Shown here in pieces: positions 1-64,000 of a DNA stretch of 64,000 nucleotides; the first letter of the stretch is position 1, and the number at the start of each line of letters is the position of its first letter. The DNA is from an uncultured Enterobacterales bacterium (lineage in GTDB: Bacteria > Pseudomonadota > Gammaproteobacteria > Enterobacterales > CALYQQ01): assembly GCA_945288535.1 (NCBI GenBank), contig CALYQQ010000009.1:62001-126000 (forward strand), read 5' to 3'. Below the pieces are notes generated by a model. It saw only the letters and a program-made list of their open reading frames with translations, was not told where the DNA came from and did no database searches. Made by a program: the position numbers and the translations under genes.

Positions 1-167
1 AAGTAAGTTTGAAAAGTAGCATAATAGCGATCTTGTGAATGATATGGTTTTATTTTCCCTGCGGATTTTATTATAGTTAATCGTCTATTTTTGTTGGACA
101 AGATCATTAATCAAGTAATAACAATATAGGACATTGCAGTGTAAAAACAATGTCGCAGCAATAAACT

Positions 168-989
168 TTATCTCAGCCGTTGAGGACAACTATATACGAT
201 GGCATGAGTTGGTTTACTAAACCCGACCAAGGTGAGATTGCACGTCTGTGCCACTTCAACTGCCAGTGACGTTGCAGCTGAAACTGCAATCAAAATTTCA
301 ACACCGCACATTGCTGCCTTTTGTACCATTTCATAACTGGCACGGCTGGAAATCATCACTACACCCTGTTGCCATTTCTGTTTTGCTCGGAGACCTAACA
401 GCTTATCCAACGCGACATGACGTCCGATATCCTCACATCCACCAAGAAGTCCACCTTCTTGAGAAAACCAAGCAGCAACGTGTGTGCAGCCAGTTAGGTT
501 GCCGACAGCTTGCATATGGCGTAATTGAGGGATAGCTGAACGCAGATGATTTAAATTAAATGTTTGCGTAAATGTTAATGGCGCAACATGACGCACAACT
601 TGATTTAATTGTTCAATGCCGCAAACACCACATCCGGTACGCCCCGCCATTGCCCGACGCTTTTCTTTCAACGCAATAAAGCAACGACTCGCTAGCTCAA
701 TATGGATTTCTATTCCGTTTTCAACAAATAAAACATCTATACCATAAATTTCGTTAGGCTTAGTAATAATACCTTCTGCCAAAGAAAAACCTAACGCAAA
801 AATGTCTAAATCTTTAGGCGTTGTCATCATAACAACATGCGCAATACCATTGTAGACTAAAACAACAGGAACTTCTTCAGCAACCCAATCCGTTTTTTCG
901 GAGAATGATCCATTGTATTGTAAAAGTGTTAACGATTTAACACCTACCGTATTTAACATATTAGTGTTATCTTTATTTGGCTTATTCAT
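168..989 (-). CDS. fdhD: FdhD, sulfurtransferase for formate dehydrogenase
   Basis: FdhD carries sulfur from IscS to the bis-MGD molybdenum cofactor, which formate dehydrogenases need for activity; it acts in the cytoplasm. The 273-residue protein has the family CxxC motif (Cys120 and Cys123, in TGCGVCGIE), the cysteines that carry the persulfide, and it is close to the usual family length of about 270. It is divergent from fdoG across a 190-bp spacer that must hold both promoters, the same arrangement as fdhD-fdoGHI-fdhE in E. coli. I see nothing broken. The identity is secure from motif plus context. Confidence 0.96.
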
Positions 990-1180
990 AAGAAAGCAAT
1001 AATTATTTTTAATGAAACAAAAAGGGTGTTATTTAACCAAAATAATTCACACTATCTACAATTCTATAACAATAAGATCTAAATCAAGAAACTTTATCAT
1101 AGCAACATTTATAATTATATAAAATTTAAAGTAGTGTCATTATTATTTATAATAATATAGAAATAACAAAGGAGATTTAC

Positions 1181-4100
1181 ATGCAAGTCAGCAGAAGACA
1201 GTTCTTTAAGATCTGTGCTGGCGGTATGGCTGGAACAACGGTAGCCGCTTTGGGATTTATGCCAACCGAAGTATTGGCTGAAACACGCAATTATAAATTA
1301 TTACGCGCCAAAGAAGTTCGTAATACATGCACATATTGTTCCGTCGGCTGCGGTTTATTAATGTATAGTCTAGGTGATGGGGCTAAAAATGCCAGTGCCC
1401 ATATCTTTCATATCGAAGGTGATCCTGATCATCCAGTAAGTCGCGGGGCACTTTGCCCAAAAGGTGCGGGACTTCTTGATTATGTTAACAGCCCTAATCG
1501 TTTAAAATACCCACAATATCGAGCACCAGGTTCAACAGAATGGCAACGTCTTAGCTGGGATGACGCGCTAAATCGCATTGCGCGTTTAATGAAAGATGAT
1601 CGTGATGCCAATTTCATAAAAACCAATGAACAAGGTGTGACAGTAAATCGCTGGCTCACTACCGGTATGTTATGTGCCTCGGCAGCCAGTAATGAAACTG
1701 GGCTACTTGATCAAAAATTTGCCCGCGCATTAGGCATGCTTTCAGTAGACAACCAAGCGCGTATTTGACACGGACCAACGGTAGCAAGTCTTGCTCCAAC
1801 ATTTGGTCGCGGTGCCATGACCAACCACTGGGTTGATATAAAGAATGCCAATGTTATCGTCGTCATGGGTGGTAATGCCGCAGAAGCGCATCCTGTCGGT
1901 TTCCGCTGGGCGATGGAAGCGAAAACGCATAATAATGCTAAGCTGATTGTAATCGATCCTCGTTTTACAAGAACAGCTTCGGTAGCTGATTTTTATACTC
2001 CAATCCGCTCTGGTACAGATATTGTCTTTCTATCAGGTGTAATCAATTATTTGATTACCAATAATAAAATTCAGACAGAATATGTTAAGGCCTATACTAA
2101 TGCCAGCTTATTGATCAGAGAAGATTATCACTTTAATGACGGCTTATTCAGTGGTTATGATGCTAAAACACGTAGCTATGACAAATCATCCTGGTTCTAT
2201 GAATTAGATGATAAAGGCCACGCCAAACGCGATGAAACATTCAACCACCCACGCTGTGTATGGAATTTATTAAAACAGCATGTCAGTCGCTATACGCCTG
2301 AAATGGTTGAAAAAATTTGTGGTACGCCAAAAGCAGATTTTCTGACAGTATGCCAAATTTTAGCTGAAACCAGTGCACCAAACAAAGTTACCTCCTTCCT
2401 CTATGCATTAGGTTGGACGCAACATACGGTCGGCGCACAAAATATTCGTACTATGGCAATGATCCAACTTCTATTAGGTAATATGGGAATGGCAGGAGGT
2501 GGCGTTAATGCCTTACGTGGTCATTCTAATATTCAAGGATTAACAGACTTAGGATTATTATCACAATCATTACCAGGTTATCTGACATTACCTTCAGATA
2601 AGCAACCTACGTTAGAGAGCTATCTAGCCGCAAATACGCCAAAAGCCTTATTACCTGGTCAAATTAATTACTGGAGTAATTATCCAAAATTCTTTGTTAG
2701 CTTAATGAAGAGTTTTTATGGTGATAAAGCACAAAAAGAAAACGATTGGGGATACGATTGGTTGCCTAAATGGGATCGTGTCTATGATTCGATGGAATAT
2801 TTTGAAATGATGGATCAGGGTAAAGTCAATGGTTACATTTGCCAAGGTTTTAATCCCGTTGCATCGTTCCCAGATAAAAATAAGATTGTTAGAGCCTTAT
2901 CTAAACTCAAATATTTGATTATTGCCGATCCACTAGAAACGGAAACCTCTTTATTTTGGCAAAACCATGGCGAAATGAACGATGTTGATCCTGCAACGAT
3001 ACAAACGGAAGTATTCCGCTTACCCACAACATGTTTTGCTGAGGAAGATGGTTCTATTGCTAACTCTGGTCGTTGGCTACAATGGCACTGGAAAGGCGCT
3101 GAACCTCCCGGTGAGGCTATGACTGATGGCGAAATCATGGGTGAACTCTTAGCTAAAATTCGCCATTTATATAATGAAGAAGGTGGTGTACAGCCCGATC
3201 CCGTGATGAATATGAGCTGGAATTATTTCAGACCACATCACCCATTATCTGAAGAAATAGCCAAAGAAGCTAATGGTATTGCCCTGCAAGATCTGACAGA
3301 TAATAATGGCAATATTATCGTCAAAAAAGGACAACAACTCAGTAGTTTTGCACAATTACGTGATGATGGTAGTACGGCAAGTGGCTGTTGGATTTACGCG
3401 GGTAGCTGGACCGAAGCTGGAAATCAAATGGCCAAACGTGATAATGCGGATCCAACTGGTCTAGGTAATACACCTGATTGGGCATGGGCATGGCCTGCTA
3501 ATCGTCGGATCATTTATAACCGTGCCTCTGCCGATCCACAAGGTCGTCCATGGGATCCTAAACGTAAATTAATTGAGTGGGAAGGTACACATTGGGCTGG
3601 TATGGATGTTGCTGATTATGGAGCAACGACACCACCGGGTGCAGATGCTGGACCGTTTATTATGCAACCTGAAGGTTTAGGACGTTTGTTTGCCTTAAAT
3701 AAAATGGCCGAAGGTCCATTCCCTGAACATTATGAACCTTTTGAAACACCTATTGGGACGAACCCATTGCACCCTGAGGTAGTATCAAGTCCGGTAGCAC
3801 GTATTTATCAAACCGATTTAAAACGTTTAGGTAAAGCTGATGACTTCCCATTTGTTGGAACGACTTACCGATTAACTGAACATTTCCACTTCTGGACTAA
3901 GCATTCTCATTTAAATGCCGTATTACAACCTGAAGCATTTGTTGAAATTAGTGAACAACTTGCTGCCCTACGTGGTATTAAGCAAGGGGATAAAGTGAGG
4001 GTAAGTTCACAACGTGGTTATGTTGAAGTTAAAGCTGTAGTGACTAAACGCCTACGCCCACTGAAAGTTAATGGTCAAAATGTAGAAACTGTTGGTATTC

Positions 4101-4231
4101 CTATCCATTGGGGATTTACGGGCCAAACGAAAAAAAGTTTTGTTGCAAATACCTTAACACCATTTGTGGGTGATGCCAATACACAAACACCAGAATACAA
4201 AGCGTTTCTGGTTAACATTGAAAAGGTGTAA
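1181..4231 (+). CDS. fdoG: Formate dehydrogenase-O major subunit, selenocysteine-containing
   Basis: Catalytic subunit that oxidises formate to CO2 on the periplasmic side, carrying Mo-bis-MGD, selenocysteine and one [4Fe-4S] cluster. It begins with a Tat signal (SRRQFFK), followed by the cluster cysteines C50, C53, C57 and C92. An in-frame TGA at 1766-1768 is codon 196. The frame resumes with HGPTVASLAPTFGRGAM, which is exactly what follows Sec196 in the E. coli enzymes. Read through, the product is 1016 aa, the length of E. coli FdoG. A good SD (AGGAG) precedes the ATG. Annotation that stops at TGA would split it wrongly into a 195-aa and an 804-aa piece. It is followed at 12 nt by fdoH. 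The choice of FdoG over FdnG rests on the flanking fdhD and fdhE. Confidence 0.97.
1766..1806 (+). promoter_or_regulatory. UGA selenocysteine codon and SECIS-like hairpin
   Basis: Directly after the TGA the RNA can form a short stem around GCAAG/CTTGC, with the loop region AAGTCTT, near 1784-1796. This sits where bacterial SECIS elements lie (within about 40 nt of the UGA) and resembles the E. coli fdnG/fdoG element, whose loop GU contacts SelB. selA, selB and selC are all present downstream. The fold was judged by eye. Confidence 0.85.
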
Positions 4232-4243
4232 CGGAGTAAAATT

Positions 4244-5134
4244 ATGTCATTACAAACTCAAGACATCATTAAACGTTCCGCCACCAATTCACTGACACCG
4301 CCGCCACAAGTGCGGCATCATCAGGATGAAGTGGCAAAACTCATTGATGTTTCTACATGTATCGGCTGTAAAGCTTGCCAGGTTGCTTGTTCTGAATGGA
4401 ATGATTTACGAGATGAAGTAGGTCACACAATTGGTGTTTATGATAATCCTGCTGACTTGACAGCAAAATCATGGACAGTGATGCGTTTCAATGAAACAGA
4501 AGCCAATGGTAAATTAGAATGGCTTATCCGTAAAGATGGTTGTATGCATTGCGCAGATCCAGGTTGTCTTAAAGCCTGTCCTTCTGCCGGTGCCATCATC
4601 CAATATGCCAATGGTATTGTAGACTTCCAATCAGAAAATTGTATCGGTTGTGGCTATTGTATTGCCGGGTGTCCATTCAACATTCCTCGTATTAACAAAG
4701 AGGATAATCGCGCCTACAAATGTACATTATGTGTTGATCGGGTCAGTATTGGTCAGGAACCAGCTTGTGTAAAAACCTGCCCAACCGGCGCAATTCATTT
4801 TGGTTCAAAAGAAGCCATGCTTGTTCTGGCCGAAGAACGTGTTCGCGAATTAAAAACACGTGGCTATGCTAATGCGGGTATATATGACCCAGCGGGTGTA
4901 GGCGGTACACATGTTATGTATGTATTACATCATGCTAATCAACCAGAACTTTATCATAATTTGCCCAATGATCCTCATATCAGTCCTGTTGTAGGTTTTT
5001 GGAAAGGCATTCTCAAACCATTATCAGCTGCTGGGTTCATCGCTACATTTGTTGGATTAATTTTCCACTATGTTGGTATTGGCCCTAATGTTATTAATGA
5101 AGATGAAGAGGACGAGCATCATGAAGAAAAATAA
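4244..5134 (+). CDS. fdoH: Formate dehydrogenase-O iron-sulfur subunit
   Basis: Electron-transfer subunit that passes electrons from FdoG to the membrane cytochrome. The 296-aa protein has the four ferredoxin-type cysteine groups expected for four [4Fe-4S] clusters: [35 protein letters not shown] and CTLC...CVKTC. Near the C terminus (about residues 250-280) one hydrophobic helix ending in FHYVGIGP anchors it in the inner membrane. It ends in an acidic, His-containing tail. The start overlaps nothing and lies 12 nt after fdoG; the 3' end overlaps fdoI by 14 nt, suggesting translational coupling. Confidence 0.96.
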
Positions 5135-5789
5135 AATAATTCAACGAAACTCGTTTATTGACAGAGCCTGTCACTGGATGGTTGCCATTAGCTTTTTTTT
5201 GGTTGCATTATCCGGTATAGCAATGTTCTTTCCTACCTTAAAATGGTTGACTGAAACGTTTGGTACCCCTCAGATGGGACGTATTTTACATCCCTTCTTT
5301 GGTATCCTGATTATGGTGTTACTTATCATCATGTTTTTTAGATTTTTTCATCATAATATTCCTAAACGTGAAGATATTGGTTGGTTTTTACATATCATCG
5401 ACGTTTTAAAAGGTGATGAACATAAAGTTGCTGACGTAGGCAAATATAATCCGGGACAAAAAATGATGTTCTGGAGTATTATGAGCTTAATGGCTGTTTT
5501 GACGGTGTCTGGTATTATTATCTGGCGGCCCTACTTTGCTCATTATTTTCCAATATGGTTAGTTCGTGGAGCACTTTTAGTTCATGCAGCCGCTGCCATT
5601 GTGCTCATTCATGCAATTCTTGTTCATATGTATATGGCATTTTGGATTAAAGGTTCAATAAAAGGAATGATTGAAGGAAAAGTCAGCTATGAATGGGCTA
5701 AAAAGCATCATCCACGCTGGTATCGTTCTATCATTGCTAAAGAACAAACTCAGCATGATAAAATCAATGAAATAGGATCAAAATCATAA
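5121..5789 (+). CDS. fdoI: Formate dehydrogenase-O cytochrome b556 subunit
   Basis: Membrane diheme cytochrome b that receives electrons from FdoH and reduces quinone. I chose the ATG at 5121 ([12 protein letters not shown]), preceded by a purine-rich stretch, over an upstream in-frame ATG at 5070 that would add 17 residues not typical of the family. The result is 222 aa with four hydrophobic helices (about residues 20-40, 55-75, 115-135 and 150-175) and histidines in helix positions ([25 protein letters not shown]) suited to heme ligation. It overlaps fdoH by 14 nt, and its stop shares one base with the fdhE start. Confidence 0.95.
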
Positions 5790-6700
5790 TGAGTAGCATA
5801 CGTATTGTTCCTCAAGAAGAAATTACAGCATCGGCGGGAGTTATCCCGCCATTATTACTCCCTAATTTAAAACATATTTACCGTAATCGAGCAGAGCGGT
5901 TACTGAAATTAGCAGAACAACATCCGTTAGCGGATTATTTAAAATTTATTGCTAATGTTGCTCTTGCCCAACAAAATGCCTTATTAGCGAATCCGTTACA
6001 ATTAACCGCAAATAATCTTATTCTTCAGCAAAAGCAACATTTGCCACTCTCAGCTCAACACTTAGTGCGTTCACCGCATTGGCAATTATTATTCAAGCAT
6101 ATTATTAATGACTTGCAGAAAAATGCACCTAGCCATGTGCAACCTGCCTTAGAAAATATATTGAAACTTTCTACAGATGAACGAGAGCAATTTGCTAATT
6201 ACCTCTTAGCCGGAGAATATTCGAAAGTAAGAAGTGATAAATCGTTATTTTTATGGGCCGCATTATCTGTTTATTGGGCTCAACTTGCTGCATTATTACC
6301 AGGTAAAGCTAAAGCAGAACTTGGTGAACAACGCCATTTTTGTCCGATTTGTGGAAGTGCACCTGTGGCCAGTATTATACATATGGCGAGTGAAAACGGC
6401 TTACGCTATCTTCACTGTAGTCTATGTGAAAGTGAATGGCATATGGTACGCATAAAATGTAGTAACTGTGAACAAAGCCATGATCTTGGTTATTGGTCAC
6501 TTGATAGCGAGCATGCAGCAATTAAAGCAGAAAGTTGTGGTGATTGCGGTAGCTATTTAAAGGTGTTTTACCAAGAAAAAGATCCTTATCTTGACGTTGT
6601 TGCCGATGATCTTGCGTCATTAGTCCTTGACGCTAAAATGGAAGAAGAAAATTTTTTACGTAGTGGTATTAACCCTTATCTCTTTCCAGGAGCGGCTTGA
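5789..6700 (+). CDS. fdhE: FdhE, formate dehydrogenase maturation protein
   Basis: Cytoplasmic accessory protein needed to assemble active respiratory formate dehydrogenases; it is thought to act as an iron-binding proofreading factor for the Tat-exported subunits. The 303-aa product carries four CxxC pairs in its C-terminal half (CPIC, CSLC, CSNC, CGDC), the rubredoxin-like metal-binding pattern of FdhE. The start codon overlaps the fdoI stop by one base, so it is translationally coupled and last in the fdo operon. The order matches E. coli. Confidence 0.95.
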   Translation: MSSIRIVPQEEITASAGVIPPLLLPNLKHIYRNRAERLLKLAEQHPLADYLKFIANVALAQQNALLANPLQLTANNLILQQKQHLPLSAQHLVRSPHWQLLFKHIINDLQKNAPSHVQPALENILKLSTDEREQFANYLLAGEYSKVRSDKSLFLWAALSVYWAQLAALLPGKAKAELGEQRHFCPICGSAPVASIIHMASENGLRYLHCSLCESEWHMVRIKCSNCEQSHDLGYWSLDSEHAAIKAESCGDCGSYLKVFYQEKDPYLDVVADDLASLVLDAKMEEENFLRSGINPYLFPGAA

Positions 6701-7834
6701 TATAATATGGGGTGGTGAGTTTCCAATGATACGATCCTCCCATGTTTTTAGCACCTTTCAAATTTTAATACATTTATTTTGATAACATAGCTAAATCTAG
6801 CCATGGATGCCCAACATAACGTCTATTAATATTACTTCTTCTATATCAATAGTTATGTCTTTACCCTATGCTATCCCAACCTACACATAAAACCCTAGAT
6901 AAGATAAATCGTATCAACAAAGTCCTTAACGCGTTATAGAATAGATACTCTTCTTCTATTGTTGACAATAGGATAAAAACGGTCTACCTACATGTAATAG
7001 GGGCCGTTTATCTATAATCGTATATCTTAGCTCGTCAATTATTGATAATTACATAAATCGAGTTTATTTTACTAAACTAACAACGCATAACTTGTGCTTA
7101 TATTTGTATAAAGTATACAGATAATGCATATTGCTTTTGTTAACTAAGATAAATATGTTACTTAATCAATACAGCAAAAATAAAGCGTCATCCTTTCTTT
7201 CGTCTTATAAGGTGTCTGACAAGAATGACTTTATTAGTAATATTAACTTAACTCGAATTGAAATAAAGCAAAAAAGAGGCAGTAATAACACTATTTATAT
7301 CAAGTACAAATGTGCTTTCTTTTAACTTATTTTAACAGAATTTATAAACTATGTACGGCAAAGCGAGGAAGTACTCTAGAAAAGCTGCATAGTGCAATGA
7401 GGGTTTATTCGCACTGCCAAACCTAATGATGCTTCATTGAATCAACGAAAGCGCATTAATACACCAACTCTGGCAACCACAGTAGTTCATCTGCCGAATA
7501 TACCGCTAGCATCTGTATAGTAATGGGGCTATAAAATATATTATTTAACGATATAAATTCATGAGAAAAATTACACTAGTTAATAGAATATACATAACCG
7601 TATAACACGATAATAATAAATTTGTATCAGCCGGATGCCGGCATCTCTATATTGTTCGTTAATTTTTGATAACAAACAATGTTAATACTCATATAAAAAA
7701 TAACAAGCTATGGATATCCTATTCAGTCAATAGTAAATGCTTCATCACTTTCAACAAAGAAGATGTTACAATTACTCTAACTTAGATCCCTCTCGGGTAA
7801 CAAATAATGCGATATAATAATAACCGGTTAAACA
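6701..7834. other. Long intergenic region, no gene recognised
   Basis: About 1.1 kb between fdhE and selA. It contains a weak GC-rich inverted pairing followed by GTTTTT just after fdhE (about 6708-6772), which could be the fdo terminator, and a 12-bp perfect palindrome GATGCCGGCATC at 7634-7645. A 64-codon open frame at 7131-7325 has no recognisable motif and no good SD, and I do not call it. The selA promoter should lie at the right end. Confidence 0.5.
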
Positions 7835-9226
7835 ATGAACCAGCAAAAACATTCACTTTATAGCCAAATTCCAGCAATTGACCGTTTACTTCAACAACCG
7901 GCTATTGCACAACAGATAAACCACCATGGCCAACACCTGGTTGTTAGTGCATTACGTCATCTACAAGCTGAAGCTCGAAAAATTATCGCTAAACAAAATT
8001 GTTTACCTGTGTGGAACGCATGCTGGGATACAAAACTTGCTGACTATTTACAACAAAAACTGCGCAATAGTTTAACCCCAGTATTTAATTTAACTGGAAC
8101 CGTTTTACATACTAATCTTGGTCGTGCTTTACTTGCAGAATCGGCTATAGAAGCGATCAATTCTACAATGCGTAATGCCGTTACATTAGAATATGATCTA
8201 GAGGGTGCGGAGCGCGGTCATCGAGATAATGGTATTAGTCAATTACTGTGTGATCTTACCGGAGCTGAAGCTGCTTGTATCGTAAATAATAACGCAGCAG
8301 CCGTTTTATTAATGCTAGCAACACTTGCGCCAGGTAAAGAGGTTATCGTATCCCGGGGAGAGTTAGTTGAAATTGGTGGTGCTTTTCGTATTCCAGATGT
8401 TATGCAACAAGCTGGATGTCAGTTAATTGAAGTAGGTACTACAAATCGAACTCATCTCCATGATTATCAACAAGCGATAACTGAAGATACTGGCTTACTA
8501 ATGAAAGTCCATACAAGTAATTATGCCATACAAGGGTTCAGTAAAAGCGTTAATGAAACCGAACTTGTAGAAATTGCAAAAAAAAATCACTTACCGGTAG
8601 TGGTTGACTTAGGCAGTGGCTCCTTAGTTGATTTACAACAATTTGGTCTACCGGCTGAACCGATGCCTCAGCCTTTAATTGCAGCTGGTATTGATTTAAT
8701 CAGTTTTTCTGGGGATAAGCTTTTGGGAGGACCTCAAGCTGGTATCATTATTGGTAAAAAAAAATGGATTGACAAAATTCAGCAACACCCCTTAAAACGG
8801 GCACTACGTGTAGGTAAATTGACACTGGCAACACTTGATGCCACACTACGCTTATATCTGCAACCAGATAAACTACAACAACAATTACCCACATTACAGC
8901 TATTAACTAAATCTCAAGCGGAAATTCGTGAAATAGCCGACAAACTCAAAATAAAACTTCAAGCGCATTATGCTGACCATTTTATTGTACAAAGTGAGCC
9001 TTGTTTATCACAAATTGGTAGTGGTTCTTTACCTATAGATCGTTTGCCTAGCTATGCCCTAACATTTCAGGCGAAAGATGGTCGAGGTAGCCATATTGAA
9101 ACCTTAGCACAACGCTGGCGACACGCAAGTATACCAATTATCGGTAGGATCCAAGAGGGTAAACTATGGTTAGATTTACGTTGCCTTACTGACGAAGCTC
9201 TGTTTTTGGAACAAATATATCAATGA
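7835..9226 (+). CDS. selA: L-seryl-tRNA(Sec) selenium transferase
   Basis: PLP enzyme that converts Ser-tRNA(Sec) to Sec-tRNA(Sec) using selenophosphate. The 463-aa length equals the E. coli enzyme. Visible motifs are [14 protein letters not shown] near residue 85, [10 protein letters not shown], and [14 protein letters not shown], whose lysine forms the PLP aldimine. The start is the first ATG after a spacer and gives full family length, although the SD is weak. The gene overlaps selB by 4 nt (ATGA), so the two are coupled. Together with selB and the downstream tRNA-Sec it supplies selenocysteine for fdoG; selD is not in the window. Confidence 0.97.
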
Positions 9227-11088
9227 TTATTGCCACCGCAGGCCATGTTGATCATGGTAAAACCGCATTGTTACAAGTTCTGACCGGAACAAATGCCGAT
9301 CGATTACCAGAAGAAAAAAAACGTGGTATGACGATTGATTTAGGTTATGCATTTTTACCTTTAGACAAGGGACAAACCATAGGTTTTGTTGATGTACCAG
9401 GTCATGAAAAATTTCTATCAAATATGTTAGCGGGTATCGGTGGCATTCAACATGCCTTATTGGTTGTCGCTTGTGATGATGGCTTAATGCCACAAACATT
9501 AGAACATTTAACCATTTTACGTTTAGCGGGGCGCCCTTCAATTACTGTCGCATTAACAAAAGCCGATCGCGTTGACACGAAACAAATCAAGATAGTCAAA
9601 CAACAAATCGATAATGAATTAACATATCAAGGCTGGAATGACTATGCAATTTTTGTTACATCTGCTTTTACAGGTCAAGGTATCGAGTCACTACGCATGC
9701 ATCTTACGCAATTAGCATCGCCAACGATTGATAATCAGCATCGTTTTCGACTCGCTATTGATCGCGCATTTATAATAAAAGGCAATGGTTTAGTCGTTAC
9801 GGGAACCGCGCTTGCTGGAAAAGTCGCCGTTGGTGATAATTTGTGGTTAACTGGTCGTGAGCAACCTATTAGAGTCCGTAATTTACATGCACAAGATCAA
9901 CAAACGGACCATGCTTATGCAGGCCAGCGTATCGCACTAAATATTACCGGAAATATTGAAAAACAGCATATTCATCGCGGTGACTGGCTGCTCTGTGAAC
10001 AACCGCCGTTTATTTGTCATAGTGTACTGGCTCAATTAACTGTCGATTCGCCCATTGCTCATTGGCAATCAGTTCATCTTTACCATGCAGCTAAACACAT
10101 TACTGGCCGTCTTTCTCTTTTACAACAAGAATCACTATCATCAACACAAACAATATTAGCTGAGATTATCTTTGATCAACCTCTTTATATTGCAGAAAAC
10201 GATCTTATTATTATCCGCCATATTAGTGCTCACCAGACACTAGGACGAGCCAAAGTCATTGAACTCATACCGCCTCGGCGAGGTAAACGTCAAACATGCT
10301 ACCTAAATACATTATTAAGATTAAGCAAATTACAATCTGATCAACAAGCATTTAACGAACGTTTACTTACCGCGCCTTTATCTTTAACTAATTTTGCTTG
10401 GGCAAGACAACTTACTTTGGCTGGATTAAAAACAGTATTAGCAAATTTTGATGGCATAATTGTCCAAGATATTGCTTTATCCAAAACATGTGCAAATCAA
10501 TTTCGCCAACAACTCCTTGATACATTAGCTAATTATCATCAACACCATAATGATCAACCCGGTATAGGTCGAGCAAGGTTACATCGAATGGCTCTACCTT
10601 CCCAGCCACAATCGCTTATTTTTCAATTAATAGAACAATTATTAGTTGAGGGCAAAGTATTACAACATCATGGCTGGTTACATCTCCCCGGCTACCAACT
10701 TACTTTTACGCCTCAAGAATACGCGATCTGGTCACAACTTGAGCCCTTTTTTAAAAATAATGCCATATGGGTACGTGAGCTTGCTCAAGCCATCAACGGC
10801 GATGAAGCAGAAATCCGAAACTTATTACGCAAAGCGGCACAGCTAGGCGAAATTATTGCTATTGTTAAAGATCGCTATTATCGTAGCAAACAAATACGTC
10901 TATATGCTGATTTATTGCGACAACTACAAATGGAAAACGGTTTAATTAAAACTATCGATTTCCGTGATCGCGTTGCATGTGGACGAAAACTTGCCATTCA
11001 AATTTTAGAATTTTTTGATCGCTGTGGTTTTACTCGACGAAAAGGTAATGATCGTATAATTCGTGATGCTGCGTTATTTATAGATTAA
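9223..11088 (+). CDS. selB: Selenocysteine-specific elongation factor SelB
   Basis: GTPase that brings Sec-tRNA(Sec) to UGA codons carrying a SECIS hairpin. The 621-aa protein opens with an EF-Tu-like G domain: GHVDHGKT at residues 7-14, DVPGH near 58 and TKAD in the G4 position. Beta-barrel domains follow, and a C-terminal half of winged-helix repeats binds SECIS RNA, ending with the basic segment [15 protein letters not shown]. Length is close to E. coli SelB (614 aa). It overlaps selA by 4 nt, and selC follows 119 nt downstream on the same strand. Confidence 0.97.
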
Positions 11089-11207
11089 GGAGAATGGTCT
11101 TCCAGATAAAAAATGCCAATAAAAATATCAAAAAATAAGCACTTATCGTGTTTTATGGTTCGCAATTAGGGTAATTACAGGTATACTTTGTTCCAATAAC
11201 CATAATT

Positions 11208-11302
11208 GGAAAATCATCGTTCCCGGTGGGACGGCCGGACTTCAAATCCGGTTGGGATCGCCAGCGATCCCGGGCAGGTTCAACTCCTGTGATTTTCCGC
11301 CA
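11208..11302 (+). tRNA. selC: tRNA-Sec (UCA anticodon)
   Basis: A 95-nt tRNA beginning GGAAAATCATCG and ending CTCCTGTGATTTTCCGCCA, with the CCA encoded. It has the long acceptor stem, an anticodon arm GCCGGACTTCAAATCCGGT with TCA, and a large extra arm, GGGATCGCCAGCGATCCC. Length and nearly all landmarks match E. coli selC. It lies just after selB and completes the Sec cassette. No integrase or island remnant follows it, although selC is a common island insertion site in enterics. Confidence 0.98.
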
Positions 11303-11872
11303 TCACTTTATATTATTCAGAATAATGAGATAAATTTTATTGATTTTCTTTCCTGAATAGATTCAGTAGCAAATATCTTTACCTATTTTTTATTTGATTA
11401 AACTCATATCATATACAATAGGCACGAAGCCATCATGACAATAGTCTGTTTATATGGTGAAAAAATAGTTGAAATAATCAAGATCATCATAATAAGGAGA
11501 ACGTCAAATATTCCATTATTATCTTTTCATTACTATATTATTAACGTTATTAATCGATTAATTTTTTTAAATATACCAAAATAATTTAAATATGTCGTAA
11601 ATTTTATACTACTTTTATTAAGTATTATTCTACATTATAAAGATAAAATATTTAAAAATATAAAATGATTAACATAACGTGCACTTTTATATTAATGTTA
11701 ATGATTTTTATAATATTAAGTTGATTAAATACTAATAATATTTAGTTGAAAAGATAAATAATTTATGTGATTTAATTCTCATAAATAAATTTAAAAGATT
11801 AATTTTAAATTATAAAAAAATTATTATTTTACTAACTTATATATATTATTATCTTAACTAAATGGAAAAAAA
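11303..11872. other. AT-rich intergenic region, nothing recognised
   Basis: About 570 bp after selC, becoming extremely AT-rich from 11510 onward. I see no ORF with family features and no clear hairpin terminator. The promoter of the secreted hydrolase gene at 11873 presumably lies in the last 150 bp. Confidence 0.5.
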
Positions 11873-12772
11873 ATGAAATCTATTATTAGCGCAGCTATTA
11901 TATTAGGACTAGCCAATTTTTCTCAACTTTCTATTGCTAGAGAATCTCTTGAAAATAAACAAGAACTAAAAATTATTAGCTACAATGTATACAATGGAAT
12001 GAAATTTGATACATCTATTGGAAAACAGAAATATATTGAATGGGCTAAAAAACAAGATGCTGATATCATCGCCTGGCAAGAGATGAATCTTTTCACACAA
12101 GAAACATTAGAGGGATTTGCGCATAGCTTTGGTCATAAATATGCTGTTTTATTAAAAGAGCCAAAAGTGCCTGGTGACATGAACTCTTTTCCCACCGCAC
12201 TTACCTCAAAATATCCTATTGTTAATGTTAAAAAAGTCGTAGACAATCTTTGGCATGGAGCATTATTTGCTGACGTAGGAAATTACCACTTTGTCGTAAC
12301 ACATATGAATCCATTTCGTACCAGTCAACGTATCAATGAAATAAATCTAATTTTAGATTCTATAAAATACAGTAGTGATCCAAATGGTAAATGGATCATA
12401 GCGGGCGATCTTAATTCTTTCTCACCTTTAGATCATTATAATGAAGATGAAATGATAAATGATTTGAAAGAAAAAGAAGCTAAACGTCCTGAACTTCATA
12501 ATTTGGTAAATGGAAAACTCGATTATACTGTACAAAACAATATATTATCACGTAATTTCATTGACGTCCTTAAGCATAAATATCCTGATACATTTATCGC
12601 AACAGCGCCTACGAAAGTTGTTTATGATCAGGCTAAAACACCATTAAGATACGACTATATTTATGTAACACCGGTGATGAAAAAAGATATAATTGATGTC
12701 AAGGTATTAAAAGATGAGTTCACAGATAACTATTCTGATCACTATCCAGTACAAATGATTATTAGAAACTAA
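11873..12772 (+). CDS. Secreted endonuclease/exonuclease/phosphatase-family hydrolase
   Basis: A 299-aa protein with an N-terminal signal peptide (about residues 1-22, cleavage likely after SIA) and an EEP (DNase I/sphingomyelinase/inositol phosphatase) fold. Motifs in order are ISYNVYNG (metal-site Asn), IIAWQEM (metal-binding Glu), THMNPF, IAGDLNSF (Asp-Asn pair), RYDYIYVTP and SDHYPV (catalytic Asp-His). All catalytic positions are present, so it should be an active, metal-dependent phosphodiesterase in the periplasm or outside the cell. Whether it cuts DNA, a phospholipid or something else cannot be read from the sequence. It is monocistronic, with a strong terminator directly after it. 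Confidence 0.85.
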   Translation: MKSIISAAIILGLANFSQLSIARESLENKQELKIISYNVYNGMKFDTSIGKQKYIEWAKKQDADIIAWQEMNLFTQETLEGFAHSFGHKYAVLLKEPKVPGDMNSFPTALTSKYPIVNVKKVVDNLWHGALFADVGNYHFVVTHMNPFRTSQRINEINLILDSIKYSSDPNGKWIIAGDLNSFSPLDHYNEDEMINDLKEKEAKRPELHNLVNGKLDYTVQNNILSRNFIDVLKHKYPDTFIATAPTKVVYDQAKTPLRYDYIYVTPVMKKDIIDVKVLKDEFTDNYSDHYPVQMIIRN

Positions 12773-12799
12773 TCACACAATAAAATAATATAGCTATTA

Positions 12800-12836
12800 A
12801 ATAGCCTTCAATAATATATTGAAGGCTATTTCTATT
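12800..12836 (+). terminator. Rho-independent terminator
   Basis: Perfect 13-bp stem AATAGCCTTCAAT (12800-12812) and its complement (12818-12830) with a 5-nt loop, then TCTATTTTT. It lies 28 nt after the hydrolase gene. Confidence 0.88.
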
Positions 12837-13091
12837 TTTACATAAAAATAATTTAAATAATCAAATATTAATAAAGTTATTATATAGTTTTATTTTGGAA
12901 TAATGCTATTAATTTATAATTATTTTCTTTTACGTATTATATTATCTTAATAAGATTTTTATTATTAATAATATTTATTAGTTTAGGTTAATGAGCCAAT
13001 TTATTTACTATAAATAGCATAATAAGTATATAAGCCAAAGTCTAGCATCAGTTTATTTATTAAGTAAATCTGCTTTTCTCGACTCAAAATA

Positions 13092-13114
13092 TGTGTAAAG
13101 GATCACAATTGTGA
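13092..13114 (+). promoter_or_regulatory. Predicted CRP-cAMP site overlapping a 12-bp palindrome
   Basis: TGTGT-AAAGGA-TCACA (13092-13107) differs from the CRP consensus TGTGA-N6-TCACA at one base. Its right half is part of a perfect palindrome TCACAATTGTGA (13103-13114). It lies about 80-95 nt upstream of the sugar permease start, a sensible position for catabolite activation of a sugar operon. Confidence 0.6.
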
Positions 13115-13129
13115 GAAAAAGAAGTTAAA

Positions 13130-13143
13130 GCTAAATTTTTAGC
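13130..13143 (+). promoter_or_regulatory. Candidate LacI-family operator
   Basis: GCTAAA-TT-TTTAGC, a perfect inverted repeat about 45 nt upstream of the permease ATG. Its GCTnAA...TTnAGC outline recalls Cra/FruR-type sites. The operon's own repressor (15595-16596) is of the ScrR/Cra type, so autogenous control through this site is a reasonable inference. Confidence 0.45.
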
Positions 13144-13186
13144 CAGCTAGGGTTAAGTTAATAATAAACACAAGAGGTAATAAACA

Positions 13187-14437
13187 ATGACAACGGCATT
13201 TTACAAAAAGTCGGCTTATTGGTTTAGTTCATCTTATAGTATTGTTTATTACGCAGCCGGTAGCTTGGTTTTTTCTTTTTATGCCATTTGGTTGAGTAAA
13301 CAAATTGGTTTATCTGCACAACAAACAGGCCAAATATATTCCTGCAATTATTTTATCGCATTATGCATCATGTTCATTTATGGTATTGGACAAGACAAAT
13401 TAGTTTTACGTAAACATCTTGTCTGGTTTCAAAGCATAATTATTACTGGTGCGGCACCTTTTTTGATTTACATCTATGAACCATTATTAACTTATCAATT
13501 TTATCTGGGTGTGATCCTTGGTAGTTTTTATCTCGGTTTTGGTTGGGTTGCGGGGATGGGTCTCATTGATTCTTACTGTGAGAAAATTAGTCAGGCATTT
13601 AACTTTGAATTTGGAAAAGCAAGAACATGGGGATGTATCGCTTATGCAATAGGTACATTGATTGCTGGAAAATTAATGAGTATCAATCCTCATCTAAGTT
13701 TTTGGGGCGCTTCTGTTGTCGGACTCTTCTTTATTATATTAAACATCACATTTAAACCTGAAAAGAATACAATGCTTTCTTTAGATATAAAGAAACAAGA
13801 TCCATTGGCATGGCAAGATATTTTACTCGTTTTTAAATTAAAAGATTTTTGGTTTTTTGTTATCTATGTATTAGGAACTTATAGCCTTTATAATATTTAT
13901 GATCAACAGCTTTTCCCTGTGTATTTCACTAATTTATTTCAGGATAATAGTGAAAGCTATCTTATTTATGGTAAATTAAATTCAGTGCAAGTGTTTTTAG
14001 AAGCTGGCGTAATGTTTATCGTACCATCTGTCATTAACCGTATTGGGGCTAAAAATGCCTTACTGTTTGCCGCCTTCATTTCCTCTGTCCGTATTCTATT
14101 TACTAGTTATGCTACAACAATCGAATTCATTTCCATTATAAAATTAATGCATTGTTTAGAAATATCAACTGTTTTGGTTGCTGTCTTTAAATATATTGCA
14201 ATTAATTTTGATAAGCGTCTTTCTGCTACCGTATTTCTTATCGGTTATCAAGTTGCAGGTTCTATTGGTGTTATTTGTTTTTCTGGTTGGGTCGGAAAAA
14301 TTTATGATCAAATAGGTCCTAAAGCAACCTTCCAAAATTTAGGCCTCGTGGTTATTGGATTTATGATTTTTGCTTTGATTTTTTTAAAAGCAGAAAAAAA
14401 GGGAGCAAGTAGTACGCTACATGCCGCTTCACATTAA
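13187..14437 (+). CDS. Sugar:H+ symporter, LacY/CscB (OHS) family of MFS
   Basis: A 416-aa, 12-helix permease collinear with the E. coli sucrose permease CscB (415 aa from memory). Shared stretches include the N-terminal SSYS...YAIWL, the QDKL...K loop after helix 2, LIDSYCEK...FGKARTWG around helix 5, YNIYDQQLFPVYF, and KYIAINFDKRLSAT in the C-terminal half. The family imports oligosaccharides with a proton. Sucrose or another fructose-containing sugar is the likely substrate, given the ScrR-like repressor and the GH172 enzyme that follow at 23 nt and beyond. The start is supported by an AGAGG SD. Confidence 0.88.
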   Translation: MTTAFYKKSAYWFSSSYSIVYYAAGSLVFSFYAIWLSKQIGLSAQQTGQIYSCNYFIALCIMFIYGIGQDKLVLRKHLVWFQSIIITGAAPFLIYIYEPLLTYQFYLGVILGSFYLGFGWVAGMGLIDSYCEKISQAFNFEFGKARTWGCIAYAIGTLIAGKLMSINPHLSFWGASVVGLFFIILNITFKPEKNTMLSLDIKKQDPLAWQDILLVFKLKDFWFFVIYVLGTYSLYNIYDQQLFPVYFTNLFQDNSESYLIYGKLNSVQVFLEAGVMFIVPSVINRIGAKNALLFAAFISSVRILFTSYATTIEFISIIKLMHCLEISTVLVAVFKYIAINFDKRLSATVFLIGYQVAGSIGVICFSGWVGKIYDQIGPKATFQNLGLVVIGFMIFALIFLKAEKKGASSTLHAASH

Positions 14438-14460
14438 TATAAAAAAGGAAAGATAAAACA

Positions 14461-15579
14461 ATGAACTTTCTCAATGCTATTACAACATTTTCTCACGAAC
14501 AAACACGCTCGATTTCACCAGAGAATATGACAGGAGAAAAAGGTCGTTCATGTATGTCAGCAAGCCATCTTGGTCCTGGTAGAAAAGGGCAAGGTTTTAT
14601 TTCAATTAAACATGGCGAAACTGTCACTATTGCAGATATCGATGGGCCTGGAGAAATTCGTCATATGTGGTTTACACTCACAGATAAAACACATCGAGGT
14701 AGTTTTGTATTACGCGATGTAGTTATACGCATCTATTGGGATGATGAAAAAGTTCCTTCTGTTGAATCCCCTATTGGCGATTTCTTTTGTAATGGATTCG
14801 GTGCACGTTGTGAAATTAATTCATTACCTATTGTCGTAAACCCTACTGGTGGATTCAATTGTTATTTTTGTATGCCTTTTAATAAGAAAGCACGCATTGA
14901 AATTACTAATGAACATGAAACCGATTTACAGCATTTTTTCTTCACTATTAACTATGCGCTACTAGCAAAAGCATTTACTGATCCACTCTACTTTCATGCT
15001 CAATGGCGTCGCCAGCGCATTACACAATATGCACAAGATTATATATTATTAGATAATATTCAAGGATATGGTTATTATGTTGGCACTTATTTAGCATTAA
15101 CCGCATTAGAACGTTACTGGTGGGGTGAAGGTGAATTCAAGTTTTATCTTGATGGTGATACAAACTACCCAACCCAAAATTCAACAGGTTCAGAAGATTA
15201 TTTTGGTGGTGCATGGGCATTCCATCAGAGAGATAAGCAAGGTCGAGCTTCTGCTAAATGCTTTCAAACCCTGTTTATGGGTTACCCTTATCAAACCAAT
15301 CGTGATAGTACTCGAGACTTTTTTCAAACGGGTGAAGCAAATCCTGTTCATGGATTTGGTGACGATGCATTACCGATGCATGGTCTTTATCGTTGGCATT
15401 TACCTGATCCTATTGCATTCCATCAAGATATAAAAGTAACCTTTCAACAAATTGGTAATGATGATATCCAGTTGTACGAACGATCAGATGATATTGCTAC
15501 TGTCGCTTACTGGTATCAAAATCCAAGTAATAATCGTAATCCATTATTCCCAAGTCAATCAGAACGACTACCCCGATAA
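14461..15579 (+). CDS. GH172 (DUF2961) family glycoside hydrolase
   Basis: A 372-aa cytoplasmic protein (no signal peptide) with the DUF2961/GH172 signature: GPGEIRHMWFTL near residue 63, IYWDDEKVPSVESPIGDFF near 100, and NSTGSEDYFGGAW near 238, whose Glu falls in the conserved GSEDYF segment. GH172 enzymes described so far act on alpha-D-fructofuranosides, difructose dianhydride I and D-arabinofuranosides. Encoded between a CscB-like permease and a ScrR-like repressor, it most likely splits an imported fructose-based di- or oligosaccharide, for example a difructose anhydride formed in heated sugar or honey. The substrate is inference; the family call is firm. Confidence 0.85.
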   Translation: MNFLNAITTFSHEQTRSISPENMTGEKGRSCMSASHLGPGRKGQGFISIKHGETVTIADIDGPGEIRHMWFTLTDKTHRGSFVLRDVVIRIYWDDEKVPSVESPIGDFFCNGFGARCEINSLPIVVNPTGGFNCYFCMPFNKKARIEITNEHETDLQHFFFTINYALLAKAFTDPLYFHAQWRRQRITQYAQDYILLDNIQGYGYYVGTYLALTALERYWWGEGEFKFYLDGDTNYPTQNSTGSEDYFGGAWAFHQRDKQGRASAKCFQTLFMGYPYQTNRDSTRDFFQTGEANPVHGFGDDALPMHGLYRWHLPDPIAFHQDIKVTFQQIGNDDIQLYERSDDIATVAYWYQNPSNNRNPLFPSQSERLPR

Positions 15580-15594
15580 TTCTAGGATAATGCT

Positions 15595-16596
15595 ATGGCG
15601 GATAGAAAAATTACTATTACTGAAATTGCCCGCCTTGCTGGAGTTTCCCCAACCACGGTGAGCCATATATTTAACGGATATAATAAAAAATATCGTATTG
15701 CAGATATAACAACACAACAAGTCTTATCTATAGCAGAAAAATACCGTAATCAAGATCATGTTAATCGCTGGATTATAAAAGCAAACCAAACGCAAACTAT
15801 TGGTATTATCGTACCTGATATGTCCAATTATAATTTAGCTATTTTTTTACATGAACTGGAATCTATTTTACGTCAAAATCAACTACAATTATTAATTGCT
15901 TGCAGCCACTATGATAAACAACAAGAAATTCAAGCCGTTCATAATTTACTTGAGCGTAAAGTTGATGGCTTGATTACGATAACCTCATTAGACAGTGATG
16001 ATTTTTATCAGCAAATTAATCAAAGTGTGCCAGTACTCTTGTTTGATCGTTATTTCACTAATAGTATATTACCTTTTGTCGCTAGTGAATCTATTAACTC
16101 GGTATGTCAGCTTATTTCACATAAAGCGCGTTATCTTGATGAATTTTATTTTTTAGGCAGTGACATTAATTTATCAGCAATAAATGAACGCTTAATGGGG
16201 TATAAATTAGGACTTGAAAAAGCAGGATTAGATCTAAATCTTGATTGGATAGTTTATGACAATTATAAACCTAATTTAGGTTATTATTTAGTTGAAAAAA
16301 TCTATAATCAAAAATGCCGGTTACCACAAGCTATTTTTACCTCTTCAGGCAACATTTTAGAAGGAGTTTTAAACTATTTATATCAACATCATATTGATAA
16401 AGACCAGATTTATTTATGTAGTTATGATTATAATGTCTATTTAAATTTCTTACTCTATGATATTGATATTATTTCACCAGATTATTATTCATTAGCTTAT
16501 CATTGTTTCCAACAGATACAAGGCTTAATAACTCGTCTAGTGCTACCTGAAAATAATATCTATATAAAACCCAATATTTTGCATACTGGGTATTAG
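15595..16596 (+). CDS. LacI-family repressor, ScrR/Cra-like
   Basis: A 333-aa regulator with an N-terminal helix-turn-helix (ITEIARLAGVSPTTVSHIFNG, then YRIADITTQQV), the hinge typical of Cra and ScrR, and a periplasmic-binding-protein-like sensor domain starting IGIIVPDMSNY. The internal segments LQLLIACS, RKVDGLI, LLFDRYF and ALPQAIF-type (here LPQAIFTSSG) track Klebsiella ScrR, which answers to fructose or fructose-1-phosphate. It lies 15 nt after the GH172 gene, so it is the third gene of the operon and probably represses it through the inverted repeat at 13130-13143. Confidence 0.85.
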   Translation: MADRKITITEIARLAGVSPTTVSHIFNGYNKKYRIADITTQQVLSIAEKYRNQDHVNRWIIKANQTQTIGIIVPDMSNYNLAIFLHELESILRQNQLQLLIACSHYDKQQEIQAVHNLLERKVDGLITITSLDSDDFYQQINQSVPVLLFDRYFTNSILPFVASESINSVCQLISHKARYLDEFYFLGSDINLSAINERLMGYKLGLEKAGLDLNLDWIVYDNYKPNLGYYLVEKIYNQKCRLPQAIFTSSGNILEGVLNYLYQHHIDKDQIYLCSYDYNVYLNFLLYDIDIISPDYYSLAYHCFQQIQGLITRLVLPENNIYIKPNILHTGY

Positions 16597-17396
16597 TATT
16601 ATTGTTATTTATCTATTCTCAGTGGAAAATAGCAAATGCTAACTTATAGTTTAATTTTAATGGCTATAATAATAAAAAAATAACATTTTTAATAAAAATA
16701 AGAGACTAATTAAGAGGAGTCGGACTCTTACTCATATAACCAAGTAATTTATTAATAGTATAGTTTATTAGAAATAATAATTAATAAATTAATTTATTAA
16801 TATAAATAGCTATTAACAAAATCACTAATCGAGAACTATAGCATAGTTGTCTTTATAAGGTTTATTCCTTTTTTAAAAAATCTATTAACTTTATTTAGTA
16901 GTAAATAAAGCAAATAAAATCAAAGTATCATAATATATTTATATTTGATTTTTATGTGTAATATGTTAATAAAGTTTTTTTGTAACTAAAGTAATTTATT
17001 AAATAATTAGATTATTTTTATTATAGCAATCATTTATCTTATCTTTATGTTCAATAAATAAATACATAATAAATTAATCTTCATTAACATTTATATTACA
17101 TAGCAATAACATTTAACTATCATTCTTAATAGTGTAAAAACATCATTTACTTTCCTGATTTAATTTATTTTTACTATTGTTTTTTTCATGCTATATATAA
17201 ATATTATTTACACAAAGAAATTATATTTTCTTATTCGTTACTAATATCTACATTTAGATAACTCTCTATAATAGGTGATTTTTATAAATAATTACATGCA
17301 GATATCAAGAATAAAGTTATATACGCATGCCTAACTTCTATGCATTGTAGAAATCAATTTATAAATATGAATTAAAGTAAAAAAAAGGAAATTGTT
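16597..17396. other. AT-rich intergenic region, nothing recognised
   Basis: Eight hundred bases of roughly 80% A+T after the repressor gene. No convincing ORF, RNA gene or strong hairpin is visible. The yagU promoter must lie toward the right end. Confidence 0.5.
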
Positions 17397-17936
17397 ATGA
17401 GTTCAAATACAACCAGACAAAAAATAATGGTCGCCATTATCGTTGGCGTAATTGTGGGTATTATTGGCGCATTTATTAAGTTTGGTTGGGAAGTCCCTTT
17501 CCCACCCCGAACACCAGTAAGAGATGCAACAAATCCTCCACAGCAATTATTAGAACAATTAGGTATGCCTTATACGTGGACGCATTTAACATATCTGTAT
17601 AATGAAAATGCACGCCCAATTATTAGTTTTATTGTCCATTTTGGTTTTTCTATAACCTTTGGTGTTATTTACTGTGTTCTTGCAGAATATACCAACAAAA
17701 TTAAATTATGGCAGGGCACATTTTATGGTTTAGTTCTTTGGGTTGCCTTCCACATTGTGATATTGCCTTTATTAGGAACGGTACCTGCACCATGGGATCA
17801 GCCTTTTGCGGAACATTTTTCTGAGCTATTTGGTCATATGTTTTGGACATGGACAATGGAACTTACACGTCGCGACTTGAGAAATCGTATAACAGGTTTA
17901 CCTGATGCCGAAATAGAACCTGGATTAACTCGCTAG
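17397..17936 (+). CDS. yagU: YagU-family (DUF1440) inner membrane protein
   Basis: A 179-aa membrane protein with hydrophobic segments at about residues 10-27, 80-102, 110-130 and 137-150. The region after helix 1 (KFGWEVPFPPRTPVRDATNPP) and the WTWTMELTRRDLR tail are typical of YagU, an E. coli inner membrane protein linked to acid resistance. A good SD (AAGGAAA) fixes the start. It stands alone, with long spacers on both sides. The family is well supported; the physiological role is poorly defined even in E. coli. Confidence 0.82.
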   Translation: MSSNTTRQKIMVAIIVGVIVGIIGAFIKFGWEVPFPPRTPVRDATNPPQQLLEQLGMPYTWTHLTYLYNENARPIISFIVHFGFSITFGVIYCVLAEYTNKIKLWQGTFYGLVLWVAFHIVILPLLGTVPAPWDQPFAEHFSELFGHMFWTWTMELTRRDLRNRITGLPDAEIEPGLTR

Positions 17937-18149
17937 ATTGCTATAGATAAAAGTGTATAACTTTGGTTTCATTAACGTATTATATGATTTAATTAGCCTA
18001 AATGTGATTCATTATTATGAGCTTATCCTTCGTATCAAAGAAAGATAAGTAATGAACTTAATTCTGACCATAATAATGTAAAATTATTGTTATTCCGCTA
18101 AAGCAAAACAGACCAAATATATTGAATCAATGTTTTATAAAATAAAAGT

Positions 18150-18168
18150 ACCCCCTTTGATAGGGGGT
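18150..18168 (-). terminator. Hairpin terminator, convergent yagU/PAP2 spacer
   Basis: ACCCCCT/AGGGGGT stem of 7 bp with a TTGAT loop. On the minus strand it is followed by ACTTTTATTTTAT, so it best fits termination of the PAP2 gene 90 nt upstream; it may also stop yagU transcripts. Confidence 0.7.
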
Positions 18169-18259
18169 TATTAATAAGTAAGATAAACTATTTAGTCATA
18201 AAATAAAGCAATTAGACCCAATAGTTTATTTTCCATATCATCTTTAACAACAGATTATC

Positions 18260-18955
18260 TTACTTAAATCGTTTTGGATAAAAACAAACTATTTTATCAA
18301 TACACCAGTCACTTGCTGGCGTTAACAAAAACCAACTTAGGCAAAAACTAGCTATACTAAGCGAGCCAACATAAACATCAGTAAACCAATGTGCACCAGC
18401 TGCGATACGCGGTAACGAAAAAACAATAACAATAACTAATGCTTTCAAAAATGTTTTTAAACCAAAATAACGCCACATAAATGCAGCAAAGATCATCAGC
18501 ATCATTCCATGATCGCCAGGAAAACTATCAGAAGATGCATCTTTTGTCGGAATAGAGCTTAATTCGCTTAATCGATTTATTCCTTTAAAATAAAGGGTTG
18601 GACTTGCATTATCAATAGGAACAAATCTGCCTAATAGTTTGATGATCACCGCTGTTAATAACATCAACAGTCCCATAGCAAACATCCGGCGTTTTCCTTG
18701 AGCATCTTGTTTGACAAAATGATAAAGAAATAACAAGCCCATAGCGAGAAAAGCAATAACATCGAATGCTCTATTATTAGTATAGGCCAGTAGTTTAACA
18801 AAATCAGTAGATTCCCCTATAATCTTATTAAAATAAAAGAAGATAGTAGAATTTAATTCGAACCAAAATCCGTTATATTGATTAAAGTAGAAACTAAGGA
18901 ATAATCCGAGTGCAGCAATATTTATTGCTAAAATAATTTTAATATTTTTCATCAT
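18260..18955 (-). CDS. PAP2-superfamily membrane phosphatase
   Basis: A 231-aa integral membrane protein with about six hydrophobic helices. The three acid-phosphatase motifs are KLLGRFVP near residue 100 (motif 1, in which the expected K...RP is partly kept as K...RFVP), SFPGDHGMM near 148 (motif 2, catalytic His) and RIAAGAHWFTDVYVGS near 190 (motif 3, nucleophile His and Asp). The family includes PgpB, undecaprenyl-diphosphate phosphatases and the lipid A phosphotransferase LpxT. The SFPGDH form would suit a lipid substrate at the periplasmic face. Which lipid cannot be decided here. Confidence 0.82.
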   Translation of the reverse strand: MMKNIKIILAINIAALGLFLSFYFNQYNGFWFELNSTIFFYFNKIIGESTDFVKLLAYTNNRAFDVIAFLAMGLLFLYHFVKQDAQGKRRMFAMGLLMLLTAVIIKLLGRFVPIDNASPTLYFKGINRLSELSSIPTKDASSDSFPGDHGMMLMIFAAFMWRYFGLKTFLKALVIVIVFSLPRIAAGAHWFTDVYVGSLSIASFCLSWFLLTPASDWCIDKIVCFYPKRFK

Positions 18956-19535
18956 TGATCAAACTATATGGTGATGGCGAAGTTAACCTATTCGTTGCTA
19001 TCTAGTCTATCTAAAGATAATCTAAATAAGTAATTGCAACTCAAACTTATAAAAATAAATTACCCAATGTGAAATTTCTATCATTAGGAAAAGATAGTTT
19101 ACTTCCTCAACGTAAGAATGTCTCATTCTCTATTGTTAATAGATATGTCTCGTAGTGGCGCATGCTGTGAATCTATGAATTAAGTGAAAGTATTACCCCA
19201 CAAATCTATAGCCAACCAAGTGTAGATGAGGAAAATTAAGTGGATAACTAGGCTCAACTTATTATATCCATTCCTATTAATATAGAATGTTATTATTTTA
19301 TGATTACTTTATTAGCGAATATACTAAATAAAATATAAGTCTGTTATATGCTACATATTAATAAAATAATTAAGCACGCCATTCTTTTTATTTCTTTCTA
19401 ATCAATAAAATGAGATATACCACTCAGTTTACAATTAAACAATTTGTCGAGGTAAATGGCCGATACTATTATAAATAACGATTTTAGAAATAGATTTCGA
19501 TGTTATAATTCAGTTTCATTATAAAGGTTAACTTT
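18956..19535. other. Intergenic region upstream of the beta-glucoside PTS operon
   Basis: About 580 bp holding the divergent promoters. I looked for a BglG/LicT-type antiterminator target (RAT) hairpin before the PTS gene and found none, and no antiterminator gene is adjacent. Confidence 0.45.
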
Positions 19536-22917
<3,382 letters not shown>

Positions 22918-22930
22918 TCTCTAACATAAA

Positions 22931-22955
22931 ATCAGGTTACAAAGTAGCCTGATTT
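22931..22955 (+). terminator. Hairpin after the GH1 gene
   Basis: Stem ATCAGGTTAC/GTAGCCTGAT (10 bp, one G-U) with an AAA loop, 13 nt after the stop. The following T stretch is interrupted (TTACGCATATTTTTCTT), so it is of moderate strength. Confidence 0.65.
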
Positions 22956-23171
22956 ACGCATATTTTTCTTAGTTATATAATAGTTATTATTACTATTATT
23001 AATGGCTAATATTAATCCTAATTTGTTAAAAAAACTTATTGCACAATAATTAACTCTTTATTCATTAATTAATACAATAAATACATTGATGAATATATCT
23101 CAGACGATTAAATATCCTAATTTAGTGATATAAGTCAGGCAATAATTAGATCTAACTTTTTTAGCAATAAA

Positions 23172-23200
23172 GCCAGATAATAATACCATTATTATCTGGC
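23172..23200 (-). terminator. Terminator of the MarR/HlyD/ABC-2 operon
   Basis: Perfect 13-bp stem GCCAGATAATAAT/ATTATTATCTGGC with a 3-nt loop. Read on the minus strand it is followed by TTTATTGC. A second perfect 12-bp hairpin (CCTTTATATCTA with its complement, 23255-23287) lies between it and the gene end. Confidence 0.7.
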
Positions 23201-23318
23201 CATCTTTAAGTTAAATGAGAAAGTGTTAATCATGAAAATAATAGTTAACGAATGCCTTTATATCTATTTACGTATTAGATATAAAGGATAATGGCAATAG
23301 CTAGCCATGATTAACACA

Positions 23319-24524
23319 TTATCCTGCAGGTTGTCTTGTTCCTTGATTCTGTTGGTACTCAGCCACTACAGCATCATGTCGCTTCTGTGCTCGATAATAA
23401 AGTAACGTAATAAAAAACGCGATAATAGTAAGATAGATCAAATAAGCACCATATGTTGGCAACATATCAAATAATGCACGCCCTCTCATAGCAAAATCAC
23501 GCAGAAAACGAAATTGCCAAACCAAAGGAAATGCATAGCTTATATGATAAGCCCAAACAGGAAGTAAGCCAACCGCCATAGTCGATCCCCCCATAATAAA
23601 TCCAGGTGGAACCAAATAAACCATTTTACTTGCGCCTTGTCCTGGATTTTGTGTCTTCCAGGATAAAATAAATGCCAACCAGCCAAAGGCTAATCCTGTC
23701 ATAAATAGACTAGGTAAATAAGCAAAATAATTGCCATCAAACCGAAGTTGGCCAAATAAAACCATTACCATGCTTAAAAGTGTAAGTGCAGTAGCATAAA
23801 ATAGCGCGTAAGGTACCATACGACTCATTAATGCCAATGGCCCTCGTTCAAGAACAACGCCCCATTGACCAGTTGATTTTAATCGACCAATGATCATTAA
23901 CGATGTTAGGCCATAAGTTAATGAAGAAAAGAAATAAACAAAATAAATGATCGTTGAATTTGTTGCAGCACTTGTTGGATTAAACATATTACGTGTTTTA
24001 AGCTGCATGGGTGATAATACCGCTTCTGTTGCCTCGTGGCCTAAACCTAATGCTGATACCCGTCCCACACTAAATTCAATCCCTAATTCAGGTACATATT
24101 CGTTTAGTGATTGTGATATTTTGGCATTTTGTGCTTCATTTGTTGTATCAGCAAAATAGCCAAGTCGCATTGTTTTATCCCCTTTTTTTATGCTTTTTTC
24201 AAGACCTTTAGGGATATAAAGAACACCAAGATTACGATCATGAGAAACTAAAACAGCCGGATCAACTGGAGTATGTAGTACCTCTGTAATTTTAATATAT
24301 GGTGAAGTATTAATCTTACTAATCAACTCTGTTGAATAAGATGTACTATCAAGATCAATAACCGCAACCTTACCTTCAAAAACAGCGCCATGTGTTAAGA
24401 CTAATGAAAAGATTAACGCAACGACAGCTGCTATCATTAAAGCAGCTTTATGATAGGGCACAAAGTGCCCAGAAATCATGACATCCAGTTCATCGGCAAT
24501 AGATTTAACGACGTTCTGCATCAT
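23319..24524 (-). CDS. ABC-2 type membrane permease (exporter subunit)
   Basis: A 401-aa protein with one N-terminal helix (about 27-47), a large extracytoplasmic domain (about 50-185) and five or six helices clustered in the C-terminal half. This is the ABC-2 (YhhJ/YbhR-like) topology of drug or lipid exporters. It overlaps the upstream HlyD-family gene by 20 nt. No ATPase gene is present on either side, which is unusual because ABC-2 permeases need one; it may recruit an ATPase encoded elsewhere. The substrate is not predictable. Confidence 0.8.
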   Translation of the reverse strand: MMQNVVKSIADELDVMISGHFVPYHKAALMIAAVVALIFSLVLTHGAVFEGKVAVIDLDSTSYSTELISKINTSPYIKITEVLHTPVDPAVLVSHDRNLGVLYIPKGLEKSIKKGDKTMRLGYFADTTNEAQNAKISQSLNEYVPELGIEFSVGRVSALGLGHEATEAVLSPMQLKTRNMFNPTSAATNSTIIYFVYFFSSLTYGLTSLMIIGRLKSTGQWGVVLERGPLALMSRMVPYALFYATALTLLSMVMVLFGQLRFDGNYFAYLPSLFMTGLAFGWLAFILSWKTQNPGQGASKMVYLVPPGFIMGGSTMAVGLLPVWAYHISYAFPLVWQFRFLRDFAMRGRALFDMLPTYGAYLIYLTIIAFFITLLYYRAQKRHDAVVAEYQQNQGTRQPAG

Positions 24525-25629
24525 TCACCTCAATTGTCATACCTGTAAGTAAATGCGGTATATCATCGACATAAATACGCACTTGATAAGAGGTTAAATC
24601 GGCTTGTCCACGTTCACGTGTTGTACGTAAATCTGCAAAGGAAGGGGCCACATTTGCGAATCTAACAACACCCTTTACTTCGCTATTAAGTGCAATTACT
24701 TTTGCTGTAACCGATGTACCTGGCAAATAGTTATTGACCATTTTTTCATTAACATAGATATCAACATATTTTCTATTTGTTTCTAAAAGCACAGCTGGTG
24801 CACCTGCAGGTACCATTTCACCTTCTTCATAAAATACCTGTAACACTTTACCATCTTCAGGCGCAACTAATGTTAAACGTTTGTTATTAACTTCAAGTTG
24901 TTGTAAATCTGCTTTAGATTGAACTAATTGTGCACGAAGTTGTGCTAATTGATTCTGTCGGTTATCTAATGAATGACGTAAATTAACAATTGATTGTAAT
25001 GTCATACCCTCAGCATTTTTAGTTATATTAAAATTAGCACGTTGTTCTTGTGTCGAACCGGCTAATAATGATGATAATTGACTTTCTGCTTGCACTACAT
25101 TCATTTTGGCTTGTGTTAGTGTATTTTTGACGTTATCTAAAACAGATTGTGAGATACTTGCCGAATCGTGCAATTTTGCATTACGGTTATATTCAGTTTG
25201 AGCAAGATCTCTGGCTGCTTTAGCAGCTTCAAGATTTGCCTGAACCTCTTCTATTTTACGCCAGGTTGTAAGCTCTGTAAGATCAATTTCATGTGACTGG
25301 ATTTGTATTGCTGATTCCTCTTGACGAATTTGCGCTTCTTGAGCACTAATCACTGCATTCATGCGCTCAATAGCAATTTTTGTATCAACGTCATCTAATA
25401 CATATAAAACATCACCTTTTTTAACCAATTGAGATTCTTGAACATTTTTCTTTATAACTTTCCCGCCAACATTTTGAAAGGCTATATTGATTTCGTCGGC
25501 AGTTAAAACACCTGCTTTAAGACTTCTTGCTACCGAGACGGCATCATTTCTTGAGCCAAAATAAATTAGGCTAGAGCCAACGAGCAATAAAGATAAAAAG
25601 ATAACAGGAATGGCAACAATTTTTTTCAT
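24505..25629 (-). CDS. HlyD-family periplasmic adaptor (membrane fusion protein)
   Basis: A 374-aa adaptor with an N-terminal signal anchor (about residues 5-25), a first half-lipoyl motif (GGKVIKKNVQESQLVKKGD), a long coiled-coil hairpin (about 85-240, rich in Q, A and L) and the second lipoyl half (LVAPEDGKVLQVFYEEGEMV), then a beta-barrel domain. It should link the ABC-2 permease to a TolC-like outer membrane channel. It sits between the MarR regulator and the permease in one minus-strand operon. The coding 3' end overlaps the permease start. Confidence 0.87.
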   Translation of the reverse strand: MKKIVAIPVIFLSLLLVGSSLIYFGSRNDAVSVARSLKAGVLTADEINIAFQNVGGKVIKKNVQESQLVKKGDVLYVLDDVDTKIAIERMNAVISAQEAQIRQEESAIQIQSHEIDLTELTTWRKIEEVQANLEAAKAARDLAQTEYNRNAKLHDSASISQSVLDNVKNTLTQAKMNVVQAESQLSSLLAGSTQEQRANFNITKNAEGMTLQSIVNLRHSLDNRQNQLAQLRAQLVQSKADLQQLEVNNKRLTLVAPEDGKVLQVFYEEGEMVPAGAPAVLLETNRKYVDIYVNEKMVNNYLPGTSVTAKVIALNSEVKGVVRFANVAPSFADLRTTRERGQADLTSYQVRIYVDDIPHLLTGMTIEVNDAERR

Positions 25630-25650
25630 AACGTATTTCTATGTCCTATT

Positions 25651-25664
25651 TATTTAGTCGACTA
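25651..25664. promoter_or_regulatory. Candidate MarR-type operator before the adaptor gene
   Basis: The palindrome TTAGTCGACTAA lies in the 97-bp spacer between marR and the HlyD-family gene. A similar palindrome, TTAGCCGGCTAA, occurs just upstream of marR (26250-26261). The shared TTAG-N4-CTAA form suggests the MarR protein binds both. Confidence 0.55.
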
Positions 25665-25725
25665 AGTATATACTAGTGTGTAAATGAAATTTGCCTAATC
25701 ATGTTTCACATTAATATAACTAATA

Positions 25726-26223
25726 TTATTTTCTGAGCAATTTCTGAAGCATGGAAATAAGAGATTCTCTCTCATTCTCGGCTAAGACTTCTGCAAATGA
25801 ACGAATCGATTTGAGATGATTTGGTAATGCTTTTTGAATTAAATGAATGCCCGCAGGGCTTAATGTGATCAAACGTGAACGTCTGTCATTGCCACTACGC
25901 GTTATCGAAATTAATGGCTCTGCTGAAGATAGCATTCGTTTAACCATTATTGATACTGTTGCAGAAGTAACACCTATTCGCGAAGCTAAATCACTGGTAC
26001 ACGTTTCACCCTCACTGTAGAGTGACATTAATAAAATAAATTTACCTTCTGAAATAGCGTGATCTTTTGCTAGTTGCGCATAGATACACTGTCTAATTAA
26101 ATCAGCAGTGGTAATTAAATTTAAAACTAAATCAATTCCGGAAACATCTGTATCATGATGTTCAAGATCACGTACTTTTGTCAGTGTTTCACGTGTAGGT
26201 AATGTTCTCGATTTATAATCCAT
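25726..26223 (-). CDS. MarR-family transcriptional regulator
   Basis: A 165-aa winged-helix regulator. The recognition-helix region SDLASRIGVTSATVSIMVKRM (about 95-115) and the wing (ITRSGNDRRSRLITLSPAG) are classic MarR. It is first in the operon with the HlyD adaptor and the ABC-2 permease and probably represses them. A near-palindrome including TTTAGTCGACTAAG lies around 25651-25664 in the spacer before the adaptor gene, and TTAGCCGGCTAA at 26250-26261 precedes marR; both are good candidate operators. Confidence 0.88.
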   Translation of the reverse strand: MDYKSRTLPTRETLTKVRDLEHHDTDVSGIDLVLNLITTADLIRQCIYAQLAKDHAISEGKFILLMSLYSEGETCTSDLASRIGVTSATVSIMVKRMLSSAEPLISITRSGNDRRSRLITLSPAGIHLIQKALPNHLKSIRSFAEVLAENERESLISMLQKLLRK

Positions 26224-26249
26224 GGCGATACCTAAATAAAATATATTTA

Positions 26250-26261
26250 GCCGGCTAATTA
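26250..26261. promoter_or_regulatory. Candidate MarR-type operator upstream of marR
   Basis: Perfect palindrome TTAGCCGGCTAA about 27-38 nt upstream of the marR start. It shares TTAG-N4-CTAA with the site at 25651-25664, consistent with autoregulation. Confidence 0.55.
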
Positions 26262-27355
26262 TATCAGTGAAATAATCATTTGCAATGGAGAATAAATAAA
26301 AAAATTAGAGGTTAGCGATATCTGATATAACACATTATCATTAAACGAAAAACACTTACTATCAGTAATAAACTACGTTTGCTAATTAAAATGTGCCATA
26401 TTACTGTCTAGTTATTAAGCTCAACAATAAAAAATGCGTATTCGCTAAGTATTCGACACTATAAATAATACATTGTTCTCACACCACGATAGTATAGTAG
26501 AAAAATAAAATATCTTATTTAATAACATTGTATTAGCAGGTCAACAATAAATTATATCCATGCTTCATCAATTTATTAAAAATAATGTTGCATCCACCAA
26601 TTCAATTGTCATAACACATATAATCGATTAAATATTGGGATCATTAACACCGCGATATCTATCGCGGAAGACAAAATAGCCCTCATCGATACCAATACGG
26701 CATATAAGTTATATTCACTTAAAACCAAGTGAGATTTTTATGACAGCTCATGTCACAACGCTGTATATTATAATAGTCATAAATAAATGAATAAGTAGAT
26801 CGGTGAATAAATCAAATAATTAACTGTATCGATGATACATGCTGCAATGGATCGTTTTTAGCCAAACTAAGCAAGCCTATAGCATCGCCTCCCATCACTC
26901 GTTATAATTAAGCCATGAACTATTAAAATCAATTCAATCAGCACATAAAAAGAGAAAGAGTTCTTATCAAATTGACTGTTCAAACAATCGTATCAATAAG
27001 ATACCTTGAGGGATAACATGGCTACGAATAAATAGCTATAGTCAATGTACTTGTACCAAGATACCGCCATTACTAAGCGATTTAATTCTATTGTCGTTAA
27101 ACAAGTAATAATATAATAAGTATTGTTAAACAACCACTATGTCATAACCATCGTATTAATCGTGAATAAGTTAAGGTCATACGTAGAAGCAACAATCTTT
27201 CCAGGCATCTCACAAAAAAGAAACAATAAGTAGAGTCATATATAAGTTGTATGCTTTACATATTATGGTTTAATACACATTTTTATCGCCTGTGACATAT
27301 CTTCTGTTATTATTATTACTTTTCCCTTTATTATTATCACAAACACGCTGTAGCT
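26262..27355. other. Long intergenic region, no gene recognised
   Basis: About 1.1 kb, less AT-rich than other spacers. It includes a perfect GC-rich hairpin CCGCGATA-TC-TATCGCGG at 26650-26667, which stands out in this composition. I find no ORF with recognisable features on either strand; it could be fully eroded former coding sequence. Confidence 0.5.
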
Positions 27356-28114
27356 TTAGTGATAATACATAGCAATTAACTGATCATCAATTTGCTTTAT
27401 AGATAAAGGGGTGTCAAAAATAACCTCTAGAATATCTGACCGCATAATTTGCGCTGATGTACCTTGATAACATAACTTACCCTTTTTCATTGCTAGAATA
27501 TAATCTGAATAAACTGAAGCAAAATTAATATCATGGATCACTAAAATAATAGTTTTACCTAATTCATCTGCTGCTCGTCTAAGTAATTTCATCATAACCA
27601 CAGCATGTTTCATATCTAAATTATTGAGTGGTTCGTCCAATAATAAATAATCTGTATCCTGACAAAGTACCATAGCGACATAAGCGCGCTGTCTTTGTCC
27701 ACCAGACAACTCATCAAGATAACGATAACGTAAATCGAGTAGATTTAAAAAAGCCATTGATTGGGTAATTTTCTCATAATCGTCTCGTGTCAAACGACCT
27801 TTTGAATAAGGATAACGACCAAAGCCAACTAATTCCTCAACTGTTAACCGACTATTTATCTGATTTTCCTGTCGTAAAATAGATAAATATTTAGCTAGCT
27901 GGTCACTTTTAGTCAAAGCGACATCCATATCCCCAACAATAACATTACCCTCATCAGGTAGTAATAATCGACCAATAATGGATAGCAGTGTTGATTTTCC
28001 CGCACCGTTTGGCCCAATAATCGATGTTAGTCCACCTTTAGGAATTGTTGTAGTAATATTATTAAGAACGACTGCGTCTTCGTAACGCTTCACGATATGA
28101 TTAATTGTGATCAC
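27356..28114 (-). CDS. Iron-siderophore ABC transporter ATPase
   Basis: A 252-aa FepC/VctC/CeuD-like ATPase. Walker A is GPNGAGKST (about residues 34-42), the signature is LSGGQRQRAYVAM (about 136-148), Walker B is YLLLDEP, and the switch His is in VIHDINF. It is the last gene of a four-gene operon (binding protein, two permeases, ATPase) with 1-nt to 10-nt spacing. It energises uptake of ferric siderophores, probably catecholate, across the inner membrane. Confidence 0.93.
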   Translation of the reverse strand: MITINHIVKRYEDAVVLNNITTTIPKGGLTSIIGPNGAGKSTLLSIIGRLLLPDEGNVIVGDMDVALTKSDQLAKYLSILRQENQINSRLTVEELVGFGRYPYSKGRLTRDDYEKITQSMAFLNLLDLRYRYLDELSGGQRQRAYVAMVLCQDTDYLLLDEPLNNLDMKHAVVMMKLLRRAADELGKTIILVIHDINFASVYSDYILAMKKGKLCYQGTSAQIMRSDILEVIFDTPLSIKQIDDQLIAMYYH

Positions 28115-28115
28115 G

Positions 28116-29072
28116 TCATAACCTTTTTAATACTAAATAAATAAAAAAAATGCCGCCAACAAACTCTAAAACCACAGATAACGAACCTGCCATATGTAAG
28201 CCATATTCTAATACTAATTGACCACTGACTAACGCTATCACAGCCAATAAAAATGCCATAGGCAAAATATAACGATGCTGACTGCTACCTGTAATAAGAT
28301 AAGCGATATTAGCTACCATTAATCCTAAAAACATTAATGGGCCAACAAGCGCCGTTGATATTGAAACTAACACAGAAACAAGCAATAACATATTTGTTAC
28401 AGCACGTTTATGATTTATTCCTAAGTTAATTGCTTGTTCACGTCCTAAAGCTAGTACATCAAGTTGGTAACGTTTATGCCAAATTAATCCGCCCGCTAAC
28501 ATGATTAAAATTAACGAAAAAATAATAAGTTCTGGTGTTGCTAACGTAAAAGTGGCAAACATCCGACTTTGCAAAATTGAAAACTCATTAGGATCGAGAA
28601 GGCGTTGTAATAAAGTAGACGTACTGCGGAATAGTGTTGCTAATATTACCCCGATCATTAACACTAAATTCAAGTTAAATTTTACTGAGGCAAATAACCA
28701 ACGAAAAAGCAATAATGAAAATAATAATAATATTAATGTTTCACCAATAAACTTAATAATTGACAAAAGCCAAAAAGTCCCTTGGGTGCTATAAACAAAA
28801 ACAAATAATGTTTGAATTAAAATAAATAATGCTTCGAACCCCATTAATGAAGGTGTCAAAATACGGTTATTGCTAATTGTCTGGAATAACACCGTGGAAA
28901 TACTACCCGCAAAAGCGACTATTACCATAGTGAGCAATATATTGCCTCGTCGCCACAAAATATAGTGCAAATTATTGCCTAAATTAATGGTCATAAATAA
29001 TGCCATTATGCCAATAGCAAAAACAAATAAAGCAATAAGCCGTGTTCCGGGCGAGATCTGTTTTTTTTGCAT
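28116..29072 (-). CDS. Iron-siderophore ABC transporter permease (second)
   Basis: FecCD-family permease with about nine hydrophobic helices, resembling VctG/CeuC. The ATG at 29072 (MQKKQISPGTRL) gives 318 aa, the usual size, and starts 10 nt after the preceding permease gene ends. An upstream ATG at 29096 would overlap that gene and add 8 residues, and one at 29147 would add 25; none has a clear SD, so the start is uncertain. It forms the channel with the other permease. Confidence 0.88.
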   Translation of the reverse strand: MQKKQISPGTRLIALFVFAIGIMALFMTINLGNNLHYILWRRGNILLTMVIVAFAGSISTVLFQTISNNRILTPSLMGFEALFILIQTLFVFVYSTQGTFWLLSIIKFIGETLILLLFSLLLFRWLFASVKFNLNLVLMIGVILATLFRSTSTLLQRLLDPNEFSILQSRMFATFTLATPELIIFSLILIMLAGGLIWHKRYQLDVLALGREQAINLGINHKRAVTNMLLLVSVLVSISTALVGPLMFLGLMVANIAYLITGSSQHRYILPMAFLLAVIALVSGQLVLEYGLHMAGSLSVVLEFVGGIFFIYLVLKRL

Positions 29073-29082
29073 AAGAATAAGG

Positions 29083-30045
29083 TTATTGTTTGGCATGGCG
29101 TGATTGTTTAAGTAATAAAAAGAGAAACGTGACAGCCCCAATAACACCTAGTACGGCACTTGCAGGGATCTCAAATGGATAGCAAATTACACGACCAATA
29201 ATATCGCATAATAGCACCAAACTACTACCAATAAGACAAACCCATGGAATAGTTTTACGAATATTATCACCCATCATCAAACTCACTAAATTAGGTACAA
29301 TCAGCCCTAAAAAAGGTAAGGTGCCGACAACAACAATCATAATGCCACTGATGACAGCAATAACGGACATGCCTATCATCATGACTCGTCGATAATTTAA
29401 ACCAACATTAGTTGAGAAGGCTTGCCCCATACCGGCTACTGTTAGACTATCTGCCAGCCAATAGGCGACAATCGTCAATAATCCTACCAACCACAATAAT
29501 TCGTAACGTCCTTGTAAAACCCCAGAAAAATCACCGTTTAACCAGGCGCCTAAGGCTTGTAAAAGATCAAAGTATATTGCCCCAAAAATTGTTATGGCGC
29601 TGATAACCGCGCCGAGCATGATACCAATTAATGGAACAATAAGCGTTGATTTAAAGACAATGTGGCGTAAAAGTAAAACAAATAATCCGGTACCTAACAT
29701 AGCAAATAGACTTGCAATAGTCATTTTCATAATGACAGAGGCACTAGGCATAAAAATAAGCACAAATAACAAGCCTAAACTCGCCGATTGTGTAGTACCC
29801 GCAAGTGAGGGTTCGACAAAGCGGTTTTGAGTTAACATTTGCATAATTAGCCCAGCAACACTCATTGCACTACCGGCTAAAATTAAGGCTAATGTACGAG
29901 GCACCCGACTAATAAAGAAAATTGTACGCATTTCAGGATTAGACCATAACGCTGTTATAGATATTTGGCTAACCCCAGCAAATAGACTTACCGAAGATAA
30001 GCCTATAATTCCCAAAATACCCAAAAGAAAATAACGTGACTTCAT
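29083..30045 (-). CDS. Iron-siderophore ABC transporter permease (first)
   Basis: A 320-aa FecCD-family permease (VctD/CeuB-like). It begins with a helix (about 5-25) followed by the family segment FFISRVPRTLALILAGSAMSVAG, then eight or nine further helices. The GTLPFLGLIVPNL region, which faces the ATPase, is intact. It is directly adjacent to the lipoprotein gene upstream (stop and start on consecutive bases). Confidence 0.92.
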   Translation of the reverse strand: MKSRYFLLGILGIIGLSSVSLFAGVSQISITALWSNPEMRTIFFISRVPRTLALILAGSAMSVAGLIMQMLTQNRFVEPSLAGTTQSASLGLLFVLIFMPSASVIMKMTIASLFAMLGTGLFVLLLRHIVFKSTLIVPLIGIMLGAVISAITIFGAIYFDLLQALGAWLNGDFSGVLQGRYELLWLVGLLTIVAYWLADSLTVAGMGQAFSTNVGLNYRRVMMIGMSVIAVISGIMIVVVGTLPFLGLIVPNLVSLMMGDNIRKTIPWVCLIGSSLVLLCDIIGRVICYPFEIPASAVLGVIGAVTFLFLLLKQSRHAKQ

Positions 30046-31002
30046 CTATTCTTGAGAACCATCATCCATTACGTGATCAATTTGCTCTAAAAGTTGGCGA
30101 TACGTTTGTAAGCCACCTGCAATATAAAGGGCTCTAGAATCTAGATAAACAATGTGATTATTATTCCACGCTTTAGTTCGTTTAACTAAAGGATTGTCTA
30201 ATATTTGCTGCGCTGATTGTGCATTTTTAGTGCCTATCGCGCTATCACGATCAATTACAAATAACCAATCTGGATTTGCAGATAGCAATAATTCAGCATT
30301 CATTAAATTGCCATGTTTTCCTGCTTGTGGAAAATCTATAGCGGGTTTAAATCCTAATTGATCAAAAATAAATCCAAAGCGGGAACCTGGTCCATAAGCA
30401 GAAAATTTTCCACCATTAATCATAATAGTGAGCGCCGTACCTTTATTTTCTGTTTTTGCTTTGACTAATGCTATCTTTTCTTTAAAATCAGTAATTAATT
30501 TTTCTGCTTCTGCCTGTTTATTAAATAATTGACCTAATTGTTGAGTACGTTTAATTAAACTATTAACAAAGTCTTTTGTATCTATATTTAATGCAACAGT
30601 TGGAGCAATTTCGCTTAATTTATCATATGCGTCTGCAGTACGACCACCAGCAATAATAAGATCTGGTTTAAAATTACTTAATGTTTCATAATTTGGTTCA
30701 AATGCTGTACCTGCATTAATATATTCATTCCCTTCATATTTTTGTAAGAAATGAGGTAAATGCATACTCGTTTTAGGAATACCTGCGATATTAATACCCA
30801 ATGCATTTATGGTATCAAGTGTCGCGGTATTAAATACAATCACTTTGCTTGGATTAACAGGAACAGTAGTGATTCCTTGATCATGTTCAATTAAAATTGT
30901 AGATTGACTACTGTGTGAAATGTCTGTTTTATTATTATCACATCCCGTTAGGGTTAGAATAGAAATTAAACTGATACCTACCAAAATTGACTTTAGTGAC
31001 AT
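30046..31002 (-). CDS. Iron-siderophore substrate-binding lipoprotein
   Basis: A 318-aa class III periplasmic binding protein (CeuE/VctP/FatB-like). The lipoprotein signal ends in LTLTGC, so acylated Cys21 anchors it to the inner membrane. The PBP motif is visible from KVIVFNTATLDTINALGI through FKPDLIIAGGR to LLSANPDWLFVIDR. First gene of the operon, with a Fur-box match 31-49 nt upstream of its start. No outer membrane receptor or siderophore synthesis gene is in the window. Confidence 0.92.
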   Translation of the reverse strand: MSLKSILVGISLISILTLTGCDNNKTDISHSSQSTILIEHDQGITTVPVNPSKVIVFNTATLDTINALGINIAGIPKTSMHLPHFLQKYEGNEYINAGTAFEPNYETLSNFKPDLIIAGGRTADAYDKLSEIAPTVALNIDTKDFVNSLIKRTQQLGQLFNKQAEAEKLITDFKEKIALVKAKTENKGTALTIMINGGKFSAYGPGSRFGFIFDQLGFKPAIDFPQAGKHGNLMNAELLLSANPDWLFVIDRDSAIGTKNAQSAQQILDNPLVKRTKAWNNNHIVYLDSRALYIAGGLQTYRQLLEQIDHVMDDGSQE

Positions 31003-31032
31003 TGCTGCTACCTTTTTCCATTCAAATTAAAA

Positions 31033-31051
31033 GAGATTTATTCTCATTATC
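31033..31051 (-). promoter_or_regulatory. Fur box
   Basis: On the minus strand, GATAATGAGAATAAATCTC matches 15 of 19 positions of the consensus GATAATGATAATCATTATC. It sits just before the siderophore importer operon, so iron-replete repression is likely. Confidence 0.8.
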
Positions 31052-32686
31052 AATTAATTTGCTACTATAACAGAAAGTTAATTTAATAAAAACAGCAGAT
31101 AAATCACTTTTAATATATTATTGGTTATGTGTCTTTTTGTTATGAAAGGAAATTGATTAAAAACAAACCAATAAGGTAGATAGTCAAAGATTTTATTATT
31201 TCTCGCTAAAATTAAATAAAAAACAGTTGTATTCATCCAAAGTCATCTTCCCTGAAGATTTTATCATGAAAAAGAATTTATTAAATTTTATTGTATGATT
31301 AGTTAACATTTTGAAAACGTTAAATATTAATCAGGTTAAGTAAATTTTATCCAAAAGATACATTTAAACCAATATTTCGGATTAAATAAGATTAAATAAA
31401 TAAAAACTTTTTAACTTTTTATTAGCTTTATTTAAATTTAGCTAGATAACGTTAAATGAAAGTAAAATAACGTTGATATAAAAATATATGATAGAATAAA
31501 GAATTGTTTTATTTGCATTTAATCTATTATATCTTGATTTATTTTCTAATATCATCATAAATGTTATTACTACAACAAAAAAATTAATAAGTATAATAGC
31601 AAACCTATTAAAATAACTAATATAATTATATTTATTATAATATAACTATTTTTAAAAATTTTTATAATATTTAATACTTTTTAAATAATGATTATTAGTA
31701 TATCATTTTAATTAAACATAACAATAGCATAATATACTTTATATTGTATGAATGATTATCTCTATTCAGCATATTATCTTTTTAATAAAAATAGCATAAT
31801 CTTTAAATTATATCACTATGATACAAAATTTAGCAATAAACAATATTCATCATAATCATATTTATTTTTAATGAAATACAGCATTATGGTCTGATAAAAA
31901 TCATTTATATATGAATTTATATCTACAACAATCAAATAAATAATAAATTTCAAACAGAATAAAATAAATAGAATTAACTATAATTATTTTTAAATAGAAA
32001 AGAAGAAATAACTTTCTGTTTTTATTGCTTTAATAAGAAGATTATTATAAAAAATAGTTAATAACAAATAAAAACAAAAATAAAAATCTAGTTTTAATAA
32101 TTTATTTTTAATGAAATAGAAAGTGTCTTATCTAAAAAATAACATTTCTATATCGAGCATTAGAATAATGCTTAACAAATAATTTTTATTCATAAAATGA
32201 TTTTTATCAAATTTATAAAATTTACAATATTTAAATAATTAATTATTTGTAAAATCACTTGACTTATATAAAACATAATTTTACCTTTAAATAAAGGGAT
32301 GTTTAATTAAGAATTATTTCAGGGACGTTTATTTGTTTTTATTAAAATAAATAATAATAATTATTATATTTTTATAGTACACTTTATAACTATTATATAG
32401 TTCATATATTTTTTTTATAAAAATTAAAATTTATTTAACAATAATTAATACACACAATTAAGCTAACCTTTATTTAAAGTTTATTATCAATATTATTTAA
32501 AATAATTTTAATAATCTTTTTATCTTTAACATCAGAGTAGTCTCCTGAAATAATAGTTTATGAAAGTAGTCATTTTATAGATAAATATAAACCAAGTTAA
32601 CGACTTAATTGCATTATTCTATTAATAGTTCGTTACTATATTATTAATGAATTCCATATTTTATTAAAGGCTATCAGGGGACATTT
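31052..32686. other. Very AT-rich 1.6-kb spacer, nothing recognised
   Basis: Between the divergent importer and fatty-acid operons. It is near 85% A+T, with stops in all frames; no RNA gene or strong hairpin is seen. It must contain the promoter of the acyl carrier operon. Confidence 0.5.
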
Positions 32687-32932
32687 ATGAAGAAAAAGCT
32701 TGATCAATTCCTTAAATCACTTATAGAGCAACTTACTGATTTTGATATTAATTACATCACCGATAATACGACGATGGATGAACTCAATTTGGTTAGTCTA
32801 GACTTTGTAACAATAAAAGTAGAAGCAAAAAACCAATTAGCTATAGACATTGACTTAAATGCGTTGGCCGAAGCAAATATTGAGACTTATGGCCAACTTG
32901 TTGATTATCTAGATCATACTTATTCAAAATAA
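32687..32932 (+). CDS. Acyl carrier protein, dedicated
   Basis: An 81-aa acidic four-helix ACP. The phosphopantetheine serine is S37 in the segment ELNLVSLDFVTIKVE. The Asp that normally precedes this Ser (DSL) is Val, which is unusual and suggests a dedicated partner synthase. SD AGGGGA supports the start. It is the first gene of an operon with KS, dehydratase and ketoreductase genes (136 nt before the KS). It is too divergent to be the housekeeping AcpP. No phosphopantetheinyl transferase is in the window. Confidence 0.85.
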   Translation: MKKKLDQFLKSLIEQLTDFDINYITDNTTMDELNLVSLDFVTIKVEAKNQLAIDIDLNALAEANIETYGQLVDYLDHTYSK

Positions 32933-33068
32933 TAAAAAATTTAATAAGCAAAATTAAGATGCAATACATGTAAATCTTGATTCTATTATGAACACAGGTT
33001 TCCCCATTGTATTCTTATTCTATTAATAGGTAATTTGGACAATATATATTCAAAGGAAGAATAAAATA

Positions 33069-34343
33069 ATGACGATCTCCTCATTTAAACCTGGACGGGT
33101 TGTTATCACGGGTTATGGTTCTATTTGTTCTCTTGGTGAAAATTCCCATGACATTTGGCAAAATATTCTCAATAAACAAATAGGTTATGATTTTTGGGAT
33201 GATCCGGGCAAAGGTATCTCATCAAGAGTTTATGGTAGAATAACATCCCCTTTAAAACTTAATCGCTTTTCTAAACGGATCCTTAAAAATACACCTCGAT
33301 TTGCTGATTTAGCTCTTATTGCGACTGACGAAGCAATTACTATGGCTTTTGGTAAAGAGCAAAATTTATCTGAATATTACGATCTGCGCGATTGCGGTGT
33401 CATCTTGGGCACTGGTTGGGCGGGCTTTGATTGTTCTACCGTTAACTATTACGCTTATAGTGATCCTAACACATTATCTGCATCCGCTCATAGTTGCTTT
33501 AATTCTATGCCAAATATTGCTACCTCGTCTATTTCTGTGAATTGGGCATTAAAAGGCTATCAAAATACACCTATTGCAGCATGTGCTACAGGTAATATTG
33601 CTATTGGTGACGCATTTGAAGTAATCAAAAGTGGTAAAGCTAAGATGATGATTGCAGGTGGCAGCGAAAGTCTAATGCAACCTTTTACCATTTGGTCTGT
33701 AGATGTATTAGGCGCATTAACAAAAGAGCGTATTGATCTGCATAAAGCATGCTGTCCTTTTAGCTTAGATAGAAGTGGTTTTGTTTTATCAGAGGGTGCT
33801 GCTGTCGTCTGTTTAGAGCGTTTAGAGGATGCGCAAGCACGAAATGCGACAATATATGGTGAAATAGTTGGTTATGCGAATCATAGCGATGCTTATGTAA
33901 ATCTGACTACGCCAGCACCTGACTTAGTCGGTCGTGTTACGACTATCCAAAAAGCAATAACTGCTGCTGGGATCAGTATAAATGATATTGATTACATTAA
34001 TGCCCACGGTACATCAACGCCTATGAATGACTTTAATGAAACACTTGTATTAAAAGAGGTATTTGGTTCACATGCTTACAATATTCCGATATCCAGTACA
34101 AAATCTTATACAGGGCATCTTATCGCTGCAGCGGGTGGAATAGAAACTATTTTTTGTTTGAAAAGCATAGAAAATAATATTATTCCAGCTACGATCAATT
34201 TAAATAACCCCGATCCTAAATGTGATCTTAATTATGTACCTAATGAGCATTTAACTGATCAACCGCTTGAGCATGTTATTAATGTAAACTATGGCTTTGG
34301 TGGCGCAAATAGTTGTCTTGTCATTAAGAGGTTTATCCCGTGA
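33069..34343 (+). CDS. Beta-ketoacyl-ACP synthase, FabF-like
   Basis: A 424-aa condensing enzyme with an intact Cys-His-His triad: ACATGNIAIGDAF (Cys about 172), NAHGTSTPMND (His about 315) and TGHLIAAAGG (His about 351), plus the Lys in STKSYTGH. It extends acyl-ACP with malonyl-ACP. Only one KS and no chain-length-factor partner is present. The gene overlaps the next one by 4 nt (GTGA), so the two are coupled. It belongs to the set that builds an unknown acyl product. Confidence 0.9.
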   Translation: MTISSFKPGRVVITGYGSICSLGENSHDIWQNILNKQIGYDFWDDPGKGISSRVYGRITSPLKLNRFSKRILKNTPRFADLALIATDEAITMAFGKEQNLSEYYDLRDCGVILGTGWAGFDCSTVNYYAYSDPNTLSASAHSCFNSMPNIATSSISVNWALKGYQNTPIAACATGNIAIGDAFEVIKSGKAKMMIAGGSESLMQPFTIWSVDVLGALTKERIDLHKACCPFSLDRSGFVLSEGAAVVCLERLEDAQARNATIYGEIVGYANHSDAYVNLTTPAPDLVGRVTTIQKAITAAGISINDIDYINAHGTSTPMNDFNETLVLKEVFGSHAYNIPISSTKSYTGHLIAAAGGIETIFCLKSIENNIIPATINLNNPDPKCDLNYVPNEHLTDQPLEHVINVNYGFGGANSCLVIKRFIP

Positions 34344-35104
34344 TAAAACAATATACTCACCAAGATATCGCAAAATGGGCAGATTATTCAGGGGATCGTA
34401 ATCAAGTACATTTTGATAAAGGTTTTGCGGTTAAAAATGGCTTGAATGATGTCATTGTTCAAGGTATGCGTATTTTGTTAGATGCTAAAGAAATGATGAT
34501 ACCTTATATTAACAGTGATGTAGCTGTAAATTTTTATATAAAAAAACCTGTATTAGTTAATACTAACATAGAATACAGCATTAAACAGAATAAGAATAAA
34601 ACTCGTTTAATCGTTTCCACATTAGATAAGCCAGAAGAAGTATGCGTTACGGCAACAATATTAGCTGAGCCTCCCCCTGTACTTGATAAGTTAGTCAATC
34701 AAATTCGTGTTTCAGCTGAATTTATTCAATATTATGTCGACTTATTATTGCAGTATTATCCCCACATTAAAACTAATTGGCTTTTAATAGACACCTTATT
34801 GTTTTGTATTAGTTTTAATCAACAAAAGAATACCTATTTTCGTAAACAAGCTCAGAAAATAAATGTCGACACTAATCATCATGTCATAACGACATATCAT
34901 GTCGCTCAGAAAATATTTATTTCTGAACGGCTATTAAAAAACCATATTGATTTTCAGGCACTGTCCTATGCTATCAATGAAAAAGATATTTATAGCCAGA
35001 AGGATTCCGTCTATAGCACTTTTACAATTAGTGCCATCGAGGAGGATGGCATTATTTATCAATCTTCTATTGAATGTATGACGAAAGCGTCAGAAATAAT
35101 TTAG
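34340..35104 (+). CDS. MaoC-like dehydratase, hotdog fold
   Basis: A 254-aa protein beginning at GTG inside the KS stop (GTGA). The N-terminal hotdog domain has the MaoC/R-hydratase signature: DIAKWADYSGDRNQVHFDKGFA, with the catalytic Asp/His pair in GDRNQVHF, then VQGM. It should dehydrate 3-hydroxyacyl-ACP. The C-terminal half (about 125-254) is less conserved and may be a second, degenerate hotdog. Start at GTG is set by the overlap and by the Y-T-x-x-D-I opening of the domain. Confidence 0.82.
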   Translation: MIKQYTHQDIAKWADYSGDRNQVHFDKGFAVKNGLNDVIVQGMRILLDAKEMMIPYINSDVAVNFYIKKPVLVNTNIEYSIKQNKNKTRLIVSTLDKPEEVCVTATILAEPPPVLDKLVNQIRVSAEFIQYYVDLLLQYYPHIKTNWLLIDTLLFCISFNQQKNTYFRKQAQKINVDTNHHVITTYHVAQKIFISERLLKNHIDFQALSYAINEKDIYSQKDSVYSTFTISAIEEDGIIYQSSIECMTKASEII

Positions 35105-35131
35105 TTGTATCAATATTCAAGGACGAACATT

Positions 35132-35872
35132 ATGAATGACAAGAAAGTGGTATTAGTCACTGGTGGTAGCCGTGGTATCGGTGCTGCAATTGTTACAACA
35201 CTGGTTAAACAAAACTACAAAGTCGTATTTACTTATAAACAAAATAAAGAACAAGCCGAAATACTGGCAAATTCATTCAATAATCAAGACGAGGTTTGTA
35301 CTTATTATCCCTGTGATGTGGCAATAAGTGATAACGTTAAAGAACTTTGTGAAATATTATTAGAAAAATACGGCCCACCTTACGCGTTAATTAATAATGC
35401 AGGTATCACTAAAGATAATATACATATAAATATGTCACTTTCTGACTGGTTGGATGTAATCAATACCAATTTGAATTCATTGTTTTACTTTAATCATTAT
35501 TTATTGAATTCCATGCTTATGAATAAAGATGGTTGTATTATTAATATTAACTCAGTTTCAGGTCTACGTGGTAATGTTGGTCAAGCTAATTATGCCGCAG
35601 CCAAATCAGGGCAATTAGGTTATATGAAGAGTCTTGCTCGGGAAGTCGGTCATTTTAATATTCGCGTTAATTGTATCGCACCAGGCCCTGTTGAGACAGA
35701 TATGATTTCGACAATCCCCACCAAAACATTAGATCAACTTAAAAAACTTACCCCCCTCAGGAAAATTGCCCAGCCAAATGATATTGCATTAATGGTTGCT
35801 TTTTTATTAGGTGATGGTGGACGCCATATTACCGGACAAACCTTGGTTATTGATGGGGGTCTATCAATTTAA
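35132..35872 (+). CDS. 3-oxoacyl-ACP reductase, FabG-like SDR
   Basis: A 246-aa short-chain dehydrogenase. The cofactor motif is TGGSRGIG (about 10-17), then NNAGIT. The catalytic Ser is in NINSVSG, and Tyr and Lys are in YAAAKSG (about 152-157). VETDM near residue 190 matches FabG, as does the end GQTLVIDGGLS. I chose ATG 35132 (MNDKKVVLVTGG), which has an SD (AAGGA), over an upstream in-frame ATG at 35105. It reduces 3-oxoacyl-ACP in the same operon. Confidence 0.9.
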   Translation: MNDKKVVLVTGGSRGIGAAIVTTLVKQNYKVVFTYKQNKEQAEILANSFNNQDEVCTYYPCDVAISDNVKELCEILLEKYGPPYALINNAGITKDNIHINMSLSDWLDVINTNLNSLFYFNHYLLNSMLMNKDGCIININSVSGLRGNVGQANYAAAKSGQLGYMKSLAREVGHFNIRVNCIAPGPVETDMISTIPTKTLDQLKKLTPLRKIAQPNDIALMVAFLLGDGGRHITGQTLVIDGGLSI

Positions 35873-35929
35873 TAAAACAATTAACCCATCCAATAAAGTA
35901 ACTTATTAACTTAAAATGGAAAAATAAAT

Positions 35930-36868
35930 ATGGAAATGAAATACCGGATAGTACCCAATGAAGTATATGATGTAATGGGTTTAAATGAGAATTTTAATTA
36001 TCTCTGGAACCCTGATCCTGTTTCATCACTAATAGGATTAGGTAGTTCCTATGTCCTGGAATTTTTCGAATTTTATGGGCAAGCTGTTGGTGATTATTAT
36101 GAAGAATTTATTCAAAAAACGGAACTAAAAGATGATCGTTTTCCCGTTTTTGTTACTCAGGAAAAAAGGCATGCCTTAGCACATCGTAAACTTAATAACT
36201 TTATAACAAAAGGTATTGCTGCACCTACCCGAGAAAAATATCATCCACGTGTTTATGATTTTATGTACGGCACTTATAAAGAATTTGCTGAACCTATTTT
36301 AGCCGGAATCGCTAAAGAAAAAGCGGCTGGTAAAGGTAGAGATGGTATGTTTTTCAAAGAGTCAATTCGTAGTGTTGGTATTTTTGAAAGTATAGTGTGT
36401 ATGACAGGCTTTACGTTTTTCGATAACTTATTTGATAATGGCCGGTTTGAACAAATTATCCAAATGTCAGGTAACTTAGGCGTTCTTTATTTATTAGGGT
36501 ATCACTATACTGAAGAAATGGAACATTGTGCTATCTCGATCGAAGCATTCGAAAAGATCTATCAAGAAAAACTTTGGACAAAAGAACTTATTGAAAAACA
36601 TTTCGGTAATATGGACGCGTTATCCAGACAGATTATTTTGTCAACATTACATATTGCCCGAATGCTAGGCCAAGAGATCACTGTAAAACAAATTACAGAA
36701 AGCCTTGTTTTTCAGTATCGTACACAAATCGCCAAAAAATATATCAAAGAAGGGTTTAACGCTACAGAACCAGAGATTCTTGCCAAAAGAGAAGCTCTGG
36801 TAAACCGTTGGGATAATGAATGGGAGCCAATATTGCTCAATAAGATTAAAGAAAAAATAGCCGCTTAG
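35930..36868 (+). CDS. PF10118-type predicted metal-dependent hydrolase
   Basis: A 312-aa mostly helical protein. Two segments look like metal-ligand helices: FVTQEKRHALAHRKLN (ExxH...H, about 75-90) and YHYTEEMEHCAISIEAFE (EExEH, about 197-213). This spacing of Glu and His matches the PF10118 family (annotated metal-dependent hydrolase, probably a carboxylate-bridged dimetal helical bundle). No signal peptide. Placed after an ACP-KS-DH-KR set, it may oxidise, decarboxylate or release the acyl chain. The reaction is unknown; an oxygenase-like role is only inference. Confidence 0.65.
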   Translation: MEMKYRIVPNEVYDVMGLNENFNYLWNPDPVSSLIGLGSSYVLEFFEFYGQAVGDYYEEFIQKTELKDDRFPVFVTQEKRHALAHRKLNNFITKGIAAPTREKYHPRVYDFMYGTYKEFAEPILAGIAKEKAAGKGRDGMFFKESIRSVGIFESIVCMTGFTFFDNLFDNGRFEQIIQMSGNLGVLYLLGYHYTEEMEHCAISIEAFEKIYQEKLWTKELIEKHFGNMDALSRQIILSTLHIARMLGQEITVKQITESLVFQYRTQIAKKYIKEGFNATEPEILAKREALVNRWDNEWEPILLNKIKEKIAA

Positions 36869-36939
36869 CTTAATTTTATTCTCATTTATATTCACACACA
36901 CTAATGTGATTACATCATTCTATTATTATGGATAAACGG

Positions 36940-36987
36940 ATGAGGTAATAATACGGAATGGCCAGAAGATTGCCTCATTTGGCCATT
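36940..36987 (+). promoter_or_regulatory. Two mutually exclusive hairpins in an operon spacer
   Basis: AATGGCCA (36957-36964) pairs with TGGCCATT (36980-36987), while ATGAGG (36940-36945) can pair with CCTCAT (36973-36978), which lies inside the first loop. The two would form either competing stems or a pseudoknot-like fold before the hydrolase-methyltransferase gene. No poly-T follows, so it is not a simple terminator. Confidence 0.4.
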
Positions 36988-37038
36988 ATTAATTAACATT
37001 GTTCTGTTAACAATCCATCCTTAGCACAAATTAGGACA

Positions 37039-38817
37039 ATGATTGGACAAACAGAAATACTATCTAATTCATTCACTATGCTTCGAACAGAACATAATAA
37101 ACTATTTATAGGGCGTAATGGCAATAAGATTAACTACCAACATTGGCCTAGTGAACAGAGGAATGATGCATCAAGCACGTCTGTCATTATTTTTTTTCAT
37201 TCTAAAAAAGAAATGAGCCAAATAGTACTTAATTTAATAGAAAAACTTAATTTGCCATCTTATCATTTTTTTTCATTGGAGATAGATCAACACGATCTTA
37301 TGGAAAATAAGCCTTCTAATACCCCTTGTATTTCAAGATTTGTAGAAGATATTCACTATTTTATTGAGCATCTCAAATTACATTATTCGTTTCAAGAGCA
37401 AAATATGGCTGTGCTCGCTGGTGGCGCCCACGCCGTTATTATGGCTTCATGGATTACTGACTATGTGCCAAATATACGTGCCGTTGTATTATTAGCCCCA
37501 CTATTTTATTTTAAAACTCATCACAAAGCTCTTTTACTAGCAAAAGAGATCGCTTATCAGATAAACAAGCGATCAATTACAAAGTTTATTAAACATTCGA
37601 TGCCTACTGATTTAGGAATAATCGATCACTTTATTGAGCAACATTATTCCCAACGCTTTCTATACGATCTTTTTTATACAGGGAAACGAATTCTACGCAA
37701 TGCCTTTTCCTGGTTTGTACCAACGCAACTTTTTCTTTCAACAAATGAGCATTTTTTTCATATGCCGTCGCAGATAGAATTTTATACGCAAATCGCCACA
37801 CATAAAAAAGTGCTTGATATTTTACCCTCTTATCCTTATCCCGCTTCCTCCACCCAACAAAATGATGATGTTATCAATAGAATAAGATACTTTTTGGTTG
37901 ATTGCTTTAATCAAATGACGATTACCCCTTCATTATTTGATTCATATAAACAAGGTCCAACTAAAGCAGAATATGATCGACTCAATAGACCTGAGCCTGA
38001 TTTTCTCAAGCGGTGTTATTGGTCAGTTAATCGATTCGCATTAAAGCATATTGGTAAATATGCCACAGGAATTCGAATTGGATTAGAAACAGGGTTTGAT
38101 TCTGGAGCTTCGATGGATCATATCTATAAAAATCAAGCCAGCGGGAGTCACTATTTAGGAAAAATGCTTGATCGCTATTATCTAAATAACCCAGGGTTAC
38201 ATTGCACGCGTTTACGAGAAAAAAATGTTGAGAGCGTAATTATTGAAACGATTAACAGACTTTCACAAGAACACAAAAGTATTCGTATACTTGATGTAGC
38301 GGCAGGACATGGACTCTATATTTTTAATAGTATTAAATCGATTGATTATCCCATTGAACATATTTTGATGCGTGATTATGTCGCATCCAATGTTGAAAAT
38401 GGCAATCAACGTCTAAAAAAGGAAAAACTAGATAATATCGCTATCTTTGAACAGGGTGATGCTTTTTCAGCTGATGATCTCGCATTATTACCTAAAGATC
38501 GTACATTAACGATTGTATCCGGTTTATATGAACTTTTTAGTGATAATCGAATGGTCTTAATTTCGTTAAAAGGTATTGCCAATGCGACCGAACTAGGTGG
38601 TTACATTATCTATACAACAAAGCTGTGGAACCCTGAGCTAGAGTATATGGCACGTGTATTACCTAGCCATAATCAAGGTAAACCCTGGTTATTACGTCGC
38701 CGAACACAACTGGAAATCGACCAATTAGTCACATCAGTCGGTTTCAAAAAAATAACACAACGTATTGATCCTTGGGGAATATTCAGTGTGTCTTTAGCCC
38801 AAAAACAGATGCAATAA
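37039..38817 (+). CDS. Alpha/beta-hydrolase-like and class I methyltransferase fusion
   Basis: A 592-aa two-domain protein. The first 290 residues resemble an alpha/beta hydrolase, but the nucleophile elbow reads LAGGAHAV, with no Ser in the GxSxG position, so that domain is probably non-catalytic or only binds an acyl chain. The C-terminal 270 residues are a SAM-dependent methyltransferase of the PF12147 type: motif I is ILDVAAGHGLY (about 415-425), preceded by FDSGASMDHIYKNQ. Last gene of the acyl operon, 170 nt after the metal-hydrolase gene. It may methylate and release the acyl product. Confidence 0.72.
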   Translation: MIGQTEILSNSFTMLRTEHNKLFIGRNGNKINYQHWPSEQRNDASSTSVIIFFHSKKEMSQIVLNLIEKLNLPSYHFFSLEIDQHDLMENKPSNTPCISRFVEDIHYFIEHLKLHYSFQEQNMAVLAGGAHAVIMASWITDYVPNIRAVVLLAPLFYFKTHHKALLLAKEIAYQINKRSITKFIKHSMPTDLGIIDHFIEQHYSQRFLYDLFYTGKRILRNAFSWFVPTQLFLSTNEHFFHMPSQIEFYTQIATHKKVLDILPSYPYPASSTQQNDDVINRIRYFLVDCFNQMTITPSLFDSYKQGPTKAEYDRLNRPEPDFLKRCYWSVNRFALKHIGKYATGIRIGLETGFDSGASMDHIYKNQASGSHYLGKMLDRYYLNNPGLHCTRLREKNVESVIIETINRLSQEHKSIRILDVAAGHGLYIFNSIKSIDYPIEHILMRDYVASNVENGNQRLKKEKLDNIAIFEQGDAFSADDLALLPKDRTLTIVSGLYELFSDNRMVLISLKGIANATELGGYIIYTTKLWNPELEYMARVLPSHNQGKPWLLRRRTQLEIDQLVTSVGFKKITQRIDPWGIFSVSLAQKQMQ

Positions 38818-38978
38818 AACACACTAGTGTTTGTGGTTACTTGTTACTATTGATATAAATCGTATATACCTTAGTAAAGAAAAAATTGTGCAATACTGAC
38901 TATCTTATTATTTGTTAAATAAAAGTATATTTTTAATTGTCATGGACTAAGGCTATTCCTTTATATAAAAAAGGATGA

Positions 38979-41032
<2,054 letters not shown>

Positions 41033-41598
41033 TTTAGGAATAATATTATTAGCTAGTAATGAATTTCTATTATTAGTTATTATAAATTTATTAAGAATAA
41101 TGAATATAGAATAAGCGTAGCTTACCTAGAGATTAAAGTAATCTATTTGTATGCTTAAAATAAATTAATGTTTTGTTATTATAAAATAATAATCATGAAC
41201 TCTGTTATACCATAATAATTAAACAAAATAGTTTTTTTTAATTTATTATTAATTTGTTATTATTTTATATAACCTATAGGTTGATACTATTTATCATATT
41301 TTATATAGATGGATTAATTATTCTATTTTTTAGATTAACCTTTAATATTAATGTGTTAAAATATAAATGTATTATACTCTAATTAAGATATATCTAAATA
41401 ACTTTATAGTTAATAATTAATTTATTATTAGTGTCTGTTCATTACTTGTATAACAAATTATATAATGTCAGCTACATTGAATAACAATATAGCTGACATC
41501 GTTTACTTTATTATATTAAGAACCACGTCTAGCAATTTATCTCCTTTAAGATTATAACAACAACCATACTTATCGTGTTTCCTGCTTCTATTCCTGTA
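41033..41598. other. AT-rich spacer containing the tpsA terminator
   Basis: Between the fadH remnant and the end of the large exoprotein gene. Apart from the hairpin at 41465-41499 nothing is recognised. I looked here for a displaced C-terminal toxin fragment and immunity gene and found none. Confidence 0.5.
41465..41499 (-). terminator. Hairpin downstream of the exoprotein gene
   Basis: 10-bp stem ATGTCAGCTA/TAGCTGACAT with a 15-nt loop; on the minus strand followed by TATATAATTTG. It lies 100 nt beyond the exoprotein stop. Confidence 0.6.
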
Positions 41599-44500
41599 TT
41601 AATATGCTGGAATGGGGAGAGTAAGATTAATATCTGTCAATACGACATCTACATGCCCGCTAATATTGAGATTTTCTGAATTATTTAAGCTATTTTTTTC
41701 AGCTTCATAATATTTACTCGAACTACCTTTACCTTCTCCTTGTAAGGTTTTTATTGGATAATGATAAGTTACCCACCCAATCTCTTTTTGACGTGTACCA
41801 TCTTGTATAGAACTATTATTAACAATTGTTTCCTGCATATTCAATTCACCTGCAGCTAAAATAGTGCTATTTGCATTATTAATCTGTGTAACATCAATAT
41901 GCATATTTTTACCAGATATAATTTCTGCAGGCACCATATTGGTTACTTTTGTCGTATAAGTAACTCTTTCATACACATATTCGTAAAATCTGTCGGTATC
42001 CTTAAACTCACCAGTTGTAGATTGTAGAATATAATTACGATGATGCTTTTTAGGATTAACAATTAAATTAACTTCATCCACAGAATATTTTTTATTTGAG
42101 TCGTATAACGAATATTCTTTAACATTTTCTTTCTTAATCTCCATTTCTTCAAATGTCAACGCATCATCAATATTATTGATCGTATTAGCCAAGACATTCA
42201 TATCATCATGAGATTCAATACGTGCAGAATGATTATTCAATGTGGTTGTATTGATATCCATCGTTCCCTGGCTAAGAAGTAAAGCACGGTTAGTATTATT
42301 AAGGATATTGGTACTGATGGTAAGTTGTTTTTTTGCCCTGAGCATTGGTGCTATTTCGGTGGAAAGAGAGGATCCACTATTATTCAATGTTTTCGAAAAA
42401 ATTGTTACTACATCACCAACTAACTGAGCCGAATCATTATTATTCAATTCATTTGACAATCGAATTTCAATAAAATCACCATTAATAAGGCCTTTATTAT
42501 TTACCGAATTACCTTTAATCAAAATATTGCTAGACTCTATTTGACCAGATTTTGCATTTTCGACCAATATATTATCTAATTTTAATGAATTTCCTGCGGA
42601 TAATTTCCCTTCATTACTAATTTGATTAACTTTAATTGATAATTGCTTCTTTGCAAAAATCTCTTCTTTATTAACAAACCGCTCCTGTAAATTAAGGTCA
42701 ATATTATTTTCAGCTAGCAATTTACCATCACCTGTTAAAATATTAGCCGAAATATCAATATTTTCAGCTTTAATAGTTGCAGCGTTATTCAACATAATAT
42801 CTGATATAATTTTCGCTAATGAACCAATTGTCATTTTCGCATATTGATTCTGCAATTTATTAGTGTTAATTGTCATCTGATTGGCATTTAATACTGCTTC
42901 TTGGTTATCAATATTACTTGCAGTAATACTAAGTTCACCTTCTGTATTCAGAGTTGTAGTATGATTATTAAGATCATCAACATCAATAATGATTCCTTTT
43001 GCAGAAGTTAAATTCGCTCCTTGATTATTTAAATTTCCGTTCGCATTAATATTAATATATTGCTGAGCAAATAAGGTAGCTGATCGATTATCAAGTTCTG
43101 TTGCTTCAATAGTAATATTTTTTTTTGCTTCAATATAACTCTCTTGATTATTTATCGTTTCTGTTGAGATCTCAATTACACCTCCAGCTTGCCACTTAGC
43201 ATTATTGTTCTCAATCAGAGGCGATTTCACGGTAATGTCTTGTTTCGCATTCAATATTGCTGATTGATTACTTAATTTTTCCTTAGAATTGATTTGAATT
43301 GAATTGTCACTGGTTATAACTGCTGACTGATTATCTATTACATGAGATATTAAGTTTACATTACCACTTGCATTAAGTTCAGCTAAGCTATTATTAATAT
43401 ACTCATCACTGCTTATTGTTAGTTCATTACCAGATACAAATTTACTTTGTTGATTATCAAGGTGGGATGCGGTTATTTCCGTATCACCACCGCTTGTTAA
43501 TACAGCGGATTTATTTGATAAATCATTTGCGGTTATATTTAGTAAACCTTCTGCCATCAACGATGAAAAATCATTATTCATTTTATCAGCATTGATCTTT
43601 ATATTACTCGTTGCATTAAGCGTAGATGATTGGTTAGTTAAGGTATCACTGGTAATTAAGATATCTTTACTTTGCCATTTTGAAGATGAACTCTCCATTT
43701 GTTTTGCATTTATGCTGATAATATCCATAGCATTTATATTTGATGACTGACTATTTAATATATCAGCCGTGATAGTAAGTTGTTGTTCAGTAGTTAATCG
43801 GCTATTTTGATTATTTACCTCACTCGCATCAATAGCAATAGATTTATCGGCACGAATATCAACATATTGATTATCAATTTTTTGATTGGCGTTTAACTTA
43901 ATATCACCTTCAGCAACCAAAAAAGCGTGTTGATTATCAATGGTACTGGCTTGTAACTGGATATTATCTGCGTTTAAAATGGCACTTTGATTGTTAATCG
44001 CTTCTTCAGTCTTAATTTGTAGCTGTGAGCCAGACAATATGCTATCAGTATTGTCAATATTATGATGAGCTGTCATTGAAAATTCTTTTTCAGCTGCTAA
44101 TATCGCATTAATATTATTGATATTTTCTGCGTTTGCTATAATTGACTGACTTATCATATGTGCAAACTTATTATCAAGTTGTATTGCATTAAGCGTAATG
44201 TCACCAGAAGTAGTAAAACTTGCATTTTGATTAGTTAAATCATCGGCCGTTAAAACGATATTGTCCTGACCTACAAACTTACTGTAACTATTATTAAGCT
44301 GCGTTGCATCGATTATAATATTTTCATCAGTCGTAATTGTTGCATATTGATTATCGAAATCTAGCGCTTTAGCAATAATATTTCCTTTGCTTTGCCATTC
44401 TGCAGAAGTATTAATTAATTGTGACGTTGCATTCGCATCAATTGTCTCTATAGCATTAAGATTAGCTTCAGTTAAATCAATTTTATCTGCACTAATTTTA

Positions 44501-47355
44501 ATATGTTGTTCACTAATAAAACTTGTCGCTTTAGCATTAACCAGACCTTTCGACTGAATATCTATGTTACCTACCGAATTAAGTTTGGCTTGTTGTATAT
44601 TTAACTCATTAATATTAAACTGAATATCCTTTCCAGAAATCATTAAAGACTCTGCAGCAGCCAATGAAGCACCTTTAATTGAAATAGAATCTATTGCTGT
44701 CAATAAGTTTTCATCTATTGAGATAGATGCTTCATTAATGTCCTGCCCCATACTTTGTTTGACTTTATCAATCGTCCAATCTGCAGTGGTCATGCCCTTT
44801 AAATATGCCAATGTATTATCGAGGTTATCTGCGACAATATTCATTGATCTTTCAGTCTGAAAGTCCCCACCTTTATTTGTAATTACTGTACCCAAAAGAT
44901 TAAGATCACCTTTTGTAGACAATATGGTATCAGTATTTTTAAGCTGGACACCATGGAGTGTTAAATCGCTATCCGTTTCAATAGAGGAACTATCATTATT
45001 GATGATAAGTGCGTTTATTGTTATTTTATCATGACTAATCACGTTTCCTTTCAAATGATTAAACTGAACACCGCTGTCAATGATAACTGGCCCATTAGCT
45101 TTTATGTTACCCGCATTCAGCACTTCCTGTGATGCTCTTATGACTAACTCATCACCGGTAGTTATTTGAGCATTAATGGCGTTAACAAATTTCTCAGTAT
45201 CAATTGCCATTTTTCCATTAGCGTTAATTATTCCATTATCAAAAATATTAACAGACTTGCCGGCAGTCAGTTTTATATCTTTTTCAGAAGTTAATGCACC
45301 TATTACAACTGAAGATTCATCTGATTCACCTATGGAAATCGCCTTTGCGGCATTGACAGTAATATTACCGACAACATTAGCATGAGTTATATTTACATCT
45401 GAATCACTATTAACTAATACATCGCCTTTGGTCGTTAATAAACCATCCGTGTTATCGAACCACCCTCCATTTGCAACAAAATTACTCTCTGTTATAAATT
45501 TAGTATTCTGATTTTTGCTACCAATAACGTTATCAAAAATAATATCGCCATTAGCCTTCAGTATCGAGGATTTATTCTCTGAGTTCTGTGATTTAATCTG
45601 TAAAACACCTTCAGTTATCAATTGTGAATTATTATTAAAGAGCGTGTTTCCAACATTAATATCAATTCCTTTCTGGGCAGTAAGTTTAGTTTGGTTATTG
45701 TATAGCAAGCCATCACCATCGGTATCATGAGTGATTAATTTAATGGATTGAGATGACGTTAACTGAACTTTATTGTTATTCACTGTACCACCAACAAAAA
45801 CAATATCTCCATTGGCTTCAATATTTGAATTATCATTCGTGAACGTTTCTTTTGCTTCAACACGATAGTTTTTAAGGGTTTTCGCTTTTATACCCGTACT
45901 ACTAATGGTTTTACCATCTATAGTAATATCATCTTTAGCATTAAATGTAGCCGAATCAAGTTCAACAAAATTACCTGAAATAGTTAATGCACTAGCACGG
46001 GTTTTACTTTTGGCTAAACTCGCATGATCCACTCCTGTGACAGTAATATCTTTAGTAGCAATATTTTTCCCATTCAGGTTAGCTTTTTTAGCGGTAACTA
46101 TAATATTACCGTTTACCTTTTTGTCTAGACCAGACTGAAGTGTACTGTTTGAAGAACTGTTAACTGTATCAGCATTAAGCTCAATATCATTTAATGCATT
46201 TATTACACCTGTATTAACAATCGTTTTATTACTGGCTAGTTTAATATTCTTGGTTATACTTTTAATTTGCTTGTCATTTTTAATATCATCGCTACTTGTT
46301 ATGCGAATATTTTCATTAGCCTGAATTCCCCCTGTATTAATAATTCTACCTTCCATTGTCAATGTGATATCACCAGTTGTTGTTTTAATTTGGCCCGCAT
46401 TATTCACACCAACGCCTTTCTCAGTACCAATTAAGTAAATTTTACCCGCATACATACCCCCTAATGCGGAAACATCAACAGCAAATTTAGGCGAATTATC
46501 ATCAGCTTTATTGTCAAACTTATCTTTATTCTCGATTGGCGAAACTGTTTCCAGGTCAGCACTTACTCTATTAACGCCGGTAATAACTTTAATATCTTTA
46601 CCATGAATACCCGCATTGACCTCTACACTACGAGCAATAATTTCGGTATAATCTTCTTTACTATTATTTAATCCCTTGCCAGTAAAAACAATTGCACCAT
46701 CCCGCACGGTATAGCCTTTTAACTGACCATCTTCTATTTGTGCACTACCTGTTGTTAATGTCGCTTTATTTGCATTAATAAAGCCACAACCATCACAGGC
46801 AATTCCCGATGGATTGGCAATAATCACTTGTGCCTTTTTACCTGCAACTTCTATATAACCATTAAGTTTACTCGGATCCCGAGAATTAACTTCATTAAGG
46901 ATAATTTGGGCCTCTCCTCCCGCTAAATTAGTATTACCATCAATACGACCAGCCAATTCGGTTTTTATTGATTGCTGAGAGTTATTAAGAATGGCGCCTT
47001 TTTGGTCCACATCAAATTGTGTATATTTGTTATGAGAAAAACCATTTTTATCAGGGGCTTGGATATTAACTATCGTAGGACCTTTATCTCCTCTAATAAT
47101 TTGCGGTTGTTGATGTGCCGCTGCGCTATTATCAGCAACAATATTTGCTACTGCCGCATCCATAATCATCACATTACCTAAGGCCATACCTAGTAACAAA
47201 CATAGTGGTTTCAATTTAGCTACTACACTTTTTGATACTACATGTGGGGTTGACGACGTTGTTGTTATACAGTTATTTCTGTTAGCCAATTCAGAGACAA
47301 CCATCAATTGACCTCTTTCACGATTAAAGATAATACGATAGCAATGTTTGTTCAT
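41599..47355 (-). CDS. Two-partner secretion exoprotein (TpsA), filamentous hemagglutinin/CdiA type
   Basis: A 1918-aa secreted protein. It has an extended signal peptide region (ESPR: NKHCYRIIFNRERGQLMVVSE), then a TPS domain (about 75-300) with the NPSGIACDGCGFIN secretion motif typical of ShlA/CdiA relatives. Residues 300 to about 1750 are a long beta-helix of some 20-residue repeats of the form LDNQ-A-L-A-x-I, rich in N, I and T. It ends abruptly at INLTLPIPAY. In full-length CdiA/FHA proteins a LP-x segment like this leads into YLIETDPRF-type sequence, further repeats and a C-terminal toxin. None follows here, so it is probably a C-terminal truncation. Co-transcribed with the TpsB gene upstream. 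Confidence 0.9.
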   Translation of the reverse strand: MNKHCYRIIFNRERGQLMVVSELANRNNCITTTSSTPHVVSKSVVAKLKPLCLLLGMALGNVMIMDAAVANIVADNSAAAHQQPQIIRGDKGPTIVNIQAPDKNGFSHNKYTQFDVDQKGAILNNSQQSIKTELAGRIDGNTNLAGGEAQIILNEVNSRDPSKLNGYIEVAGKKAQVIIANPSGIACDGCGFINANKATLTTGSAQIEDGQLKGYTVRDGAIVFTGKGLNNSKEDYTEIIARSVEVNAGIHGKDIKVITGVNRVSADLETVSPIENKDKFDNKADDNSPKFAVDVSALGGMYAGKIYLIGTEKGVGVNNAGQIKTTTGDITLTMEGRIINTGGIQANENIRITSSDDIKNDKQIKSITKNIKLASNKTIVNTGVINALNDIELNADTVNSSSNSTLQSGLDKKVNGNIIVTAKKANLNGKNIATKDITVTGVDHASLAKSKTRASALTISGNFVELDSATFNAKDDITIDGKTISSTGIKAKTLKNYRVEAKETFTNDNSNIEANGDIVFVGGTVNNNKVQLTSSQSIKLITHDTDGDGLLYNNQTKLTAQKGIDINVGNTLFNNNSQLITEGVLQIKSQNSENKSSILKANGDIIFDNVIGSKNQNTKFITESNFVANGGWFDNTDGLLTTKGDVLVNSDSDVNITHANVVGNITVNAAKAISIGESDESSVVIGALTSEKDIKLTAGKSVNIFDNGIINANGKMAIDTEKFVNAINAQITTGDELVIRASQEVLNAGNIKANGPVIIDSGVQFNHLKGNVISHDKITINALIINNDSSSIETDSDLTLHGVQLKNTDTILSTKGDLNLLGTVITNKGGDFQTERSMNIVADNLDNTLAYLKGMTTADWTIDKVKQSMGQDINEASISIDENLLTAIDSISIKGASLAAAESLMISGKDIQFNINELNIQQAKLNSVGNIDIQSKGLVNAKATSFISEQHIKISADKIDLTEANLNAIETIDANATSQLINTSAEWQSKGNIIAKALDFDNQYATITTDENIIIDATQLNNSYSKFVGQDNIVLTADDLTNQNASFTTSGDITLNAIQLDNKFAHMISQSIIANAENINNINAILAAEKEFSMTAHHNIDNTDSILSGSQLQIKTEEAINNQSAILNADNIQLQASTIDNQHAFLVAEGDIKLNANQKIDNQYVDIRADKSIAIDASEVNNQNSRLTTEQQLTITADILNSQSSNINAMDIISINAKQMESSSSKWQSKDILITSDTLTNQSSTLNATSNIKINADKMNNDFSSLMAEGLLNITANDLSNKSAVLTSGGDTEITASHLDNQQSKFVSGNELTISSDEYINNSLAELNASGNVNLISHVIDNQSAVITSDNSIQINSKEKLSNQSAILNAKQDITVKSPLIENNNAKWQAGGVIEISTETINNQESYIEAKKNITIEATELDNRSATLFAQQYININANGNLNNQGANLTSAKGIIIDVDDLNNHTTTLNTEGELSITASNIDNQEAVLNANQMTINTNKLQNQYAKMTIGSLAKIISDIMLNNAATIKAENIDISANILTGDGKLLAENNIDLNLQERFVNKEEIFAKKQLSIKVNQISNEGKLSAGNSLKLDNILVENAKSGQIESSNILIKGNSVNNKGLINGDFIEIRLSNELNNNDSAQLVGDVVTIFSKTLNNSGSSLSTEIAPMLRAKKQLTISTNILNNTNRALLLSQGTMDINTTTLNNHSARIESHDDMNVLANTINNIDDALTFEEMEIKKENVKEYSLYDSNKKYSVDEVNLIVNPKKHHRNYILQSTTGEFKDTDRFYEYVYERVTYTTKVTNMVPAEIISGKNMHIDVTQINNANSTILAAGELNMQETIVNNSSIQDGTRQKEIGWVTYHYPIKTLQGEGKGSSSKYYEAEKNSLNNSENLNISGHVDVVLTDINLTLPIPAY

Positions 47356-47413
47356 TTTTTACTCCTTTCCGATGGACATAGATAATGTCACTTTGCGCTA
47401 ATAAGGATAAAAT

Positions 47414-49123
47414 TTAATACTCCCAGATCAGATTAAAACCCGTTGCGGCTCTACTTGTCTTAAAACTGGCTGGTTTTGATAGTGAACGACCAACAAACAA
47501 GTCATATACGAGATTAATTTTAGGGATCCCCCCTTTGATGCCAACAACCCCTCCTGCTAAATGTTTACCTGCCAAATCATAACTACGATGGCTACCATTA
47601 ACTTCGCCATAATCAATGCCAAGATAGATCTGCTGTTTATTAATTGGTGTAAACCAGGTCATATCATTGCGTATTGTCCAGCCATTATCCGCACTTAGAT
47701 TTAATTCACCGTCAAAACCACGAACAGACCAACGACTACCAATAGCAAAACGTTCTTGTGACGTTAATGGGGTTTTAGCCATCTGACGTTGATATTGACC
47801 GTAATAATTAAAAGATTGGCCAAATAAACTAAAAGGTACGGATACTGCGCTAGAGAAGTGAATAATTTTGCTCAATGCTGTTGCATCATTAATAAATTCT
47901 TCTTGTGCGGGTTGTGCGCCAAACCACCGTGTTCCTCGTTGATAATCGAGACGGCTATCAAAAGTGAAATGTTCAAAATAGTGGCGATACGTCAGACCTA
48001 ATTTCCAAAATGTGGTATCCCGTCGCTGCACACCTATCTCATAATCATTAATATAATTTTGTGAACTTCTATGTCCTATTTCATAAAAGACTGAGCCTTT
48101 TATCGCTGAATCACGATAAAGGATCCGACTTAAACGTAATGCTTGATTACGAATACGACCTTTATATTGATAATTAACAATATTGCCGGCAATTGTTTCA
48201 TTATATTTGTAACCACTTAATGCAGCACTTAGGAAAAAATAACCAAGAGGAATAGTGTAATTTGCTGTAAAATTATTAGAGCCTTTTTCATTTCGTCCTT
48301 TGATGTCATGACCGCCGGAAATATAAAACATATCACTTAATGAGGTAGGATTATCTAAATAAAATGTTAATCCGCCTTGGTATTTCCCTGTACTTTTTGT
48401 TCCTGAATCATCAAATGAAGCAAGTAATCGCCAAAAACGTGTTTGTTGCCAAGATACTTTAATGTCGCTTTCACCTTCTTTATCGGCAGGTGATATTGCA
48501 ATATCGGCTTGAGCAGTAGGAATACGCTGTAAATTTTCTAACCCTTGTTCTAAATCACGTAAATTAAGTAAATCCCCCTGGGATATAGGCACACTATTCA
48601 ATAGAGTTAAGTAATTACTACTATTTTGACTAAGTTGAATGTGATTAACTTTCCCTGCGACTAATTCCAATTCTAGGACACCAGACGTCAAGTCTTGCTC
48701 AGAAATTTGAATACGAGAAGTAATATAACCATGTTCAATGAGCCGATTTTGGAGAACATGTATTAATTGTTTGATACCACGCCCCCCTAAACACCGATTC
48801 ACACCTTTATTTGCGATTGACTGTAACCGTAACCAGAGTGGTACTGCGCGTAAATTATGTATGACTATTTTATTAACTAGAAAGCAAGGTGATTCTACTG
48901 GAAATTTACTAAGATCACTCTTTTCCGTCTTGACCTGGAAACGAACATCAGGTGTTTGTGGTGATAATTGTTGTTCGCGCGCTTTTTGTTGTTGTTCTTG
49001 ATGAATTTGTTGCTGTTCGTTAATAGGCTTTGATTGAGCTATTACTGTACGTACCATTAAACATACTGTAAGTACAATAATATAAATTAATTTATTTTCG
49101 TTATTAATTAGCATTAAGATCAT
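47414..49123 (-). CDS. Two-partner secretion transporter (TpsB), ShlB/FhaC type
   Basis: A 569-aa outer membrane protein of the Omp85/TpsB family that exports the adjacent exoprotein. An N-terminal signal (about 12-30) is followed by a Q-rich stretch, two POTRA domains (about 70-225, including the conserved QNRLIEHGYITSRI) and a 16-strand beta-barrel, with VRGFDGE as the VRGY/F motif of the L6 loop and a terminal aromatic (IWEY). The gene is 58 nt upstream of tpsA on the same strand. It looks intact. Confidence 0.93.
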   Translation of the reverse strand: MILMLINNENKLIYIIVLTVCLMVRTVIAQSKPINEQQQIHQEQQQKAREQQLSPQTPDVRFQVKTEKSDLSKFPVESPCFLVNKIVIHNLRAVPLWLRLQSIANKGVNRCLGGRGIKQLIHVLQNRLIEHGYITSRIQISEQDLTSGVLELELVAGKVNHIQLSQNSSNYLTLLNSVPISQGDLLNLRDLEQGLENLQRIPTAQADIAISPADKEGESDIKVSWQQTRFWRLLASFDDSGTKSTGKYQGGLTFYLDNPTSLSDMFYISGGHDIKGRNEKGSNNFTANYTIPLGYFFLSAALSGYKYNETIAGNIVNYQYKGRIRNQALRLSRILYRDSAIKGSVFYEIGHRSSQNYINDYEIGVQRRDTTFWKLGLTYRHYFEHFTFDSRLDYQRGTRWFGAQPAQEEFINDATALSKIIHFSSAVSVPFSLFGQSFNYYGQYQRQMAKTPLTSQERFAIGSRWSVRGFDGELNLSADNGWTIRNDMTWFTPINKQQIYLGIDYGEVNGSHRSYDLAGKHLAGGVVGIKGGIPKINLVYDLFVGRSLSKPASFKTSRAATGFNLIWEY

Positions 49124-50529
49124 CCATTATTATAAGCTAAAAAACAAAATATATTTTATAACTGCTAATTTTTTAAAATTAGTAAAAAATTTTTCAACTA
49201 AATATAAAAACACTTTTATACTTAAATAAAAAACTAAATTAATTTATATTGATTATAGGATCTTTTTACTCATTGTTGGATAAAATTCATTAGAACAATT
49301 TGTTATAAATTAATACTTCTTATTTTTACTACAAATATTTATTATTTTTTTATTATATTATTTATCATAAAAAAATATTTATAATATAAATTACAAAATT
49401 AAATTTTAAATTATAAAATAAAATTGTTTTTTATTTTAGATTTATTTTTAATTAAATAATTAACTAGTTATATTGATGTTATTTTAAAAATAAAATAAAA
49501 TATTTTAAGTACATTATTTTTTCATCTCCTATCACAATAGTTATAAAATATTTTTTGCTATACTTAGTATAAATTTGGTATAGCTATGCTTTATGACAAT
49601 CATCTATTGAAAAAAGAATCAATAGTAAGAAAAATATAATTATTATATTTTTTATATTACGTTTACATACTAATTGATAATTAAAATAGTAATATAATTC
49701 AGTTGGTTAAGTATCAATTTTCAGATTTAACTATTAGATAACTAATTAGATATACAATAAAAATAGTTATAATTTCCTTTACTTTTTTATTTTAAAAAGA
49801 ATTTATTAATATAGGAGACAGTGTTCTAAGATTTTATAGTTAGGATAACCTTAAGTAGGTCGATGATAGGAAATTATAAATCTTCCTTCATTCTATTACA
49901 CCAATAACAAAAAAAAATACATTTAGAACCTATAAGATTGTTAATGATGACAAAACATCGATAATATCTAATAAGACTATCTCTTAGTAACAAGGCTATA
50001 TTTTCTAAATAGAGTTAGATACGTATTTTTAATGTATTATTAATTACACTAAATTATATAAAATCTTTTATTAATAGATTATTAAAATAAAAGTGTTAAC
50101 TAATTATAGAGCAACTATTAACTAACAAAATTAAATTTAAATAAAAATTTATTAGCATAGTTGAAAATATCATTCTATATTAACAATAGCTTACTTAATA
50201 TTTTTTTGCTTAAGGTTATCTTCAGACTAGTTTTCATTAGCGTTATTATTTCTTCTTACTTTATTATATTATTTTAATACTTAACATAGTGTTAATGTCT
50301 TTTATAATAATGATTAGCAATAAAAATAAAACATATAAAAGTAATAAATGATTATTTTATTAAAATAAGTTAACTTTCTTATTAAATTATAGAATAGGGT
50401 TAATTACATCAATAATATATAGTCTGATTTTTTATATAATTTTTAATTATCGATTGTGTTTATAACTAAAAAAGATTAACTTATTTATAATTAGAACTAA
50501 TATAAATAAAATAGATTTTTCTTATTACC
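49124..50529. other. 1.4-kb AT-rich spacer
   Basis: Extremely AT-rich, with no supported ORF. It holds the promoter for the secretion pair at its left end and merges on the right into the decayed island. Confidence 0.5.
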
Positions 50530-50935
50530 TTGATAATGATTCATGGTGCAGAAAAAAAGTCGGGGTTAATTCCAAAGTTAAATCGTAATGCATTATTATT
50601 CGCTTCAGATGAGGATGTCACTTGGCTATATTATAATGATACTACACAAAAATAGAAGAAGGTTTTAATTGGTACTAAAGAAATTACTCAATTTGAAAAA
50701 AACGATTTTAAAGGTTCTGGAGATTTAGATGTTGGTCGCATTGGTAACGATCCTTTTAGCGATAATAGCCGCTCTTGAGCCTTTTCATGGAAATACTGTT
50801 GCCGTTTAAGTCTGTCGAATCCCCACTCAAAGAACTAAATAGCACGTATTTGATGAATCAGTCGCTAGCATAGCAATAGGTGATTTCAGAAATTTAGGCA
50901 AATTGGATTTTGCAACTATAGCCTATTCAGTTTAA
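50530..50935 (+). pseudogene. Remnant of an FG-GAP/VCBS-type beta-propeller protein
   Basis: Conceptual reading across stops and a frameshift gives VTWLYYNDTTQK (stop) KKVLIGTKEI, NDFKGSGDLDVGRIGNDPF, then, shifted, IAALEPFHGNTVAV (stop) and HVFDESVASIAIGDFRN. The EPFHG...VAV, GSG-x-x-x-VGR and D-x-R-x-x-G pieces look like beta-propeller repeats of the FG-GAP/aldos-2-ulose-dehydratase kind. No start, no continuous frame. It is inert. The family call is tentative. Confidence 0.4.
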
Positions 50936-51054
50936 CATTATTATATAGAAAAAGATGCAAAAATAGTTTTGCATCACAATAAGTTGCCTATAAAAAAATA
51001 AATTAAAAATAATTTTATTAGATATTAGAATAACAAACACAAATCAAAAAATAA

Positions 51055-51950
51055 CTAACGCTGTAATCCCTGTTTCAGGTTTAGGTACAAGAATATTACT
51101 CACAATGAAAGCCTTTCATAAAGAAAGGTTACCTTTAGTTGACAAGCCTTTTATTCAATATGTTGTAAATAAAAGTATTAATGCTGGAATTGAAGAGATC
51201 ATATTATTCACGCATTCGTCAAATTTTTTTATTGAAAATCATGTTGATATTAATTATCAATTGTAATCTATTTAAAAAAAAGATTAAAAATTAGTCATTA
51301 GCCGAGTTTCGAAACATTTTACCCAATAAAGTATCGATTTTACCCGTTCGGTAAGGACAAGCTAAAGGTTTTGGTCATGCTATATTATGTGCGCAGCATC
51401 TAATTGGCCCTGAGCCTTTTGCTGTTGTTTCGCCAGATGTAGTTTTAAAGAGATATAGTGCGGATCCAAAAACAGCTAATTTAAGTAAAATGACTTTTTT
51501 ATATAGGGAAAATAAGCATACTCAAATTATGGTACAACAGGTCCCTTATCATTCAATTTCTCAATATGGCGTTGTTAATTGTATGGATATTGAATTAATT
51601 TAGGGTAGTACAGTTAAAATAGTTAACATCATAGAAAACCATCACTAAGCCCAGTACCTTTAAATTTAGTAATTGTAGCAAAGTATATTTTTAACACCCA
51701 AATCTGGCCATATCTCAAAGAAATTTTGCCCAATACTGGCAATTAAATACAACTTACTGATGCAATCAAATTGTTATTAGATGATAACCATTCAGATGTA
51801 TATCATTATTAGGTTATAGATTTGATTGCGGTAATAAGTTGGGATATGCAACAGCATATGTAGATTATACTCTATAGCATGCTGAAGTGGGAAACTTGTT
51901 TTCTAATTAGTTTGTTGGAAAGTTTCAGGTTTCATTAAATTTGGCTAATA
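51055..51950 (+). pseudogene. galU: Decayed UTP-glucose-1-phosphate uridylyltransferase
   Basis: Near-full-length GalU read across frames: [58 protein letters not shown], then stops and shifts, GQAKGFGHAILCAQHLIGPEPFAVVSPDVVL, TQIMVQQVP, SQYGVVNCMDIEL, and finally FDCGNKLGYATAYVDY. The nucleotide-binding GLGTRxLP-type motif is altered (LLT for LPA/T). Many stops are present. A functional galU probably exists elsewhere; this copy is dead. Confidence 0.9.
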
Positions 51951-52014
51951 ATAAATAATAATATAAATTATCTCCAATAATTTAGTCGTTAAGCGGTTGG
52001 ATCTACGTTAACAT

Positions 52015-52050
52015 AAAACAGCGTCCAGCATAGAGTGGGTTCTGTTTTTT
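52015..52050 (+). terminator. Possible terminator after the galU remnant
   Basis: AAAACAG (52015-52021) pairs with CTGTTTT (52042-52048), with further T residues after it. The inner loop is long (20 nt), so it is weak by eye. Confidence 0.45.
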
Positions 52051-52566
52051 TATTATAACTTACCCTACTTATTTCAAATCACAGACAATATTGATAACTA
52101 CTCAGAATATAATTATTAATGGTTAAAATAATAAAATACCAACAATATAAAATATTATTCTATCATAAATAAAAGCGATATTCTTAAGATTGAGCGTATG
52201 ATAAGTAATCCCATATTAGCATAGTGTTATCGTGAAAGGTTTAGATATAGAATTAAAAGAATGACTCTTAATTGCTGCTTATAATGAAAATAAATGAGAG
52301 AACAAAGCTGTTTCTCGTTATATCAATATGATAAGACAACGAGAGTGCTATTTTATTAATAACTAAAAGTAAGCGGTATTTATAATAGTTTGTTTGTTCA
52401 TACGATAATTTATCCAACCACTCTGCACAATTTTTCATCCTTTATTCAGTATACTATATATAATTATAAACAAATTAGATCCAGGCTTTATCAAAATAGA
52501 AAAGTTACATTTTATCAATTTTTTGTTAAGCCAATTTATTTAAAACTGCTAATGGTTTGCCCTACT

Positions 52567-53110
52567 CTAACCTGTGTTCTTATAGCTTATGGATTTTAAA
52601 CCACTATTAAAGATATTAATGACATCACGGGTCAAAATACTCAGTATTTCCCCAACATTGTTCGAACGATGTAAAATACCTTGTTCTATTTTACTCAATC
52701 CTACGGTAGCATTCATGGCGACGACGACACTTGCCTGATGCTCGACACCTATTATTAAGACTTTAGTACTCGATGGTTCCGGCCTTAACGATAGCAACAG
52801 TTTTGATTTAACCATTACTACGTCATTTCCTGTATAGTCTTGGCTCTACTAGCATCATTATTGATAATTTTATTTATATCATCACGTTAAGTGTAATTGA
52901 AGTGGAGAATAATGGTTTCTTCTCCATTAACTTCTTCCTATTATTGTCCTTGTACCCTAATAGTTTCATCAACATTTGTTATCTCGGTTCGATTTCACCT
53001 AATATAATTGATTTCATACTGCCCAATGATTTTAATGTGATCAATACCAACATACCTAAGATTATTTGCGCATTCATGATTATAGATGTATCTAGCCAAG
53101 TATAACTACC
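52567..53110 (-). pseudogene. Unidentified coding remnants
   Basis: The minus strand carries an 82-codon open stretch (52567-52815) with coding-like composition (LLLSLRPEPSSTKV, NATVGLSKIEQGIL) and, upstream, short hydrophobic pieces in other frames (ITLKSLGSMKSIIL). GC content here is higher than in true spacers, consistent with former genes. I cannot name the families. It lies between the galU and integrase remnants. Confidence 0.3.
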
Positions 53111-53214
53111 CGGACAAATACCTCAAAAGTTTTTAGGGCTGACGGGAAATAAAATTATTGCCAATACTAATACCCATTGGTTAAGTGCGGGGAACTGACG
53201 AAATTTGATGATAA

Positions 53215-53519
53215 TCATTATTTTATGCTAATTGTTAATATTGCTCGCAATCCTGGACACATACTGCTTTTTACCTGCGCATCGGTATTGTCACAGTGAC
53301 GATACCCCTCTTTCAGGCTAACATAGGAGTACTAATATAAAAAGATACCTTGCCGTTTATCCTGTAAGGTATAACGAAGGCGCCATGGGGTACTGCTGCT
53401 CGGGGCAATAAATAAATTCAAGCCCTGAATATCTTTTAAAGTATAGGATTTAGGCTAGAGTTTACTGTTTTTTATTACTGTATTGGTTAATGGTATAATA
53501 AATAGATTTTGCGAGCTTT
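53215..53519 (-). pseudogene. Remnant of a P4-type tyrosine integrase
   Basis: On the minus strand, KARKIYLL (an ATG-less version of the typical MARKI start), then, shifted, KSYTLKDIQGLNLFIAPSSS, TPWRLRYTLQDKRQGIF, a stop, and YSYVSLKEGYRHCDNTDAQV. This is the DUF4102 N-terminal domain of P4-family integrases. The catalytic domain has been lost. It starts about 215 nt from the 3' end of a tRNA-Gly, the expected place for the integrase of an island inserted there. Confidence 0.8.
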
Positions 53520-53734
53520 CAAGGAGAGCCTTATTATAGGAAGGCAAAAGGCGTTTTCTGTCAAAAATACGAATGTATCCTTATCATATTTTGATATTCC
53601 TTTTAATGTAGCACGTTGAGTACATATCCAGGAGAAGCCTGAGGAAGTCAGGAAAGAATAAATACCCATAAAATCGTTGTTAATAAAGGTTTTTGTTAAA
53701 GAATAAATGTTATTAAATATGGTAGATGAAATGT

Positions 53735-53810
53735 TGGAGCGGGAAACGAGGTTCGAACTCGCGACCTCAACCTTGGCAAGGTTGCGCTCTACCAACTGAG
53801 CTATTCCCGC
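53735..53810 (-). tRNA. tRNA-Gly (GCC anticodon)
   Basis: A 76-nt cloverleaf, GCGGGAATAGCTCAGTTGG at the 5' end and GTTCGAACCTCGTTTCCCGC plus TCCA at the 3' end. The anticodon stem is CAACC/GGTTG and the loop TTGCCAA, giving GCC (codon GGC). The CCA is encoded. It closely resembles E. coli tRNA-Gly(GCC). The 3' end faces the decayed island. Confidence 0.97.
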
Positions 53811-54344
53811 ATTTATAAGATGTTAAAACGTCACAAAAGAGGTTTAACTTAAACACCGCTAATTATGTCGTTATTACTAAATAATGCAAGCCATTTTTTA
53901 TAAATTTCATAAAAAACATAAACAAATGGCGAAATAACAGCCAATTTGTTCAATTAATACAGCTTATAACTAAATTATTCGTCATTATATTGATTAAATA
54001 TACCTATTGTATGTTAACAGAATTTATAAACGTATTAACTAAGTTAACTGAAATAATATGATTGAATGAAGAGTGCTCAAGTTAGACGAAGAATCTAGAC
54101 TATTCTATATAATCACGGTTTCTGTTCTATTTTCTTTATCTATACTAAAAATTTGTAAATTAAATCAAGCTTGCTTATTAAGTGAATTTTTTTATTTTTA
54201 TAATTATTATCTTTTTTCATGCGTATCATCGTTAAAGCAGCTGATAAGTATTTAATCACTCTTTCAATCTTAGTAAATAAAGAGGCCATTTATCAGATTA
54301 TCTATAAAAATTGAGGAAATATGCTATTGAGTCTCTCTATTTAG
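53811..54344. other. Spacer between tRNA-Gly and the peptide-export locus
   Basis: Contains the tRNA promoter on its minus strand and the 3' flank of the first exporter operon. A 60-codon open frame at 54073-54255 has no SD or family features. Nothing else is seen. Confidence 0.5.
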
Positions 54345-56480
54345 CTATTGTTTGTCAGAAATTAATAAAGCAGATAAATCAATAATCCTGTCTGCGCTAT
54401 CAATTGTTGATTGTCGGTGAGCAACAATAATACGGGTGATCTTTAATGCATTAATTGAAGCATTTATGATCATTTCATTATCAACGTCAAGATGACTTGT
54501 GGCTTCATCTAAAAAGAGTATTGCAGGACGACGATAAAGTGCTCTAGCCAATAACAAACGTTGTTTTTGTCCGCCGGATAGACTTCCCCCCAATTCACTC
54601 AATAATGTTTCATAACCCATTGCCAATTGCATGATTTCGCTGTGTAAATTAACTAATTTGCTACAGTGAATGATCCGTTCGCTGTCATGATGTTCATCAA
54701 AGCTGGCAATATTATCTGCAATAGATCCAGCAAAAAGTTTATCTTCTTGTAAAACACATGCAATATATCGACGATAATTATTTAATCCCAATTGATGAAT
54801 ATCACATCCATTAAGTAAAACACTTCCTCGTGTCGGTACTAATAAACCAGCCATAATCTTAAGTAATGTTGTTTTCCCTATACCAGAAGGACCTATAATA
54901 GCGACGCTTTCGCCAGAATGAATAACAAAATGTAAACGCCGAAATAGTGCTGGTGTAAAACTATCGTATTGAAACATTAAATTTTCGACAGTAAGTGTTG
55001 CTTGTTGATGAATATCTACTATAGAGCTGGTGGGTTTATTTTCTTCAGGATCTGTAAGTACAATGTCTGCTAGACGCTCACTATGTAATGATAAAATACG
55101 CAATTGCAATGCTAAATTAATTAAGTTAGCCGCACGATCTGAAAATTGTCCTCGATAAGCATTAAAAGCAACAAACATTCCTAGTGTCATATTTTCACTT
55201 ATGATCATTACAGCACCTAACCAAAGAACAATAATTTGGCCACATGCACCGATTAACGCATTTGTTCCACTAAACATCATATCGAGTTTTTGTTGTCGAA
55301 TTGACGCATTAGCAGCATCAATATTTAAATTAAACCACTGACCGCCACGTTGCGGTAATAACCCCAGTGCTTTTACAGTGGCTATTCCATAAAGGGTTTC
55401 CATAAAATGAGAATTAGCACTTGCATTTTTAACAATAAACTCTTCTGAAAGTTGTCGATAATAGGGATAAGTAAATAAGCGTAGCAATAGATAAGCGCAG
55501 GTAAAACCTAGTACAACCCAAATTAACCAATTACCGTATAGGATCATCATACATAACAATCCAATTAACATGATAAGATCAATTATACCACTGATAATAT
55601 TTCCTGTTAGTGTTGTCCTAATATTATCTAATGATAAAAATCGTGATTGTATATCACCTAATTTTCTTTTTTCGAAATAAACTAAAGGCAATTTTAATAA
55701 ATGACTAAATAGACTTGATTTCCATTGCAAACTGATCAATGTTGTCATCATTAATGCTGTCCATGAACGCAACATGCTTGCAAAAGTACGAAATAAAATA
55801 AAAAACAGCAATCCGATACAAATCAGTGACAATAAATCATTATCAGCAGCATGTATTACATGATCCATAACTAATTGCATACCAACCGGTATTAATAAAC
55901 TAATAAATTCAATCAATAGTGATAAGCAGAATATTTTCGAAAGTGCTGTCCATAATCCTTGTACATTCTTTAACATAGACCAAAGGTTCAGCTGCTGACG
56001 TTGTTTAATGGGCTGAAAAGCAGTCGTTGGCCATAATTCTAATGCGACACCGGTAAAATGTTGTGATAACTGATTTAAAGATAATCGTTTTTTACCGGAT
56101 GCGGGATCATTAATAATACCTCGTTTACCTGAGATCTTAACTAAAACAACAAAATGATTCATATTCCAATGTAAAATACAAGGCAATTTCAGTTGAGTAA
56201 GTTCCTCCATATCTAGCGATAAAGCTCTTGTTTGCATATTCAAACATTCAGCACATCGTATAATATCCTGTAATTTTGCACCTTGTGCTGAAAAGTTAAA
56301 TTGCTGACGCAAATAAAATAGATCAATATCCATACCATAATAACGGCAGATCATAGCCAGTGATGCTAAACCGCATTCAGAGGCTTCTGTTTGAATTGTT
56401 AATGGTACACTATGCCAGAAAGAAAAATCTAACATCGATAGTAATGATGAGAGGTTATTTGGCTTCATAAATTGGGCCAC
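54345..56480 (-). CDS. Peptidase C39-containing ABC transporter (CvaB-type), copy 1
   Basis: A 711-aa inner membrane exporter that cuts double-glycine leaders and pumps the peptide out. The N-terminal C39 domain has its catalytic Cys in QTEASECGLASLAM (about 36), His in LHWNMNHFVVL and Asp in INDPASG. Six membrane helices span about 170-440. The ATPase has Walker A GPSGIGKTT (about 533), signature LSGGQKQRLLLARAL and Walker B ILFLDEATSHLD. It overlaps the HlyD gene by 26 nt; a start at the ATG at 56468 is also possible. It is fed by the precursor at 57880-58113. Confidence 0.93.
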   Translation of the reverse strand: MAQFMKPNNLSSLLSMLDFSFWHSVPLTIQTEASECGLASLAMICRYYGMDIDLFYLRQQFNFSAQGAKLQDIIRCAECLNMQTRALSLDMEELTQLKLPCILHWNMNHFVVLVKISGKRGIINDPASGKKRLSLNQLSQHFTGVALELWPTTAFQPIKQRQQLNLWSMLKNVQGLWTALSKIFCLSLLIEFISLLIPVGMQLVMDHVIHAADNDLLSLICIGLLFFILFRTFASMLRSWTALMMTTLISLQWKSSLFSHLLKLPLVYFEKRKLGDIQSRFLSLDNIRTTLTGNIISGIIDLIMLIGLLCMMILYGNWLIWVVLGFTCAYLLLRLFTYPYYRQLSEEFIVKNASANSHFMETLYGIATVKALGLLPQRGGQWFNLNIDAANASIRQQKLDMMFSGTNALIGACGQIIVLWLGAVMIISENMTLGMFVAFNAYRGQFSDRAANLINLALQLRILSLHSERLADIVLTDPEENKPTSSIVDIHQQATLTVENLMFQYDSFTPALFRRLHFVIHSGESVAIIGPSGIGKTTLLKIMAGLLVPTRGSVLLNGCDIHQLGLNNYRRYIACVLQEDKLFAGSIADNIASFDEHHDSERIIHCSKLVNLHSEIMQLAMGYETLLSELGGSLSGGQKQRLLLARALYRRPAILFLDEATSHLDVDNEMIINASINALKITRIIVAHRQSTIDSADRIIDLSALLISDKQ

Positions 56481-57747
56481 TTATGCTCTTACTTATCCGA
56501 TAAAAAGGGGTAAACATCCATTGATATAATGGCCTATTATCCAAAAAAAGGGTTGATTGCAATGTCATACCACTTGATAGATTTAAAGGCTTATCACTAT
56601 CAATTAACCGGGGAATCGATAAACTGATAATTGCTTTATAATAATTCATATTTGTTTGTCCATTTACACCATGTGGCGCACTTCCATAGTGATTAAGTTC
56701 TTGTTTTGAAACAGGAACAGATGAAACAGAAATAATTTTACCGGCAAACTGGCCAAACTTTTCATAAGGAAAGGCGTCATAACGAATATTAATATCATCT
56801 CCTGCATTTACGTAGGCGATACTGGTATTTGGCAACCATAATACCGCATAATAATGATTATCTTTTTGAGGCAAAATTTGCAACAAACTATCGCCTATAT
56901 TGACCATTTGTCCTACCGTTACACTTAATGACTCTACTTTTCCTTCACTCGGCGAGCTAATCACAATAGAATCATTTGCTGTAATTTCTAATAATTGTTT
57001 TTGCAATTCATAACGTCGATATTCATGTTGTAAAAGCTGATCACCAAATTTTAATTCCAATGCGGTTAATTCACTTGTTAAATTAGTAATTTGCAATTCT
57101 TCTTGAATTAGCTGGGAATAGAAATTTTGATGTGTATTTTGTTGCTGCTGATATAAGTACTGCTGATAATTAAAATCATCTTTTCTCACCAACCCTTTTT
57201 TTAAAAAAGTTTTATATTCATTAATATTTTTACTTAATCGTTTTAATTCATTAGATGAATGATTAAGGAGTTGTTGTGTTTTTTGATACATCTCCTGGTG
57301 CTTATTTAATTGAATTTTAGTATTTTCTAATGCATTACGTTTGTTTTTCTCCATTAGTTCGATCAAATTTTCAACTTGGCTAAGTTGATTTTTAATAACA
57401 TTTACCATATTTTGACTGACGTTACCTTGCTGTGTAATACGACTCACGTCGATCCGATAAAGTGGTGTTCCTTGTTTTATAATATCTCCAATACTCACTA
57501 ATAATTCAGTAATATATCCTTGCTGAGGTGCATAGACATTTATTGGTTGATAATAAGTAATAACTTCGCCTTGTACCTGGCTACGACGATTATAATGAGT
57601 AAGTAAAATTAAACTTATAAGTCCAATAACAAAAGATAAGGCAATACCGTTAATAACATAACTTGGAAAAAACGTAGTAATCAAAGCGGTACCACTCCAG
57701 CGTTGATTATTATATTGAAAAACATCCCTAAATGGCGATTTATCCAT
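56455..57747 (-). CDS. HlyD-family adaptor (CvaA-type), copy 1
   Basis: A 430-aa membrane fusion protein like CvaA of colicin V. One N-terminal helix (about 30-50), a lipoyl half (VYAPQQGYITELLVSIGD), a long coiled coil (about 115-240) rich in Q, N and L, then the second lipoyl half (ISSPSEGKVESLSVTVGQMVNIGDSLLQI) and a C-terminal domain ending close to PFYRISKS. It bridges the ABC exporter to an outer membrane channel such as TolC. Its 3' end overlaps the ABC gene. It is paralogous to the second adaptor at 61309-62616. Confidence 0.92.
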   Translation of the reverse strand: MDKSPFRDVFQYNNQRWSGTALITTFFPSYVINGIALSFVIGLISLILLTHYNRRSQVQGEVITYYQPINVYAPQQGYITELLVSIGDIIKQGTPLYRIDVSRITQQGNVSQNMVNVIKNQLSQVENLIELMEKNKRNALENTKIQLNKHQEMYQKTQQLLNHSSNELKRLSKNINEYKTFLKKGLVRKDDFNYQQYLYQQQQNTHQNFYSQLIQEELQITNLTSELTALELKFGDQLLQHEYRRYELQKQLLEITANDSIVISSPSEGKVESLSVTVGQMVNIGDSLLQILPQKDNHYYAVLWLPNTSIAYVNAGDDINIRYDAFPYEKFGQFAGKIISVSSVPVSKQELNHYGSAPHGVNGQTNMNYYKAIISLSIPRLIDSDKPLNLSSGMTLQSTLFLDNRPLYQWMFTPFYRISKSISGPIYEAK

Positions 57748-57774
57748 AATAATTACATAGTGTATTTATTAAAC

Positions 57775-57818
57775 AAAAAGGCTTATTAATCTAATAATGC
57801 AATTAAATAAGCCTTTTT
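57775..57818 (-). terminator. Strong hairpin between precursor 1 and its exporter
   Basis: Perfect 13-bp stem AAAAAGGCTTATT (57775-57787) with AATAAGCCTTTTT (57806-57818). On the minus strand it ends in GCCTTTTTGTTT. It lies 60 nt after the precursor stop and 28 nt before the adaptor start, so it should reduce read-through into the exporter, the usual way to keep precursor RNA in excess. Confidence 0.85.
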
Positions 57819-57879
57819 ACCAAAAAAGATAAATTATTTATTGTCGATCTATATAAACTTATTTAACCAATAAATTATC

Positions 57880-58113
57880 TTATTTAAATAGACTTACATG
57901 AATACCAATTGGCTTTATTGAAATATCTAAAGCTGGATCAGCGGTATTTATAGAAATATTACAATCTAAATTATCCAAGAAAGAACAAAAATCAGGTAAT
58001 GCTATCGGATTAACTATTTTAGGTTGATCATTTATTGGATAGGTTTCAACTAAATCTAAAGTTAAACAAGCACCTGATACAGTATTCATTTCTAATTCAT
58101 TTAATTCTCTCAT
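57880..58113 (-). CDS. ColV-type bacteriocin/microcin precursor
   Basis: A 77-aa peptide with a classic 15-residue double-glycine-type leader, MRELNELEMNTVSGA, matching the layout of the colicin V leader (L at -12, E at -8, V at -4, G-A at -2/-1). The core would be 62 residues with three cysteines (C16, C43, C51), acidic overall, with a hydrophobic tail ending SLFK. A very strong SD (GGGAGG) precedes the ATG. It sits upstream of the CvaA/CvaB-like pair on the same strand. No homologous mature bacteriocin is recognised, and no immunity gene is visible nearby. Antibacterial function is inference. Confidence 0.82.
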   Translation of the reverse strand: MRELNELEMNTVSGACLTLDLVETYPINDQPKIVNPIALPDFCSFLDNLDCNISINTADPALDISIKPIGIHVSLFK

Positions 58114-59216
58114 TAATAACCTCCCTAGAAATTTAATATAAATAAAAAATCACTTGTGATGCGTATACGCATGGTTACTATAATTAATTAACTATATTTT
58201 TCAACATATATTTAATTATAATATTTTTACTTGTTTTACTTAAATTAAATATTAATTTAATATATTCAACATTAATGATTTATATTGATTTCAAATTAAA
58301 AAAATTAATGAGTAACATAATATAATTTAGTTATAATATTTATTTATCTAGAATAACAGTAGGCTAGAAACTTAGCCTAAAAAAGGATGCTTAACTTATT
58401 TATCATTGGCCATTTAATTATAAAGTTAAATATAGTATTTATTATAGGATATATAGTAGTAGCTATATCTTATAAAAATTAACTTATCTAAATATATGGT
58501 TTATCTTAGTTAAAGAATTTTATTTTACATACTGTACTTCAACCTTTATTTAATTTTAAATTAAAAATAATATAATTTAATTTTTTATATTATTAATAGT
58601 TAAAATAAAAAATAGCTAATATAAAAACATGATAAAATAATTACTTAAAAAATATTAAACTTAATTATAAAAAATATAATTAAATTTATAAAGATAATAA
58701 TAAATAAAAATACTTTTTATTTTTAAAAAATAATGAATATGGCAATGATTATAGGAATATTAATAAAAAAAACTATCAGTAAAATTTTTAAAAAAATAGA
58801 TTTAAAATAGGATAAATTTAATACGTAGAAATAACAGATGTTACAATTAATCCTATCAACTATTTTAGTCTTTATTTACTAAACTCATGTGCAATTATTG
58901 CTTATGTTAAAGATGAACTAAATCTATTCCTTATCCTACTCTAAAAAATAAGAAAACCCAAATTTTTTAATATTAATATAAATATTATCATAGTAAAAAT
59001 AATGTGATAGATGTAATAAACTATTTTATAGTATAACTATTTTGTAAAAAATAATTAAGCAATAATTGAATTAAACTTAAGAAAAAATAAGTAATAACCC
59101 ATCAATTGAAGATTAATAGCTTAGCTTAATTTTTATATTATAGAAACAGTATTTATATTAATCATATAGTATGTTCAATAAAGAGCAACATACTATGTTA
59201 TATAATTACGTAAATA
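58114..59216. other. 1.1-kb AT-rich spacer between the two export cassettes
   Basis: Nearly 85% A+T. I searched both strands for an immunity gene or second precursor next to the microcin gene and found only fragments under 30 codons. The left end holds the promoter of precursor 1. Confidence 0.5.
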
Positions 59217-61322
59217 TTATTTATTTAAAGATAATGTAACCACTCTATCAGCAGATGCTATTGTTGACTGTCTGTGGGCAATAATAACTCTAGTAATAGA
59301 TAAAGCTGAAATGGCAGAGTTAATTATATGCTCATTGTCACTATCTAGATGACTTGTTGCTTCATCCATAAATAAAATGCCAGGTTGGCGATAAAGTGCT
59401 CTTGCAATAAGTAAACGTTGTTTTTGCCCACCCGATAGCGTTCCACCTAACTCACTTAGTAATGTATTATATTTCATTGGAAATTTCATAATATCCTGAT
59501 GAATATTACTCAATACAGCGCATTTTTCTATCAACTCCTGGTCCCAACTAGCAGAAAATCCGGCTATATTTTCTGCTATTGTTCCAGAAAATAATTTGTC
59601 ATCTTGCAATACGCAGGCAATATTATTACGGTAGTTATTTAATCCTAATGTTCTAATATCAATGCCATTAAATATTATTACTCCTTTCATAGGCTGTAAT
59701 AATCCTGACATTAGTTTCATTAGCGTTGTTTTCCCTACACCGGATGGACCAATAATGGCAATACTTTCACCAGCATTAATCTGCAAACTAAAATCTGCTA
59801 TTATAGGTTTGCTATAGGTATCATATGAAAATGAAATATTTTTGACCTCTAATGAAGCACCCTTATTATCTAAATTTATTTTAGGTAATAATTCTTTTTG
59901 TTCTTCTTGCTGTGTTAAAACAATGTCTGAAAGACGTTCATTATGTATTGATAAAAGTCTAAACTGCAATAATACATCAATTAGCATGCTTGCTCTTTCA
60001 GCAAACTGTCCCCGATAAGCATTAAAAGCAATAAACATTCCTATAGTCATAGCGTCATTTATAACTTGGTTTGTCGCTAGCCACAAAATAGTAATTTGCT
60101 CAATTGTTGAAATGAAAACATTAGTGCCTTGAAAGAAGGTATCAAATTTTTCAATCTTAATTCTGGAGTTTATCGCATCGATATTAAGATTTAACCAATG
60201 CTGGGTTCTGTTTTCCGTATTACCTAGTGATTTAAGCGTACTAATACCATATAGTGTTTCCATAAAGTGAGAATTTGCTATCGCTGATTTAACAATCTGT
60301 TCATGGGAAATTTGTGAATAGTAGTTATAAGTTACTACTCGTATAACTATATAAATCAACGTAAAACAAACGACTATCCAAAGTAGCCATCCTCCATATA
60401 ACAACATCATTATAAACACACAAATAATCATAACGCTATCGATGATACCTTTAACTAAAGTATCAGTGAATGTACTACGAATTAAATCTATTGAATTAAA
60501 TCGAGATTGAATATCACCGAGTTTTCTTTTTTCAAAATAAGCAAGAGGTAATTTCATTAAATAATCAAACAATCCCGTTTTCCACTGTACATCAATAATT
60601 GCACTCATCGTGATTGATAACCATGAACGAATTAATCCTGTAAAAGATCGAAAAATAGAAAAAGATATTAATCCTAAACAAATCAATAGTAATAAATCAT
60701 TATCTTTAGAAATAACGACATGATCCATCACTAATTGCGTGCCAATAGGTATAAGCAGATTTAAAATTTCAACAATAGTTGAAAGAATAAATAATTTAAG
60801 TAAAAATTTATTTATACCTTTTATATTCTTAAAAAGTTCGCTAACTTTAATTCTATCTTTCTCATTTTTCTTTATAAAGTGACTGTCGGGCCAGAATTCT
60901 AAAGCAACACCAGTGAAATGAGATGACATTTCTTTCAAGTTTAAAACTCGATGTCCAAATGCAGGATCATGTATAATAAATCGGTTACGCTTAACTTTTA
61001 CTAAAACAACAAAATGATTCATATTCCAATGTAAAATGCAAGGTAAATTTAGTTGAGATAATTCATCCATATCTAGGCTTAATATCCGAGCTTTTAGATT
61101 TAACTGATGTCCAATCTCTATTAGTGAAGGAATAGTTGTCCCATTAGTGGATATATTAACTCGTTGACGTAGTGTGAGAAGATCAATTTTTAATCCATAA
61201 TAATAAGATATCATAACAAGGCAGGCCAGACCGCACTCAGCAACTTCACTTTGAAGAACTTGTGGTATCTTTCGCATAATTCCTAAATCTAATTTATTAA
61301 CAAATTCTTCAAGCATCCTCAT
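59217..61322 (-). CDS. Peptidase C39-containing ABC transporter (CvaB-type), copy 2
   Basis: A 701-aa paralogue of copy 1, with all active parts: C39 Cys in QSEVAECGLACLVM (about 30), His in LHWNMNHFVVL, Asp in IHDPAFG; six helices at about 165-435; Walker A GPSGVGKTT, signature LSGGQKQRLLIARAL and Walker B ILFMDEATSHLD. It overlaps the HlyD gene by 14 nt; M3 (61316) is an alternative start. It lies downstream of the dynobactin-like precursor and its maturase, so it is the likely exporter for that peptide. Confidence 0.93.
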   Translation of the reverse strand: MRMLEEFVNKLDLGIMRKIPQVLQSEVAECGLACLVMISYYYGLKIDLLTLRQRVNISTNGTTIPSLIEIGHQLNLKARILSLDMDELSQLNLPCILHWNMNHFVVLVKVKRNRFIIHDPAFGHRVLNLKEMSSHFTGVALEFWPDSHFIKKNEKDRIKVSELFKNIKGINKFLLKLFILSTIVEILNLLIPIGTQLVMDHVVISKDNDLLLLICLGLISFSIFRSFTGLIRSWLSITMSAIIDVQWKTGLFDYLMKLPLAYFEKRKLGDIQSRFNSIDLIRSTFTDTLVKGIIDSVMIICVFIMMLLYGGWLLWIVVCFTLIYIVIRVVTYNYYSQISHEQIVKSAIANSHFMETLYGISTLKSLGNTENRTQHWLNLNIDAINSRIKIEKFDTFFQGTNVFISTIEQITILWLATNQVINDAMTIGMFIAFNAYRGQFAERASMLIDVLLQFRLLSIHNERLSDIVLTQQEEQKELLPKINLDNKGASLEVKNISFSYDTYSKPIIADFSLQINAGESIAIIGPSGVGKTTLMKLMSGLLQPMKGVIIFNGIDIRTLGLNNYRNNIACVLQDDKLFSGTIAENIAGFSASWDQELIEKCAVLSNIHQDIMKFPMKYNTLLSELGGTLSGGQKQRLLIARALYRQPGILFMDEATSHLDSDNEHIINSAISALSITRVIIAHRQSTIASADRVVTLSLNK

Positions 61323-62616
61323 CTATCTCCCGCGGTAAGGCTAAACTCTTTTTAATCATGTAAAAAGGAGTAAAAATCCATTCATATAAAGGTCTAGTCT
61401 CAAGAAAAACAGTGGTTTCGGCTTTCATCCCATTGACAATAAACAGGTTTTTATCTTGATATTTGAAGCTAGAATCTGCTAATGACGCAGTTACCTTATA
61501 ATAAGACTCTTGCGGTGAGGGGGCTAACATAAGAGGCGAATTATTATAACTCGATAATTCTTGTTTCGACGCTGAAACAGAGGAAATTGCAATAATACGA
61601 CCAACAAATTGACCAAATTTTTGATAAGGAAAAGCATCATAACGTATATTGATTAAATCATTAACTTTAATATAAGGGATACTGTTATTAGGTAACCAAA
61701 ATACTAATTGGTATTCACGATTTATACCTAAGCTAAGTTGGGCAAGACTGTCGCCAATATTAACCATCTGCCCAGGTGTCACACTTAATGATTCAATTTT
61801 TCCATCATTTGGAGCAGTAATAAACATCGAATGCTCTAACTCCAAATTAGCTAACTTTATTGTTAATTCAGCTTGCTGATATCTGTACTCATCTATTTGA
61901 TTATCAAAATCAATAGGCGCCGTAATTAACTCCGTTTTTAATTTTTCTACTGCTAAATCTAACTGTATTTTTTGAGTTAATAGATTCTGAAATACACTTT
62001 GTTGTTGATATAATAAATTATTTTGGTAAACAAATTGTTCTTTGGTAATTAATCTTCTTTTGTAATAACCATGATATGATGCCGCATTTTTTTTCAAGAG
62101 ATCCATGCCATCTTTAGCTTCATTTAATAAACTATCTGTAACAAGCTTAGATTGAACATATTGCTCTAACTGCAATTTAAGATTATTTATTGTTTCTTCT
62201 TTATTTTTCAGTAACTTAGCAATAATCGAGTCAACTATTTCTTTTTGATCTCTAACTAAGTTATGTGAACTAATATTTACATTTCCCGAGTCAGTTATTT
62301 TGCTAAAATCAATTTTATATAATTTATCTCCTTTTTTCACTATATCAGCCGGTTTGACATATAGCTCAGAAATAATACCTGTTTTAGTTGAAAAGAGTGT
62401 CACAGGTTGAGGTGATGTAACAACTTCTCCGATTACTATTATTCTTCTTGTATAATTAGCGAAAAATATAAGTGTTACGATTAAAAGAAATATTATTGAA
62501 GAAAAAAAAATAATGACAAATAAAGGAATGTTAGGTGTGATTAAAGCTTGTCCTTTCCATTTGTTATTTCTATTATTAATAAATTTTTCTCTAAAAATAG
62601 ATTCCCTATTCTTCAT
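61309..62616 (-). CDS. HlyD-family adaptor (CvaA-type), copy 2
   Basis: A 435-aa adaptor paralogous to copy 1: helix at about 30-52, lipoyl half LFSTKTGIISELYVKPADIVKKGD, a long Lys- and Leu-rich coiled coil (about 115-250), second lipoyl half TAPNDGKIESLSVTPGQMVNIGDSLAQL and a conserved C-terminal part (RPLYEWIFTPFYMIKKSL). It couples the second C39 transporter to an outer membrane channel. The start lacks a strong SD. It lies 115 nt after the dynobactin-like gene, with a terminator hairpin between. Confidence 0.92.
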   Translation of the reverse strand: MKNRESIFREKFINNRNNKWKGQALITPNIPLFVIIFFSSIIFLLIVTLIFFANYTRRIIVIGEVVTSPQPVTLFSTKTGIISELYVKPADIVKKGDKLYKIDFSKITDSGNVNISSHNLVRDQKEIVDSIIAKLLKNKEETINNLKLQLEQYVQSKLVTDSLLNEAKDGMDLLKKNAASYHGYYKRRLITKEQFVYQNNLLYQQQSVFQNLLTQKIQLDLAVEKLKTELITAPIDFDNQIDEYRYQQAELTIKLANLELEHSMFITAPNDGKIESLSVTPGQMVNIGDSLAQLSLGINREYQLVFWLPNNSIPYIKVNDLINIRYDAFPYQKFGQFVGRIIAISSVSASKQELSSYNNSPLMLAPSPQESYYKVTASLADSSFKYQDKNLFIVNGMKAETTVFLETRPLYEWIFTPFYMIKKSLALPREIDEDA

Positions 62617-62662
62617 AATTATTTATCTCAAATAATATAATTTAGTTTTGCAGAATTACTAA

Positions 62663-62695
62663 AATCTCATATCTCTATTAATGAGATATGAGATT
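62663..62695 (-). terminator. Hairpin between the dynobactin-like gene and its exporter
   Basis: Perfect 13-bp stem AATCTCATATCTC/GAGATATGAGATT with a 7-nt loop; on the minus strand followed by TTAGTAATT. It occupies the same place as the hairpin in cassette 1, so both precursors are insulated from their exporters. Confidence 0.75.
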
Positions 62696-62731
62696 AAAAC
62701 TAATTAATACACTAATTATAAAAGAAAGAGA

Positions 62732-62908
62732 TTATCTAAAAGAATATCTATATACATTACCGTTCCATCTTGCTCTTATTAAATTTTGGCTTACTGCTTT
62801 ATTAAGTTGATCCGATTTGATAACACTTCCTTCTTCTGCTCCTATACTACCTCCAACACAATCAATAAGAGCACTATTCCACATCTTATCATTGGTTATA
62901 TCTTTCAT
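62732..62908 (-). CDS. Dynobactin-like RiPP precursor (putative BamA inhibitor)
   Basis: A 58-aa peptide absent from ordinary gene calls. A GGAG SD lies 7 nt before the ATG, and it starts 12 nt after the radical SAM stop. The C terminus reads WNGNVYRYSFR. Dynobactin A (Photorhabdus), as I remember it, is WNSNVHSYRF with a Trp1-Asn4 C-C ring and a His6-Tyr8 ring. Here W, N, N, V, Y and F match at positions 1, 2, 4, 5, 8 and 10; the ring-2 His is Tyr and one Arg is added after the Phe. The leader has a double-glycine site (IDCVGG, residues 15-20) that a C39 transporter could cut. DarA of darobactin is also 58 aa. Function is inferred from core similarity and context. Confidence 0.85.
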   Translation of the reverse strand: MKDITNDKMWNSALIDCVGGSIGAEEGSVIKSDQLNKAVSQNLIRARWNGNVYRYSFR

Positions 62909-62920
62909 AAGATCTCCAGT

Positions 62921-64000
62921 TTAAGTGTTATTAATGGGAATTGCTAAATCTGAATTTAGATAAGCAATTGTATTTCCTAGGCCATCTTTCATATGCTCAG
63001 GAAAAGGAGAACCAGCAACAATTCCTTTTGTCGCTAGTTTTTTTTCTACATGTTCATACATTTTATAAAGACTTGGGCAATAATAATCCTTATGTTCTTG
63101 ATCATTATTAAAAAACTTATAAGATCTAGCTTGACATCCACCATGACAAATATATTGCCATTTACAATGAGTACATGAATATGTTGGTTGTCTCGTTCTA
63201 AATTTTCGTGCAACTGGTGAATGCATTATTTTATCAAGTGATTGCTGATTTAAATTGCCATAAATTAATGAAGAAATACCAGATAAACTTGCACAAGGAT
63301 AGATGTCGCCTAAAGGATCGGTTGAGCAGTTTGCATTACCACATTGTGATAAACCTTCACAATCGGCCGCTCTTCCTAAAAGGATACTTTTTGTCTTATT
63401 AATAAAATCAGCAATATAAATATATTTATCTTTTTTAGCATCAAACCAAAGATTATAAAGTTTTATCCAAGGTTCTGCATACTCATCTGGCATTAAACCT
63501 AATTCATTATATTCATTTATAGCATTACCAGATTTATTTAATGGTATGATATTAAATGGAATATGATTCTCAACCATAAAATCATATATTTCTTCAACAT
63601 AATCTTTATTTGCTTTACTAATTACTAATGCGCTACCACAAATTAAACCGATATTATGTAATTTCTTAATTGATGCTATTACTCTATCAAAACTTCCATT
63701 GCCTTTTTTATCTATTCTATTTTTATCATGGTATAATTTTGGACCATCAATAGAAATACTAACAAGAAATTTATTATTTAATAAAAAATCTGCCCATTTA
63801 TTATTTATTAAAGTTCCATTAGTCTGTAAAATATTTGTATAATGCATATCACCTGAATATTTATTTTGTAACTCTATAACTTTCTTGTAAAAGTCTAAAC
63901 CTGCCAGCATAGGCTCCCCCCCATGCCATATAAAATCAATGCTTGTGAATTCTTTTACTTTTTTTGTATAAGAAAATGTTTCCAATATTGTTTTTTCTAA
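62921..64000 (-). CDS. Radical SAM/SPASM peptide maturase, 5' end beyond window
   Basis: The frame is open to the window edge, so the start and the CxxxCxxC [4Fe-4S] motif are outside. The visible part has WHGGEP (SAM-binding GGEP), TNGTLI, SIDGP and a C-terminal SPASM domain: CEGLSQCGNANCSTDPLGDIYPC, then CTHCKWQYICHGGC and YYC, enough to bind two auxiliary clusters. This is the architecture of maturases such as DarE and XyeB that cross-link aromatic residues. The adjacent downstream gene ends in a dynobactin-like core, so this enzyme most likely forms its rings. A TTG at 63985 should not be taken as the start. Confidence 0.92.
   Translation of the reverse strand, partial: LEKTILETFSYTKKVKEFTSIDFIWHGGEPMLAGLDFYKKVIELQNKYSGDMHYTNILQTNGTLINNKWADFLLNNKFLVSISIDGPKLYHDKNRIDKKGNGSFDRVIASIKKLHNIGLICGSALVISKANKDYVEEIYDFMVENHIPFNIIPLNKSGNAINEYNELGLMPDEYAEPWIKLYNLWFDAKKDKYIYIADFINKTKSILLGRAADCEGLSQCGNANCSTDPLGDIYPCASLSGISSLIYGNLNQQSLDKIMHSPVARKFRTRQPTYSCTHCKWQYICHGGCQARSYKFFNNDQEHKDYYCPSLYKMYEHVEKKLATKGIVAGSPFPEHMKDGLGNTIAYLNSDLAIPINNT

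Follow-up and report, generated by a model that had tools for sequence, protein, structure and literature searches.

The window, by which we mean the whole 64,000-nt stretch of DNA that was analysed, carries an intact dynobactin-family cluster consisting of a maturase, a precursor peptide and a CvaAB-like exporter. By gene content the locus is an ordinary dynobactin member; by chemistry it is a natural variant, because the residue that makes the second ring of dynobactin A has been replaced. The following genes and features were located (window coordinates):

62921..64000, past the window end to 64102, minus strand: dynobactin-type radical SAM/SPASM maturase (NF041298)
62914..62917, minus strand: Shine-Dalgarno sequence GGAG of the precursor gene, five bases before its ATG (from the sequence)
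62732..62908, minus strand: precursor peptide gene, 58 aa, leader plus core WNGNVYRYSFR (NF041295 match and conserved leader)
62849..62854, minus strand: leader Gly19-Gly20 (DCVGG), which we infer to be a candidate C39 peptidase cleavage site
62735..62767, minus strand: codons of the core WNGNVYRYSFR (alignment with the Photorhabdus, Xenorhabdus and Flavihumibacter cores)
62663..62695, minus strand: 13-bp inverted repeat with a 7-nt loop in the precursor-exporter interval (RNA fold z-score)
61309..62616, minus strand: HlyD/CvaA-type periplasmic adaptor, 435 aa (PF13437 and others)
59217..61322, minus strand: CvaB-type peptidase-containing ABC exporter, 701 aa (PF03412 Peptidase_C39, PF00664, PF00005)
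60882..61268, minus strand: C39 peptidase domain with catalytic-type Cys (AECG) and His (NHFVV) kept (PF03412 residues 19-147)

Precursor and maturase genes

The initial annotation had pointed to a 58-aa gene ending in WNGNVYRYSFR, and we confirmed this open reading frame at 62732-62908 (full translation MKDITNDKMWNSALIDCVGGSIGAEEGSVIKSDQLNKAVSQNLIRARWNGNVYRYSFR; C-terminal end RWNGNVYRYSFR). As had also been claimed, it follows a SPASM radical SAM gene, whose stop codon lies exactly 12 nt before the precursor start, and it has its own Shine-Dalgarno sequence. The precursor scores 51.9 bits against NF041295 dynobact_RiPP ('dynobactin A family peptide antibiotic'), for which the cut-off is 40. 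The E-values with this curated model, 6.8e-14 for the protein and 5.4e-13 in a six-frame scan where the precursor was the sole match over the cut-off in 395 genomes of the order, exclude a chance origin of the match. The core is not the sole source of the match, as the leader by itself still reaches 29 bits. Within the window, the C-terminus W..N...Y.F is found in the precursor alone among 161 ORFs of 30-120 aa. A search of plasmids returned no relatives of the precursor, and viral contigs gave no match.

The maturase is complete in the assembly, where the contig of the window measures 129.5 kb; it has 393 aa (L009:10922-12103) and the N-terminal start MLFVNVIKPTHRCNLACKYCYNED. Once the gene is read beyond the window, the CxxxCxxC motif is present at its 5' end. 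NF041298 rSAM_mat_DynA, with a cut-off of 450, gives 496.8 bits for the window-truncated enzyme and 569.8 bits for the complete one. C13-C17-C20 and the SPASM cysteines (GDIYPC, C-x2-C-x5-C-x3-C, YYC) are invariant in six homologues. Identity of the enzyme is 63, 63 and 56% with the Photorhabdus maturases described below, 57% with that of Xenorhabdus and 50% with that of Flavihumibacter, against 25-28% with other SPASM enzymes. In a tree with four outgroup SPASM enzymes, the six dynobactin-type maturases form one clade with a support of 100/99. This clade contains the maturases that accompany the dynobactin A core WNSNVHSYRF, so the enzyme does not fall in an unrelated maturase family.

Other identities of the maturase were rejected. 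While the dynobactin model is passed, the DarE and XyeB models give scores far below their cut-offs (125.7 bits for NF038005, cut-off 650; 88.5 bits for TIGR04496, cut-off 450), and the core is WNGNVYRYSFR rather than the WNWxKxF of DarE substrates. An anaerobic sulfatase maturase was rejected as well (233.8 bits for TIGR03942, cut-off 349.45). The nearest solved structures by sequence are those of anaerobic sulfatase maturase (4k36), and the predicted structure of the maturase, with a mean pLDDT of 65, is too weak for modelling substrate binding. Plasmid-borne matches all have less than 60% identity and are mostly annotated as sulfatase maturases. Of 369 genomes of the class, 1 carries a maturase over the NF041298 cut-off, which is the host itself, as does 1 of 299 genomes of the Flavihumibacter family, F. 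petaseus itself, and none was found in 198 genomes of the family of Xenorhabdus kozodoii.

Both genes pass curated cut-offs (NF041295, NF041298), which bears out the assignment to the dynobactin family made in the initial annotation. Its putative new antibiotic stands as a variant of dynobactin; the claim does not extend to a new family, as NCBI models already catalogue it. We refrain from naming a new family because these models cover both genes and automatic annotation would be expected to name them. An earlier published listing of cores with Tyr at position 6 is possible.

Related clusters and export

To compare the locus with its relatives, we used reference clusters from several sources. 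A genome-collection scan of named genomes gave those of X. kozodoii (L029) and Flavihumibacter petaseus (L028); the scan patterns were steered by four made-up rows beside the true maturase, and matches were confirmed against the true sequence only. A genus search added a second Xenorhabdus (L060). A LuxC search led to Photorhabdus genomes, and a dynobactin cluster was found in 3 of 14 genomes of this genus (L071, L072, L073). The assignment of these three to Photorhabdus, made from LuxC and the WNSNVHSYRF core, is almost certainly right.

The core of dynobactin A is WNSNVHSYRF (PMC13067283), and all three Photorhabdus clusters encode exactly this core. The window core agrees with it at W1, N2, N4, V5, Y8 and F10, the 6 of 10 positions counted in the initial annotation. 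The Xenorhabdus cores are WDGNIYKYGF and WDGNIYKYSF and the Flavihumibacter core is WSGNIYRYNFR. Trp1, Asn4, Tyr8 and Phe10 are identical in all seven precursors. The window, Xenorhabdus and Flavihumibacter cores have Gly3, Tyr6 and a basic residue 7 (W-x-G-N-[VI]-Y-[RK]-Y-x-F), whereas the Photorhabdus cores have Ser3, His6, Ser7 and Arg9 instead. Tyr6 is no chance mutation, since three distant hosts retain it along with Gly3 and the basic residue 7.

The Photorhabdus clusters share with the window the maturase family, the order of maturase and precursor, the W1/N4 pair of ring one, Y8 and F10, and the leader motif WNxAL[IVL]DC, which is also common to the Xenorhabdus precursors. In two of the three, the exporter lies on the same branch as that of the window. 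Unlike the window precursor, the Photorhabdus precursors have no residue after Phe10 and lack Gly-Gly in all three leaders, and two of the exporters have Ser for the C39 Cys that the window exporter has. DUF2975 membrane proteins lie near Photorhabdus dynobactin genes (L071:8356-8937 and L073:8107-8652), where a role in immunity or transport is possible; the window cluster has none.

Like the window, the two Xenorhabdus clusters have a Tyr6/Gly3 core, a DCVGG leader and neighbouring HlyD and C39 exporter genes; they differ in being interrupted, in an extra 155-aa membrane protein and in the lack of a C-terminal Arg. In X. kozodoii, stops lie within the maturase (L029:7001-8214). In the second Xenorhabdus (L060:8725-15010), a transposase-like gene stands between maturase and precursor and the exporter is shortened. 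Of the gammaproteobacterial Tyr6 clusters compared, that of the window alone is undamaged.

F. petaseus, a member of the Bacteroidota, shares Tyr6, Gly3 and Arg11 with the window, and its maturase scores 616.5 bits, over the cut-off. Its precursor differs in its length of 134 aa: the leader is long and for the most part dissimilar, and a follower of some 30 aa comes after the core. This precursor (L028:8148-8552) directly follows the maturase and is missed by NF041295 (13.8 bits, cut-off 40). No exporter was seen adjoining the two genes.

More distantly, the darobactin (DarE) and XyeB triceptide clusters resemble that of the window in their SPASM radical SAM enzymes and in cyclophanes, predicted for the window, on Trp-containing cores. 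The target of darobactin is BamA, as it is for dynobactin.

Adaptor and exporter of the window are both most similar to their counterparts in a Photorhabdus dynobactin cluster, with 53% identity for the adaptor and 64% for the exporter (branch support of the exporter 98/98). The best plasmid-borne CvaB-like match of the exporter reaches 58%. Across four clusters, leader and peptidase vary together: the C39 cysteine is kept with a DCVGG leader in the window and X. kozodoii, and is replaced by Ser with a DCVGK leader in two Photorhabdus clusters. This pairing fits Gly-Gly cutting during export in the window cluster and X. kozodoii. Between precursor and exporter, the RNA fold z-score is -4.2 over 62625-62732; a terminator scan did not list the stem-loop at 62663-62695, which may be an attenuator or terminator that dampens transcription into the exporter.

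The second ring and the proposed product

In dynobactin A, ring one is a Trp1-Asn4 C-C link and ring two a His6-Tyr8 C-N link (PMC13067283, PMC11002830). The initial annotation rightly matched W1, N4 and Y8 as ring residues and overlooked that the cross-linking His6 has become Tyr; it was also silent on the meaning of the extra C-terminal Arg. Tested for the ring-two residues of dynobactin A, the window core has Tyr8 and has Tyr in place of His6. Since Tyr6 offers no imidazole nitrogen, the His-Tyr C-N ring of dynobactin is impossible in this peptide, and its ring two must use another bond, if it is closed at all. From the aligned residues, W1 and N4 are predicted to form ring 1 and Y6 and Y8 ring 2, followed by F10 and the extra R11.

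We probed the family model with synthetic chimeras in which only position 6 of an otherwise fixed peptide was varied. NF041295 gave 80.8 bits with His, 78.6 with Tyr, 76.9 with Phe and 73.2 with Ala, a cost of 2.2 bits from His to Tyr and of 7.6 bits from His to Ala. The model therefore seems to have been built on Tyr, or at least on aromatic residues, at this position. The His6/Tyr8 criterion for ring two defines dynobactin A and not the wider NCBI family.

Chemistry suited to Tyr6 is known. The radical SAM enzymes YxdB and YhhB join Tyr C3 to a beta-carbon, and ScaB, given a substrate with Tyr in place of His, forms a bond from Tyr C3 to the beta-carbon of Ala at i+2 (PMC11002830). We judge it fairly probable that the window cluster makes a BamA inhibitor of the dynobactin type, in which Trp1 and Asn4 form one ring and a C-C bond between Tyr6 and Tyr8 closes the other, and which the CvaAB-like system exports; its rings, processing, activity and target are what we infer from the genes. 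In this scheme the leader, with its WNxAL.DC motif, would offer the radical SAM/SPASM enzyme the core WNGNVYRYSFR. The first bond made by the enzyme would be that of dynobactin A, from Trp1 to the Asn4 beta-carbon, and the second would run from Tyr6 to the Tyr8 beta-carbon. Ring two would most likely be a three-residue C-C cyclophane formed from the Tyr6 ring carbon ortho to the hydroxyl. With two cross-links (loss of 4 H), the calculated [M+H]+ of the core is 1301.5698 as WNGNVYRYSF and 1457.6709 as WNGNVYRYSFR. The CvaAB-like exporter would move the peptide out, with the leader probably cut at Gly-Gly, and other proteases would trim the exported peptide to the core, Arg11 being kept or removed. 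The product would then act on competing Gram-negative bacteria by binding the BamA lateral gate, mimicking a beta-signal strand, a target suggested by family membership and the conserved Tyr8 and Phe10. If left untrimmed, Arg11 would cover the C-terminal Phe, which counts against this explanation.

Ring two might also not form at all. The product would then be monocyclic, with Tyr6 and Tyr8 open beyond the Trp1-Asn4 ring, a strand mimic with weaker BamA binding or another outer-membrane target. The ring-two chemistry known from dynobactin needs the His nitrogen missing in the window core (PMC11002830), and natural monocyclic relatives occur among darobactin-like clusters (PMC9055067). Yet every Tyr6 core, in three hosts, keeps both Tyr6 and Tyr8, where drift would be expected of a free loop, and SPASM-made Tyr-to-beta-carbon bonds have precedent (PMC11002830), which leaves a monocyclic product rather unlikely. 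We regard as improbable an ether in ring two, from the Tyr6 hydroxyl oxygen to the beta-carbon of Tyr8 (C-O), of the same mass as the C-C ring. DarE makes aromatic-aliphatic ether links, but takes their oxygen from water instead of a Tyr hydroxyl (PMC9055067). Among heteroatoms, oxygen comes closest to the role of the His nitrogen, but known Tyr triceptide links are C-C (PMC11002830), and bridging i to i+2 through the para oxygen should cause strain. Very improbable is a defunct or non-antibiotic cluster, of relic genes or a signalling peptide, to which the damage in both Xenorhabdus relatives and the want of an evident dedicated immunity gene might point, because none of the four window genes, for maturase, precursor, adaptor and exporter, is interrupted or shortened, and no cluster-binding cysteine is missing.

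Returning to the C-C ring, we suggest tentatively that the Tyr6 dynobactins of Gammaproteobacteria and Bacteroidota could be a distinct class with a Tyr6-Tyr8 C-C ring, maybe the older form from which the His6 C-N type of Photorhabdus was derived. Since Tyr6 occurs in three hosts, the most divergent among them, an older Tyr6 form is plausible. The tree does not tell the relative age of Tyr6 and His6, because branching inside the six-maturase clade is poorly separated and a clade of the His6 enzymes is not rejected (AU p = 0.31). Tyr6 maturases are not grouped in the tree, and the chemistry of the window maturase on Tyr6 cannot be read from phylogeny because the enzyme is closest to His6 maturases (63%). 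If such a class is real, the substrate residue would decide which of the two bonds this one maturase family makes.

As a lead against Gram-negative pathogens, dynobactin A is limited by outer-membrane entry (PMC13067283). A natural variant without the His-Tyr C-N ring shows which features of the scaffold evolution keeps; in this one, the positive charge has moved to position 7 and a C-terminal Arg has perhaps been added. With it one can also test directly if the choice between C-N and C-C bonds within a single radical SAM family is set by the substrate residue. That such peptides exist in a further phylum is suggested by the relative in Flavihumibacter, whose precursor escapes the family model.

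Host background and neighbouring loci

The host lies outside Photorhabdus and Xenorhabdus, in agreement with the proposal of a natural variant from a different lineage. Its genome measures 2.5 Mb, with 32.7% GC in the window; no 16S was found in the assembly, and the genomes searched included no other member of its family. In Photorhabdus and Xenorhabdus the clusters are AT-rich islands, with maturases of 31-34% GC and flanks of about 44%, and the P. australis cluster has 34% GC (PMC11481567). In the window and Flavihumibacter the GC content of the maturase is nearer that of the surroundings. A spread of the cluster from a low-GC lineage such as that of the host is possible.

The host BamA is 68% identical to that of E. 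coli. We compared it at darobactin and dynobactin resistance sites (PMC10476194, PMC10135246). It equals the E. coli protein at G429, T434, E435, G443, Q445, A705, P782, G807 and T809, and Met for Leu501 is the sole difference among the sites compared. With this match at nearly all of them, BamA was rejected as a self-resistance gene and an altered BamA is no evident self-protection. That self-protection is left unexplained if the target is BamA counts against our preferred reading of the product.

Past the window end, at L009:12249-13577 on the plus strand (64248-65576 if the window numbering is continued), lies a divergent 442-aa secreted protein with HEQFH...WIEE and a weak likeness to peptidase family M1 (E = 0.019). 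It is at most a conceivable candidate for the trimming protease.

A second export locus is present on the minus strand at window 54345-58113. It encodes a 77-aa peptide with a double-glycine-type leader (MRELNELEMNTVSGA; 57880-58113), its own HlyD (56455-57747) and a C39 ABC exporter (54345-56480) that is 55% identical to the dynobactin-cluster exporter. The peptide has no match in Pfam or NCBIfam, and its locus looks like that of a class II microcin. Also on the minus strand, at window 41599-49123, a 1918-aa protein with a long N-terminal extension has a 569-aa partner upstream, and the two read like a two-partner secretion pair.
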